From Leptolyngbyaceae cyanobacterium clean351 (lineage in GTDB: Bacteria > Cyanobacteriota > Cyanobacteriia > DAIDHW01), in NCBI GenBank assembly GCA_027451865.1, contig DAIDHW010000003.1:99969-163968 (forward strand): 64,000 bases of DNA, written 5' to 3'. The first letter of the stretch is position 1; each line of letters begins with the position of its first letter. Positions 1 through 64,000 of this stretch are shown one piece after another. The translations under genes were made by a program, and so were the position numbers. Under the pieces are notes generated by a model. It worked only from the letters and a program-made list of their open reading frames with translations. It was not told the DNA's origin and searched no databases.

Positions 1-18
1 CCAGATGACGGGGATGCT

Positions 19-309
19 TTGCATACCGCGGGCCTATCCACCTACTGGTACAATCCCCAATCGGAAAGCCTGGCCATTTTTCTGCACGACTATCTGATCC
101 GGAAACTTCACCGTCCTGACTACGGGGTGTTCTGGGATAGCCTGGCAGTCAATCGACCCACGGTTTGCCCGATAATCCTCATGGAGTCCGGCTTTATGAT
201 CAACCCTGAGGACTTTGCCTGGATTAGCAACCCCCAGGCTCAGCAACAGTTGGCGGCAGCCATTGCCCAAGGCTTGGCTGAGTGGATTCATTGGCGCACC
301 ACCCCCTAG
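19..309 (+). CDS. N-acetylmuramoyl-L-alanine amidase, C-terminal part (5' end outside window or further upstream)
   Basis: LSTYWYNPQSESLAIFLHDYLIRKL...VCPIILMESGFMINPEDFAWI is typical of the Amidase_3 C-terminal half. Confidence 0.75.
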   Translation: MHTAGLSTYWYNPQSESLAIFLHDYLIRKLHRPDYGVFWDSLAVNRPTVCPIILMESGFMINPEDFAWISNPQAQQQLAAAIAQGLAEWIHWRTTP

Positions 310-318
310 GCAAAGAGC

Positions 319-618
319 CTAGTAATCGAGGAAGAACGTCATATAGTCCTCGGAGGTGGGTTCCGGCATAGCAGGAGCTGGCAGGGGTGAGCGCAGGTTG
401 TGGATAGATTGGTCTAGGGCACTAGTCTGCCTCTCGATTAGGGCCAAGCGGCGCAGGATTTGTTGCCGGCGCTGTTCCATCCCTGAGAGCTCCTGCAGGA
501 GACGTTTCTTCTCGACAGCTAACTTATAGCTGTCAAGGTAGGCAGCGGCTTCAGTCTTTTGCTTGGGCAGGGAACTAAGCTTGGGGCGAATATCGCCCCG
601 GCGAATCGGTGAGGTCAT
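319..618 (-). CDS. Small coiled-coil conserved cyanobacterial protein (possibly gas-vesicle GvpV-like)
   Basis: ORF with coding-like composition, EKKRLLQELSGMEQRRQQILRRLALIERQ coiled coil; family assignment from memory only. Confidence 0.45.
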   Translation of the reverse strand: MTSPIRRGDIRPKLSSLPKQKTEAAAYLDSYKLAVEKKRLLQELSGMEQRRQQILRRLALIERQTSALDQSIHNLRSPLPAPAMPEPTSEDYMTFFLDY

Positions 619-745
619 TGACAGTACAAGTGTTTTATAGGATGCTTATTAGGGTTCGAGGGAAGCCATTCAGCCGCCAGAAAAATCTGACCGGCACTAT
701 CCGCCTCTTCTATCATAAGCTCCCCACCTAAAATCTGACTGGGAT

Positions 746-1531
746 TCAGATTGCCTTCTTATCCGTGATGGTAGTGAAAGCCACCTGGGCCGCCGCCTGC
801 TCAGCGGTTTTAATTGAGCGTCCTTTCCCTTCTCCCAAGCACTGCCCTTTCAACCAAACCTCCGCCTTGAACCGGTCCGCATCACCCTGACGGGTACCGC
901 TGATTTCTTGTACTCGGTACTCAGGCAAGACATGGTGGTGAAATTGGGTCCACTCCTGTAGGGCAGCCTTGTAGTTTTGCCGGGCCGGGTCGCGGCGAGT
1001 CTCCTCCGCCAAGCGGCACAAACGGGGTTCTAGCCAGGGGGTAATCAGCTCTAGGGATTGGGTACTCAGATACAGAGCGGCCAAAATTGCCTCTAGGGAA
1101 TCTGCCAACCGTGACAACTCGCCATTTTTATCCTTCTCGGCGCTGCCTCCCACTAACAGGTACTTACCCAAGTTATAGTCGGCGGCAATCTGGGCAAGGG
1201 AACGGTCACTGACAATGATGGAACGGATGGCGGAATAATCCCCCACCGGACTATCGGGGTAAAACTTCCACAGCAGTTGGGAAGCGACTAGCCGCACCAC
1301 AGAATCACCGATGAATTCTAGGCGGTCGTAGTTAAATTGGGTGGAAAATGAAGGATGGGTGAGAGCCTGGTCAAGCAAGGACCACTCAATTGGCAGGCCT
1401 CGGGAAAGGCCTAAACTCTCCGCCAAGGCTTCTAACTGCTGTTGACGCCGGGGATTCAAGGTACTAACAGGGATTAGAAAATAATTATATGTGCGGGCAA
1501 TGATTATACTGCCTAGCCTAGGCCGCGACAA
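746..1531 (-). CDS. rnc: Ribonuclease III
   Basis: YDRLEFIGDSVVRLV signature, RLADSLEAILAALYL, C-terminal dsRBD-like region; exact start uncertain. Confidence 0.9.
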   Translation of the reverse strand: MSRPRLGSIIIARTYNYFLIPVSTLNPRRQQQLEALAESLGLSRGLPIEWSLLDQALTHPSFSTQFNYDRLEFIGDSVVRLVASQLLWKFYPDSPVGDYSAIRSIIVSDRSLAQIAADYNLGKYLLVGGSAEKDKNGELSRLADSLEAILAALYLSTQSLELITPWLEPRLCRLAEETRRDPARQNYKAALQEWTQFHHHVLPEYRVQEISGTRQGDADRFKAEVWLKGQCLGEGKGRSIKTAEQAAAQVAFTTITDKKAI

Positions 1532-1582
1532 TCATTCCAGGGAAAACAGTCGCAGACTCTGGGGGAGACTCTATCCTTGCAA

Positions 1583-1653
1583 AGGCGGCACCCAGACTCG
1601 AACTGGGGGTGAAGGTTTTGCAGACCCTTGCCTTACCACTTGGCTATGCCGCC
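1583..1653 (-). tRNA. tRNA-Cys (GCA)
   Basis: Reverse complement GGCGGCATAGCCAAGTGGTAAGGCAAGGGTCTGCAAAACCTTCACCCCCAGTTCGAGTCTGGGTGCCGCCT folds as a cloverleaf; anticodon GCA. Confidence 0.93.
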
Positions 1654-1760
1654 GGGAACCGCATTTGGCGGTGATAACTTCCAGACCGAAGCCGGCCTAG
1701 ACTATCGTATAGTCTGTATCTTCAAATATACACCAATTGCCAGCAGATCCAAAGGCTTCC

Positions 1761-2534
1761 CTAGGCCAGGGCCGAAGACCCCAGGTTGGGGGGGACGTCC
1801 TGGATTCTCCCCTGGCCTACGGCCCGCAGAGCCTCAGGTAGGGAGAGCGCTCCCGTGTAGAGGGCCCGACCGAGGATTACCCCTGATACCCCTAGGGGCT
1901 CCAGAGATAGCAGTCCCAACAGGTCCCTACCACTACTTACTCCCCCAGAGGCAATCACAGGTACTGTAGACGCCTGGGCAACTTCCCGCAGAGCTGCCAA
2001 GTTGGGTCCCTGGAGAGTACCATCCCGGTGAATATCGGTGTAGATGACTCCCGCCACCCCGAAACTTCCTACCTCTTGCACCAGGTCTAGGGCTGCCAGG
2101 GTAGAGGTTTCTCGCCAGCCCCGCGTCGCCACCTTACCGTCCCGAGCGTCAATCCCTACCAGGACTCGGCCGGAAAACTCTCGACAGACCCGGGCCACCA
2201 GTTGGGGGTCTTCCACGGCTACAGTGCCAAGGACCACCTGATCCACACCCAAGTCGAGCAGTTGAGCCACCCGCTCCCGGTCCCGCAGACCACCCCCTAC
2301 CTGCAAGGGAAGGGACACGGCCTGACGAATTTGATGGATCACGGCCAAGTTGACCGGATGTCCGTCCCTCGCCCCATCTAAGTCCACAAGATGGATCCGG
2401 TCTGCTCCTTGGGCGGCCCAGTGACTAGCCACAGCGACAGGATCGGGGGAAAAGACCTCAGACTGCTCGTACTCCCCCTGGTAGAGGCGTACGCACTGAC
2501 CCTGGAGAATATCAATGGCGGGAATTATCTTCAC
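1761..2534 (-). CDS. hisA: Phosphoribosylformimino-5-aminoimidazole carboxamide ribotide isomerase
   Basis: [20 protein letters not shown] start (GTG), [19 protein letters not shown] barrel. Confidence 0.92.
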
Positions 2535-2598
2535 CTTGCAAATTAGTCTTGGAGTATTTTGATCTAGGATACAGCTACCCCGCCTTCCTGCCTTGCCC

Positions 2599-3705
2599 AT
2601 GGCTCTAATTCCCATTAACGACCTACAGCGTCGGCACGCTCCCTTTAGAGAACAATACGAACAAAAAATTCAACAGGTAGTACGGCAGGGTTGGTACGTA
2701 TTGGGCCCGGAGGTGGAGCAGTTCGAGCAGGAATTTGCCACCTACTGTCAAGCCGAGTTTGCCGTCGGCGTAGCCAATGGCACCGATGCCCTAGAGCTTG
2801 CCCTGCGGGCCCTTGACCTCCCTCCCCAGGCCCAGGTAGCCACGGTGGCCAACGCTGGTATGTATAGCACCCACGCTATCCTGGCGGTGGGGGCAGTGCC
2901 CCTCTACATTGACCTGGACCCAGTGACCATGACCATGGACCCCCAGGACCTCCAGGAGCGCCTCACTGAACGGACCAGGGCGGTTATTGTCACTCATCTG
3001 TACGGTCAAATGGCGGCTATGCCCTCCCTGATCCAGGTAGCTGCCTCCTGGGGCATACCCCTGGTGGAGGACTGTGCCCAGGCCCACGGCGCCCAGCTAG
3101 AGGGCAAGCCAGCGGGGTCTTGGGGGGATCTAGGTTGTTTTAGTTTCTACCCCACCAAAAATCTAGGGGCATTGGGGGATGGGGGGGCCCTAGTTACCTC
3201 CAAGGCCACTCTGGCCCAGGCAGTCCGGTCCCTGCGCCAGTACGGCTGGGAGCAAAAATATCTTGTCGGGCGGCCTGGGGGGCGCAACAGCCGCCTAGAT
3301 GAGCTCCAAGCTGCCCTCCTGCGGCTACAGCTGCCCCACCTAAGCCGCTGGAACCAACGCCGGGCTGATATTGCCACCAAATACACCCAGGGGTTACAAG
3401 ACTTAGGCCTAGAGCTGCCCCAAGCTACCTACCCCAGCTGCGTTGCGCACCTGTACGTCCTCCGCTGCCCCTGGCGAGACCACCTGCGCGCTTGTTTGCG
3501 CGAGCAAGGAATTGGCACCGATATTCACTACCCCCAGCCCGATCATCAACAGGTCACCATTACTCCCCACCCCTTTGCCCAGGTCAGCCTGCCAGTCACG
3601 GAGCGAGTCTGCGGAGAGGTCCTCACCCTCCCCTGTTTTCCGGAACTAGCTGACACTGAGGTAGACCAGGTAATCAGCGCTGTTAGGGCAGTTAGTCATG
3701 GGTGA
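2599..3705 (+). CDS. DegT/DnrJ/EryC1/StrS-family PLP aminotransferase (sugar aminotransferase)
   Basis: [61 protein letters not shown] with PLP lysine. Confidence 0.92.
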
Positions 3706-4573
3706 CGTGGGCTTGAGGACCCTAGAACCAGATGACGCTCCGGCCTGGGACCGCTGGATCCAAGTCTCCCCCATGGGGACCCGCGAGCACCTCTGGGAGT
3801 GCCGGGGGGCGGGCAACAACTGCTCCCTGGTATTTGAACAGAAGGCTCAGTGGTGGGCAGTCCTACCGGCCATCCTCAACCCCCATGACCCCCAGGAGGT
3901 AATCAGTGGCCCCGGGCTAGGGGGCGGATTAGTACACCCCAACACCTGCCGAGGGAGTGCCCTGATCCAAGCCCTGATCCAGGCTATGGGCTACTATCGG
4001 ACCTTGGGCCTAACTCGGTTAATCTACCATCCAATACCTCTGATCTATCAAGACTTTCCCTTAACGGATGATGTGTACGCCTGTTTTCGCCTCCAGGCCC
4101 AGAGGCTGCCTTGCCAGTGGTCACCAATTCTGGACCTGCGGGGGGATGGGAGCACCCCGCCAACCGTAGGAGGAGAAGAAGAAGTAGTTGTTCATCCCAG
4201 CCCCCTAGAAGAGTTGCAACCCCTGTGTCCCCAGGTCTGGGAATCCTTAATGGTTATCCAGGCCACTCACCCAGAGCACCTAGAATGGGTGGGGGTATGG
4301 CAGGGAGAGCAGCTGCTAGCCGGGGCAGCGGTGGGGAAACATCGGCAGGTAAGTGAAGTCTACGGTTATGGATCTGCTCAGCCTGAGGCTCTGGCCTGCC
4401 TGTGGCGTTTCTGCGGTGAACAAGCCAGGAGCCGGGGAGCCCGCTATCTGGATTTCGGCCCCCACCGACCGGATCTGAGGGGAGTAGGGAGCTTTGGTTT
4501 GGGCAGTAGTTTACGGGAGGCCTACCAACTTGATCTAACTCAAGAGTTGCCCGCCACCCTCCTGCACCCTTGA
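3698..4573 (+). CDS. GNAT/FemAB-like acetyltransferase-type protein
   Basis: FemAB/peptidoglycan-bridge-like pattern; overlaps end of preceding ORF; in a sugar gene cluster. Confidence 0.5.
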   Translation: MGDVGLRTLEPDDAPAWDRWIQVSPMGTREHLWECRGAGNNCSLVFEQKAQWWAVLPAILNPHDPQEVISGPGLGGGLVHPNTCRGSALIQALIQAMGYYRTLGLTRLIYHPIPLIYQDFPLTDDVYACFRLQAQRLPCQWSPILDLRGDGSTPPTVGGEEEVVVHPSPLEELQPLCPQVWESLMVIQATHPEHLEWVGVWQGEQLLAGAAVGKHRQVSEVYGYGSAQPEALACLWRFCGEQARSRGARYLDFGPHRPDLRGVGSFGLGSSLREAYQLDLTQELPATLLHP

Positions 4574-4666
4574 TCCTCCGGGCCATAATCAGAAATAATC
4601 GTCTCCTAGGAAGCCGGGAAGGCTAGTCCTAAAGTTTCCTACCCTGACCTCCAACGGCCTGCCCCC

Positions 4667-5593
4667 ATGCCCAAGTTATCTGTGGTTATCCCGGTGTACT
4701 TCAACGAAGATTCCCTGAGACCTCTGTTTCAGGAGCTCCAGGTTGTAGCCGAAAAGCTCCAGCAGCGAGGCTTGGAGATGGAAATCATCTGTGTTGACGA
4801 CGGTTCAGGTGACCAGTCCCTAGCTACCTTGCTCGAGCTGAAGCAACAGCACCCTGCTGACACCAAGGTGGTGAAGCTCACCCGGAACTTCGGGGCCAAT
4901 CCGGCCTGCCTTGCGGGTACCCACTTTGTCACCGGGGACTGCTTTACCTTCCTGTCAGCTGACCTCCAAGACCCCCCCCAGCTGGTCCTAGAGATGGTAG
5001 ACCTGTGGTTGATGGGTCATCGGTTTGTGGTTTGTGCCCGCGGGGGTCGTCGAGACCCGGGACTTACGGGCCTATGGGCAAACCTGTTCTACAGGATAGT
5101 CAGGCTTTTGATCATCCGCGACTACCCCCACGGAGGCTACGACCTATGTCTGATGGATAAAGTTTTCCTGCGGGAGCTCAAGCGCTGTGGCAAAAACGTT
5201 AACATCAGCCTGTTTATTTATTGGTTGGGCTTTAAGCCCAAGACTATCCTTTACCAGAGGCAAGCCCGACAGCACGGCAAGTCCCGTTGGACCCTGGTGA
5301 AAAAGATCAAATTATTTTTCGACTCGCTCCTGGGGTTTTCCCCTTTTCCCATGCGCCTGATTTCTTCCTTTGGCTTGCTGGTTTCCACCCTCAGTTTCGC
5401 GTACGGGTCCTATATCTTTATCAGCACTCTGACCGGTGGGGTTACCGAGCCGGGATTTGCCTCCGTCGTCAGTCTGATTACCTTTTTACTCGGCTTGATT
5501 ATTATCATGCTGGGCCTGATCGGTGAGTACATCTGGCGTATCTATGACCAAGTCAACGGCATGCCAGAGTCAGTCATCGATGAAGTATATTAG
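4667..5593 (+). CDS. Family 2 glycosyltransferase (polyprenyl-phosphate sugar transferase-like) with C-terminal TM helices
   Basis: LSVVIPVYFNEDSLRPLFQEL, ICVDDGSGDQSL, FLSADLQDPP, two C-terminal TM segments. Confidence 0.9.
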   Translation: MPKLSVVIPVYFNEDSLRPLFQELQVVAEKLQQRGLEMEIICVDDGSGDQSLATLLELKQQHPADTKVVKLTRNFGANPACLAGTHFVTGDCFTFLSADLQDPPQLVLEMVDLWLMGHRFVVCARGGRRDPGLTGLWANLFYRIVRLLIIRDYPHGGYDLCLMDKVFLRELKRCGKNVNISLFIYWLGFKPKTILYQRQARQHGKSRWTLVKKIKLFFDSLLGFSPFPMRLISSFGLLVSTLSFAYGSYIFISTLTGGVTEPGFASVVSLITFLLGLIIIMLGLIGEYIWRIYDQVNGMPESVIDEVY

Positions 5594-5954
5594 CCAAGAG
5601 GCCCTGCGCTTCCTTGTCTGGGGAGTTGCGAACACCGCCCTCTCAACCCTGGTTTACTATCTTCTGGTATTGTTTCTGCCCTACGGGCTTGCCTATAGCT
5701 TGGCTTACGCCGGGGGCGTTTATCTTAACTACTTTACCAATTCCCGGTTTGTATTCCAGACCCGCCTTTCCCTGGGTAAGGCCTTTAGTTACCCCCTTGT
5801 CTACGGGGTGCAGTACCTGATCAGTCTGGTGTTACTGGAGCTTTTTGTCCGAGGGCTGGAGGTAAGCATCTGGCTAGCCCCTTGGCTAGTGGTGGTGGCT
5901 CGTTGGCCCCTGTCGTATCTGATGAACCGTTTAGTGATCAAAAATGCCCCTTGA
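5580..5954 (+). CDS. GtrA family membrane protein
   Basis: EALRFLVWGVANTALSTLVYYLLV...YFTNSRFVF; four TM segments; overlaps GT2 stop. Confidence 0.85.
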   Translation: MKYISQEALRFLVWGVANTALSTLVYYLLVLFLPYGLAYSLAYAGGVYLNYFTNSRFVFQTRLSLGKAFSYPLVYGVQYLISLVLLELFVRGLEVSIWLAPWLVVVARWPLSYLMNRLVIKNAP

Positions 5955-6351
5955 TAACTGCCGCACGATTAAGCTGCCTAAGATTACCGACCTGCGGGGT
6001 AACCTCACCTTTATCGAGGGGGAAAACCATATTCCCTTTGCGGTGCAGCGAGTTTTCTACCTCTATGATGTGCCCACGGGGGAGTCCCGAGGGGCCCACG
6101 CCCACAAACAGCTAGAGCAGTTTTTAGTTTGTCTGTCCGGCAGCTTTGATGTGGTGCTAGACGACGGCCGGGCCAGCAAAACCATCCACCTGAACCGTCC
6201 CTGGGTAGGCTTGTATATCCCGCCGATGATCTGGGCAGCGGAGGTGAACTTCGATCCAGGTTCCGTGTGCCTGGTGTTGACCTCCCACCGCTATGATGAA
6301 GCTGACTATTACCGAGACTACGACCAGTTCCTCGCGGCCTGTCGCTTATAG
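5944..6351 (+). CDS. FdtA/QdtA-family dTDP-4-oxo-6-deoxyglucose 3,4-ketoisomerase (WxcM-like cupin)
   Basis: DLRGNLTFIEGENHIPFAVQRVFYLYDVPTGESRGAHAHK. Confidence 0.88.
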   Translation: MPLDNCRTIKLPKITDLRGNLTFIEGENHIPFAVQRVFYLYDVPTGESRGAHAHKQLEQFLVCLSGSFDVVLDDGRASKTIHLNRPWVGLYIPPMIWAAEVNFDPGSVCLVLTSHRYDEADYYRDYDQFLAACRL

Positions 6352-6435
6352 AGTTATTAGTCTCCTAAGCTATCCCAACACCTGTGATACCCTCGGTAGA
6401 TACCAGCAATACCTAGCCCTAGCGGATACATCTCC

Positions 6436-7194
6436 ATGCAACTGCGAGACTTTCTTGAGCTGATTCACCCAGTTCTAGTGATAACGATCGTATTTCCCTT
6501 GGTTGGCTTAGCGGTTTACTTTGCTTGGCAAACCCGGCAGCGGCGCCTCCAAGCCCGTACTGGGCAAAAACCCCCCGGTCCTGCCCTAGCTGGTATTACC
6601 CACATGCGGGTGGGTCATTATCTTACTGGTGCAGTAGTAGGGGTTTGTCTGGTCGCCCTGGGTTTTGATACCCTAGACAGCGCCATCCAGGCAGATGCCT
6701 TTGTCAAGGAGCCTGTACAGATGGGGTTTTTGGGGCTGATGTTCATCGCCACCCTGGCAGCCCTGGGCTTTCTCTACATTTCCCGCCCCTGGGGGTGGCG
6801 ACTGGTTTTCGCCCTGCTCACGGAGGTGGGGGTACTGGTGCTAGGCTTTCAGGACACCCTATTCAACCGTCCCGAACAATGGATTTTTAGGCGGGACTAC
6901 GAGTGGCAGTTCTCCCATTTTTACTCCGGCCTAGTGGTAACCACCCTGATGATTATTTCCCTGGGGATTGTGCCCCAAATCTACCGGTCTTCGGGCTGGC
7001 GGACCCTCCACATCACCCTGAACACCCTAGCTTTACTGTTCTTTTTGGGCCAAGCCATGACCGGCACTCGGGACCTGATTGAGATCCCCTTAACCTGGCA
7101 GACACCATACATAGAACAGTTGTATAATCTCAACTGCAACGTCAAACCCTGTCAGGTGACTCTCCAGACTAAGACCGGTCCCGGGTCTCCCTAG
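6436..7194 (+). CDS. DUF4079-type cyanobacterial membrane protein
   Basis: Multi-TM protein, HPVLVITIVFPLVGLAVYFAWQTRQRR. Confidence 0.6.
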   Translation: MQLRDFLELIHPVLVITIVFPLVGLAVYFAWQTRQRRLQARTGQKPPGPALAGITHMRVGHYLTGAVVGVCLVALGFDTLDSAIQADAFVKEPVQMGFLGLMFIATLAALGFLYISRPWGWRLVFALLTEVGVLVLGFQDTLFNRPEQWIFRRDYEWQFSHFYSGLVVTTLMIISLGIVPQIYRSSGWRTLHITLNTLALLFFLGQAMTGTRDLIEIPLTWQTPYIEQLYNLNCNVKPCQVTLQTKTGPGSP

Positions 7195-7936
7195 GCCGGT
7201 CAAGACTTAGGCCTCCCCCTTCCTGTAAATAGTACAGATTATAGTAGGTCACTGCCTTGATGGTTTGGGTCAGGGGCAAAATGATCACCGCCCCGGCAAT
7301 CCCGGGGACAAAGGCGAACAGGAGGTTTAACCCTTGGGTGATCAGCTGCACTGGCACGGTGACCAGAAAATCCACCAAGAGGATATTCTGAATCCACCAC
7401 ACATTCCCCCTAGTAAGTTGCCAGCTGCGACCTACGGCACTAAAGGGTGTAGACCCCGACTCCTGCACCAGAGGGAGCTCAGGGAAGTAAAACCGGGAGT
7501 ACACCCAGGTAACTGCAAACAGCCAGAAGACAAGGCCCACCACCCAACAGCCAATACCCACCCCTAGGGCCAAGGGGGGCTGGTCATGAACTAACTCCAC
7601 CAGAAATGCCCCAGTTATCAGGCAACTAATAGACAAGACAAGCACAACCACCCCCATCAGGAGCCCGACCACTAGGTAGGCACCAAGGAACCCCCACAGA
7701 CGGCCGCCAAGACGGTCTCTGGCCTCTTCAGTGGTTTCCGGCTCGCCAATTAAAACCTGGAAGGCCAGACGAGATAAGAGAGCCGCGTTTCTAGAGGATT
7801 TGGCCCAGCCGTAGATAGGGAGGAAGGACCAAGCGACAGCCAAAAAACTCACCCGTAAAAATTGGTCTAGGTTAGCCCGATAAATGCTCACACTAATGCT
7901 AACCACGTTACCGGCTGACAGGGGGGGATAATACAT
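7169..7936 (-). CDS. Conserved multi-TM membrane protein
   Basis: Long hydrophobic ORF; convergent with the DUF4079-like ORF (25 bp overlap). Confidence 0.6.
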   Translation of the reverse strand: MYYPPLSAGNVVSISVSIYRANLDQFLRVSFLAVAWSFLPIYGWAKSSRNAALLSRLAFQVLIGEPETTEEARDRLGGRLWGFLGAYLVVGLLMGVVVLVLSISCLITGAFLVELVHDQPPLALGVGIGCWVVGLVFWLFAVTWVYSRFYFPELPLVQESGSTPFSAVGRSWQLTRGNVWWIQNILLVDFLVTVPVQLITQGLNLLFAFVPGIAGAVIILPLTQTIKAVTYYNLYYLQEGGGLSLDRPRETRDRS

Positions 7937-8086
7937 GGGTGCGAGCTGCCAAGGTAGATACTTCTGTGCTTACTGAGGAATTTAGGCCCAGCCCAGCCTG
8001 ACATTGTCCTGAGAATAACCCAAAAATCCACCTCCCCCTCATCGGTAAGAAATCCTCAGCCGGGAATTGTATAGCTTTGTTTAATT

Positions 8087-8129
8087 GTATGAAAAAGTAC
8101 ATTTTACCCGATCTGATGAGCTGTACGAT
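8087..8129 (+). promoter_or_regulatory. NtcA-activated promoter of urtA: GTA-N8-TAC (8087-8100), N23, TACGAT -10 (8124-8129)
   Basis: GTATGAAAAAGTAC read directly, followed 23 nt later by TAN3T; upstream of the urea transporter operon. Confidence 0.8.
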
Positions 8130-8194
8130 GGCCCCACTGCTAGGGTTCCCCCCTGAAGTACCCCTGCCTGAGGAGAATTAGGACTTTTAGGTTA

Positions 8195-9511
8195 ATGAAA
8201 AGACAGTTTAGTCGGCGTAAATTTTTACTTTACGGTGGGGCCACCCTGGGGACCACTATGCTCTTGAAAGCCTGCGGTAGCCAGCCCACCCCAGAAGCCC
8301 AATCTAGCGCTTCCCCAACCACCTCAGCTTCCCCTAGCTCCACCATCAAGGTAGGCATCCTCCACTCCCTCAGTGGCACCATGGCCATTAGCGAGAAGAC
8401 AGTGGTGGACGCAGAACAGATGGCTATTGATGAGATCAATGCCGCCGGGGGAGTTCTGGGGATGCAGATCGAGGCAGTGGTGGAGGATGGGGCCTCAGAT
8501 TGGCCGACCTTTGCCGCCAAGGCCAAAAAGCTGATCGAACAGGACAAAGTAGTAACCGTCTTTGGCTGCTGGACATCCGCCAGTCGTAAGGCGGTGTTAC
8601 CTGTGTTCGAGTCAGAGAAAAACATGCTCTGGTATCCTGTCCAGTACGAAGGTCAAGAGTGCTCCAAGTACGTCTTCTATACTGGTGCTGTACCCAACCA
8701 ACAGATCGAGCCGGCCGTGACTTGGCTGTTGAAAAACAAAGGCAAGCAGTTTTTCCTGGTCGGTTCCGACTACGTTTTCCCCCGGACTGCCAACACAATC
8801 ATCAAAGGTCAACTCCAGGCCCAGGGGGGCACCACAGTTGGGGAAGACTACTTACCCCTAGGGGCAACTGAGGTCACCCCGATCATCGCTAAGATTCGGG
8901 CCGCCTTACCCAATGGCGGGGTGATCTTTAACACTCTCAATGGGGATAGCAACGTGGCCTTCTTCAAGCAGCTCAAGGGCTCTGGAATCACCCCTGACAA
9001 GTGGCCAGTTATGTCTGTGAGTATTGCTGAACAGGAAGTTCAATCCATCGGCACTTCCTACCTAGATGGTCAATACGCCTCATGGAATTACTTCATGAGT
9101 ATTGACAGTCCAGCAAACAAAAAGTTTGTCAGTGACTTCCAGGCCAAGTACGGCGCTAATCGGGTAACTGATGACCCCATGGAAGCAGCCTATATCGCCG
9201 TCTACCTATGGAAGCAGGCAGTGGAGAAGGCTGGTACCGCCAGTGATTTGGAAAAGGTGCGCGCCGCCGCCCTAGGCCAGAGCTTCAATGCCCCTGAGGG
9301 GAAGGTGACCCTAGAGGATAACCACCACTTGGCTAAGTTCGTGCGCATCGGTGAAGTTCAGCCCAGTGGGCAGTTCAGTGTAGTCTACGCTTCCCCGAAT
9401 GCCGTCAAGCCCCAGCCCTGGAGTCAGTTTGTTGCTTCCACTAAGGGTTACACCTGTAACTGGTCCCTTGACCGGCCTGACGCCGGCAAGTTTAAAATGG
9501 GCAGTACTTAG
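8195..9511 (+). CDS. urtA: Urea ABC transporter substrate-binding protein
   Basis: Lipoprotein-type signal with KACG, IKVGILHSLSGTMAISEKTVVDAEQMAIDEINAAGG. Confidence 0.95.
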   Translation: MKRQFSRRKFLLYGGATLGTTMLLKACGSQPTPEAQSSASPTTSASPSSTIKVGILHSLSGTMAISEKTVVDAEQMAIDEINAAGGVLGMQIEAVVEDGASDWPTFAAKAKKLIEQDKVVTVFGCWTSASRKAVLPVFESEKNMLWYPVQYEGQECSKYVFYTGAVPNQQIEPAVTWLLKNKGKQFFLVGSDYVFPRTANTIIKGQLQAQGGTTVGEDYLPLGATEVTPIIAKIRAALPNGGVIFNTLNGDSNVAFFKQLKGSGITPDKWPVMSVSIAEQEVQSIGTSYLDGQYASWNYFMSIDSPANKKFVSDFQAKYGANRVTDDPMEAAYIAVYLWKQAVEKAGTASDLEKVRAAALGQSFNAPEGKVTLEDNHHLAKFVRIGEVQPSGQFSVVYASPNAVKPQPWSQFVASTKGYTCNWSLDRPDAGKFKMGST

Positions 9512-9582
9512 ACTACCCTTGCCAAACCCCGGGGACCGGCAGTCTGGTCCCTGCCCCCATCCAGACTGGAGTTATTAGCGTT

Positions 9583-10734
9583 TTGCTTTCCGTACTTCTT
9601 GACACCCTATTTGACGGCATTAGCATTGGGTCAGTATTACTCCTTGCCGCCCTCGGTTTGGCCATAGTTTTTGGCCTGATGGGGGTGATAAACATGGCCC
9701 ATGGGGAGCTGATGATGATCGGGGCCTACACGATGTACCTAGTACAAAATAGCTTTGGCGGCCTGGGAGGAGTTTGGTTTGAGTCTTATATTTTCCTCGC
9801 CCTACCGACTGCCTTCCTGGTCGCCGCCCTAGGGGGATTAATGCTGGAGCGATGGGTGATTCGCTACCTGTACGGTCGGCCCCTGGAGACTCTCCTGGCC
9901 ACCTGGGGGGTGAGCTTGATCCTGCAGCAGTTCGTCCGCAGCGTCAACTGGGCCATGGTGATTGGTCTGGTGCTGTGGGGGGCTTTAATCCTGACTGGTC
10001 GCCTCCTGGTGTGGCCGCGATGGGGTAATTTGCCTTGGATGTCCCGGGTATGGGTAATAGCCGCCGGAGCCTTAGCTTGGGGAGTAGGTGCCCTGGCGGG
10101 AGAGCGGTTTGGCTTGGCCCTCGAGGAGCCTTGGTTCGGAGCTGAAGGGGTCGACGTCAATGCGCCTGACTGGCTGCAAGGGGGCATCCCCCTAGGGGAT
10201 TTTCAACTGCCGGCTTCTCGACTGTTTATCATCAGCCTGACTAGTATCTGTCTGCTGGGTCTATACCTGTTTTTGCAAAAGTCCCCCTGGGGGCTGCGGA
10301 TTAGAGCTGTGACCCAAAACCGCAGCATGAGCGCTTGCTTGGGTATTCCCACCGGCACTGTGGACGCCCTCACCTTTGCCCTAGGGTCGGGACTAGCGGG
10401 GGTAGCTGGCTGTGCCGTCAGCCTCCTAGGGTCTGTCGATCCCAACCTGGGTCAGGAGTACATCGTTAACACCTTCATGGTAGTGGTGGTGGGAGGGGTA
10501 GGTAATCTGGTGGGTAGCGTAGTGGCGGCCATGACCATCGGCATCCTCCAGGACCTTTTTTCCTCCGGCATTTTGCCTCTCCTGCTAGGGGACAAGAATC
10601 CCCTAACAGGCTTCTTCAACTTCTTTGCTACCGACAGCATGGCCAAGGTGATAGTATTTGCCTTGATCATCATCTTCCTCCAGGTACGCCCGGCCGGGAT
10701 GTTTCCCCAGAAGGGACGGTCCGTGGATGCTTAA
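9583..10734 (+). CDS. urtB: Urea ABC transporter permease UrtB
   Basis: LIV/urea-type permease, GLAIVFGLMGVINMAHGELMMIGAY; gene order. Confidence 0.93.
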   Translation: MLSVLLDTLFDGISIGSVLLLAALGLAIVFGLMGVINMAHGELMMIGAYTMYLVQNSFGGLGGVWFESYIFLALPTAFLVAALGGLMLERWVIRYLYGRPLETLLATWGVSLILQQFVRSVNWAMVIGLVLWGALILTGRLLVWPRWGNLPWMSRVWVIAAGALAWGVGALAGERFGLALEEPWFGAEGVDVNAPDWLQGGIPLGDFQLPASRLFIISLTSICLLGLYLFLQKSPWGLRIRAVTQNRSMSACLGIPTGTVDALTFALGSGLAGVAGCAVSLLGSVDPNLGQEYIVNTFMVVVVGGVGNLVGSVVAAMTIGILQDLFSSGILPLLLGDKNPLTGFFNFFATDSMAKVIVFALIIIFLQVRPAGMFPQKGRSVDA

Positions 10735-11863
10735 TTTGAGACTTAGTCGCCCCAAAGCCCTGCTCTTAGAGGTCGGGGTGGTCTTCCTTTTAGTACTGGC
10801 GACCGTCTTTGGGGTCCCTCCCCTCCTGACCGCCGCAGGCCAAGCCTACCGCATTAACCTTCTGGGTCGTTTTCTTGCCCTAGCGATTGCCGCCTTAGGG
10901 GTAGACCTGATTTGGGGCTTTACTGGTCTGTTGAGTTTGGGCCAGGGTATATTCTTTGCCCTGGGGGGGTATAGCTTGGCTATGCACCTCCAACTACAGA
11001 TCCCCACAGGCCAGCTGCCTGACTTTTTCTCCCTGTACGGAGTCAGTCAACTGCCCTGGTTCTGGTATCCCTACTACTCCTTTGGCTTCACCCTAGCGGC
11101 AGTAGTGCTCCTGCCAGCTCTCACGGCGGCCTTGCTTGGGTATCTAGTATTTCGTAACCGGATCCGGGGTGTCTACTTCGCCATCCTCACCCAGGCCGCC
11201 CTGATTGTCTTTTTTAATTTCTTCAACGGCCAGCAGAAGCTCATTAATGGCACTAACGGCCTCAAAACGGACACTACGGAGTTATTTGGCCAACTGGTCA
11301 GCTCCCAGCCCATCCAGTCAGCCTTTTACACCTGTACGGTGGTCCTGGTGGCCGTGGCCTACTTTTTGTGTCGTTGGCTAACTAGCGGTCGCTTTGGTCG
11401 GATTCTGGTGGCAGTGCGCGATGACGAAACCCGCCTGCGGTTCTCTGGGTATAACCCTACGGGGTTCAAGGTGGTAGTGTTTGCTATTGCGGCAGCACTA
11501 GTAGGAGTAGCCGGAGCTCTCTACACCGTCCAGTCGGGGATCATTACCCCAGACGCCATGAGCATCGCCTTTTCCATTGACATGGTGATTTGGGTGGCAG
11601 TGGGGGGGAGGGGGACTCTAGTAGGAGCAATTTTGGGAGCGCTGCTAGTAGAGTTTGCTCGCAACAACCTGAGTGACCAGTTCCCGGAGTTCTGGCTATT
11701 TCTTCAGGGAGCATTATTTTTACTCGTGGTAACCGTGTTACCTGGGGGAGTCATTGGTTGGGTACGCACTTGGCGGATTTTCCCCCCTCCAACCGTCACC
11801 ACTTACCCCAGCCTAGAAGTTGACCTGGAGCCAGAGGATGACCAGCAAGATTCTCGTGACTGA
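10727..11863 (+). CDS. urtC: Urea ABC transporter permease UrtC
   Basis: LIV/urea-type permease, WGFTGLLSLGQGIFFALGGY; overlaps urtB. Confidence 0.93.
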   Translation: MLNLRLSRPKALLLEVGVVFLLVLATVFGVPPLLTAAGQAYRINLLGRFLALAIAALGVDLIWGFTGLLSLGQGIFFALGGYSLAMHLQLQIPTGQLPDFFSLYGVSQLPWFWYPYYSFGFTLAAVVLLPALTAALLGYLVFRNRIRGVYFAILTQAALIVFFNFFNGQQKLINGTNGLKTDTTELFGQLVSSQPIQSAFYTCTVVLVAVAYFLCRWLTSGRFGRILVAVRDDETRLRFSGYNPTGFKVVVFAIAAALVGVAGALYTVQSGIITPDAMSIAFSIDMVIWVAVGGRGTLVGAILGALLVEFARNNLSDQFPEFWLFLQGALFLLVVTVLPGGVIGWVRTWRIFPPPTVTTYPSLEVDLEPEDDQQDSRD

Positions 11864-12584
11864 AAATCTCACGGTTAGTTTTGATGGCTTCAAGGCGCTG
11901 AAGAACTTGAATTTCAGTCTCGAGCCGGGGGAACTGCGGGTGGTGATCGGCCCCAACGGCGCCGGCAAGACTACTTTCCTGGATGTAATCACCGGCAAGG
12001 TCCAACCCACTAGCGGCCGGATCCTGTTCAAGGGCCAAAACTTGCGCCGCCAAACCGAGGAGCAGATCTCGCGCTTGGGGATTGGGCGCAAGTTTCAAAC
12101 CCCCCGAGTCTACCTCAACCTTACCTGTTGGCAGAATTTAGAGCTTTCCTACCACGCCCGCAAGAGTGTCTGGGGGACTTTATTCCCCAGACCTCCCCGG
12201 GACGAGCGGCGTCACCTTGGACACCTGTTGGAGATTATTGGCCTAGTGCCCCAGGCTCAAAGCCGGGCTGCTTTGCTATCCCACGGGGAAAAACAACGCC
12301 TGGAAATTGGCATGTTGGTAGCCCAATCCCCAAACCTGCTGTTAGTAGATGAGCCGGTCGCCGGCCTGACGGACGAAGAGACGGGGAAAGTCGGTGAGCT
12401 ACTGCTAACCTTGGCCGAGACCCATTCGATCCTGGTGATTGAACACGACATGGAGTTTGTGCGCCAAATTGCCCGCCAGGTGACGGTCCTCCACGAAGGG
12501 ACGATTTTGTGCGAAGGTACAATCGAGCAGGTGCAAGCTGACCCCCGGGTCATCGAAGTCTACCTGGGTCAGCCCCAGGAATAA
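11838..12584 (+). CDS. urtD: Urea ABC transporter ATP-binding protein UrtD
   Basis: Walker A GPNGAGKTT, LSHGEKQRLEIGMLV; gene order. Confidence 0.93.
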   Translation: MTSKILVTENLTVSFDGFKALKNLNFSLEPGELRVVIGPNGAGKTTFLDVITGKVQPTSGRILFKGQNLRRQTEEQISRLGIGRKFQTPRVYLNLTCWQNLELSYHARKSVWGTLFPRPPRDERRHLGHLLEIIGLVPQAQSRAALLSHGEKQRLEIGMLVAQSPNLLLVDEPVAGLTDEETGKVGELLLTLAETHSILVIEHDMEFVRQIARQVTVLHEGTILCEGTIEQVQADPRVIEVYLGQPQE

Positions 12585-12603
12585 TGCCTCCCCCCCTCCC
12601 CCC

Positions 12604-13302
12604 ATGCTCCAAGTTGCCAGCCTTGACGTCTACTACGGCGAAAGCCACATTCTCCGCAGTGTTGACCTGACCGTCCCCCCCGGACAAATGGTTTGCCTGA
12701 TCGGCCGCAACGGGGTGGGGAAAACCACACTCCTGAAGACTATCATGGGGTTAATTCACCCGCGCCGGGGCAGCATCACCCTCAAGGGCGAGTCGATTTT
12801 GTCCCTGTCCCCAGACCAGCGAGCCCGCCAGGGGATTGGTTACGTTCCCCAGGGGCGGGAAATTATCCCCCGGCTGACAGTGGAAGAAAATCTCCTGCTA
12901 GGATTAGAAGCCCGGCCTCGCGGTTCACGCAGCACAAAAATCCCTCCCGAGATATTTGAGTTGTTCCCGGTCCTCAAAACCATGTTGTCCCGGCGTGGGG
13001 GAGATCTTAGTGGTGGCCAGCAGCAGCAGCTAGCAATTGGCCGAGCCCTGATGGGACAACCTCAATTGTTGGTGCTAGATGAGCCAACAGAAGGGATTCA
13101 GCCCTCGATCATTTTGGAAATAGAGGCAGCGGTACGGCGGATCATAGAGTCACAGGGGGTCTCGGTTTTGTTAGTCGAGCAACATCTGCACTTTGTCCGA
13201 CAGGCTGATTTTTACTACGCCATGCAAAAGGGCGGTATAGTAGCTTCCGGACTCACTCAAAACCTTAGTCAGGATGTGATCCAACAGTTTCTGGCAGTTT
13301 AG
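12604..13302 (+). CDS. urtE: Urea ABC transporter ATP-binding protein UrtE
   Basis: Walker A GRNGVGKTT, LSGGQQQQLAIGRAL; gene order. Confidence 0.94.
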   Translation: MLQVASLDVYYGESHILRSVDLTVPPGQMVCLIGRNGVGKTTLLKTIMGLIHPRRGSITLKGESILSLSPDQRARQGIGYVPQGREIIPRLTVEENLLLGLEARPRGSRSTKIPPEIFELFPVLKTMLSRRGGDLSGGQQQQLAIGRALMGQPQLLVLDEPTEGIQPSIILEIEAAVRRIIESQGVSVLLVEQHLHFVRQADFYYAMQKGGIVASGLTQNLSQDVIQQFLAV

Positions 13303-13310
13303 AATCTTCC

Positions 13311-14984
13311 ATGCTCACCCGTGTTAGTTTACTAGTCAGGATTGTGCCCGCATGGCTGGTCAGGTCGATAGCGTGGTGGTGCCTGGGACTTGGCTTGAGC
13401 CTCATTACAACCATCCTCTGGGCCAGCCCCGGTCAAAGTGCCTCGACTTTGGAATTCATCTACCCCCGCATTGCTCAACTCTCCATCCCCCTGGCTAACC
13501 TGGAGGCGTTTGTCCGAGACGGCCAGATCAGCCCCCAGTTTAAAACCTATATCCAGCTGACCAACGCCCAACCAGAGGACCTCCAGGCCACCCGGGATGT
13601 GCTGCAGCAGCGTTACCAGATTAGCCCAACCACCGTTTCCCAGTTCACTAAAACTCACCTAGGAGAACTATTACTAGAACAACTAGGGCAAGTTTTCCGC
13701 ACCACCTCCAACCAAGATGGGGGCCCTATCCTACGGGAAGCCTTAATCAGAGCCACTAGTAGTCCTGAGGGTCTGACGGTACTGAATTTTCTGCACCAAT
13801 ACCCTGAAGCAACGGTGCAAATCGATCTGCGCTCCAGTCTGCGGGCAATTAAACAGTTGTTTGACCTATTCCGGGAAAAGGACCTCATCCTCGCTCGTAT
13901 CAAACAGGTAGCCTTGGCTGCCCCTAATCTCCCCCTCCCCTCTCCCGACTCAGACCTGCAACAACTAGGTCCCTACCATTGGCGTCTCGAAACCAGGCAG
14001 TTCCACAACCCGGAGCGGCGGGTAGGGGAGACGAATTTCCCAGCCGACCTTTATCTGCCCCAAGGCGGCGTCACCCCTTTGCCCCTAGTGGTAATCTCCC
14101 ACGGGTTTGCCTCTAACCGCACCACCTTTGCCTACTTAGCCCGCCATCTAGCTAGCTACGGTTTAGCAGTAGTAGTCCCGGATCATCCCCAGACCAACAC
14201 CTCAGCTTTGAAGGAGTTTTTCGCTGGCTTAGATGAGTTTCCTGGCCCCCAAGACTGGATCGAGCGGCCCCGCGACATCACCTTCCTGTTAAACCAGCTC
14301 CAAGAACAGCCCCCGGCAGTACCCCTCAACCTTAACCAAGTGGCGGTTCTAGGCCAGTCCCTGGGGGGATACACAGCCCTAGCCCTAGGGGGAGCCCAAG
14401 TCAATCTAGCTTCCCTGATCCGAGCCTGTCCCAAACCTAACGGTCGGCCCTTGACCTTTGATCTGGCTCTTTTGTACGAGTGTGATGCCTTGAAACTGCC
14501 CAAGCCAGTCTACAACCTCCGGGATGAGCGGGTTAAGGCCGTCCTAGCCATCAACCCCATCAGCGGACAGATTTTTGGTCCAGAGGGCTTCCGGCACCTG
14601 CAGGTACCTGTAGCCATCCTGGCCGGCAGTGATGACCTATTTTCTCCCCCTGTTCCCGAACAAATATATCCATTTTTGTGGCTACGTAATCCCCACAAGT
14701 ACCTAGTTCTGGTGGATAAAGGTACCCATTTCTCCTTTCTGGCCGGCACCCAAGGCAGTGTTGTAAAGATCCCACCTGACCTGCTCGGGCCAGACCCCAG
14801 GAAGGCGACCCCCACCCTCAAAGCCATCAGCTTAGCTTTCATGCAAGTGCACCTGCGGCAGCAGCCCGCCTACGACGCTTACCTGAGCCAAACTTATCTC
14901 CAGTCCATCAGTCAAGCCCCTTTTAGCTTCAGTATCGTTACCCACCTTAACCGCGACCAACTTTACCAACCGGTCTCCGGTTGA
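13311..14984 (+). CDS. Alpha/beta hydrolase with N-terminal DUF1400-type domain
   Basis: DUF1400-like N-terminus, LVVISHGFASNRTTF, GQSLGGYTAL nucleophile elbow. Confidence 0.82.
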   Translation: MLTRVSLLVRIVPAWLVRSIAWWCLGLGLSLITTILWASPGQSASTLEFIYPRIAQLSIPLANLEAFVRDGQISPQFKTYIQLTNAQPEDLQATRDVLQQRYQISPTTVSQFTKTHLGELLLEQLGQVFRTTSNQDGGPILREALIRATSSPEGLTVLNFLHQYPEATVQIDLRSSLRAIKQLFDLFREKDLILARIKQVALAAPNLPLPSPDSDLQQLGPYHWRLETRQFHNPERRVGETNFPADLYLPQGGVTPLPLVVISHGFASNRTTFAYLARHLASYGLAVVVPDHPQTNTSALKEFFAGLDEFPGPQDWIERPRDITFLLNQLQEQPPAVPLNLNQVAVLGQSLGGYTALALGGAQVNLASLIRACPKPNGRPLTFDLALLYECDALKLPKPVYNLRDERVKAVLAINPISGQIFGPEGFRHLQVPVAILAGSDDLFSPPVPEQIYPFLWLRNPHKYLVLVDKGTHFSFLAGTQGSVVKIPPDLLGPDPRKATPTLKAISLAFMQVHLRQQPAYDAYLSQTYLQSISQAPFSFSIVTHLNRDQLYQPVSG

Positions 14985-14992
14985 AGAATTGA

Positions 14993-16300
<1,308 letters not shown>

Positions 16301-16323
16301 ATTGGTCCGAGCTGAGGATATAC

Positions 16324-17538
16324 TCATCTATCTTTTAAGGAGTCATCAATACCCTTGAGGACTAACTTGCCCAAGGGTAATCCCGGGGGAAAAACCCCGG
16401 CGGTCTTGATTCTTTGAATTTCTCCTCGGGGGATAGCTAAACGCAGCTTTTCCCCCAAAGCTTGAACAATATCCCCCCGGTCAATCAGACCAGCAACTGC
16501 CCCGGCGGGGGTAAGGACAGTAATCCAGGGGAGGTTTTGAGTTTCTAGGAGTGTTACCACTGCTGCCAGGGGAGTTTTCTCCGATACGGAGGGGAGACTA
16601 GCTAGGGGATGGACTAGACTGTGCAAGGTAAGCCGATCCCACTGGCTGCGCTCCACTTGCCGCAGGTCATCCACCTTCACCAACCCCCGGTAGCGCCCTT
16701 GGGAAGCGGCAAAATACACTGGTGTACACCCCTCCTCCAGGAGATACTCTTCAGCAAACTGATGCAGAGTCAAATCCGCATCTAGGACCCGGAAATCCCG
16801 GTTCAAAGCCTGGGCAGCTACCAGTTGGGCTAGGGCCTCCTGAATGTCAGACACTCGTTTATAAAAAGTGGCATTGCGCAGGGCAAACCAACCAATCAGA
16901 GTCAGCCACAGGCCGGCCACTAGGGATTCTGTCAGGCCTATCCACAAGCCGGCAGCCACGGCCACCCACCCAAGGAACTGACCGGCCCGGGCCGCCCAGG
17001 TGTTGCCTTGAGTACGGCTGCCCGTGAACTGCCATACCAGGGCTTTGAGGGCTTGGCCCCCGTCTAGGGGCATACCCGGCAGGAGATTAAAGAGGGCTAG
17101 GATCAAGTTGACCTGGGCCAGACTGACAAGCAGCACCTGGAGGAGACTTTTACTGGCCAAGGGGGCAGCGAGGAGGAAAAACAGAACAAAGAGGCCAAAA
17201 CTGACCGCCGGCCCCGCCAGGGCTAGGCGCAGGGCTTTGCCGGGAGTATCTGACTCCCGGTCGATGGTAGCTACACCCCCGAAAATGAACAGGGTGATGG
17301 AGAGGACCCGAATACCCTGGCGTAGAGCTACTAGACTATGACCAAGCTCGTGGAGCACTACTGAGCCAAACAAGGCTAGGGCTGAGGTGAGGGCTGCGGC
17401 CCAGGCAATCGGGGGAGGATAGCTAGATTGCAGGTCGCCCCAGTTAGCGACGGTGACCAGAACCAGGATAAATAGCCAGGAAGGATGGACGAGCAAGGGG
17501 ATGCCAAATAGGGTCCCAAGACGCCAGGACGCTTGCAT
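16324..17538 (-). CDS. Site-2 protease family (M50) metalloprotease with CBS-type C-terminus
   Basis: HELGHSLVALRQG and NLLPGMPLDGGQ motifs. Confidence 0.88.
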   Translation of the reverse strand: MQASWRLGTLFGIPLLVHPSWLFILVLVTVANWGDLQSSYPPPIAWAAALTSALALFGSVVLHELGHSLVALRQGIRVLSITLFIFGGVATIDRESDTPGKALRLALAGPAVSFGLFVLFFLLAAPLASKSLLQVLLVSLAQVNLILALFNLLPGMPLDGGQALKALVWQFTGSRTQGNTWAARAGQFLGWVAVAAGLWIGLTESLVAGLWLTLIGWFALRNATFYKRVSDIQEALAQLVAAQALNRDFRVLDADLTLHQFAEEYLLEEGCTPVYFAASQGRYRGLVKVDDLRQVERSQWDRLTLHSLVHPLASLPSVSEKTPLAAVVTLLETQNLPWITVLTPAGAVAGLIDRGDIVQALGEKLRLAIPRGEIQRIKTAGVFPPGLPLGKLVLKGIDDSLKDR

Positions 17539-17712
17539 GAGAAGGGTACTAATGACTTAAGATATTATATCATTTGGGGCCAGGGCTATTATCGATCCGC
17601 CCCGGCGAGGCCGGTTCAGGCAGGAATCTCAGGACCAGCCCGGACCCCGGTCTAGGTGAAGAGTAGTAACCACGCGGGTAGTCTACCTAACCTTAGGGAC
17701 AGGGTACCCGAC

Positions 17713-18390
17713 TTAGACAAACTGTTGACTCAGGGTAATAGGGTTGTGAACAGTAATTTTCTTCTTGTGGATAGAAATAATCTGTTTGTCCCGCAGGTCC
17801 CCCAACAGCCGAGTTACGGTCACGCGGGTCGAGCCGATTGCTTCGGCGATGGCTTGATGGGAAAGGCGCAGGTCAATGGTAATTCCTTCATGGGTGGGGA
17901 TGCCAAAGTCCCGGCACAGGATCAGCAAAAAACTCACTAACCGTGACCCCATGTCCCGATGGGCTAGGGTTTCAATCATCATTTCAGTTTGCAAAATCCG
18001 AGAAGACAAGCCCTGGAGCATGAGCATGCACAGTTCTGGGTCTTCCTTGAGAGATTTTTCTACCTGGTCAATGGGCACAGAGTGCAGCTCTACCGGTGTA
18101 AAGGCGACGGCGTGGTAGAAGCGGTCAGAGCGATGACCAGTAATGAGGGAGAGGACGCCAAAAACACTATTCTCCCGCAACAGGGCAACGGTAATCTCCT
18201 CCCCGGCCTCGTAGACTCGGGATAACTTCACTGCCCCCTTGACCAGGAAATAAACTCGTTCCGCCGGGTCACCCGGGAAGAAGATGGTTTTACCCCGGTC
18301 GAAAGACTCTATAACCAGGGGGAAAGGCCCCCCTGCCATTTTCTTGAACACCGCTGCCAGGGGCCGCTCCTGTGCTTGTACTGCCGCCAT
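17713..18390 (-). CDS. ntcA: Global nitrogen regulator NtcA (CRP family)
   Basis: cNMP-binding-like fold, C-terminal [29 protein letters not shown]. Confidence 0.95.
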
Positions 18391-18471
18391 AGTTACCCAT
18401 AACCATCGTAAGATAGGGCCCGATTGGTCAGGCCTACAACAACACTTAAACTAACTGCGCCTAGGTAAATT

Positions 18472-18485
18472 GTAGTTGAGACTAC
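18472..18485. promoter_or_regulatory. NtcA box GTAGTTGAGACTAC (GTA-N8-TAC) between ntcA and fabI
   Basis: Palindromic match, 82 bp upstream of the ntcA start. Confidence 0.7.
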
Positions 18486-18622
18486 ATATTTCTGGGGTCT
18501 ATCGTCGGGAAACCCCGGCCAGTCTTGACTAACCTAGGCAGCTAGTAAGGCAACCTTTAGTCCCGGCCCCCAAATAAACTAAGATTACAGGGGGATTGTT
18601 TTCTGCCTCACTCACCTTTGTC

Positions 18623-19402
18623 ATGCTAAATTTGACCGGTAAAAATGCCCTCGTGACGGGCATCGCTAATAATCGCTCCATTGCTTGGGGGATTGCCCAA
18701 CAACTACACCAGGCTGGAGCAAACTTGGGGGTTACCTATCTGCCTGACGAGCGGGGCCGCTACGAAAAGAAGGTTGCCGAATTAGTAGAACCCCTGCAAC
18801 CCTCCCTGTTTTTACCCTGTGATGTCCAAGATGATGCTCAGGTTGAAGGGCTAACGGCGGCAATCGGCCAGCGTTGGGAGCGGGTAGACATCCTTATTCA
18901 CTGTCTTGCCTACGCTGACCGGGAAGACCTAACCGGGGATTTCAGTGCCACTTCCCGCCCGGGTTACCTCAAGGCGATTAATGTCAGCGCCTTTTCTCTA
19001 GTGCATTTGACCCGAGTCATTCGCCCTCTAATGACCGAGGGGGGCAGCATTCTTACCCTCACCTACCTCGGGGGAGTACGAGTAATCCCGAATTACAACG
19101 TGATGGGCATTGCCAAGGCGGCCCTGGAAATGAACGTCCGTTATCTGGCAGCGGAACTCGGCCCCCAAAACATCCGCGTCAATGCTATTTCCGCCGGCCC
19201 CATCCGGACCCTTGCCTCCTCTGCTGTAGGTGGGATCCTAGATATGATTCACCACGTGGAAACCAGTGCCCCTCTACGCCGCACCGTCACGCAAACGGAA
19301 GTGGGGAATACGGCCGCTTTTTTGAGCAGTGACCTGGCTAGTGGCATCACCGGCCAGATCATCTACGTTGACGCGGGCTATGAGATCATGGGTATGGGAT
19401 GA
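18623..19402 (+). CDS. fabI: Enoyl-[acyl-carrier-protein] reductase (NADH)
   Basis: MLNLTGKNALVTGIANNRSIAWGIAQQLHQAGA, FabI-type SDR. Confidence 0.93.
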   Translation: MLNLTGKNALVTGIANNRSIAWGIAQQLHQAGANLGVTYLPDERGRYEKKVAELVEPLQPSLFLPCDVQDDAQVEGLTAAIGQRWERVDILIHCLAYADREDLTGDFSATSRPGYLKAINVSAFSLVHLTRVIRPLMTEGGSILTLTYLGGVRVIPNYNVMGIAKAALEMNVRYLAAELGPQNIRVNAISAGPIRTLASSAVGGILDMIHHVETSAPLRRTVTQTEVGNTAAFLSSDLASGITGQIIYVDAGYEIMGMG

Positions 19403-19405
19403 GCC

Positions 19406-20701
19406 CTAGATGCTCAATCGCTGGTAAATTTCCTCCAGATGCTGCAGGTGGTACTGGGGGTCGAAGCAATGGGCAAGCTCAGCTGGGGAGAGGAGGGCGC
19501 TAACCTGGGGGTCTTGACTAACTAGGTGGCGAAAGTTTCCTTCAGGTTGGTTCCAGGCCTGATGGGCACAGGCTTGCACCACCTGGTAGGCCGCTTCCCG
19601 ACTCATCCCCTTATCTACCAAGGCCAACAGGACCTGCTGACTAAACACTACCCCGCCGTAAACCTGCAGATTGCGGCGCATATTTTGCGGGTAAACGAGG
19701 AGATGTTTGACCAGGTCGGTGATTTCTACCACCATGAAGTGGGTGAGGATGGAAGCGTCCGGCAGGGCCATTCGCTCCACAGAACTGTGGGAGATGTCTC
19801 GCTCATGCCAAAGAGCTAGGTTTTCCAAAGCTGCCCCGGCGTAGGCCCGGATCAGTCGCGCCAAGCCCGTCAGCCGCTCAGAGCGAATGGGGTTGCGCTT
19901 GTGGGGCATGGCGGAGGAGCCCTTCTGACCGGGACTAAAAAACTCCTCTACCTCTAGAACATCTGTGCGCTGAAGGTTGCGAATCTCGACCGCGAACCGT
20001 TCAATCGAAGCTGCGAGCAGGGCCAGGGTCTGGAGGTACTCGGCGTGGCGGTCCCGGGAAATTACTTGGGTGGAAGCGGTGTCCGGTACTAGCCCCAAGG
20101 CCTGGCAGGCGAGAGCTTCGACCCGCGGAGAGACATTGGCGTAGGTACCCACTGCCCCCGATATTTTGCCCACTGCCACCTGGGACCTCAGCCGGACTAG
20201 GCGCTCCCGGTGCCGCAGGACTTCCGCCAACCACCCGGCCAACTTAAACCCAAAGGTGATGGGTTCCCCGTGTACCCCGTGGGAGCGGCCAATCATCACT
20301 GTTTGCCGATGCTCCTGGGCTCGGTAGCGAATCGCCTGACTGAGAGTTTCTACCTCTTGCAGCAGCAGGTCGACGCTCGCTACTAGTTGGAGAGCTAAAG
20401 CCGTATCCAGGACATCGGAACTGGTAAGGCCCCGATGGATGTAGCGGCCGGCCGGCCCAACCCGCTCGTTAACGTTAGTTAGAAAAGCGATCACATCGTG
20501 ACGCACCTGGGCTTCTAACTCCCGGATTCGCTCAGGGTCAAAGGCAGCTTGGGTTTTGATTGCGGTTAAGGCCTCCGGGGGAATTTCTCCCAGGTCAGCC
20601 TGGACCTGACAGACGGCTAGCTCCACACGCAACCAGGCTTGGTACTTAGCGGTCTCGGTCCACAGATTGCCCATGGCGGGCAGGGTATAGCGGTCAATCA
20701 A
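19406..20701 (-). CDS. purB: Adenylosuccinate lyase
   Basis: GRSHGVHGEPITFGFK, GSSAMPHKRNPIRSE signature. Confidence 0.97.
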   Translation of the reverse strand: MIDRYTLPAMGNLWTETAKYQAWLRVELAVCQVQADLGEIPPEALTAIKTQAAFDPERIRELEAQVRHDVIAFLTNVNERVGPAGRYIHRGLTSSDVLDTALALQLVASVDLLLQEVETLSQAIRYRAQEHRQTVMIGRSHGVHGEPITFGFKLAGWLAEVLRHRERLVRLRSQVAVGKISGAVGTYANVSPRVEALACQALGLVPDTASTQVISRDRHAEYLQTLALLAASIERFAVEIRNLQRTDVLEVEEFFSPGQKGSSAMPHKRNPIRSERLTGLARLIRAYAGAALENLALWHERDISHSSVERMALPDASILTHFMVVEITDLVKHLLVYPQNMRRNLQVYGGVVFSQQVLLALVDKGMSREAAYQVVQACAHQAWNQPEGNFRHLVSQDPQVSALLSPAELAHCFDPQYHLQHLEEIYQRLSI

Positions 20702-20809
20702 GGGGTTGGGCCCATGGGGGTCATTGTTAATATTCTAGAGCATCCCTGGGACCCCCTTGAATATTTCCCTTTTGGTCACCTAGGATAGGGTCAAACTCGG
20801 AGGTGTAAG

Positions 20810-21058
20810 GTGGTTATTTATCTTGGGTCCTTGATGGGTTCCCTAGCCGGCTCCTTGGTTGGGTCGGTGGTGGGCTCCGTGGCGGGAGAGGTGGCGGCCC
20901 TGGCCACAGGTCTGGTTCTGCTGCCGCTGGTGGGGTCCCTAGTGGGCTCTTTAGTGGGCTCCCTAGCCGGGTTTGTGCTCGGGTCTGAGGTAGACCAGTG
21001 GTGGGAGCGGCAACGGTTTGCGGGACCAGGCTACCCGATGAGGTCAGCGGCGGTTTGA
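20810..21058 (+). CDS. Small glycine-zipper-rich hydrophobic protein
   Basis: GTG-start ORF, GSLMGSLAGSLVGSVVGSVAG...GSLVGSLVGSLAGFVLGS; periodic GSxx repeats. Confidence 0.5.
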   Translation: MVIYLGSLMGSLAGSLVGSVVGSVAGEVAALATGLVLLPLVGSLVGSLVGSLAGFVLGSEVDQWWERQRFAGPGYPMRSAAV

Positions 21059-21290
21059 TTGCCTCTGACTCTCCCTTCAAGCCGGAGGATGCCCACAGGC
21101 CAGCTGGATTTAACTGGGGGTTTCGGCGCAGTGCCTAGCTGCCCATTAGGTGGGTGTGTCTGCAAGCTAACTAGCTGACAGGAGGCCATGGGGTACGTGG
21201 TTTAGATGGCGTTCCTCCCTAACGCCCGGCTTTTTGGCTTCATCGACGACCAGAACGTCCTGCGCTTCCGTTCACCAAGAAATCATCACC

Positions 21291-21749
21291 ATGTCCACAT
21301 CCGGAATTCACCAATTCCACTCTGGCAGTGGAGACAATGTTGGCGGCGACAAGGTTGCGAGCGACAAAGTTATTAAGGCCCAAGGCGATTCCTTCACCTT
21401 TAATAATCAAGGGTCAACAATCGGTACCCAGATTGGCAAAGCAGAAGCCGGGAGTCACATCGAATCAACCCAGTATGTCACTCCGGCCAATCCAGAGCAT
21501 CTACAAGAAATTCTGAAGCAGCTTGCAGTCATTCGTGAGAACTTACAGAGCATTCCACCAGAAGATCAGGAGGTTGTCACCGATGGCCTGGAGGTCATCG
21601 AAGCGGAGGCTCAATCTCCAACTAAAACCAGCAAACTTAAGACGGCTTTCTTGGCGATATGGGGCGTCACCAAAGATGTTGCCACTGTTGCTAATGCAGT
21701 CACAGCTCTAGCTGAACGGTTCGGCTTTTTTAACCTGCTTAATCGTTAG
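21291..21749 (+). CDS. Small protein with N-terminal GDxxxx/IGxQIGKA motif, helical linker and hydrophobic C-terminus; putative effector/partner of the NLR at 22029-24077
   Basis: MSTSGIHQFHSGSGDNVGGDKVASDKVIKAQGDSFTFNNQGSTIGTQIGKAEAGSHIE shares its motif with the N-terminus of the NB-ARC ORF; ATG at 21291. Confidence 0.75.
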   Translation: MSTSGIHQFHSGSGDNVGGDKVASDKVIKAQGDSFTFNNQGSTIGTQIGKAEAGSHIESTQYVTPANPEHLQEILKQLAVIRENLQSIPPEDQEVVTDGLEVIEAEAQSPTKTSKLKTAFLAIWGVTKDVATVANAVTALAERFGFFNLLNR

Positions 21750-21839
21750 CACCACAAACGGCTCGTACTATAAGCGGCGACGATTGGATGTCTTGGTAGT
21801 AGCCCTGGCTGCCCTCCCAGTCTCCTACAGCCCCTGAAA

Positions 21840-22028
21840 TTACCCTTCGGTATCTCTACTTCCCTGAATTTCAGCTAGTATCTGCTGGGTCAGTGGGTGA
21901 TTAGACGGCACTGATGCTTGCCCTGCTTCTACAACTTGGCGAATGAGAAGCAGGAAGTTGTCTAGTCCTCTTTTCGTGGAGGGATGGTCTTGTCCTAGGC
22001 TTTGAGTCCAGATTTCGATTGCCCGGAC
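21840..22028 (-). pseudogene. In-frame continuation of the NLR C-terminus downstream of the TAA at 22029-22031
   Basis: Same-frame translation VRAIEIWTQSLGQDHPSTKRGLDNFLLLIRQVVEAGQASVPSNHPLTQQILAEIQGSRDTEG*, a typical TPR C-cap. Confidence 0.8.
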
Positions 22029-24077
22029 TTACGGAGGTTCTGCTTCCTCGTAGCGGCCCATTGATGCGTACAACCCCGCCAGATTGTTGAGACTGGTAGC
22101 TGTGTGAGGATGACTCTCTCTTAACACCCCCTCGCAGATCGCCAGGGACCGCTGACACAAGGGCAACGCTTCCTTGTGGCGGCCCACGCTATAGTACAGC
22201 AACGCCAGGTTGTTGAGACTGGTAGCTGTGTGAGGATGACTCTCTCCTAAAACTCTCTCACGGATTGCTAGGGACCGCTGATACAAGGGCAACGCCTCCT
22301 CATAACGACCCATGCTGTAGTACAACCCCGCCAGATTGTTGAAACTGGCAGCTGTGTCAGAATGACTCTCTCCTAACTTCCTCTCGTGGATCTCCAGGGA
22401 CCGCTGACACAAGGGCAACGCTTCCTCGTAGCGGCCCATTGCACGATACAGTTCCGCTAGATTGCCGAGACTGGTAGCTGTGTGAGGATGACTCTCTCCT
22501 AACTCCCTCTCCCGGATCTCTAGGGACCGCTGACACAAGGGCAGCGCCTCCTCGTAGCGGCCCATTGATGAGTACAACAACGCCAGATTGTTGAGACTGG
22601 TAGCTGTGTCAGGATGACTCTCTCCAAAACGCTCCTGAGCCATCTCCAGGCAAGCCTGACACCACCCTTGGGCCTCTTGCCAACGATTTTGTCCTGCGGC
22701 CATCCGTCCCAGGGCAATGAAAGGCCAAACGGCATCCTCATCCGCTAGCAACGCCGTCAACCCTTCAGCCACAATCTCCCAATGCCCGACTGCACCTTGC
22801 ACCTTTGCCAAATCCGAGAGGGTCACAGAATCAGGCACAGTCTGCGCCACCGCGGTCATAGCCACGGCCATGCCCCGCCTGCGGGCCTCTGACTGGGCAC
22901 TTAACTCCCCGTCTAACTTCGCGGCCAAAAACTCTCGGATCAGGGTGTGCAGCAAATACTGACCCCCTGGGAATGACGCCAAGGACCACTGCAATAACTC
23001 TGATTCGGCTGCTTCTAGTTGTTCGCTCTCCCAATCGGGCAGACTTGCTACTACCCAATCCCTAGCTACTGGAGATAGGGCAAATACACTTAGTAACCCC
23101 CCTAACTGCCGTGCATGTGAGGATAACTGTTGCCAGCTCAACTCAAACGCAGCTTCCAGGTTAAGCTGGTAGTTCATCTCCTCGGGTACGTCTTGAACAG
23201 CCTTTGCTCGCAGTTTTTGGGCTTGCAAACGCTTCAGGAGTGCAGCTAACGGGAGGCTGGGACGGCTCCTCAAGTGTCGGCCAATCAACTCAATCCCTAA
23301 GGGTAATCGGCCCACCCATGCACACAGCTTTGAGGCTACTTGGGCGGCGGCCTTGATACGCTGGTCGTCGTCACCCACCAATACCCGCAATAATTCCAGG
23401 GCTGCTTCAGGGGATAAGACTTCCAGGTCTAACCGTTGCACCGGTGGCTGCAACTTTGCCCTGGTTGTCAGCAATACTCGATATCTAGGGTCCTGGGGCA
23501 AGAGCGGTTTCACTTCTCGGTACTCAGTCACGTCGTCGCAGACTAGTAATCGTTGACCTTGGGGTAAGGCTTTCAACCACTGATTGAAATACCATTGCAC
23601 CTTCAGTTCATCAGTGGTGAAAGTATCGGGGGCTGGGGGTAACTCCATTTGTGTCCCATAGTCCAGGATTTGACCTACCCAATTACCTGGAGCCATCCAC
23701 CAAATCCCTGCGGGGTAATCGGTTTGGTGTTGGTGAGCATACTGCCATGCCAGTTCGGTCTTGCCGATGCCCCCCATGCCCGCAGCTGCGGCTATTGCTG
23801 CTTGCTCGCTTTGGGTCAGTAATTGATGCAGGTTTTGGAGATCGGTTTCCCGGCCCACGAAGGTCCGGGAGCCTACACCAGGCCCATAGAAGTAGGGAGG
23901 GGTGATCTGGGGCGGAGGAGGGGATTCATGATAGTGGAAGTGACTTCCAAGTTCTGCTTTGCCAATCTGGAAGCCGATATTTGCCTTTGGATTATTAATG
24001 GTGACAGAATCGCCTTGGGCCCCGGCATCTTTGTCCCCACTGCCAGAGTGGGATTGTCCCCCATTCTCAGCCATCAC
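22029..24077 (-). CDS. NB-ARC/STAND ATPase (NLR-like) with C-terminal TPR repeats, truncated by an in-frame TAA
   Basis: P-loop GMGGIGKTELAWQYA, RLLVCDDV Walker B, VLLTTR; five 42-aa TPR units (TATSLNNLALLYSSMGRYEEALPLCQRSLEIRERELGESHPH). Confidence 0.9.
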   Translation of the reverse strand: MMAENGGQSHSGSGDKDAGAQGDSVTINNPKANIGFQIGKAELGSHFHYHESPPPPQITPPYFYGPGVGSRTFVGRETDLQNLHQLLTQSEQAAIAAAAGMGGIGKTELAWQYAHQHQTDYPAGIWWMAPGNWVGQILDYGTQMELPPAPDTFTTDELKVQWYFNQWLKALPQGQRLLVCDDVTEYREVKPLLPQDPRYRVLLTTRAKLQPPVQRLDLEVLSPEAALELLRVLVGDDDQRIKAAAQVASKLCAWVGRLPLGIELIGRHLRSRPSLPLAALLKRLQAQKLRAKAVQDVPEEMNYQLNLEAAFELSWQQLSSHARQLGGLLSVFALSPVARDWVVASLPDWESEQLEAAESELLQWSLASFPGGQYLLHTLIREFLAAKLDGELSAQSEARRRGMAVAMTAVAQTVPDSVTLSDLAKVQGAVGHWEIVAEGLTALLADEDAVWPFIALGRMAAGQNRWQEAQGWCQACLEMAQERFGESHPDTATSLNNLALLYSSMGRYEEALPLCQRSLEIRERELGESHPHTATSLGNLAELYRAMGRYEEALPLCQRSLEIHERKLGESHSDTAASFNNLAGLYYSMGRYEEALPLYQRSLAIRERVLGESHPHTATSLNNLALLYYSVGRHKEALPLCQRSLAICEGVLRESHPHTATSLNNLAGLYASMGRYEEAEPP
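22032..22640 (-). repeat. Tandem ~126-bp TPR-coding repeats (about five units)
   Basis: Near-identical DNA blocks repeating (cgccagattgttgagactggtagctgtgtgaggatgactctctcctaa...). Confidence 0.85.
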
Positions 24078-24427
24078 CCACCTCTTCTAGGCTGCTTTTA
24101 GTCTACAACCCCAAGGTCTTACTGGGGGACTAAAGGAGTCTAGGGCTCCTGTCAACTGAATCTAGGTTTGCAACCATGTCCCTGCAGCCAGTCAAGAGCA
24201 TCTACAAGAAACTTTGAGGCTACTCAGAGCTAGAAGTATCGAAAGAAACCTTAAGGCAGAAAAGAAGAGGGACAAGAAAGAGCGTTTTACTCCCCACTAA
24301 TCAAAAAATGGTGTCTGGTGCTACCGTCGTTTCCGAATATTGTCAAATCTCTCTTGAGTCAACTGTCCAGGGCTTCAATTACATCGAGACGGAATCTTTT
24401 AACAGCTTAACGTCCGCCACCGTTTAG

Positions 24428-24649
24428 GCCCCCAGGGCGTTGGCAAGCTCTTTGGCCGAGAAGAAAACATCACCAGCTACAACTTGGCCTGGTCGAACAT
24501 GCTCCTGCACGGGGTCAAGGATTCGGAGTTTGAAATTTTTCCGTGGGGATACCCTAGAGAATGACTGGGGACTTCCACGGGAACAAAACCCCGTCAAGAT
24601 GCCCCACTTTGATGCTGCGGTGGCCAACCCCCCCTTTAGCTACCGCTAA
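24428..24649 (+). pseudogene. Remnant of type I restriction-modification methyltransferase subunit (HsdM-like)
   Basis: Frame 1 GREENITSYNLAWSNMLLHGVKDSEFEIF, then a shift to FRGDTLENDWGLPREQNPVKMPHFDAAVANPPFSYR*; includes the NPPF methyltransferase motif. Confidence 0.8.
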
Positions 24650-24732
24650 ATTGGCCCCAGGGGGAACTGGCGGCGGGGATTCTTCCCTAGGGCCCGGTTA
24701 TAGGTATAATAGGTTCCTGGGCCAAAAACCCT

Positions 24733-24804
24733 GCGGGTGTAGTTCAGTGGTAGAACGTCAGCTTCCCAAGCTGAATGTCATGGGTTCGAGTCCCATCATC
24801 CGCT
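24733..24804 (+). tRNA. tRNA-Gly (CCC)
   Basis: GCGGGTGTAGTTCAGTGGTAGAACGTCAGCTTCCCAAGCTGAATGTCATGGGTTCGAGTCCCATCATCCGCT; anticodon loop TTCCCAA. Confidence 0.93.
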
Positions 24805-25075
24805 CTGGCACATTTTGCCGAAGCTACCTAGGGCGGCGGTCTCCTCCAGACCCTGGCAGAGCCGGACTCCCGACCGGCCCGGTTTGGCATCACGGTCTCT
24901 ACCGGCACTGCTGCGCCTTGGCGGACTAGTTAGAAGTTGGCGGTTTTAGTTCAGTCCCGGAGCGGGATTTAACCGGCCGCCGGGGGCAAATCAGGTAGGG
25001 GAAATATACCCTAAAGAGGGAGAATAGGACAGGTTATGCAGCCTGTGGCACCTCTTTAGGACTTTCACCCCCCCC

Positions 25076-26482
25076 ATGACCAACCCCCCCCGGACCCCCC
25101 TGACCCTGAGCACTAAGCTAGCCTTTGGCGCCGGTGACCTGGGCAGTGCCATGACCGCTAATATCCTTGCCTTTTTTTTGTTGGTATTTTTGACCAACAC
25201 CGCTGGCCTTGACCCTGGCCTAGCGGGGAGTGTGCTGTTGATCAGCAAGATCTGGGATGGGGTGAGTGACCCGGTCATGGGATTTTTGAGTGACCAGACT
25301 CGCCATCCCTGGGGACGGCGCTATCCCTGGATGATCTACGGGGCTGTACCCTTTGGGGTGTTTTTCTTTTTGCAGTGGTTGGTCCCCCCCCTGGGGACCT
25401 GGGGGCTATTCAGCTATTACGTTCTGATGGGACTTTTGTTTCACGCCTTCTATACCATTGTTAACCTCCCCTACACTGCCCTCACTCCCGAGTTGACCCA
25501 GGACTACCACGAACGGACTAACCTAAATAGCTTCCGCTTTGCCTTCTCGATTGGCGGCAGCATCTTCAGCCTCCTGCTAGCCCAGGTGATATTTTCGATT
25601 GTGCAGGGTTCAGTCCAACGCTATCTAGTCCTGGGAGCGGTTTGCGCCGTGATTTCGGTGCTGCCCTTGTTTTGGTGTGTGGCAGGTACTTGGCAGCGGA
25701 CCAAGGCCCTAGGGAACCTAGGTCAGAATCAACAGGAGTCTCCCCCCTCCCCTATTCCCTTCCTAGAGCAGCTCAAGGTAGTGTTTAGCAACCGGCCCTT
25801 TTTATTTGTGATTGGGATCTACCTTTGCTCTTGGTTTGCTGTCCAGGGCACGGCTGCCATCCTGCCGTTTTTCGTGGTCAACTGGATGGGGCTACCAGAA
25901 AAAGACTTTATTCAGGTGGCCTTGGCAGTTCAAATCCCTGCCCTGATGATGCTGTTCTTTTGGAGTGCCCTGAGCACTCGGGTAGGTAAGAAAGCAGTTT
26001 ACTTTCTCGGGCTGTGCCTGTGGCTGATTGCCCAAACCGGCTTGCTGATTCTCCAACCCGGACAGGTGGGATTTATGTACGTCCTGGCGATCATCGCCGG
26101 CAGCGGGATCTCCACGGCCTACCTGGTGCCTTGGTCCATGCTGCCGGACGTCATTGAGCTAGACGAGCTGCAAACCGGACAGCGGCGGGAGGGGTTATTC
26201 TACGCCTTCATCCTCCTGCTGCAAAAGATCGGCCTAGCCCTGGGCTTATTTTTAATTGGTCAGGTTTTGCAGATGGCAGGCTTTATCCATGGCCATCCAG
26301 GAGGCCCCCCGCCCCTTCAACCCGCCTCGGCTCTGCTGGCAATTCGGATAGCCATTGGTCCTATCCCCATGGTGGCCCTGGGCATCAGTCTGGTCCTGGC
26401 TTACTTTTATCCCATCACTCGCGAGTTTCACGCCCAGGTTCTCCTCCAGCTAGCCCGGCGGCGCCAGGAGAGTGCTCCCTAG
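25076..26482 (+). CDS. MFS transporter, GPH (glycoside-pentoside-hexuronide/MelB) type
   Basis: LAFGAGDLGSAMTANILAFFLLVFLTNTAGLDPGLAGSVLLISKIWDGVSDPVMGFLSDQTRHPWGRRYPWM. Confidence 0.92.
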   Translation: MTNPPRTPLTLSTKLAFGAGDLGSAMTANILAFFLLVFLTNTAGLDPGLAGSVLLISKIWDGVSDPVMGFLSDQTRHPWGRRYPWMIYGAVPFGVFFFLQWLVPPLGTWGLFSYYVLMGLLFHAFYTIVNLPYTALTPELTQDYHERTNLNSFRFAFSIGGSIFSLLLAQVIFSIVQGSVQRYLVLGAVCAVISVLPLFWCVAGTWQRTKALGNLGQNQQESPPSPIPFLEQLKVVFSNRPFLFVIGIYLCSWFAVQGTAAILPFFVVNWMGLPEKDFIQVALAVQIPALMMLFFWSALSTRVGKKAVYFLGLCLWLIAQTGLLILQPGQVGFMYVLAIIAGSGISTAYLVPWSMLPDVIELDELQTGQRREGLFYAFILLLQKIGLALGLFLIGQVLQMAGFIHGHPGGPPPLQPASALLAIRIAIGPIPMVALGISLVLAYFYPITREFHAQVLLQLARRRQESAP

Positions 26483-26514
26483 GTGTGCTAAGCTGAAAAA
26501 GCATTAGAGTTGTT

Positions 26515-26585
26515 GCGGACATAGTTTAGTGGTAAAACCACAGTCTTCCAAACTGTAGTTGCGGGTTCGATTCCCGCTGTCCGCT
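26515..26585 (+). tRNA. tRNA-Gly (TCC)
   Basis: GCGGACATAGTTTAGTGGTAAAACCACAGTCTTCCAAACTGTAGTTGCGGGTTCGATTCCCGCTGTCCGCT; anticodon TCC. Confidence 0.93.
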
Positions 26586-26605
26586 TCCTTCACCCTCTAA
26601 AGACC

Positions 26606-26634
26606 GAGGGGCCGGGTTTTTAGCCTGGCCTCTC
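26606..26634. terminator. Hairpin between tRNA-Gly and convergent acsF
   Basis: GAGGGGCC GGGTTTTTAGCCT GGCCTCTC, 8-bp stem (one G-U). Confidence 0.4.
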
Positions 26635-26647
26635 GAAGTTACCCCCC

Positions 26648-27724
26648 CTAGCGGACAGCAGTCTGCTGGGCACGCACGTCAATCGGCGGAATAAAATACA
26701 AAGCCACCAAATGACCTAGGTTGGATAGGTACAGAGGCAGCTTGCGGAAGAACTTAAGCACCTTCGGCCCCTCAGCCTGGGCGATCTCGCCTAGGCGGCA
26801 GTTGTTTTCCACGCATTGATCTAGACGCCGATAGAAGTCAGGGTGCTCCACGTCTAAAACCACGGGGAACACCCGCCCAGCGGTTTCGTTAGTCTTGCTG
26901 ATCACGTGGATGTCATATTCCCGAGCATCCAGACCAATAGCCCGGTAGAAGCCGGCCCGCTGGATATCGTTGAGGTACATAGTGGCAAACACCGACAGCA
27001 GGAAGAAGCGGCTCCACAGGCGAGCTCGCCAGTCATTGAGGAACTGGGGTTGAGCTCGCATCACGGCGTCGAAGAAGTCCCCGTGGCGGTTTTCGTCCTG
27101 GCACCAGTTTTCGAAGAATTTGAAGATTGGATAAACTCGGTCCTCGGGGTGGGCTTCTAGGTGCCGGAAGATAGTGATATAGCGCCAGTACCCAATCTTC
27201 TCTGATAGATAGGTGGCGTAGAAGATGAACTTAGGCTGGAAGTAGGTGTACTGGTGGGTCTGGGTGAGGAATCCCAAGTCTAGGGAAAGGTTGAAGTCCG
27301 ACATGGCCTTATTCAAGAAGCCGGCATGGCGGGCTTCATCCCGGGCCATCAAGGCAAAGGACTCCGCTAGCAGCGGGTTACGGCCCTTAAGCTTCCGCGA
27401 GAGTTCTTTGTAGAGTAAGAACCCAGAAAATTCAGCCGTGCAGGAGCGCTCCAGAAATTCCACAAACAGCCGGCGGGTCTCCCCGTCAATGTGCTCCCAG
27501 GACTGGTCAAACTCTGCATCCCGGACGAAGTGATGACGATTGTAGTCAACCCGGAATTCCTCTAACAGTGCCTCTAACTCGGCGGCATTGACTTCCACCT
27601 CCATCCGGGCTACCGCCTCAAAGTCCGTAGTGTAGAACCGGGGGGTAAGGATGGTTTCTTGGGCAGGCACCTTGATGCCGGGTCTAAGCTCGGTAAAATC
27701 CGCTTTTTTTATAGTGTCTACCAT
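26648..27724 (-). CDS. acsF: Mg-protoporphyrin IX monomethyl ester (oxidative) cyclase
   Basis: Di-iron motifs [15 protein letters not shown] and [14 protein letters not shown]; AcsF family sequence. Confidence 0.96.
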
Positions 27725-27871
27725 TGATCTTCCGTCTGAATGGCCACGACCCCTACTCTAGCAAATCTCTTGACCCCGTAGCACCTTTGAACGCGAAAAT
27801 TAGCACTGCTGCGGTTGACACCCGCGGGTAACCTTGCTGAATAGTCTCAGGTGTGTTAAGCTTCGGCCCAT

Positions 27872-27918
27872 GGCAATGGAGCTTGCCACAACCGCCCGTC
27901 GGGCTGATGGCTCCTACC
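27872..27918 (+). ncRNA. Fluoride riboswitch (crcB motif) aptamer
   Basis: GGCAATGGAGCTTGCCACAACCGCCCGTCGGGCTGATGGCTCCTACC: GGCAA/TTGCC and GCCC/GGGC stems with conserved CTGATG and CTCCTAC; upstream of a ClC-type gene. Confidence 0.88.
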
Positions 27919-27958
27919 TTTCCGAGGCCCCTCTCAGGAAGCTAGGAGCTTTTGCTTT
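27910..27958 (+). terminator. Intrinsic terminator overlapping the 3' part of the fluoride aptamer
   Basis: GCTCCTA(CCTTTCCGAG...CTCAGGAAGC)TAGGAGC stem followed by TTTTGCTTT; the left arm is part of the aptamer. Confidence 0.75.
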
Positions 27959-28006
27959 GAGGCTGCGGGAGGGGGAGAGACACAAACCCCCACGCAGGAG
28001 TCGTTA

Positions 28007-29293
28007 ATGGAGCCTAAACCATCTCACCAACTAGAACCTAATCCGGTTCACCAGTGGGCTCGGGTTGATCAGTTACTTGCCACTATCCAGATTTTCAAGT
28101 GGCTGCCGGTAGCGGTGCTAGTGGGGATTATGGCCGGGACTGGATCGGCAGCCTTGCTAGCTGCCCTAGAGTGGGCGACCCGGTGGCGGGAAGCCCACCT
28201 GTGGATCCTATATTTTTTGCCCCTGGGGGGCTTGGCGAGCGGACTGATGTATCACTACCTCGGCAAGAATGTCGAGGCTGGCAATAACCTCCTGTTGGAG
28301 GAAGTCCATAGCCCGCAAAAGGTCGTGCCAGTACGGATGGCTCCCCTAGTGTTAATTGGGACTGTGCTCACCCACTTCTTCGGGGGTTCTGCTGGCCGGG
28401 AGGGTACTGCCATCCAGATCAGCGGCTCCCTGGCTGACCAGTTGACCCAGTGGCTGCGCCTGAGCAACCGTAACCGCCGCATACTGCTCATGGCCGGGAT
28501 CAGTGGAGGATTTGGGTCTGTATTCGGAATTCCCATCTCTGGTACCCTGTTTGGCCTAGAGGTGTTGACCATCGGTACCTACAGTTACGAAGCCATCTTC
28601 CCTTGCCTAGTGGCCTCGGTTGTGGGCTACCGAGTGACTCTACTCTGGGGGATTGAGCATCCTGTTTACTCGGCCTTTCCAGTCCCCCCCTTGAGTTTGC
28701 CAGGCTTGGTTTATAGCATTATTACCGGGGCGGCTTGCGGCACGGTGGCGATGGTGTTCGCCCGGCTCACCCACCGTTTGGGACACTGGTTTAAAGTCAC
28801 ATTCCCCTATGCCCCCCTCCGGCCTGTGGTGGGAGGCGTAGCCATCGCGGTGATCGTGGTGAGCACTGGGGCCACTCAGTTTATTGGCTTGGGAGTGTCA
28901 ACGATTCTGGAAGCCTTTTCCGCCCCTCTGCCCCCCTGGGACTTCGCAGCCAAACTCGGCCTGACGGCCCTCACCCTCGGAGCTGGGTTTAAGGGGGGAG
29001 AGGTAACCCCCTTGTTCTTCATAGGGGCCACCCTAGGCAACGCCCTGGCCCTAGTCTTGCCTCTGCCCAGACCCCTGCTAGCGGGGATGGGGCTAGCCGC
29101 TGTATTTGCCGGGGCCGCCAACACGCCTGTGTCTTCGACGGTGATGGCCTTTGAGCTATTTGGCCATCAGGCGGGACTCTACGGCGCCATTGCCTGTGTG
29201 GTCAGCTACCTTTTCTCTGGTCACCGCGGAATCTACGGTGCCCAGCGGATCGGCCAGGCCAAGCATCCCCTCCTACCTAGGGAGAGGAGCTAG
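28007..29293 (+). CDS. ClC-family transporter, probable ClC-F fluoride/proton antiporter
   Basis: EAGNNLLLEE, GGSAGREGTAIQISGS, FGIPISGTLFGLE, FKGGEVTPLFFIG replace the canonical Cl- motifs; fluoride riboswitch upstream. Confidence 0.88.
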   Translation: MEPKPSHQLEPNPVHQWARVDQLLATIQIFKWLPVAVLVGIMAGTGSAALLAALEWATRWREAHLWILYFLPLGGLASGLMYHYLGKNVEAGNNLLLEEVHSPQKVVPVRMAPLVLIGTVLTHFFGGSAGREGTAIQISGSLADQLTQWLRLSNRNRRILLMAGISGGFGSVFGIPISGTLFGLEVLTIGTYSYEAIFPCLVASVVGYRVTLLWGIEHPVYSAFPVPPLSLPGLVYSIITGAACGTVAMVFARLTHRLGHWFKVTFPYAPLRPVVGGVAIAVIVVSTGATQFIGLGVSTILEAFSAPLPPWDFAAKLGLTALTLGAGFKGGEVTPLFFIGATLGNALALVLPLPRPLLAGMGLAAVFAGAANTPVSSTVMAFELFGHQAGLYGAIACVVSYLFSGHRGIYGAQRIGQAKHPLLPRERS

Positions 29294-29312
29294 GGAGTAG
29301 GAGTCGGGGAGC

Positions 29313-32300
29313 CTATACCCCCTCAATCTGATCTTCTAGCTCCTGGTAAAGCTCCCGCAACTGCTGGAGGTTTTCGGCGCTAGTGTTCCAATAACCTCGG
29401 CCGTTGACCTCCAGGAGCGTGCCGACCATCTTGCGGAAGGAGTGGGGGTTGAGCTCCTTAAGTCGTTGTTGCATCTGGGGGTCCTTGATAAAAGTGGAGT
29501 TAGCGTCTTCGTAGATCCACTCGTCTACCGCTCCCGCCGTCGCCGACCAACCCAGGGTGTTTACCAACCGCTTAGACAGCTCCCGTACCCCCTCATAGCC
29601 GTGGGACAGCATTCCCTCGTACCACTTGGGATTGAGGAGTTTGGTGCGTGAGTCAAGGCGGACCGTTTCGGTTAGGGAGCGCACTTGGGCATTGGCGGTA
29701 GTTGTGTCAGCCATAAAGGCCGCTGGTTTCTTGCCGTCCTCGCGCAGGCGACCTACTACCTTAGTGGGGTCCGAGTCAAAGTAATGGGACACATCCGTCA
29801 GGGAGATCTCCGCTGAGTCCAGGTTTTGAAAGGTCACATCCACGGTCTTGAGGGCCATTTCAAAGACGTCCCGGGCCTGCTCCATAGTACCGGGGCTGTC
29901 GGCACTAAAGGCAAAGGACTTGCGGGCCAGATACATATCCTGCAGCTCCGCTTCATTTTCCCAGGTGCTGTTTTCCACCGCCAGGTTAATGTTAGCCGCG
30001 TAGGAGCCAGAGGCATTAGAGAAGACCCGGGTAGCCGCCTGACGCAGGTCAACCCCCAGAACCTGGGCCTGCTCTAGAGCATGCTTGCGCACAAAGTTCA
30101 TCTCCAGAGGCTCAGGAGCTTCCGCCGCCAGCTTCACTGCCCGGTCTAGGAGCATCATTTGATTCAAGAACAGGTCTCGAAACACCCCAGAGCAGTTCAC
30201 TACTACGTCAATCCGGGGACGGCCCAACTCCCCTAGGGGGATCAACTCCAACTTGTTGACCCGGCCGAGGGAATCGGCTACCGGCATCACCCCCAGCAGT
30301 AGCATCACCTGGGCTAAGGACTCCCCGTAGGTTTTGATGTTGTCTGTCCCCCAGAGGACACAGGCGATGGTCTCTGGCCAAGCCCCTTGATTTTCCGCCC
30401 GCTGCCGCTCTAGGAGCCGGTCGACAACGATCTTAGCGGAGGCCACGGCGGCGGTGGTGGGAATAGCCTGGGGGTCGAGGGCATGAATATTCTTCCCCGT
30501 CGGCAGGACTTCGGGATTGCGCACCGGATCACCCCCGGGACCTGGCAGGATGTACTCTCCTTCTAGGGCCCGCAGCAGTGCCCCTAGTTCGTTGTCAGCC
30601 ACAATCTGCTGTAGGCAGAACTCCAGGTATTCAAAAAGGGGCTTGAGAGCTTGGGGGTCTACCTTTTGATAACCGTGCCGGTGGAGGGCCTCCAGCCAGG
30701 GCTCCTTACGGCCCATCTGGAAGAAGTTAAGCACGGCCACCCGCTCCACCCGCCCCTCAGCGTTGGTTTGCTCTTGGACTAGAGCTGTGACGGCCCCGCG
30801 CACTGCCTCGGTAATCGCCTGTAGCTGTGTAACTGCCCCTAGGTCTCCCTGGTTCTGGCGGCGGTACAGATCTTCTAGATCTATCCCTAGACTGTTGGTG
30901 AGAATCCGGGGCAAGCTGAGAATCTGGTCCTCAGGCCGGTCAAGGCTGGCAATGTTCACCAGGGTGGCTATGGCTTCGGTAGCCGTCGGTGGTTTGCCGA
31001 TCACGTGCAGGCCACAGGGCAGTAGCCGAGACTCGATCTCCATCAGCTTGGCGTACACCTGCCCAACTACCCGGTCTCGGGTCTCGGATTCCAGGTCCCG
31101 GGCATCCTGGTCCGGAAGGGCAATGTCCTGGTCTAGGTTAACCAGGCGACACTTATCGATGATGCTGTTGACAATGGCTGGGCCGCGGCCAGTATCCTTG
31201 AGGGTCTGGTAGGAGGCGATCAGCTCTCCTAATTCCTTGAGACCCTTGTAGAGCCCGGCATTTTCCGCTGGCGGTGTCAGATAGGAAATGGTTTCGGCGT
31301 AGGAGCGCCGCTTGGCAATGGTAGCCTCACTAGGGTTATTGGCAGCGTAGTAGTAGAGATTGGGGATGGAGCCAATCAGGTTATCTGGGTAGCACTCCCC
31401 AGACATACCCATTTGCTTTCCGGGCATAAACTCCAGGGAGCCGTGGGTGCCAAAGTGCAGGACGGCGTCGGCTTGCCAGATCTTCTCCAAGTAAGTGTAG
31501 TAGGCGGCAAAGCCGTGGTGGGGGCTAGCAGAGCGAGAGAACAACAGACGCATCGGGTCCCCTTCGTAGCCAAAGGTAGGCTGCACCCCGACAAACAGGT
31601 TGCCAAAGTGTTTACCATACACCAGTAGGTTTTCCCCGTCGGTGTTCAGGTGCCCTGGGGGGGGCCCCCAGGAAGGCTCCAGGCGCTCGGCGTAGGGGGT
31701 GAGTTGTTGATACTCTGCCACGCTCATGCGATAGGCGACGTTTAGTTCCGGACTGGCATAGCGGGCTTGGGCGTCGTGGAGGACCTCTTGCATCAAGGCC
31801 TCTGGGGAGGCCGGCAGGCCTTGAATGTCGTAGCCATTTTGCTGTAAGGCCTCCATCACCCGGAATATGGAGCCGAAGACATCCAGGTAGGCAGCAGTGC
31901 CCACATTACCCTTGTCAGGGGGAAAACTGAACACCGTAATTGCCAATTTTTTGGCCAGTTTGGGCTTACGGCGCAGGTTTACCCACTGCATCGTCCGTTT
32001 GGCTACTGCCTCAACCCGGTCTTGGAGCGCCACCGCCTTACCGGTCATGCTGTCTCTACCAGACAGGATAATCGGCTCGATTGCTCCATCAAGCTCCGGG
32101 AGAGCAATCTGCAGGGCCACCTGGATCGGGTGTAGGCCCAGGTCACTGTCTTGCCACTCTTCGGTGGTTTGGAAGACCAAGGGCAGGGCCACCAAGTAGG
32201 GACGGTTTAGGCGTTGTAGTGCTTCGATGGCCCGGGGGTGGTCCTGGCGAGCCGGCCCCCCCACCAGGGCAAATCCGGTCAGGGAAACTACCGCATCCAC

Positions 32301-33296
32301 ACTAGGCTTGGGCTCTGTGCGCCCCTGATGGCTATAAAAAAAGGTTTCCACGGGCTTGGCGAAATCTAGCCCCCCGGCAAATACTGGGATCACCCGTGCC
32401 CCCATAGACTCGAACTCTTGAACTACTGCCACGTAGTGGGCGTCATCCCGGGTCACCAGGTGAGTGCGCTGCAACAGTAACCCCACACAGGGGGCTAGGG
32501 GGTCCTTAAGATCGGGGGAAATATCCTCCCGGGAGTTGTACCAGCGCTGATACTCCTGGCTATCTTCAAACATTTGGGGAGCTAGGGGATGCCAGATACC
32601 CTGGTCCGGATAGGTGACCGGGTCACAGTAAACAAAGGTCTGCTGACGGCCCTGGTTGAACACGTAACGGTCCGCCAGCATCAGGAGGAAATTTTCCAAG
32701 TTCTCCCGAGAGCCCCCTAGCCAGTACTGAAAACTGAGCATGAAGTTGCGGGCATCCTGGGCCTTGTCCATGGGTAGGTACTTAAGCACCTGAGGCAGGG
32801 TCCGCAGGAGTTTGAGCATCCCCTCTTGGAAGGAAGCCCCGGACTGCTCCCGCCGCTTCTTCATGAATTGGGCAATTGCACTTTTAGACTGGCCTAACTG
32901 GGCCATAGAGAAGCTGCCTAGCTTGTTCAGGCGCATCAACTGGGGCATCGAGGGGAAAACCACTACCGCGTCTAGGCGGTCCCGGTGGGGTTCTACAGCA
33001 GCTACCACCTTGTCGGCTAGGTCCTCAAGGAAGATGAGTGAGGCAATGAATACGTTAGCCTGCGCTACATCCCGACAAAGGTCCTGGTAGTTGCCGACAT
33101 CCCGCAGTTCCTCAATCAGATAGCCACTCAGTTCAATGGCTAGGCTGGGGTTATGCTCGTTGATTGCCTGGGCTGCTGCCGAAAGGACGCTCTGGTATTG
33201 GGGTTCTAAAACCACATAGACCACCCGCAGTATGGACCGGTCCCCAGGATTCTCGGGGGCGATACGCCGGATGGTGGGCTTAACGTGGGTGAACAT
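29313..33296 (-). CDS. chlH: Magnesium chelatase subunit H
   Basis: [15 protein letters not shown]..., ~1327 aa, [51 protein letters not shown]. Confidence 0.98.
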
Positions 33297-33445
33297 GCAG
33301 TCTAGCTCCTTAAAGTGCTGCGAACAGGGCAAACCATGCGAACATTAAAAACCACTGAGGTAGAGGGAAAGCCTGCCAAGGCCTGTCTACAACCCTAGGC
33401 GATTGTGAGGATTAGGTATTTCTGCCAATTGTATCAGGAATAGGT

Positions 33446-33985
33446 TCACGGGCGCGGGATCAGCTCCACCCCATCCCGGCCATCCGTCTCCTGGAGGTAG
33501 ACCTTGACTTGTTCCTCTTGAGCCGTAGGAAGTTGCTTGCCCACAAAGTCTGGGTGGATGGGCAGCTGCCGATGACCACGGTCGATTAGTACCAGCAGCC
33601 GGATTAGGTTAGGTCTGCCGTACTCACTGACAGCATTTAGAGCCGCTCGGATCGTCCGGCCTCGATAGATTACATCATCTACAAGCACCACCATCTTGCC
33701 GTCTATGGGCACCGGCAGGTTGGTAGGGGCCGGGGTGCGCAGGCCAATCTGCGGTAGGTCATCGCGGTAAAAGGTAATATCCAAGGCCCCCACTTCCACC
33801 AACACCCCCTCCAAAATCTCAATCTGCCGCGCCAGTAACCGTGCCAGGGGGACGCCCCGGGTATATATCCCCAGTAAGACCACCTGGGACAGGTCTCCAG
33901 TCTGCTCTACTACCTGGGAGGCTAAACGAGTAATGGTACGGCGTAATTCTTCAGCGGAGAGGATCTCTACGACTTCCGTGGCCAT
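33446..33985 (-). CDS. pyrR: Bifunctional pyr operon regulator/uracil phosphoribosyltransferase
   Basis: [33 protein letters not shown]. Confidence 0.94.
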
Positions 33986-35157
33986 GGTTCCAAGGTGTCC
34001 AGGTTAGTTTGGATCTGGGTGCGGATCTGGTCCATTAACTTGATCAGGGTGCCCGGGCGGTCCCCTTGGTAAGCCCCTAGGTGCTCCTGCAAGTTGAGAG
34101 GTTCTCCTACGGTTAGGCAGGCCTGGCGTAACCCTTTATCAGGGGGGCGGTCAACCCCTAGTAACTCCCGCTCGAAGCGGGCGACCGTATCTAAACAACG
34201 CTCTAGGGTAGGTTTTTCCCGGACGTAGCCCTCGTAGAGAGCATCAAAGTTGAGAACCCGGGCCATGGAGCGGCGGATTTGCGCCGGGGTCCAAAAGACA
34301 TCCCCCCCCTCAGGGGCTTCCAGGAGGCTGTTACAGATTCTATACGCCCGGTCTCGGTCAGGTTCTCCGGGGAGGCTGGCTAGACCCAAGACCTGCTCAC
34401 TGCTGTGCAGGAGGTGTTTTTTAAGCTCCCTGAGGCGCTGGTCCCAGGTCAGCCCCGGAGCAGGCTGTAAACCATAGCTAACCTCAGCCCGCTCCAGTAT
34501 CTCTCTGGTAAGGATGCTGAGGCGGTCAACGACGCCTCCCTCATGCCTGAGGCCCAGGGAAGCCTCGAGGACACGGAGACTGCGCTCTAGGGTATTGGTA
34601 GTGTCCTGGGGGTAGAAGTACTTGACACTGACGGGGAGGACATAGCAGGGGTGGCTGTGGCCTTGCCGTTGTTCGTGGCCTAGGACCTGGAAAGCCATTT
34701 GCACTCCCCCAGCCCGCAGAGGCATGACGGTATCGTTTTGGAAGGAACAACCCCCCTCAGCAAATACTACTAGCTTGGCGTCTGGTTGCCTAAGGACTGC
34801 CAAGGTCTGGGCTACACTAGCCCGGTCAGCGGCCCCCCGGCGGACAGAGTAACAACCTAGGCGCTGCAGCAGGGGACCTAGGCTACCCTGCATGGCCTCC
34901 AGGGCAGTCAAGTAGTAAAACAGAGGCCCCCACCGGGCGGAGAGGCCGTAGAGGGCTACCGGCTCATCAAAGGTAGGGTGGTTGGGAAACAAAAGCACCC
35001 GTTCCCTGGTCAGGGGCTGAAGTTTTGCCAATACCCCGGGGGCGAGAGTGAGGCGAAAGTGACAGCGCCAACGGGCCACCGCCGGGGCGAGGAACTGAAA
35101 TAACCGGGCGGTGGGGGTGTGCCGGCGACAGGGGTAGAATAGGGCCTCGCGACTCAT
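33967..35157 (-). CDS. 1-acyl-sn-glycerol-3-phosphate acyltransferase-like protein (PlsC superfamily)
   Basis: [21 protein letters not shown] and [11 protein letters not shown]. Confidence 0.8.
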
Positions 35158-36053
35158 GGAGAAGAAACAAGAAACTTATAGCCGATGAGCTTATGGGCTA
35201 GTTTGGCGGCGGTAAACTCTGAGACCACAGAATCTTGGACCGGGGCTAGTTCCATAATGTCCGCACCAATCACCTCGTAGTCAGCGAACAGACGCCGGCA
35301 AAACCCGAGCAGAGAATACCAATTGAGGCCTCCGGGTTCCGGGGTGCCCACACCCGGAATCAAGGTAGGGTCAATGCCATCTAGGTCCACGGTCAAAAAT
35401 ACCCGCCGGGTAGCTACGGCGGCTAGGGCCCGGTCCGACCAGAGCGGGTCGGCGGCGATTTCCCGAGCCCGCAGGACCATCAACCCCTGGCTACGCACAA
35501 AGTCTGCTTCCTCACGACACAGACTACGGACACCAATCTGCACCGTCGGCACCCCTAAATCCACAATCCGGCGCATCACACAGGCATGGTTGTATTTAGA
35601 ACCTTCATACTCATCCCGCAGGTCCGTATGGGCATCGATCTGCACCACTGTAAAGGGAGCCAGGCCGGCCTGCAGGTAGCCTTGAACAATCCCGGTAGTG
35701 ATGCTGTGCTCACCCCCTAGGGAAACGACAAACTTGCCGGCCTGGGCTAACTGGCAGACCACAGCTCGGCAACTATCAAGCATGCTCTGGGCCGACAATT
35801 CGGGTTCAACCCCTGTGTCGCAGATGGGTGGATGAGTATAGATCCCTACTGGCCACACCTCTTCCTCAAGCTCTTCATCGTAGTACTCCACCTGCTGGGA
35901 AGCATTCAGAATCGCCGCCGGACCCCTTTGGCAGCCCCGGCGATAGGTGGTGGTGGCCTCGTAGGGGATGGGGAGAATCACCACCCGGGCCCGGTCATAG
36001 CCAGTGTTGACATCGGGACCAAGAAAAGGCTCAAGGGCAGTTTGGGTAACCAT
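35154..36053 (-). CDS. speB: Agmatinase/ureohydrolase family
   Basis: SLGGEHSITTGIV, VVQIDAHTDLRDEYEGSKYNHACVMRR, FLTVDLDGIDPTLIPGVGTPEPGGL. Confidence 0.93.
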   Translation of the reverse strand: MVTQTALEPFLGPDVNTGYDRARVVILPIPYEATTTYRRGCQRGPAAILNASQQVEYYDEELEEEVWPVGIYTHPPICDTGVEPELSAQSMLDSCRAVVCQLAQAGKFVVSLGGEHSITTGIVQGYLQAGLAPFTVVQIDAHTDLRDEYEGSKYNHACVMRRIVDLGVPTVQIGVRSLCREEADFVRSQGLMVLRAREIAADPLWSDRALAAVATRRVFLTVDLDGIDPTLIPGVGTPEPGGLNWYSLLGFCRRLFADYEVIGADIMELAPVQDSVVSEFTAAKLAHKLIGYKFLVSSP

Positions 36054-36092
36054 AGCATCAGGGTAAGACTTCCCTGATCTTGCCACAGGCGC

Positions 36093-36731
36093 TCAAGTAC
36101 CAGGGAGCGCCAATAACTCCTCACTAAAGTGGGAGCGGTCCCCCAACAACTGCAGCAGCGGCCCATGCTCTGCAAACCTCACTAGACTGACGGAGGCGGC
36201 GGGCATGTCGATCCGGTCACGGTAGCGCCCCAAGTCAATGCCTAGCAAACTACACAGGATGATCCGCAGGGTAGCCTTGTGGGAAACTATCAACACCGCT
36301 CCTTGGCGATGCTGCTGTTGAATTTCGTTGATCACTTGATCGGCCCGGATGGCAATCTCCACCGCTGTTTCCCCGGCCGTAGGGGGGTTCCAGGCTGGCT
36401 CTGCTAGCCAGCGCAGGTAGTCCTGGGGATACTCCGCCTGCACGGCAGCGGCAGTCTTACCTTCCCAGGCCCCGTAGGCGATCTCCCGGAGGCCAGGACG
36501 CACCTGGGGGGTTATCCCCAGGGCTGTACAAAGGGGCTCAGCGGTGGATAGGGCCCGCTGCAGGGGGCTGGTGTACACCGCCTGCCAGGGTAGGTGGGCA
36601 TGTTTCTGGGCAAAGGCAGCGGCCATGCGCTCCCCCGCCGGAGTTAAGGGGGGGTCTAGGTCACCACAGAAGCCACCGGTGCGACTATACGTGGTCTCAC
36701 CGTGGCGCAACAGGTATAGATGCAGAGTCAT
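36093..36731 (-). CDS. Histidine phosphatase family protein (phosphoglycerate mutase-like)
   Basis: LYLLRHGETTYS, YTSPLQRALSTAEPL, VSHKATLRIIL. Confidence 0.9.
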   Translation of the reverse strand: MTLHLYLLRHGETTYSRTGGFCGDLDPPLTPAGERMAAAFAQKHAHLPWQAVYTSPLQRALSTAEPLCTALGITPQVRPGLREIAYGAWEGKTAAAVQAEYPQDYLRWLAEPAWNPPTAGETAVEIAIRADQVINEIQQQHRQGAVLIVSHKATLRIILCSLLGIDLGRYRDRIDMPAASVSLVRFAEHGPLLQLLGDRSHFSEELLALPGT

Positions 36732-36762
36732 GGAAGAGTATAAGTTATGACCAGTAGATGGC

Positions 36763-37356
36763 TTAGAAATACGCTAGCAACAACCGGAATCCGTAGCTGA
36801 GGATTACTACGGCGCACAGGGTGCCAATCTGACCCGGCAAGGGGACTAGGGAGTAATTGTAGAGGGTGCTCAGGAGAGAGGCACTGCCGGAGGGCAGCCT
36901 TACCCAAGTGGTGAGGGTGCCCAGGACCAGGTAGAGTATCCCTACCCCTTGAATAGCTACCAGACCCACGAGACAACTGAAGGCCAGGGTTTCCAGACGC
37001 AGATAAAACCTAAAGGCCCACTCCCCACATAGCCAGGCCCCGGGCAGAAATCCTAGCAGGTAACCAAACCCGGGCTGATGAACATAGTTCAGGCCTCCCC
37101 CCTGGCCAAATACCTGCAGGCCAAACCAGTGGGGGCCAACCAGGCCCAACAAGATGTAGGCCACCTGGGCTGATAACGCCGCATTCTTGCCCCCCAAACA
37201 CCCCGTCAGCAGCACTGCCCCCACCTGGTAGCTGACGTGGAGGGGCTGCAAAACTTGGCCAAACACTGAGCCCGTCCCTTGGGCCTCGAGAAAGGTTCCG
37301 CCCACGGTCAAAACCAAGCCAGTTATAGCCCACAAAATCTCTGCCATGTGGGTCAC
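36763..37356 (-). CDS. bioY: Biotin transporter S component BioY
   Basis: BioY-like multi-TM, GLVGPHWFGLQVFGQGGGLNYVHQPGFGYLLGFLPGAWLCG. Confidence 0.8.
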   Translation of the reverse strand: MTHMAEILWAITGLVLTVGGTFLEAQGTGSVFGQVLQPLHVSYQVGAVLLTGCLGGKNAALSAQVAYILLGLVGPHWFGLQVFGQGGGLNYVHQPGFGYLLGFLPGAWLCGEWAFRFYLRLETLAFSCLVGLVAIQGVGILYLVLGTLTTWVRLPSGSASLLSTLYNYSLVPLPGQIGTLCAVVILSYGFRLLLAYF

Positions 37357-37381
37357 ACTCCTACCCCCAGACCAAATGTGG

Positions 37382-38374
37382 TCATCTGACCTGCTTAGGG
37401 GTAGCAGCTAACTCCGCATCCATCAAGGTCCGCCCCGTAGCTGCTAAGTACACGTCATCCAGGCTAGGCCGTGCCTGAGCCAGACTAAAGATGGGAATTT
37501 TCGCAGCTTGGAGAACCTGCTGAATCTCGCTGAGGACATCGGCCTGGGAAGCCACCACTAGATTTAAGGAATTCCCCTGGGCCTCGTTGATGATTACCTC
37601 TCGGACTGAAGTTAGGGGTTCTAGGAGGGCGCGGACCCTTTCCGCCGCACTGCGGGGGGCAAACTCCTGAATCCGCAAAGTGATCCGGTCCCCCCCCACC
37701 TGGTCCTTGAGCTGGGTAGGGCTACCCTGGGCAATCACTAATCCCCGGTCAATGATAGCTACCCGGTCCGCTAGGGCGTCTACCTCCTCTAGATAATGGC
37801 TGGTTAAGAGCACCGTAGTGCCCATGGCGCGTAGTTTACGCAGAAACTCCCACACCACCAGGCGGCTTTCAATGTCTAAGCCCACCGTCGGCTCATCAAG
37901 AACTAGTACCTCAGGGCGATGGAGCAGACCAGCTGCCAAGTCTAACCGCTTGCGCAGCCCCCCCGAGTAGGTGCCCGTGCGGCGGTCGATCCACTCCCCC
38001 AATTCCAACAGGGCAACTACCTCCTCAATGCGAGCCCGGGTCTGGGAGCGGGGGAGATGGTAGAGGGCTGCCTGAAGTTGGAGAAGTTCACGCCCCGTAA
38101 GTACCTTGTCTAGGGCCACCTCCTGGGCCACATAGCCCAAACGCTGACGGGCCAGACGGGGCTGCTCGAGGACAGACACCCCAGACACCATTACCCGACC
38201 TGTGTCTGGACGCACCAGACCGCAGAGCACTCCGAGGGTAGTAGTTTTCCCGGCCCCGTTCGGTCCGAGAAGGCCAAAGATTTCCCCCGGTTCCACCTGC
38301 AGGGAAATATCCTTTACGGCTTCTACTGCCCCGTAACACTTTCTCAAGTGCTCAATCTGCACTGCTGCCGTCAT
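37382..38374 (-). CDS. ABC transporter ATP-binding protein (DrrA type)
   Basis: GPNGAGKTTTLGVLCG, YSGGLRKRLDLAAGLLHRPEVLVLDEPTVGLD. Confidence 0.92.
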   Translation of the reverse strand: MTAAVQIEHLRKCYGAVEAVKDISLQVEPGEIFGLLGPNGAGKTTTLGVLCGLVRPDTGRVMVSGVSVLEQPRLARQRLGYVAQEVALDKVLTGRELLQLQAALYHLPRSQTRARIEEVVALLELGEWIDRRTGTYSGGLRKRLDLAAGLLHRPEVLVLDEPTVGLDIESRLVVWEFLRKLRAMGTTVLLTSHYLEEVDALADRVAIIDRGLVIAQGSPTQLKDQVGGDRITLRIQEFAPRSAAERVRALLEPLTSVREVIINEAQGNSLNLVVASQADVLSEIQQVLQAAKIPIFSLAQARPSLDDVYLAATGRTLMDAELAATPKQVR

Positions 38375-38418
38375 TACCTAAGTTACCTCTAACCCGCCTG
38401 ACACCATTTTGCCACGCC

Positions 38419-40335
38419 CTAGGGCCGTAGGAGACGCAGGCCACTGAGAGTTACCAGTACTGTAGAACCCTCATGACCCACCACTGCCCAAGGTAGGCTG
38501 ATCCCTTGGGTAAAGTTAGCAATCAACAGGAGGCCGATAAAAGCCAAGGCTACCGCGATATTCTGCTTAATTACCCGTAGAGACCGCCGACCTAACCGGA
38601 CCGCCACCGCTAGTTTCTCCAACCGGTCAGCCATGAGGACCACATCGGCACTTTCTAAGGCCACATCACTTCCCCCTTGGCCCATGGCTATTCCCACCGA
38701 GGCCAGAGCTAACGCTGGGGCATCGTTAATCCCGTCCCCAACCATGGCCACGGTTTGGTACTGATGCTGTAACTGCCTCACCAGCTTGACTTTATCCTCA
38801 GGCAATAACTCAGCGTACACCCGGCTGATGCCCACCGCCTGGGCAACGTAGTCAGCGGTGCGTCGGTTGTCGCCGGTGAGTAACACCACCTCCTCTAAGC
38901 CCAGGTGTTGCAGGTGAGAGACCATTTCCGCAGCCTCAGGGCGCACCATATCAGCTACGGCAATCACCCCGAGGAGTTGTGGTCCATAACTGACCCAGAC
39001 TGCGGTTTTGCCCTGAGCCTCCCAAGCCTGGGCTTGGATCAGGAATTCCCGGGACCAGTCGGGGAGGGCCTCACAGACGAAGGCTTGTTTACCGGCCCGG
39101 GCCCAGACTTGCTCTACTTGGCCCTTGACACCTTGACCGGGGCAGGCCTGGACCGCTTGGGGGGGATCCCAGGTAAGGTTCTGAGCTTGGGCCGCCTGGA
39201 CAATCGCTGTCCCTAGGGGGTGTTCTGAACCACTCTCTAAGGCTGCTGCTACCCGCAGCAGGTTTTCTGGGGTGCCCCCGGTGGCAGTGAGGCCTACTAC
39301 TAGAGGTTTTCCCGTAGTTAGGGTGCCAGTTTTATCAAAGGCGATGGCCCGTACTTGGCCCATGGTCTGTAACTGAGCCCCGTTTTTGAACAGGATTCCC
39401 TGGTGCGCCCCGTTGGCAATGCCCGAGAGAAGGACCGGCATGACAGAGGCCATCAAGGCGCAAGGGGAGGCAGCTACCAGAAACACCAGGGCCCGATAGA
39501 TGGTGGTCTGCCACGTCCAGTGCCACAGGAAGGGGGGCAGTACTGCTAGCAGTACCCCAGCCACAACAATGACCCGAGCATAGACCCGCTCAAACCGCTC
39601 CACAAACTGCTGCACCGGTGGGGCCTCCTGCTGGGCCTGCTCTACCAGACGAATAATCCGTTTGATCAGGCTGCTTTCGGGGGGTTGGTGCACCTCGACC
39701 CGCAGGAGCCCATAGCCATTAATCGTCCCCGCAAAGACCTGGTCGCCGGGATGTTTATCCATGGGCATGGATTCCCCGGTGATGGAGGACTCATTGACGG
39801 CGCTTTGACCTTCTATTACTATCCCGTCCACAGGCAACAGCTCCCCTGGCTTAACCACCACCTGATCGCCGATGGCTAGCTGGGCTATCGGCCAGGTTTG
39901 CTCTTGACCTGCCACGAGGACCCGAGCCACATCAGGGGTCAAGCTCATCAAGCCCTGAATACTGCGCTCCGTGCGCTGCATAGCGTAGCCCTCTAGGGCT
40001 CCACTAGTGGCAAAAATCAAGATCAATATCCCCCCATCCATGACCATGGAGTAGTCATGGCTCCACAAACCCAACCCCGCCGCCCCCAGGGCGGCCACAA
40101 TCATCAGGAGGTCCACATCTAGTTCCCGCTCCTGCAGGAGGGTTTTGAGCCCATCCCGAGCACTGTTGTAACCGCCCACCACGTAGGCAGCACTGAGGCA
40201 CATCAAGCCGAGTCCTAGCCAACCCTGGTGCAGCACCCACCAGCCTCCTAGCACCAGTACCGCACAGACCCCAGCGGCCACTGCCTCTGGGTGTTCTTGC
40301 CAGGGACTCAATTCTTTCCAGGCCTTGGTTGCCAT
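38419..40335 (-). CDS. coaT: P1B-4-type heavy-metal ATPase, probable cobalt exporter
   Basis: ASPCALMASVMP (SPC motif), AFDKTGTLTTGKP, MVGDGINDAPALA, C-terminal VVGHEGSTVLV; no N-terminal HMA domain; divergent from coaR. Confidence 0.88.
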   Translation of the reverse strand: MATKAWKELSPWQEHPEAVAAGVCAVLVLGGWWVLHQGWLGLGLMCLSAAYVVGGYNSARDGLKTLLQERELDVDLLMIVAALGAAGLGLWSHDYSMVMDGGILILIFATSGALEGYAMQRTERSIQGLMSLTPDVARVLVAGQEQTWPIAQLAIGDQVVVKPGELLPVDGIVIEGQSAVNESSITGESMPMDKHPGDQVFAGTINGYGLLRVEVHQPPESSLIKRIIRLVEQAQQEAPPVQQFVERFERVYARVIVVAGVLLAVLPPFLWHWTWQTTIYRALVFLVAASPCALMASVMPVLLSGIANGAHQGILFKNGAQLQTMGQVRAIAFDKTGTLTTGKPLVVGLTATGGTPENLLRVAAALESGSEHPLGTAIVQAAQAQNLTWDPPQAVQACPGQGVKGQVEQVWARAGKQAFVCEALPDWSREFLIQAQAWEAQGKTAVWVSYGPQLLGVIAVADMVRPEAAEMVSHLQHLGLEEVVLLTGDNRRTADYVAQAVGISRVYAELLPEDKVKLVRQLQHQYQTVAMVGDGINDAPALALASVGIAMGQGGSDVALESADVVLMADRLEKLAVAVRLGRRSLRVIKQNIAVALAFIGLLLIANFTQGISLPWAVVGHEGSTVLVTLSGLRLLRP

Positions 40336-40359
40336 GGGGTTAATCTCCACAAACACTGC

Positions 40360-40400
40360 AGCTTGACTCTAAACCTTGTCATTAGTGTTAATGTCAAGCT
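40360..40400. promoter_or_regulatory. Putative CoaR operator / coaT promoter
   Basis: 8-bp inverted repeat AGCTTGAC-N25-GTCAAGCT; toward coaT it reads TTGACA-N20-TAGAGT, the long spacer typical of MerR-activated promoters. Confidence 0.78.
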
Positions 40401-41459
40401 ATGAATATGCAGCTTAGTCCTGACAACTACCTCACCATTAAACAGCTCACCCAGACGGTAGGGGGGGGCCTAACCCCCCGGATGGTTCGGCACTACCACA
40501 CCCTGGGGCTCCTAGGGCCTCCCCGCCGCTCCCCTGCCAACTACCGGCTCTACACTGGGGAGGATGTGCAGCGCCTGCGATGGATTGTGGCGCTTAAGGA
40601 GCAGGGCTTCCACCTCTCTCACATCCGCCAAATCCTTCTCCAGATAGGGGGTAACCAAGCCGACCTCATTAGCCAACTGCAGGGGCAATACCAAGCCCTA
40701 GTTGAGCAACTAGCCAAGCTCAGACAAACTGCCATAGCCCTAGAAGGGGTGCTCAGTCGAGACCGGCAGTGTCAGCATCCCGGCCCCCTGGCGACTCCCA
40801 TTCCCCTAGACCAGGTAAACTCCCATCCGGAGGCTTTTCAGGAGTCCCTCAGTCAACTGCTGCCCCAGCGGACCGGGCGCTCGGAAATTGAAGCCGATCT
40901 GCTTACCCAGTTAACCCTAGCCTCGGGAGATACTAGCTTGGGATACTTCCTGCGCTTCGGTCCGGGGGCAGTAGCGGCGGCCAAAACCGCCCTAGAGACC
41001 GGGGCACCCATAGTAACTGATATTGGCCTAGTGCAAGCAGCCCTAGATCATCCTCGCCTAGACCACTTAGGTTGTCGTCGCTCGGTCCTGATTGAAGACA
41101 CCCATATCATCAATGCCCTGGAGGCAGAGCAAGCCTTTTGGCGTCAGCAACGCTGGCAGGAAAATCTCCAGTCCCTAGAACCAGGGGCAATTGTGGTTGT
41201 TGGGTATGCTCCCTCCGTCCTGCTACAGGTTTGCCAACTGAGCGAACAGGGGGCAATCCATCCAGCTCTGGTAATTGGCATGCCCGTTGGCTTCAGCCAC
41301 GCCCCGGCCGCTAAACGCCGCTTAGCCCAGGGGATAACCCCTTACCTAACCCTGGAGGGCCCCTGGGGCGGGGGGCTCCTAGGGGCGGTGACCTTGAATA
41401 CCCTAGCTGCCTGGGTCATTGAGAAGCCCAATTGCCACTGCTACCTCCAGCGGGGCTAG
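40401..41459 (+). CDS. coaR: MerR-family regulator with C-terminal precorrin isomerase (CobH/CbiC)-like domain
   Basis: MerR HTH YLTIKQLTQTVGGGLTPRMVRHYHTLGLLGPPRRSPANYRLY; APIVTDIGLVQAAL and VVGYAPSVLLQVC...PALVIGMPVGFSHAPAAKR as in CbiC; C-terminal CHC. Confidence 0.9.
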   Translation: MNMQLSPDNYLTIKQLTQTVGGGLTPRMVRHYHTLGLLGPPRRSPANYRLYTGEDVQRLRWIVALKEQGFHLSHIRQILLQIGGNQADLISQLQGQYQALVEQLAKLRQTAIALEGVLSRDRQCQHPGPLATPIPLDQVNSHPEAFQESLSQLLPQRTGRSEIEADLLTQLTLASGDTSLGYFLRFGPGAVAAAKTALETGAPIVTDIGLVQAALDHPRLDHLGCRRSVLIEDTHIINALEAEQAFWRQQRWQENLQSLEPGAIVVVGYAPSVLLQVCQLSEQGAIHPALVIGMPVGFSHAPAAKRRLAQGITPYLTLEGPWGGGLLGAVTLNTLAAWVIEKPNCHCYLQRG

Positions 41460-41727
41460 GGAGAAGAGCCATTGGCCAGGCCATCGGGTAGACATTTGCA
41501 GACCCAATGGCACAGATACTCCCCCGGCCTGCAGCCGGGAGGCTATACTGTCTAGAGTCTTACCAGCTTTGAGAGGTTAACCCTCGGGCTGGGATTTGCA
41601 GCCCTGTACACCGGAAGAGCAAGTATTTTCCCCGAGAAGCCCTGGCTGCGGTGCTTGTTTGTCGGCGGTCTTGCCCCAAACAAAACCAGGGGTATGCTTT
41701 GCTTCCTCCATCACCCCTCCCTTCTCC

Positions 41728-42846
41728 ATGAATCCAGGAATTGACCTGCAGGCGAGTGTCATCCATGTCTTGACGGATTTGGGCGTACCGGAAGACCTAG
41801 CTCCTGTGCTCTGGGTGCCCTTGCCCCTACTGCTGATGCTGGCCGCTGCCACTGTGGGGGTCTTGGTGGCAGTATGGTTAGAACGGAAAGTCTCGGCGGC
41901 TGCTCAGCAACGGGTCGGTCCCGAGTACATTGGTCCCCTGGGGATTCTGGCACCCGTGGCGGACGGCCTGAAGTTGATCTTTAAAGAAGATGTGATTCCG
42001 GCCAAGGCAGACCCCCTCCTATTTACCCTCGGACCTGCCATTGTCGTCATCCCAGTTTTTCTTTCCTACCTAGTTGTGCCCTTTGGCCAGAAAATGGTGA
42101 TCACTGACCTGGGGATCGGGATTTTTTTCTGGATCGCCCTGGCCAGCGTTGTGCCCATCGGCCTGTTGATGGCTGGGTACGCTTCTAATAATAAGTACGC
42201 TCTTCTCGGGGGACTGCGAGCCGCCGCCCAGTCCATCAGCTATGAAATTCCCCTGGCCTTGGCCGTCTTGGCAATCGTCATGATGTCCAACTCTCTAAGC
42301 ACCATAGATATTGTCCAACAGCAGTCCGGGTACGGGATTCTGGGTTGGAACCTGTGGCGCCAGCCAGTCGGCCTGGTAATTTTTTGGGTGGCGGCCTTGG
42401 CGGAGTGTGAGCGGCTCCCCTTTGACTTGCCAGAGGCGGAAGAAGAATTGGTGGCTGGCTACCAAACTGAATACACGGGCATGAAGTTTGGCCTATTTTA
42501 CCTAGGCTCCTACGTGAACTTGATCCTCTCCTCCCTGCTCTTTGCCGTACTGTACCTGGGAGGTTGGGAATCACCTGTTTCCGTCTCCTGGCTGGTGGGT
42601 CTAGTGGGGGTACCTGAAAATACCCCGTGGGTGGAGGTGATCACCGCCAGTCTGGGAGTAGTCATGACCTTGTTCAAGGCCTATCTGCTGCTGTTTTTGG
42701 CAATTCTGTTGCGGTGGACTGTACCCCGGGTGCGCATTGACCAACTACTAGACCTGGGTTGGAAGTTTCTACTGCCAGTATCCCTGGTGAATCTCTTGGC
42801 TACCGCGGCCCTGAAGCTGGCCTTCCCAGTCGCCTTCGGCGGTTGA
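41728..42846 (+). CDS. ndhA: NAD(P)H-quinone oxidoreductase subunit 1
   Basis: [61 protein letters not shown]. Confidence 0.97.
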
Positions 42847-42881
42847 GACCAGATTTTATTCCTCTAGTACCCTCCCTCCCC

Positions 42882-43493
42882 ATGCTCAAGTTCCTTCGTC
42901 AGGCTAAGGACTACGCCCAAGAAGCAGTCCAAGCCGCTCGCTATATCGGCCAGGGTTTAGCGGTCACCTTTGACCACATGCAACGGCGCCCGATCACCGT
43001 CCAATACCCCTACGAGAAACTGATCCCCTCGGAACGCTGGCGAGGCCGGATCCACTTTGAATTTGACAAGTGCATCTCCTGTGAGGTGTGCGTCCGGGTA
43101 TGCCCGATTAACCTGCCGGTCGTAGACTGGGAGTACAACAAAGAAGTCAAGAAAAAAGAACTTAAGCACTATAGCATTGACTTTGGCGTCTGTATCTTCT
43201 GCGGTAACTGTGTTGAGTACTGCCCCACCAACTGTCTGTCTATGACTGAAGAGTACGAGATGGCGGTTTATGACCGCCACGAGCTGAACTACGATGGGGT
43301 GGCTCTAGGCCGCCTGCCCTACAAGGTGACTGCGGACCCGATGGTCACCCCCCTGCGGGAATTAGCCTACCTGCCGGCGGGAGTACTTGATCCCCACAAC
43401 CTCCCCCCCGGCAGTACCAGAGCTGGGCAGCAGCCAGAGGAAATTGTGGCCCAGCATCAAGCCCAAAAACCATCTAAGGAGATTAACCAGTGA
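42882..43493 (+). CDS. ndhI: NAD(P)H-quinone oxidoreductase subunit I
   Basis: Two 4Fe-4S motifs [16 protein letters not shown] and [16 protein letters not shown]. Confidence 0.97.
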
Positions 43494-44077
43494 ATTTAGC
43501 GGCAGGGGTTCAAATTGTCTCCTTTGGTTTGCTCGCAGCCATCATCTTAGTGGGAGCCTTGGGGGTAGTTCTATTACCTAACATCGTCTTTGCAGCTTTC
43601 CTGTTAGGCCTGGTGTTTATCGGGATGGCTGGTCAGTATCTGTTGCTCAATGCCGACTTTGTGGCAGCAGCCCAGGTGCTGATCTACGTGGGAGCGGTAA
43701 ATGTACTGATTCTGTTTGCCATCATGCTGGTGAATAAAAAAGAAGACTTTACCCCCCTCCCCCGGGCTTGGGTCCGCCGCGGGGCCACCGCCCTGGTTTG
43801 CCTAGGATTGTTTGCCTTGATGGGCACCACGATTGCCTCGACCCCCTGGGCCCTCGATCCGGCTCCCACGGTCAGCTCTTCTGTGGCAACTATTGGCGCT
43901 CACTTCTTCAGTGACTTTCTGCTTCCCTTTGAATTGGTCTCGGTTCTCCTATTGGCCGCCCTGATTGGAGCAGTAGTGTTGGCCCGGCGCGACTATCTGC
44001 CCACGGTCAAGGAGCAAGAGACCGTCTTCAGTCTGCCCGAGCGACCCCGGGAATTAATCACTAGTGACTCTAAGTAG
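43490..44077 (+). CDS. ndhG: NAD(P)H-quinone oxidoreductase subunit 6
   Basis: NuoJ-like, [26 protein letters not shown]; operon position. Confidence 0.95.
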
Positions 44078-44093
44078 GTTGGTCACCCATCCC

Positions 44094-44399
44094 ATGCACC
44101 TTCAATTCTTTTTGCTCCTCGCTGCCGCCTTATTTTGCATTGGCGTCTACGGTCTGATTAACAGTCGTAGTGCGGTAAGGGTACTTATGTGCATTGAACT
44201 GATGTTAAATGCAGTCAACCTAAACCTGATGGCCTTCTCCAACTTCCTAGACCCGCAGGAGATTCGGGGCCAGGTGTTCACGGTGTTTGTGATTACCATT
44301 GCCGCTGCCGAGGCGGCTGTAGGTTTAGCTATCGTTCTGTCCATCTACCGCAACCGAGACACGGTAGATATGGAAAGATTCAACCTACTCAAGTGGTAG
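44094..44399 (+). CDS. ndhE: NAD(P)H-quinone oxidoreductase subunit 4L
   Basis: NuoK-like, [32 protein letters not shown]. Confidence 0.95.
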
Positions 44400-44874
44400 T
44401 CCCAAGGTAAGGGGGGATATACTTAACCCCCCGGAGTTGACAGGCCTAGCTAGTGGAGTGTAAGGGTCTTCTAGCTTGCAGTCTCCCGTACCAGATCGTC
44501 CCTGGGTCATTGGCTTCCATCTCCAGGACAGGTAATAGGAGCCGAACCCGGGTAACAAATCCTACCTCGACTTCATATATGGTTTCGTAGATTCGCCTGC
44601 CCGAATGGCCCCCGAAGTGACCATGGCTGAGGTATCACTTTCACTCATCACATTCCCCTAAACTCCAGGGTGGTCGAGATACTTGGCCCTGACCGGTCTT
44701 TCCCGATTCTGCTGCGGCCAGACAAATACATTACCGCCATCAATGCAGTCAAGACCTACTCGACGCGGATCGAGATAAATTTGCCTGGATATCTTGGCAC
44801 AAAGACAGAGCACCCGTTCTCTTCGGTGTAGCGTCTTCTGGTAGTTCAAGGCACCTCTAGATCCGTCTAGCCTG

Positions 44875-44925
44875 ACTGGCTGGTCAGCCCCACAATCGTT
44901 TCAGGGACTAACCAGCCAGTTGTGG
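44875..44925 (+). other. Inverted repeat with potential H-type pseudoknot upstream of acpP
   Basis: ACTGGCTGGT (44875-44884) / ACCAGCCAGT (44911-44920); loop CCACAA (44890-44895) is complementary to TTGTGG (44920-44925). Confidence 0.5.
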
Positions 44926-45021
44926 TATCCCCTTCACAATTCGGGGTCAGTTTTCCGATAGGATGGGAGAAGTGCCAGGCGAAATCTGGCCCTGTTGCTT
45001 TATCGGACAAAGGTGCTGTTT

Positions 45022-45300
45022 ATGACGACGGAAGAGGAAATTTTTTCCCGGGTGCAGAAAATCGTAGTGGATCAACTGTCCGTTGAGCCAGACCGGGTGA
45101 CCCTGGAGGCCACCTTTGCCGATGACTTGGGGGCTGACTCCCTGGACACTGTGGAACTAGTGATGGCCCTTGAGGAGGAGTTCGATCTAGAGATTCCTGA
45201 CGAGGTGGCGGAGAAGATTCTCAAGGTTGGCGACGCGGTGAAGTACATCGCCGACCCCAGTTCTCTGGTGGCCAGCAACCCCCCTGGATCCGCCTCCTAG
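45022..45300 (+). CDS. acpP: Acyl carrier protein
   Basis: [21 protein letters not shown]. Confidence 0.98.
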
Positions 45301-45359
45301 CGTCACTTTTGTTCTGAAGTTTTTGCCCTGCAGCTTCCAGCTCCCTCTGGCTTTCTCCC

Positions 45360-46628
45360 ATGACCACTTCCCCTTCTCCCCATCGCCCCCGGGTGGTGAT
45401 CACCGGTCTGGGGGCCTTCACCCCCATCGGTAACACTGCCTCTGACTACTGGCAAGCTCTCCTTGAGGGGCGCAGCGGCATCGGTCCTATTACTCGGTTT
45501 GACGCCTCCCGCCATGCTTGTCACATTGCTGGTGAAGTTAAGGGCTTTAACCCGGAAGACTTCCTGGAGCGCAAAGATGCCAAGCGCATGGACCGGTTTG
45601 CCCAGTTTGCCGTCGGTGCCAGTAAGCAGGCTATCGCTGATGCTCAACTAGTAATTAATGACTTGATCGCCCAGCGAGTGGGGGTGATGATTGGTACTGG
45701 CATTGGGGGGATTAAGGTCCTGGAAGACCAGCAGGAGATCTATCTGACCAAGGGCCCTGATCGTTGCAGTCCCTTTATGATCCCCATGATGATTGCTAAT
45801 ATGGCCGCCGGGCTAACAGCAATTCATACTGGGGCGAAAGGACCTAACTCTTGCCCCGTGACTGCCTGCGCGGCCGGCTCTAACGCCGTAGGGGATGCTT
45901 TGCGCCTGATCCAGGGTGGTTACGCGGATGTGATGATCTGTGGGGGCACCGAAGCTGCGGTTACTCCCCTATCCATTGCTGGCTTTGCCTCCGCTCGGGC
46001 CCTCTCGACGCGCAACAGTGAGCCCGCTCGGGCTTCGCGCCCCTTTGACCGAGACAGGGATGGCTTCGTACTCGGGGAGGGAGCAGGTATCTTGATCCTA
46101 GAATCTCTAGAGCACGCCCAGGCTCGGGGGGCGCGTATCTACGCCGAACTGGTGGGCTACGGTCTGACCTGCGATGCCTACCACATGACTGCCCCTGTAC
46201 CCGGGGGCTACGGAGCTGCCCGGGCCATAGAGCTAGCTCTCCAGGATGGGGGGCTAAGACCTGAGCAAGTAGACTATATCAATGCCCACGGCACCAGTAC
46301 TGCTGCTAACGACCCTACTGAGACGGCAGCGGTGAAGAAAGCCCTAGGGGACCAGGCCTACCGCCTAACTATGAGTTCTACCAAGTCCATGACCGGTCAC
46401 CTGTTGGGAGGGTCGGGAGGCATTGAGGCGGTAGCCACAACCCTGGCTATCTACCATGACCGCGTGCCACCGACTATCAACCTCGACCACCCCGACCCCG
46501 AGTGTGACCTAGATTATGTTCCCCACCAGAGTCGGGCCCAGAGTGTGGAAGTCGCCTTGTCCAATTCCTTTGGGTTTGGCGGCCACAACGTCACCCTGGC
46601 CATGAGGAAGTACCACCCCGATCGTTGA
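45360..46628 (+). CDS. fabF: 3-oxoacyl-ACP synthase II
   Basis: VVITGLGAFTPIGN, VTACAAGSNAVGDA, NAHGTSTAANDPTE. Confidence 0.97.
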   Translation: MTTSPSPHRPRVVITGLGAFTPIGNTASDYWQALLEGRSGIGPITRFDASRHACHIAGEVKGFNPEDFLERKDAKRMDRFAQFAVGASKQAIADAQLVINDLIAQRVGVMIGTGIGGIKVLEDQQEIYLTKGPDRCSPFMIPMMIANMAAGLTAIHTGAKGPNSCPVTACAAGSNAVGDALRLIQGGYADVMICGGTEAAVTPLSIAGFASARALSTRNSEPARASRPFDRDRDGFVLGEGAGILILESLEHAQARGARIYAELVGYGLTCDAYHMTAPVPGGYGAARAIELALQDGGLRPEQVDYINAHGTSTAANDPTETAAVKKALGDQAYRLTMSSTKSMTGHLLGGSGGIEAVATTLAIYHDRVPPTINLDHPDPECDLDYVPHQSRAQSVEVALSNSFGFGGHNVTLAMRKYHPDR

Positions 46629-46667
46629 GAATAGATTTGTTCATCCCCACCCCCTAAGGAAGTTCCT

Positions 46668-48674
46668 ATGGCTGTCGTCACCAAGTCTCTCAGCGAATTA
46701 TGCATCAACTCGATCCGGTTCCTCGCCATTGATGCGGTTGAGAAGGCCAATTCCGGCCACCCCGGGCTGCCCATGGGAGCTGCCCCCATGGCCTACGTGC
46801 TCTGGACCGAGTTCATGCGCTTCAATCCCAAGAACCCGGCCTGGTTCAACAGAGACCGGTTTGTTCTCTCGGCCGGACATGGCTGCATGCTGCAGTACGC
46901 CCTGATGCACCTAACCGGCTACGACTCCGTCACCATGGAAGATATCCACCGCTTCCGTCAATGGGAGTCCCGGGCACCTGGTCATCCGGAAAACTTCATG
47001 ACTCCGGGAGTGGAAGTAACCACCGGGCCCCTAGGTCAGGGAATCGCCAATGGGGTGGGGTTAGCAATTGCTGAAGCCCACCTGGCAGCCACCTTCAACC
47101 GTCCCGGCTACCCAGTCGTAGACCACTACACCTACGTGATCCTTGGGGATGGCTGCAATATGGAGGGGGTTTCCGGGGAAGCCTGCTCCTTGGCTGGTCA
47201 CCTAGGCTTAGGAAAGTTGATCGCCCTGTACGACGACAACCATATCTCCATTGATGGCTCTACGGATATTGCCTTCACGGAAGACGTAGGCAAGCGCTTT
47301 GAGGCCTACGGTTGGCATGTGCAACACGTCAGCGACGGTAATCACGACCTAAAGGGAATTGCTGCGGCAATCCAAGCTGCTAAGGCAGTCACTGACCGGC
47401 CTTCCCTGATTAAGGTCACCACTACCATTGGCTACGGATCTCCCCAAAAAGCCAATACCGCTGGGGTCCACGGGGCAGCCTTAGGAGCGGCGGAGGTGCA
47501 GGCCACCCGGGAGAACCTCGGCTGGACCTACGGCCCCTTTGAAATTCCCGCAGCAGCTTTAGAGTTCTTCCGCCAAGCAGTCCCCCGAGGAGCAGCTTTA
47601 GAATCCCAATGGTACCAGTTGTTTGAGAACTACAAGGGTGAATATCCCGACTTGGCAGGTGAACTGGAGCGCCGTCTCGCGGGCCGCCTGCCCGCCAACT
47701 GGGCCGATGCCCTGCCTGAGTTCACCCCCGAAGATAAGCCGGTAGCCACCCGCAAGCTCTCGGAAACCTGTTTGAATGCCTTAGCTAAGGTACTACCGGA
47801 AATGATTGGCGGCTCGGCGGACCTGACCCATTCCAACTACACCGAAATCAAGGGTTATGGGGACTTCCAAAGGGGCCACTACGCCAACCGTAACCTCAAG
47901 TTTGGGGTCCGGGAGCACGGCATGGGCGCAATCGCCAACGGCATTGCCCTGCATAACTCTGGCCTTATCCCCTACTGCGCCACCTTTTTGATTTTCACTG
48001 ACTACATGCGGGGGGCAATTAGGCTCTCTGCCTTATCCCAGGCCGGTGTAGTCTACGTCATGACCCACGACTCTGTCGCCCTAGGGGAGGACGGTCCCAC
48101 CCACCAGCCCGTGGAAATCCTCGCCGCTCTGCGGGCCATCCCGGACCTGCTAGTGATCCGGCCAGCAGATGGCAACGAGACTAGTGGTGCCTACCAGGTG
48201 GCCATCGAGAATCGCCATCGTCCTACCCTGCTTGCCCTCTCTCGGCAAAACCTGCCCCAGTTGGCGGGTACTTCTAGGGCTGGTGTCCAACGGGGCGCCT
48301 ACATTCTGGTAGACAGTGAACCTGCTCCCGATCTGATTTTGATCGGTACTGGCAGTGAAACCCACCTATGTACCCAGGCAGCCGCTCGCCTGGCTGCCCA
48401 AGGGCATCGGGTCCGGGTAGTGTCTATGCCCTGCTGGGAGCTATTTGAGGAGCAAGATGCCGCCTACCGCGAATCGGTGCTGCCCAAAGCAGTCACCAGA
48501 CGCCTAGTGGTAGAGGCTGCCAGTAGCTTTGGCTGGAGCCGTTATCTAAGTACCAGCGGAGACATGATTAGCATTGAGCGGTTTGGGGTGTCTGCCCCGG
48601 GCCCCTTAGCCATGGAGAAGTTTGGCTACACCGTTGATAACGTGGTGGCTCGGGCGGCCCAACTGCTAGGGTAA
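46668..48674 (+). CDS. tkt: Transketolase
   Basis: [60 protein letters not shown]. Confidence 0.98.
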
Positions 48675-48733
48675 TAACCTCTATATTGGGGGGGTTCCGA
48701 CTCAAGCTCGGGGCTTCCCCTTAGGAATATTCC

Positions 48734-50086
48734 ATGTCTAAATACTTTGATCTGTTGGTGCTAGGGGCTGGTTCTGGGGGCATTGCTGCAGCCCGGCGGG
48801 CCGCCGAGTACGGGGCTCGGGTCGGGATTGTCGAGTTTAGCCACCTCGGGGGTACCTGTGTTAACCGGGGCTGTGTACCTAAGAAACTAATGGTCTACGC
48901 TTCCCAATTCCCTAGTATCTTCACTGATGCTCCGGGGTATGGTTGGAGTCCCGTGACCAGCACCCTGGATTGGGAAAAAATGACTGCGGCCGTGAATGGG
49001 GAGGTCCACCGCCTGAATGGGGTCTACGCCCAGATGCTGGAAAGATCCCAGGTGGAGGTGTTTCATGGTCACGGCGCGTTTATCAATCCCCACCAGATCC
49101 AAATTGGCGAAGAGCTAGTCACTACCGACAAGGTCCTGATTGCAGTCGGGGGCCATCCGGTGGTGCCTAACATCCCCGGCATCGAATACGCTATCACCTC
49201 TGATGATATTTTCACTCTCCCAGAGCAACCACAACGCCTAGTGGTGATTGGCGGCGGTTATATTGGCAGTGAGTTTGCCTGCATCTTCCAAGGCTTTGGC
49301 AGCGAAGTTATCCAGGTAATTCGCGGTGAGCAGATTCTACGGGGCTTTGACGAGGACCTGCGCCAAGGTATTCGCCAGGGGATGGAGCACCACGGCATCC
49401 AGCTGATCAACAAAGCCACCCCTATGTCCCTGGAGAAAACTGAGGCCGGCGTCACCCTGGTGCTCGCTCGCGAAGATGGGGCCACCGATCTGGTGATTGC
49501 CGACGCCGTAGCCCTAGCGGCAGTAGGCCGCAAACCCCGGACCGAAAACCTGGGTCTGGAGCACACTAAAGTCCAACTGAGCCATCGGGCAGTGGTGGTG
49601 GATGAATATAGTCGCACCACGGTTGATCACATCTACGCAGTAGGGGATTGCACTGACCACATCAATCTCACCCCCGTGGCTATCAACGAGGGCCGGGCTT
49701 TCGCCGACACAGTTTACGGGGGCAAGTCCCGGCTGATGAGTTACGAGTATATCCCTACCGCCATCTTCACTACCCCCCAGGCCGCTACAGTGGGCTTGAC
49801 GGAGGCAGAGGCAGAGGCTAAGCACCCCGGCCAGATCAAAATTTACCGTAGTCGCTTCCGGCCCATGTACTACACCCTGGCGGGTAAGCAGGAGCAGACC
49901 ATGATGAAACTAGTGGTCCACACGGAAACTGACCAGGTCTTGGGGGCACACATGGTGGGTGACTACGCAGCCGAGATTATTCAGGGGGTCGCCATTGCCC
50001 TGAAGATGGGGGCAACCAAGGCTAACTTTGATGCCACCGTTGGTATTCACCCCACCTCGGCCGAGGAATTCGTCACTATGCGCTAG
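48734..50086 (+). CDS. gor: Glutathione-disulfide reductase
   Basis: [47 protein letters not shown]. Confidence 0.95.
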   Translation: MSKYFDLLVLGAGSGGIAAARRAAEYGARVGIVEFSHLGGTCVNRGCVPKKLMVYASQFPSIFTDAPGYGWSPVTSTLDWEKMTAAVNGEVHRLNGVYAQMLERSQVEVFHGHGAFINPHQIQIGEELVTTDKVLIAVGGHPVVPNIPGIEYAITSDDIFTLPEQPQRLVVIGGGYIGSEFACIFQGFGSEVIQVIRGEQILRGFDEDLRQGIRQGMEHHGIQLINKATPMSLEKTEAGVTLVLAREDGATDLVIADAVALAAVGRKPRTENLGLEHTKVQLSHRAVVVDEYSRTTVDHIYAVGDCTDHINLTPVAINEGRAFADTVYGGKSRLMSYEYIPTAIFTTPQAATVGLTEAEAEAKHPGQIKIYRSRFRPMYYTLAGKQEQTMMKLVVHTETDQVLGAHMVGDYAAEIIQGVAIALKMGATKANFDATVGIHPTSAEEFVTMR

Positions 50087-51826
50087 TTATATCAGTTGGC
50101 GGTACTTCTCCTGGGCCAAGTGGTACATGGGCCGCCAGACTAAACGGTTGGTGATAACCACCAGTAAAGACATCACCACCGTCGCCGCTAACAGCAACCG
50201 GAAATTCCCAGCAGCTGAAGCCTCTGAGATGATGGAGCCCAGGCCGGGTGTGGTGATCACTTGGCCGTTGAAGGTGACGTATTCGCTGACGATGCTGGCA
50301 TTCCAGGCTCCCCCCACAGCGGTGATCATACCGGTAACTAGGTAAGGAAATATCCCAGGTAAAATTAAAGTCTGCCAGCGCTGCCGCCGAGTGAGCTTGT
50401 AAACTAAGGCCGCCTCAAATAACTCTGCTGGAATCGCCTGGGCACCAGCGATCACATTGAAGAGGACATACCACATAGTCCCCAGGATCATCAGGGCGAT
50501 GGAGCCGACCTGTAGGCCACCCCCTAGGTGAATCAGGGCTAGGAGTAGGATTGGGAACAAAGCTGTGGCCGGGACCGAAGCCACCACTTGCACAATCGGT
50601 TGTAGCACTTGGGCTAGCCGGGGGTTGCGGCCGATACCAACACCAATGGGGACAGTGATTAGCAGAGATAAGATCAGGGATGTAAACACCCGCAAAGCAG
50701 TGAAGCAGGCTCCAAGCAGCACACTCAGCCAGACCGTCGGGGAGAGTTGCCTGAGCATGAGCGCCGCCTCCCACACCCCCCAAAGGATGATTATGGTCAC
50801 CCCGGAAGAGAAGATCCACTCAAACCATTGGCCTAAATTTTGCGGGCTGGGTAATTCCCGGGGGGCTGTGCGGACGGCAAAGGTTCGATTTAGTCGCTGA
50901 TCAAAAGCTTCCTGGAGGGGCTGAAACACCCGTTCCTGAATCACCCGCAGGGTAGGCGAGCGACGCACCAGGTCTAACACCCAGGACTGGGGGGCAGACT
51001 GGGTCTCCACGGACTCAAATTTAAATTTCTCTACCCAGGCGATCAGGGGCCGCCAGACTAACAGGTCCGTGATTACTACTACCCCAATCAGGACACTTAC
51101 TCCCCAGTAGATGGCCGGAAAGTTGCCGTGGGCGGCGGCCACAGCCAAGAAGGACCCCAATCCCGGCAACTGAAAGCTCTGGTTGCCCAGGGTAAAAGCT
51201 TCAATTGCCATCAGGAAAAACCACCCACCCGCCCAGGACATGACGCTGTTCCATACCAACCCGATAGCGCCAGCAGGTAATTCCAGGCTCCAGAATCTCT
51301 CCCAAGCATTCAGGCGATACACCCGACTGGCTTCGATCAACTCCTGGGGAATACCGCATAGGGACTGATAAAAACTAAAGGCCATATTCCAGGCCATGCC
51401 GGTGAAGATGAGAACGATCGCCGCCATCTCCACTCCCAGGCGCTGGCCGGGAAACAGGGAAATCAAGGCCAGGGTCACTCCCGGCAGGAAGGAGAGGACC
51501 GGGATCGACTGGAGGATATCTAGGAGGGGCAGCATAAACCGGGCTGCCATCTTAGACCGGTAGGCTGTGTAGGAGTAAACCAGACTAAACACCAGGGACA
51601 ATATGTACCCCAGGATCATCCGCAGGAGGGTCTGGGCAGTGTAGCTGGGCAGAACAGAGATGTCCGTGGAGATGGTGAAGTGGGGGTCGTAGTGACCGTG
51701 GAACTGGTTAGCAGTCCTGACGATTAGCAGAACCAAAGCCACAATGGCCAAGACCAGCAACAGGTCTTGCCAGGTCCAAGCGGTCCGTTCCGGAGCCCGG
51801 TTCCCGGGGGTAAGGGGGCGCGTCAT
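50087..51826 (-). CDS. ABC transporter permease with two fused permease modules (nitrate/sulfonate/taurine type)
   Basis: Two homologous halves, each with an EAA-like loop (GIPQELIEASRVYRLNAWERF; AIPAELFEAALVYKLTRRQRW). Confidence 0.87.
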   Translation of the reverse strand: MTRPLTPGNRAPERTAWTWQDLLLVLAIVALVLLIVRTANQFHGHYDPHFTISTDISVLPSYTAQTLLRMILGYILSLVFSLVYSYTAYRSKMAARFMLPLLDILQSIPVLSFLPGVTLALISLFPGQRLGVEMAAIVLIFTGMAWNMAFSFYQSLCGIPQELIEASRVYRLNAWERFWSLELPAGAIGLVWNSVMSWAGGWFFLMAIEAFTLGNQSFQLPGLGSFLAVAAAHGNFPAIYWGVSVLIGVVVITDLLVWRPLIAWVEKFKFESVETQSAPQSWVLDLVRRSPTLRVIQERVFQPLQEAFDQRLNRTFAVRTAPRELPSPQNLGQWFEWIFSSGVTIIILWGVWEAALMLRQLSPTVWLSVLLGACFTALRVFTSLILSLLITVPIGVGIGRNPRLAQVLQPIVQVVASVPATALFPILLLALIHLGGGLQVGSIALMILGTMWYVLFNVIAGAQAIPAELFEAALVYKLTRRQRWQTLILPGIFPYLVTGMITAVGGAWNASIVSEYVTFNGQVITTPGLGSIISEASAAGNFRLLLAATVVMSLLVVITNRLVWRPMYHLAQEKYRQLI

Positions 51827-51836
51827 GGGTTAGCTC

Positions 51837-53192
51837 TCAGGTTACGACAGGGGTTTCAAGAGTGGGGGCCGCCTCGAGGAAAACTTCCCCGGCTGGCTCA
51901 TCGTAGCCATAAAGTTCAGCGTAGCGGCCCCAGTCAACAGCAGTCTTAAACTGACGGTAAGCCTCCTTAGGGGTAAAGTGCCCCTCTAGGAGGTCGAGAA
52001 TCAATTCCTCCGAAACCCTCTGATGACGCTTAGCCTGGAGCAAACGGTAAATTTGCTGTACCAAACGTATATGTTCTAATAACTGCTGACGGATGATGCG
52101 TTTGCGCTCATCAATACCGCTGGCACTAAACTCCAGGCCGATCCGGGTTAGGGTGATATCCCCTTCCCGCAGGTTAACCAAATCCATCATTTGGGCTGCT
52201 TCTACCAGGGGTAGCATATCGTCTACCTCCATTAGCAGCTCCTGGGCCAGGCGGTACAGGTCCCCTTGCCGGTCTTCGAGGAGTTCGAGTAACCCGGCAA
52301 TGGAGCCGATGCGCACCCCTGGCAGGGACTGGTACTTGGCCGGTGCTGGAGTGGCGGGGGTGGCCACGCTGGTGGTATTGCTAGCCGCCAGAGTGGGAGG
52401 TTCCGCAGGGGCTTCTGGGTTGGTGAGAATTTTGTAGACCTGGTCCACCAGAGACTGGAAGTCAGAGCTTTTACGGTCCCGATAGTGAGGCAGGGTGACC
52501 GGGAAATCAGCGCGGATCCGACCGGGATTGCGGCCGAGAACAATTACCCGGTCTGCCAAGGTCAAGGCTTCCTCAATCCCGTGGGTGACAATGAGGATGG
52601 CGCGGGTGGGGATACGTCGCTCTAGCCACAAATCTAAAAGTTCGAAGCGCAGGTTCTCCGCTGTGAGAACATCCAGAGCCGAGAAGGGCTCATCCATACA
52701 CAGCAGCTCCGGTTCTACCGCCAGGGCCCGGGCGAATCCTACCCGCTGGCGCATCCCCCCCGATAACTCCTTGGGATAGGCATTCTCAAACCCATCTAAG
52801 CCAATTACGTCAATCATTTTCAGGGCTTTCTCCCGGCGCGGGCCTAGGGGTTCCCCCTTGGCTTTCAGCCCCAGCTCCACGTTCTCAAGCACCGTCAGCC
52901 AGGGGTAAAGGGCAAAGCTTTGGAAGACAATTGCCACCCCAGGATTGAGGCCAACTAGGGGTTGGCCATGGTACATCACCTGTCCCTGACTAGGGGGAAT
53001 TAGACCAGCGATAATTCGCATCAGGGTCGATTTACCTGACCCAGAGGGGCCCAACAGAGCAACTATCTCTCCAGGCTTAAGGCATAGGTCCATGGGCTCA
53101 AGGATAACAACCGGTTGACCACTAGGTTGTTCGTAGGCCTTGCCCACTTTCTCAAGGGCAATCAAAGATGCTGTTGCTTTTTCTACAAGCAT
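51837..53192 (-). CDS. ABC transporter ATP-binding protein (nitrate/sulfonate type) with C-terminal AAA-associated domain
   Basis: GPSGSGKSTLMRIIAG, LSGGMRQRVGFARAL, ~150-aa extra C-terminal domain. Confidence 0.9.
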   Translation of the reverse strand: MLVEKATASLIALEKVGKAYEQPSGQPVVILEPMDLCLKPGEIVALLGPSGSGKSTLMRIIAGLIPPSQGQVMYHGQPLVGLNPGVAIVFQSFALYPWLTVLENVELGLKAKGEPLGPRREKALKMIDVIGLDGFENAYPKELSGGMRQRVGFARALAVEPELLCMDEPFSALDVLTAENLRFELLDLWLERRIPTRAILIVTHGIEEALTLADRVIVLGRNPGRIRADFPVTLPHYRDRKSSDFQSLVDQVYKILTNPEAPAEPPTLAASNTTSVATPATPAPAKYQSLPGVRIGSIAGLLELLEDRQGDLYRLAQELLMEVDDMLPLVEAAQMMDLVNLREGDITLTRIGLEFSASGIDERKRIIRQQLLEHIRLVQQIYRLLQAKRHQRVSEELILDLLEGHFTPKEAYRQFKTAVDWGRYAELYGYDEPAGEVFLEAAPTLETPVVT

Positions 53193-53266
53193 GGCGGTGC
53201 CTAGCCTAGGACACTCCCATTAAAGCATCTTCTCGGCGGTTAGAGCCTCAGTTCAGGGGGCGAATT

Positions 53267-55531
53267 TCAGGCCTCGTTGCGCTTCTTCAGCACGAGGACC
53301 CCCAAGGGCGGTAAGCATAGATCTAAGGAGTAGGGCCGGTTATGGCAAGACCATTCATCGGTCCATTTGCCTCCTAGATTGCCCAGGTTACTCCCACCGT
53401 ATTCCCGCGCATCACTGTTGAACAACTCCTGATAGAACCCCGCCTCAGGAACCCCCACCCGGTAGTGGGAGTGGGGCTGGGGAGTGAAGTTGCAGACGGT
53501 GATGACGTAGTCTTGGCGATTTTTAGCCCAGCGGATGAAGGAGACAACGCTGTGGCGGTTATCACTGCAGTCAATCCACTCAAAACCATCCTGGGAAAAG
53601 TCTTGGCTGTACAGGGCCGACTCTTGTCGATAGAGCTTGTTTAGATCCTGCAGGAACCGCTTAAGTTTTTGATGGGACTCGTACTGTAGTAGATGCCACT
53701 CTAGGTCTGACCAAACGTTCCATTCACTCCACTGGCCAAACTCCATGCTCATAAACAGGGTCTTTTTACCCGGATGGCTGAACATGTAAGCGTAGAGGCA
53801 ACGGAGATTGGCAAACTTTAGCCACTCATCCCCGGGCATCTTCCCCAACATATTGCTCTTCCCGTGGACAATCTCGTCGTGGGAAAGGGCCAACATAAAG
53901 TTCTCGCTGAAGGCGTACCAAATGCTGAAGGTAACATTATTTTGGTGGAACTGCCTAAACCAGGGGTCCATGGCAAAATAATCCAGCATGTCGTGCATCC
54001 AACCCATATTCCACTTCAGGTTAAAGCCGAGGCCACCGGTGTAGGTGGGCCAGGAAACCATTGGCCAAGCTGTGGACTCCTCGGCAATGGAGAGGATCCC
54101 GGGGAAGTAGCTGAAGATGACATGGTTCATTTGGCGTAGAAAATCCGCCGCCTCGAGATTTTCCCGGCCGCCGTACTGGTTTTGGAGCCACTCCCCCTCG
54201 GGCCGGCAGTAGTCCAGGTAAAGCATGGAGGCCACAGCATCCACGCGAATACCGTCAATGTGGTACTTGTCAAGCCAAAACAGGGCATTGGCGACGAGGT
54301 AGTTTCTCACCTCGTGGCGGGAGTAGTTGAACACCAAAGTCCCCCACTCCTTATGTTCACCCCGCCGGGGGTCAGCGTGCTCATACAGGTGAGTGCCATC
54401 AAAGAAAGCCAGGCCGTGGCCGTCTCGCGGGAAGTGCCCAGGCACCCAATCGACAATCACCCCTAGGCCGTGCTGGTGACACTGGTCAACAAAGTACATG
54501 AAGTCCTGGGGAGTACCGTAGCGGGAGGTACAGGAGTAGTAGCCGATTACCTGATAACCCCAGGATCCATCAAAGGGATGTTCTGCCACAGGGAGTAGTT
54601 CAATGTGGGTAAAACCTAGCTCTTTGACGTAGGGAATCAGCCGGGCTGCCAGCTCCCGGTAGGTAAGAAACCGCGCCCCCGGGTTGAGTTCCGAAACAAC
54701 CACTACCGGCTCTAGACTACCGTCGGGCAGGCGACTAGGTTCAGCACTGCTGGCATGAAGCCAGGAACCCAGGTGTACCTCATAAACTGATATGGGCTGG
54801 AGGAGGGGGTCAGTACGGTAGCGCTCACTCATCCAGGCCTGGTCTCCCCATACATAGGTGTCCAGATTAGTGACAATGGAGGCGGTTTTGGGGCGCACCT
54901 CCTGCCGAAACCCGTAGGGATCGGATTTTTCGTAGATGTGGCCAGCCTGATTCTTAATTTCGTACTTGTAGCGCTCCCCCACCCCTAGACCGGGGATGAA
55001 GAGGTCCCAGACTCCCGTGTGACCCTTGCGCATCTGTTGCTGCCGGCCATCCCAGCAATTGAAGTCACCAATCACCGAAACGTTACGGGCGTCAGGCGCC
55101 CAAACTGCAAAGTAAACTCCGGTGACCCCTTCTACGGTCATGGGGTGGGCGCCCAATTTTTCGTAGATGCGGTGATGGTTCCCTTCCGCAAATAGGTGCA
55201 AGTCTAGGTCGGTCAACTGCGGAGAGCTGAAGCGGTAGGGGTCGTAAAAGACTCGTTCCTGGTCCCCCTCTTGGACCCGCAGCTGATAGTTGGCCAAGTT
55301 TGGGGTGTCAATAACACACTCAAAGAAGTGGGGGTCATAAAGAGACTGCATAGGATACTCAGTACCAACTTCGGGGCAGATCACCCAGGCAGCCGTAGCC
55401 CTAGGGAGATAGGAGCGCACCGCCCAGACGGTTCTACCTGCCTGGTCTACAGGGTGAGGACCCAGAACCGCAAAGGGGTCTTGGTGAGTATTGCTGACTA
55501 TTAATTCGACTAGTTCGCGAGCAATTGTCAT
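53267..55531 (-). CDS. glgB: 1,4-alpha-glucan branching enzyme
   Basis: [66 protein letters not shown]. Confidence 0.98.
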
Positions 55532-55794
55532 GGGGAGGGATTATGTAAAATTTTTTTCATGATCTGTATTAGACCTTAGCAAATCCTGACCTGATTCTGG
55601 CCAAGGCCTACTAAAGAACTCCGGCTAGACTAGGTAATGAGGGCTTCATCCCATCGAGTTTAGGGCGTCATAATTGTAGCCTTTCAGGAGATCATCCCTC
55701 CGAGAAATGAGGTGGGTTTTGAATCGCTCAATAGGGGGTCTCCCTGGAGACTGCTATTGAAACTTAAACTGGAGTAGTAACACAGGGGTGGTCT

Positions 55795-56856
55795 ATGGCC
55801 GAAGTGACCCTCGAGGCTATTTACCGCCGCCTCGGGCAGCAGCAAATCCTGGAAAATGTCACTTTCACTGTCCCCGATGGACAACTTTGGGTCCTCGTAG
55901 GGGCCTCTGGCTGCGGTAAGTCCACCATTTTGCGCACGGTGGCGGGCTTAGATACCCCTACCAGTGGAGAGGTCCGTCTAGGGGGTGTGGTAGTCAATCA
56001 AGTCCCACCCCAGCAACGAGACGTGGCGATGGTGTTTCAGAACTATGCTCTGTACCCCCACATGAGCGTAGCTCAGAACCTTGGGTTCGGGTTGCAGGTG
56101 CGAGGTCTCTCGGGGATGGTGATCCGCCAACGGGTGGGGGCAGTAGCCCAGATGTTGGGGATCACAGACCTGCTAGAGCGTAAACCCCGCCAGCTTTCCG
56201 GTGGGCAGCAGCAGCGGGTAGCCCTTGGGCGAGCCATGGCCCGGCAACCACAGGTTTTTTTGCTCGATGAGCCCCTCTCCAATCTCGACCCCCAGCTGCG
56301 CGATGATACCCGTTCAGAACTTAAACAGCTCCACCAACACCTAGGCACCACCATGATTTACGTCACCCATGACCAAGGGGAAGCCATGACCCTGGGGGAA
56401 CAGTTGGTGGTTTTACACCGCGGGCGGGTGCAGCAGATTGGCACTCCTATAGCCGTCTATCAGCGGCCAGCGAGCGTGCACGTGGCCAAGACCATTGGCA
56501 CCCCCCCGATGAACCTACTACCGGCTATCTATACCGGAGAGGGTTTTGTCGTCCAAGACCAAACTCTCCCCTGGTACGGCCCCCGTCTAACCCCTGGTCA
56601 AGGGGTGGAGGTGGGAATCCGGCCGGAACACTGTCGCCCGGGAAGCTGGGAGGAACCCCTGCGGGCGCAAGTGCTGCTGACGGAGGTCCTCGGGCGGGAA
56701 ACCTGGATCCGTGGTCAGGTAGGTTCAGTGCCAATCCTCTGGCCGGGCGACTCTCAAAACTTATCGAGGCCGGGGGAGTACGTGCCTCTACACCTTGACC
56801 CGCGACGTTTATTCGTGTTTGACTCAAGTACAGGGATTTGTATACATCCGGCCTGA
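55795..56856 (+). CDS. ABC transporter ATP-binding protein (MalK/UgpC type)
   Basis: [57 protein letters not shown]-like C-terminus. Confidence 0.92.
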
Positions 56857-56867
56857 GGAGAGGAACC

Positions 56868-58295
56868 TTGGATTACGACCTAGTGATCGTTGGCGGTGGG
56901 GTGGGAGGCCATGGGGCAGCCCTGCACGCGGTGCGCTGCGGCCTGAAGACAGCCCTCGTGGAGGGGGCGGAACTAGGGGGCACCTGCGTGAATCGGGGCT
57001 GTATTCCTTCTAAGGCCCTCTTGGCGGCGGCGGGGCGGGTGCGCGAGCTGCGCAATGCCCACCACCTCCACAGTCTCGGCATTCGGGTCGCTCAGGTGGA
57101 ATTTGACCAGCAAGGGATTGCCGACCACGCCCAGAACCTAGTGCAAAAGATTCGCGCCGACATGACCAACAGTCTCAAGCGCCTCGGGGTGGAGGTAATC
57201 CCCGGCTGGGCCCACCTTGCTGGTCCCCAAAAGGTGGCCGTGGACCAAGGGGGCCAGGAGCGCTTGATTAGTGCCCGGGAGATTTTACTAGCTCCAGGCT
57301 CTGTCCCCTTTGTACCCCCGGGAATTGAGATTGACCACAAGAGTGTCTTCACTAGTGATGATGCTCTGAAGCTGGAAACTCTTCCCCCTTGGATAGCGAT
57401 CATTGGCAGCGGCTATATTGGTTTGGAGTTTGCCGACATCTACTCTGCCCTGGGGGTGGAGATTACCCTCATTGAGGCTCTCGAGCAGCTGATGCCCGGT
57501 TTTGACCCCGACATTGCTAAGGTAGCGGAGCGGGTACTCATCACCCCCCGGGATATCGAGACCCGAGTTGGGGTACTAGCCCAACGGGTGGTGCCAGGCT
57601 CCCCGGTGGTGATTGAACTGGCGGACGCCAAGACTCGCCAAGTCGTGGAGGTGCTGGAGGTGGATGCTTGCCTGGTAGCCACCGGCCGGCGACCGGCGGC
57701 GGAGTCATTAAACCTCGAGGCCGTGGGTGCCCAAACTGACAAGCGCGGCTACATTCCGGTTGATGAACACTTAAGGGTACTAGCCGGGGGCGAACCAGTG
57801 CCGCACCTGTGGGCCATTGGAGACGTAACCGGCCTGATGATGCTAGCCCATGCTGCCTCTGCTCAGGGGGTGGCTGTGGTAGAGCACATTTGTGGCCGGC
57901 CCCGACCGGTGAATTATCGCAGCATCCCAGCCGCTGCCTTCACACACCCTGAGGTTAGCTTTGTGGGTCTGACTGAGCCGGCCGCCAAGGCCCTAGGAGA
58001 GGAAATTGGTTTTAAGGTGGGGACAGCGCGCAGCTACTTTAAAGCTAACTCTAAGGCCATCGCTGAGGTGGAGCCAGAGGGGGTCGCAAAACTGGTGTAC
58101 CGCCAAGACACCGGGGAATTGTTGGGAGCCCACATCCTTGGTCTGCACGCCTCAGACCTGATCCAGGAAGCAGCTAATGCCATTGCCCAGGGCCAGCGAG
58201 TCCAGGACTTGGCCTATCTGGTCCATACTCATCCCACCCTGTCAGAGGTGCTGGATGAGGCCTACAAACGGGCTAACGAATCCCTTAACTCCTAA
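56868..58295 (+). CDS. lpdA: Dihydrolipoyl dehydrogenase
   Basis: [43 protein letters not shown]; start (TTG) uncertain. Confidence 0.93.
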
Positions 58296-58301
58296 TCTGC
58301 C

Positions 58302-59180
58302 ATGTTTGTCCGCCGCCGCCCCCTTGCCCCCCCAGTTATGCTGGGGGGCCTGTGCTATCAAGTCTCTGCCCCTGATAGCCAGCCCCGCCACATCCTCGAG
58401 GAAATAGTCTGGCACAAGGAAACGGAGGTCAGCCAACTGCGGGCACAAACTCCTCTAGATCAGATTAAGCTAGACCTGGCTCCCCCAGTGCGGGATTTTC
58501 GGGCTGCCCTCCTGCAGAGAGCGGGTTATCTGGGGGTGATTGCTGAGGTTAAAAAAGCTTCGCCGAGCAAGGGGTTGCTGCGAGCCGACTTTGACCCGGT
58601 GGCGATTGCCCAAGCCTACGAGCGGGGGGGGGCAGCTTGTTTATCGGTCCTAACAGACCAGAAGTTTTTCCAGGGGAGCTTTGCTAACCTGGCAGCGGTG
58701 CGTGGGGCAGTCAACTTACCTCTCCTGTGCAAGGAGTTCATTATTTACCCCTATCAGATCTATCTAGCGCGCCAGCACGGAGCCGATGCGGTATTGTTAA
58801 TTGCCGCTCTCCTGCCGGACCAGGACCTGAAGTCATTTTTGAAGATCACCCACGGCTTGGGGATGCAGGCCCTGGTAGAAGTGCATACCCTGGCAGAACT
58901 AGACCGGGTCCTAGGCTTGGGCGAGGTAGACCTAGTGGGGATCAACAATCGCAACCTGGAGAACTTTACCGTTAGTCTAGAAACCACCCGTTCCCTGCTC
59001 CAAGCTCGGGGAGCAGTCATGGTTAGCCGGGGGGTCCCCGTGGTAAGTGAGTCTGGTTTGGCAAGTCCCGCAGACCTAGAGCTAGTCCGACAGGCTGGAG
59101 CCACCGCGGTTTTGATCGGGGAGTCCTTAGTCACCAAATCTGACCCGGGGTTGGCCCTGGGGAAGCTTTTACAACCTTGA
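58302..59180 (+). CDS. trpC: Indole-3-glycerol-phosphate synthase
   Basis: [56 protein letters not shown]. Confidence 0.96.
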
Positions 59181-59183
59181 CCA

Positions 59184-59996
59184 GTGGGAATCAAAGCCCC
59201 CCTTTGGTTAGTTCCCCGTTACGGCCGGTTGGCTTGTCTTTTCTGGGGGGCGGCAGTAGCTGCCGAGATGGAATATCGGCTTAATTTCCTCCTCGCGGCC
59301 CTTACTAGTCTCGGTAATCTGGGAGGAAGTATATTTAGCTTGTTCTTGTTCTACCGTCAGGGTTATACTTTCCCCGGCTGGGGTTGGTGGGAAGCTCTAG
59401 TCCTCCTAGGGGTATTTACCTTCCTACAGGGCTTTGCCAGTACCATTTTGGCTCCCAATCTGAACACTATTGTCCAGCAGGTCCAGCAAGGAACCTTGGA
59501 CTTTGTGTTACTCAAACCAGTCAGCTCCCAATTTTGGCTTTCTAGCCGTACCCTTTCCCTATGGGGGGTGCCTGATGTGATTCTAGGGGGTTTTCTCATC
59601 CTCTACAGTGGCAACCACCTACACCTATCCTGGACCCACTACCTCCTCGGAGTTCTGCCTCTGGGATGTGCTTGCTCTATCCTCTACAGCCTATGGTTTA
59701 TCCTCGGGTCCACTAGCGTATGGTTCGTGAAAATCTATAATGTCACCGAAGTGCTGCGGGGACTGGTGGAGGCGGGTCGTTACCCTATAAGCGCCTATCC
59801 GGTTGCCTACCGGATGTTTTTTACTTTTGTAGTCCCCGTAGCTTTCTTAACCACTGTGCCAGCTGCCACTGTACTTGATAGTCAGGGGGTGGGAGTATGG
59901 CTGGGGGGAGCTGTGGGGTTATCCCTAGCTCTTTGGCAAGTTACCCACCGTTTTTGGCAGTTTGCCCTAGGCTTTTATACCAGTGCCTCTAGTTGA
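59184..59996 (+). CDS. ABC-2 type permease (DUF990-like)
   Basis: Multi-TM, EMEYRLNFLLAALTSLGNLGGSIFSLFLFYRQG, NTIVQQVQQGTLDFVLLKPVSSQFWLS. Confidence 0.8.
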   Translation: MGIKAPLWLVPRYGRLACLFWGAAVAAEMEYRLNFLLAALTSLGNLGGSIFSLFLFYRQGYTFPGWGWWEALVLLGVFTFLQGFASTILAPNLNTIVQQVQQGTLDFVLLKPVSSQFWLSSRTLSLWGVPDVILGGFLILYSGNHLHLSWTHYLLGVLPLGCACSILYSLWFILGSTSVWFVKIYNVTEVLRGLVEAGRYPISAYPVAYRMFFTFVVPVAFLTTVPAATVLDSQGVGVWLGGAVGLSLALWQVTHRFWQFALGFYTSASS

Positions 59997-60074
59997 CCCC
60001 CTTTTCCGGAATTGGTCTGAAGGCAACTGTAGAAAACTAGGTAGGTTAGAAATTAGTTGTCGGGGGTACATCCT

Positions 60075-60710
60075 ATGCACAATCAACCACGGGCCGCCCA
60101 TCACCATCAACCCTGGGGATACGCGCTAGGAGTAGCTGCTCTTATGGCCGGCGCGGCGGGAGCGGTGTGGGCGTGGCACGGTTATCAGCCAATTGCTCCC
60201 TTGGCTCCTGCACCTCTGACCACTCCTGTCGCCCCTGCTACCCAGCCTCTGCAAGCCTCTAGTCACGTTTCCCCTAAACAGCCAGCTACTGATGCCGGAT
60301 CAACCACTACTGCCCGTGTCTACTGGCTGCGGGAGCAGGCGCACCACCTCCAACTAGTGCCCGACCACACTGGTAGCCAGTCTTTGGCTAACCGCCTGCA
60401 TCAACTCCTGCAAGGGCCAAACACTGCAGCTGATATTTCTACTATTCCGGCTGGCACCCAGCTACTAAGTCTGCAGGTCAGACCAGATGGGATTCACGTC
60501 GACTTGTCCCACCAGTTCACTGCAGGAGGGGGCAGCACAGCCATGATTGGTCGGCTTGGCCAGGTGCTCTACACAGCGACTAGTCTGAATCCCCAGGCGC
60601 CGGTCTGGCTCTCCGTTGAGGGCAAGCCCCTGAAATTGCTAGGGGGAGAGGGTCTCATGGTTAGTCAACCTCTCACCCGCACTCAGTTTAAGCACGACTT
60701 CCAACTTTAA
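60075..60710 (+). CDS. GerMN-domain protein with N-terminal TM anchor
   Basis: [16 protein letters not shown]...[43 protein letters not shown]. Confidence 0.8.
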
Positions 60711-63700
60711 CCGGTATTGCGCATGCCAGTGGCGATGCCATTAATAGTCAGTAGAGCCCCCCGCAGCAATTCGTCTTTGCTGTGAACTCCACCAGCGGGG
60801 GTGCCCTGGTGACCGTGCTGGCGCAGACGCTTAAGTAAAGACACCTGGAGGAAACTTAAGGGGACAATAGTCCGGTTGCGTAACTGGACAGAGCGCTGCA
60901 GTTCCAAATCCCCATCTAGCAAGCGTTTATGACCGGTGATAGCCAAGACAAGGTCCCGAGTGAGGTAAAACTCCTGGGATATTTGCTCAAACAGGTTCAA
61001 GAACCGCTCCCGGTCTTCTGGGAGAGAAAGCTCGCAGACGTAGTGGCGGGCAATCTGTAGGTCTACCTTGGCTAGGGTCATCTCCGCCTTGGACACTACC
61101 ATTTTAAAGAAGGGCCACTTGTAGTAGAAGTAGCGCAACAATTGCAGATGCTCCGTAGGCTCAGCCCTGAGAAACTCGTCTAGAGCCGAGCCCATACCGT
61201 ACCAGGCCGGCAGTAAAAATCGGCTCTGGGTCCAGCTGAATACCCAAGGGATGGCTCTGAGACTAGCTAGCTCTTTCTTCCCACCCCGGCGGGCCGGGCG
61301 AGAGCTGATCTGTAGTTGACTAATTTCAGCGATGGGAGTAACAGTATGGAAAAAATCCCCAAAATCTGGCTGCTCGTAGATCAGTCGGCGGTAGTGCCGC
61401 CGGGAGCTTTCTGCTAACTCCTCCATAATTTGATTCCAGGGCTCAATGCTGTCAAAACCACTCCCTAGGAGGCTGGCCTGGATCACTGCCGCAGTAATTG
61501 TTTCTAGGTTATACAGAGCTAGTTCCGCCAGGGAATACTTAGAGGCAAGGACTTCTCCCTGTTCAGTGATTTTGATCCGGCCGTTGATAGTTTGTCCTGG
61601 CTGAGCAAGAATTGCCTCGTAGGCAGGACCGCCCCCCCGACCCACTGAACCGCCGCGGCCATGGAAAATACGCAAGTCCACCCCACTAACCTGGGCAATA
61701 GCCTGAAGAGCCTTTTGGGCCTTATGAATCTCCCAGTTACTGCTGAGAAACCCGGAATCTTTATTACTGTCTGAATAGCCAAGCATTACTTCCTGAAAAG
61801 CACTCGGGGAGTCTGGGCCATGATGCCCGCCCCGGAGGATTGTGCGGTAGAAAGGAATGCCCCATAGGTACTCCATAATCCGTGGGGCTCGCTGCAGGTC
61901 CTCTACGGTTTCGAACAGTGGCACTACCAGGAGAGTACTAGTACCTAAGGCCGGATCATACAGGCCGGCTTCCTTGGCAAATAACATCACCTCCAGGAGG
62001 TCACTAGCGTGGTGGCTCATGCTAATGATGTAGGTTTTACAAACCTCCGGACCAAATTCCCGCTGCAGCTGCCGCAACATGCGGAAGGTATCGATGGTAT
62101 CTTGGGTACTGCGCGAGAAGGGCAATTCCGTCGGAATTAGCGGCCGGCGAGTTTGAATCTCTTGGATTAGCCAAGCCACCCGCTCTGACTCTGAGAGGCT
62201 TTCGTAGGGACAGGTGAGAATTTGCAAGTGCTGAAGAATTTCGTCAAGGGCTTCACTGTGTCGGGAGCTTTCCTGGCGCACATCTAGCTGCGCCAAGGTG
62301 AAACCATAAATCTCTACTTGACAAATCAGGGTTTCTAGATCCCGGCAACTCAAACCAGTTTCCACCAGACTGCGCTGAAGCAGATATAGATGATCCAAAA
62401 ACTCTGCTCCGCAGGCATAATAGCCCCGTTGATCCCCAGCTGGGTTAGACTGTCGCCACTCCTCCGGATGACTGCGTAGGGTCAGGTTACGTGCTCGGGT
62501 GTTCTCCAATCGCTTGAGCATGTACACCAGTTTCAGACGATAGGGCTCCTGACGATAGCGCAGACCGTACTGACGGTAGATTTCAGGAAAGTCAATCTGC
62601 TCCTGGTCTAGAGAGTCCAGGAGTTCTGGCAGCACATCACTCCAGTGCAAGGACAGGCTCAGCTGACTGATTAGCTTCTTGACGCAGGCAATGTATCGCT
62701 CTAGGACCAGATTACGTTGATAGCAAGCAGTTTCCCAAGTGATATGGGGCAACACGGCTGGGTTGCCATCCCGGTCTCCGCCTACCCAAGAGCCGAACCG
62801 ACAGAAGTTTTGCCGGGGAGGGGACAGGTGGGGAAAAGCACCCTTGAGGGAATCTCGCAGGCGTTCGTAGAGCTGGGGGATAGCTTCGAAAAGTACCTCT
62901 TGAAAGTAGTGCAGGGTGTAGTCTACCTCATCCAGGACGGTGGGTTTGAACTGGTGCAGCTCGTCTGTACGCCACCAGAGGCGGATTTCCTGCAGCAGCT
63001 GAGCCCGCAAAGACCCCAGAACTGTCCCTGAATTGGGGTTGAGATGGAGAGCACCGGCCAGGTCCATGCGATCGAATATGTGGGACATGCGCCGTTGCTT
63101 GTCACGAATCGTATGGCGCACAATCTCCGTGGGGTGGGCTGTAAACACAAGCCACACATCTAGTTGGTCGATCAGGTTTTGGATTTGCCGCGGTGGGACG
63201 TTCAGGTCTCGCAGGTGGGAGAAAAGCCAAGGGAAAGTACCCACATCTCGCCGCCGGCCAGTGTTTTGTAGGCTCTTTTCTAGCAGGTCAACCCCGGGTA
63301 GACTTTCCTCAGAGATCTCTGAGACCCAAGGGGTCTCCCCTAGATGGTGGCTGCGTTGGCGCTCTTGCTGCTCATGGTGCTGCTCGACAATATTGATGAG
63401 CTGAAAGTACAGGGCAAAAGCACGAGCAGCCCGGATAGCAGCTTCAAAGTCTAGGCACTCAACTAGCTTGAACACCTCGGAGGCAGGAAAGTTAGCTGCC
63501 TGGCCCTCAGGAGAACAAATATCCTGTAGCTGGCGGAGCAAATCCAGAAGTTCTTGACCGCACTCCTGCCTCAGCACGGTCTCCCAAAGTTCTTCAACTA
63601 ATTGCAATCGTCGGCGCAGGCCCCACGGGGCAGTGCTCCCCACCGACGTGTCAATAAAGGAGGCAGGCTTAGTTGGCTCAAAACCATCATCGGTCTGGGA

Positions 63701-63715
63701 GAGGCTAGAACTCAT
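60707..63715 (-). CDS. ppc: Phosphoenolpyruvate carboxylase
   Basis: [58 protein letters not shown]. Confidence 0.98.
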
Positions 63716-63859
63716 AGGCTTTACCTGGGCTGATGGCTCAGTTTAGAATTAGATTCTAAAGGTTTTACGGTCAATTGGGCCGGATTCATAGAAAGGCGGC
63801 GTTGGGAGAGCCTATCCTTGAGAAGCCCACAATCCATAACTGCAGCGAGGGCAAACATG

Positions 63860-63889
63860 TGGACAGATGCAAAGAAATATGAATATAAT
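63860..63889 (+). promoter_or_regulatory. Candidate sigma70-type psbA promoter
   Basis: TGGACA - 18 nt - TATAAT about 50 bp upstream of the psbA start. Confidence 0.5.
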
Positions 63890-63936
63890 AAATCAAGGGC
63901 CTAAAACCCTAACATTCATCATCAGCCATCATCGCC

Positions 63937-64000
63937 ATGACAACGACCATTCAACGGCGCGAGAGCGCCAACGCATGGGACAGATTCTGCGAGTGGGTGA
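63937..64000 (+). CDS. psbA: Photosystem II D1 protein, 5' fragment cut by window end
   Basis: MTTTIQRRESANAWDRFCEWV matches the psbA N-terminus. Confidence 0.92.
   Translation, partial: MTTTIQRRESANAWDRFCEWV

Follow-up and report, generated by a model that had tools for sequence, protein, structure and literature searches.

The control of EriC/CLC genes by fluoride riboswitches is established (PMC7266159). In transcriptional fluoride switches, an overlap of the aptamer pseudoknot with the terminator is the experimentally described logic (PMC11077080, PMC13273304), and translational fluoride riboswitches of Burkholderia pseudomallei and Pseudomonas syringae have served as controls (PMC13273304). 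In a transcription assay, 323 of 1901 fluoride riboswitch variants (17%) were functional, and a covariation model of the whole switch was built for the terminator types only (PMC13273304). Cyanobacteria lack Rho, and 22% of the transcription units of Synechococcus elongatus end in intrinsic terminators (PMC13289151).

The 64,000-nucleotide stretch of Leptolyngbyaceae cyanobacterium clean351 DNA analysed here (hereafter the window) contains a fluoride aptamer that ends 83 bases upstream of a CLC gene. The two likely constitute a fluoride-responsive ON switch for a CLC-F exporter, in which a strand freed from the aptamer would stop transcription, hide the ribosome site, or both. The locus comprises the following features:

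27815–27845 (+), possible promoter with TTGACA (27815–27820), a 19-nt spacer and AATAGT (27840–27845); weak, from direct reading.
27863–27923 (+), fluoride riboswitch aptamer (RF01734) with P1, P2 and pseudoknot; cmscan, 53.4 bits.
27872–27875/27884–27887 (+), P1, from the RF01734 alignment.
27878–27882 (+), 5′ pseudoknot strand GGAGC, from the aptamer alignment; complementary to 27910–27914.
27894–27897/27901–27904 (+), P2, from the RF01734 alignment.
27905–27916 (+), switching strand UGAUGGCUCCUA; putative partners are the pseudoknot (fluoride bound), the right arm of hairpin A and the Shine-Dalgarno region.
27909–27950 (+), hairpin A (attenuator- or terminator-like), with arms 27909–27916 and 27943–27950 and an inner stem; from folding and conditional shuffles (1/50).
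27950–27958 (+), interrupted U run UUUUGCUUU, 7 U in 9 bases; T-tail score 3.68.
27963–27997 (+), hairpin B (CUGCG..GGGGG / CCCCC.CGCAG), touching the Shine-Dalgarno sequence; from folds, no better than shuffles.
27996–28006 (+), Shine-Dalgarno sequence AGGAG followed by UCGUUA, which reaches the start codon; complementary to 27905–27915 over 11 bp.
28007–29293 (+), clcF, CLC-type fluoride/proton antiporter of 428 amino acids; from Pfam PF00654, PDB 6d0j, motifs and tree.

The Rfam cmscan of the whole window placed the RF01734 match well above the gathering score of 34 (E 5.7e-12 over 64 kb; E 3.6e-14 in a local scan), aligned it over the full model (positions 1–64) and identified it as the sole riboswitch in the window. 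This bears out the initial annotation, which had proposed a fluoride (crcB) aptamer and whose quoted letters all lie where it had placed them. In the alignment, the pseudoknot pairs GGAGC of the P1 loop with GCUCC (27910–27914) of the 3′ strand. The 2.48-Mb genome, which is 98.8% complete, contains no other fluoride aptamer, and a search of the leader for a further RNA family yielded a chance-level match only. The fold of 27820–27965 is better than those of 198 of 200 shuffles. Furthermore, the 5′ flank AAGCUUC (window 27852–27889) can pair with GGAGCUU, hiding the 5′ pseudoknot strand. The spacing of the possible promoter is longer than usual, and a promoter scan allowing spacers of 16–18 nt did not detect it.

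clcF is an intact reading frame that starts with ATG, with AGGAG located 6 bases upstream. Its product matches Pfam PF00654 (E 2.5e-71). Among solved structures, the product is closest to the CLC fluoride/proton antiporter PDB 6d0j (E 1.8e-57 over 380 residues); the search found one other kind of solved CLC, the chloride-type Sll0855, at E 2.1e-9. The motifs GNNLL, GREGT and GGEVTP are all present in the product and common to its ortholog proteins. Nearer to CLC-F than to chloride CLCs and containing GREG and GGEVTP without GSGIP, the protein is classified from its sequence as a CLC-F transporter, in agreement with the clade to which it had initially been assigned. In the tree, in which deep branches are unresolved, it falls outside the GREGP chloride-type group. 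The genome encodes four CLC genes; two of the three paralogs of clcF belong to the GREGP group and the placement of the third in the tree is unsure. Because a search of the genome for a CrcB gene returned no match, the window CLC is probably the cell's main fluoride exporter.

The switch and clcF are situated between two chlorophyll-synthesis genes on the reverse strand, acsF (26648–27724, NCBIfam match) and a putative magnesium-chelatase H subunit gene (29313–33332, assigned by its look only). A genome scan identified 53 clcF ortholog loci, mostly cyanobacterial with a few from Burkholderiales. Since a fluoride aptamer is located upstream in 41 of them, the pairing of aptamer and clcF is ordinary and the window switch is a further example of a known arrangement. 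The ortholog aptamers mostly lie ~100 bases before the CLC gene and elsewhere before a preceding gene, which in three tested loci encodes a Na+/H+ exchanger with a universal stress domain; CrcB is among the preceding genes in one locus. Such an exchanger separates the fluoride aptamer from clcF in loci L059, L082 and L097, and only a short remnant of it is found there in L060, L063 and L066.

The arms of hairpin A consist of GGCUCCUA (27909–27916) and UAGGAGCU (27943–27950), so that the 3′ end of the aptamer forms the left arm of a long hairpin, which folds as initially described. The stretch 27909–27965 folds at −22.3 kcal/mol, with 19 of 200 shuffles equal or better; when everything except the aptamer strand was shuffled, 1 of 50 sequences matched the hairpin with its U tail. 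The T-tail score of the U run has a chance of 0.0015 per window position (exceeded at 0.15% of positions). The combined hairpin and T-tail d-score of −1.9 is borderline, ranking 13th among 95 cyanobacterial leaders and eighth among 79 candidate sites on both strands of the 64-kb window, which also provided the background for the terminator score; seven sites score higher. An automated terminator scan found none. The terminator proposed in the initial annotation is plausible but weak. In the cyanobacterial leaders L141, L150 and L158, a much better U run (UUUUGUUGUUUUU) follows hairpin A, and some of these may be real terminators.

The same aptamer strand has a further complement at the ribosome site. 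UGAUGGCUCCU (27905–27915) is complementary over 11 continuous bases, G–U pairs included, to AGGAGUCGUUA (27996–28006), which begins at the Shine-Dalgarno sequence and stops immediately before the ATG. Six random letters would lengthen the Shine-Dalgarno match to 11 bp with a probability of 0.0036, and the duplex of aptamer strand and Shine-Dalgarno region (−15.5 kcal/mol) is the strongest of 96 leaders, with a fraction of 0.005 of shuffles as good. Enforcing either hairpin A or the Shine-Dalgarno helix within 27852–28032 results in the same ensemble energy of −69.6 kcal/mol. With the aptamer locked, opening the ribosome site of the window is predicted to be 2.6 kcal/mol cheaper, which is not above the 3.5 kcal/mol of spacer-shuffled controls; the shuffled spacers also show this gain because the pairing of aptamer and Shine-Dalgarno sequence is kept in them, and the spacer itself thus adds no detectable translational platform.

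Two other candidate masks of the ribosome site, hairpin B and a loop pairing of CCCCUC with GAGGGG, were rejected, as shuffled versions of the region fold just as well and the spacer contributes nothing to opening. A pairing of 27917–27924 with 27966–27973, predicted in one aptamer-locked fold, is speculation, and enforcing it in a longer stretch costs 2.6 kcal/mol relative to the free fold. In L053, L057, L068 and other Nostoc loci, UGACUCUCC pairs with AAGGAGUCA around the Shine-Dalgarno sequence, and Nostoc-type leaders also have a 9-bp complement between aptamer and Shine-Dalgarno sequence.

In the proposed mechanism, bound fluoride would keep GCUCC within the pseudoknot of the aptamer, transcription would continue through the rest of the leader, and the ribosome site would be free for synthesis of the exporter. 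Without fluoride, the strand would be released; during transcription it could form hairpin A and transcription may terminate at UUUUGCUUU, and in transcripts that escape it could pair with the 11 bases before the start codon and block translation. We infer such an ON switch, in which the pseudoknot, the attenuator hairpin and the ribosome site compete for a single strand, from the borderline terminator, the 11-bp Shine-Dalgarno pairing and the equal energies of the two OFF structures.

For comparison, 96 usable leaders, cyanobacterial and related, were gathered, and 62 non-redundant leaders were used for opening energies. Across these 62, the ribosome site is on average 3.3 kcal/mol costlier to open when the aptamer strand is free than when it is locked, compared with 0.1 kcal/mol in their spacer-shuffled controls (Wilcoxon p 1.5e-10, which overstates independence as the leaders are related), and 39 of the 62 exceed their control by at least 2 kcal/mol.

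When 29 leaders of the most frequent sequence type (including L008, L055, L127 and L140) are aligned, three helices are seen, hairpin A, D and C, and the platform ends at the start codon. Hairpin A, formed by the aptamer strand and its right arm, is 97.6% paired and hardly varies. Helix D, in which a downstream strand pairs with the loop and right arm of hairpin A, is 92% paired, and 6 of its 13 pairs have changed on both sides (26 cells); its changed cells and covariation score lie above all 500 shuffles and far above slid versions, although the helix columns were named after viewing the sequences and the controls therefore lean in its favour. Helix C, which is 88% paired, joins the downstream strand of D to the bases immediately preceding the ATG, and both partners have changed in 4 of its 7 pairs. 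As helix D uses letters that also belong to A and to C, a mutually exclusive switch logic fits: without fluoride, A and C would form and hide the site, and with fluoride, the pseudoknot and D would form and leave it open.

Of 95 other fetched loci, 78 are matched by a covariance model of the 29-leader alignment. These matches do not all contain the platform, since a score of about 27 bits is reached by the conserved aptamer arm alone. The window, at 27 bits, is the weakest of the 79 matches, and only its arm region (27900–27947) matches; helices D and C were not found in it with the covariance model, and its membership in the common three-helix platform was rejected. Based on the difference in opening cost and the covarying helices, translational control probably prevails among cyanobacterial fluoride switches. 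Whether cyanobacteria mostly use this conserved translational platform, with the window as a divergent form that combines pairing of aptamer strand and Shine-Dalgarno sequence with an attenuator-like hairpin in two layers of control, is in our estimation evenly balanced.

In the window, termination and translational block appear about equally likely as the means of control, and it is quite possible that both act. A purely transcriptional switch, with hairpin A as an intrinsic terminator and an accidental Shine-Dalgarno pairing, can be entertained tentatively: hairpin A includes bases of the pseudoknot strand and precedes the U-rich run, whose T-tail score is rarely exceeded in the window, a search of this genome for a Rho RNA-binding domain found none, and the mechanism is known from Bacillus cereus (PMC11077080). 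However, the d-score is borderline, the extension of the helix beyond the Shine-Dalgarno sequence is unlikely by chance, and only a minority of the S. elongatus transcription units end in intrinsic terminators (PMC13289151). The initial annotation had regarded the ON mechanism as a direct reading of the sequence. Its ON logic via the pseudoknot strand stands, but termination is not established and this part is weakened by the borderline d-score, by a Shine-Dalgarno pairing that is at least as well supported, and by cyanobacterial relatives most of which look translational.

The converse, that hairpin A does not terminate and the aptamer strand acts solely by hiding the ribosome-binding site without fluoride, is likewise possible, if somewhat doubtful. 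The strength of the pairing relative to the other leaders, its shorter version in Nostoc-type leaders and the average translational logic of the 62 leaders all argue for it, yet hairpin A is followed by more U than in most relatives and the opening-energy difference of the window does not exceed its control. It is very improbable that the aptamer is a non-functional relic upstream of a constitutively expressed transporter; the unclear promoter speaks for it, but the aptamer score is high, P1, P2 and the pseudoknot are intact, as is the gene, and the association of the two has been kept in most ortholog loci. A fluoride-responsive ON switch acting through one or both of the OFF structures thus remains the preferred reading.

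The comparison matters more than the window switch, and the covarying translational platform is its most interesting by-product. No description of a cyanobacterial fluoride-switch platform was found in the searchable papers, subscription papers being mostly outside reach, and its novelty is provisional. A translational platform in cyanobacteria, which lack Rho and often make no use of canonical terminators (PMC13289151), would help explain part of the variants that were non-functional in the transcription assay, and it is directly testable.

Like the CLC-F antiporter of PDB 6d0j, the window protein has the GREG and GGEVTP motifs and G-N/M-N-L at the anion site, but it contains GNNLL and GREGT where 6d0j has GMNLV and GREGV. 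The leader resembles the transcriptional fluoride riboswitch of B. cereus (PMC11077080) in that the left arm of the terminator overlaps the 3′ pseudoknot strand; it differs in its interrupted U run and borderline score, and its terminator is a predicted one. With the translational switches of B. pseudomallei and P. syringae, it shares possible ON control at the ribosome-binding site, but the window additionally has a terminator-like hairpin. In aptamer architecture, pseudoknot strand switching and exporter target it is similar to RF01734 riboswitches upstream of eriC/clcF, and differs from these in that its strand can pair with both an attenuator hairpin and, over 11 bp, the region from Shine-Dalgarno sequence to start codon. 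The window switch is one more case in which fluoride sensing would be coupled to fluoride export.
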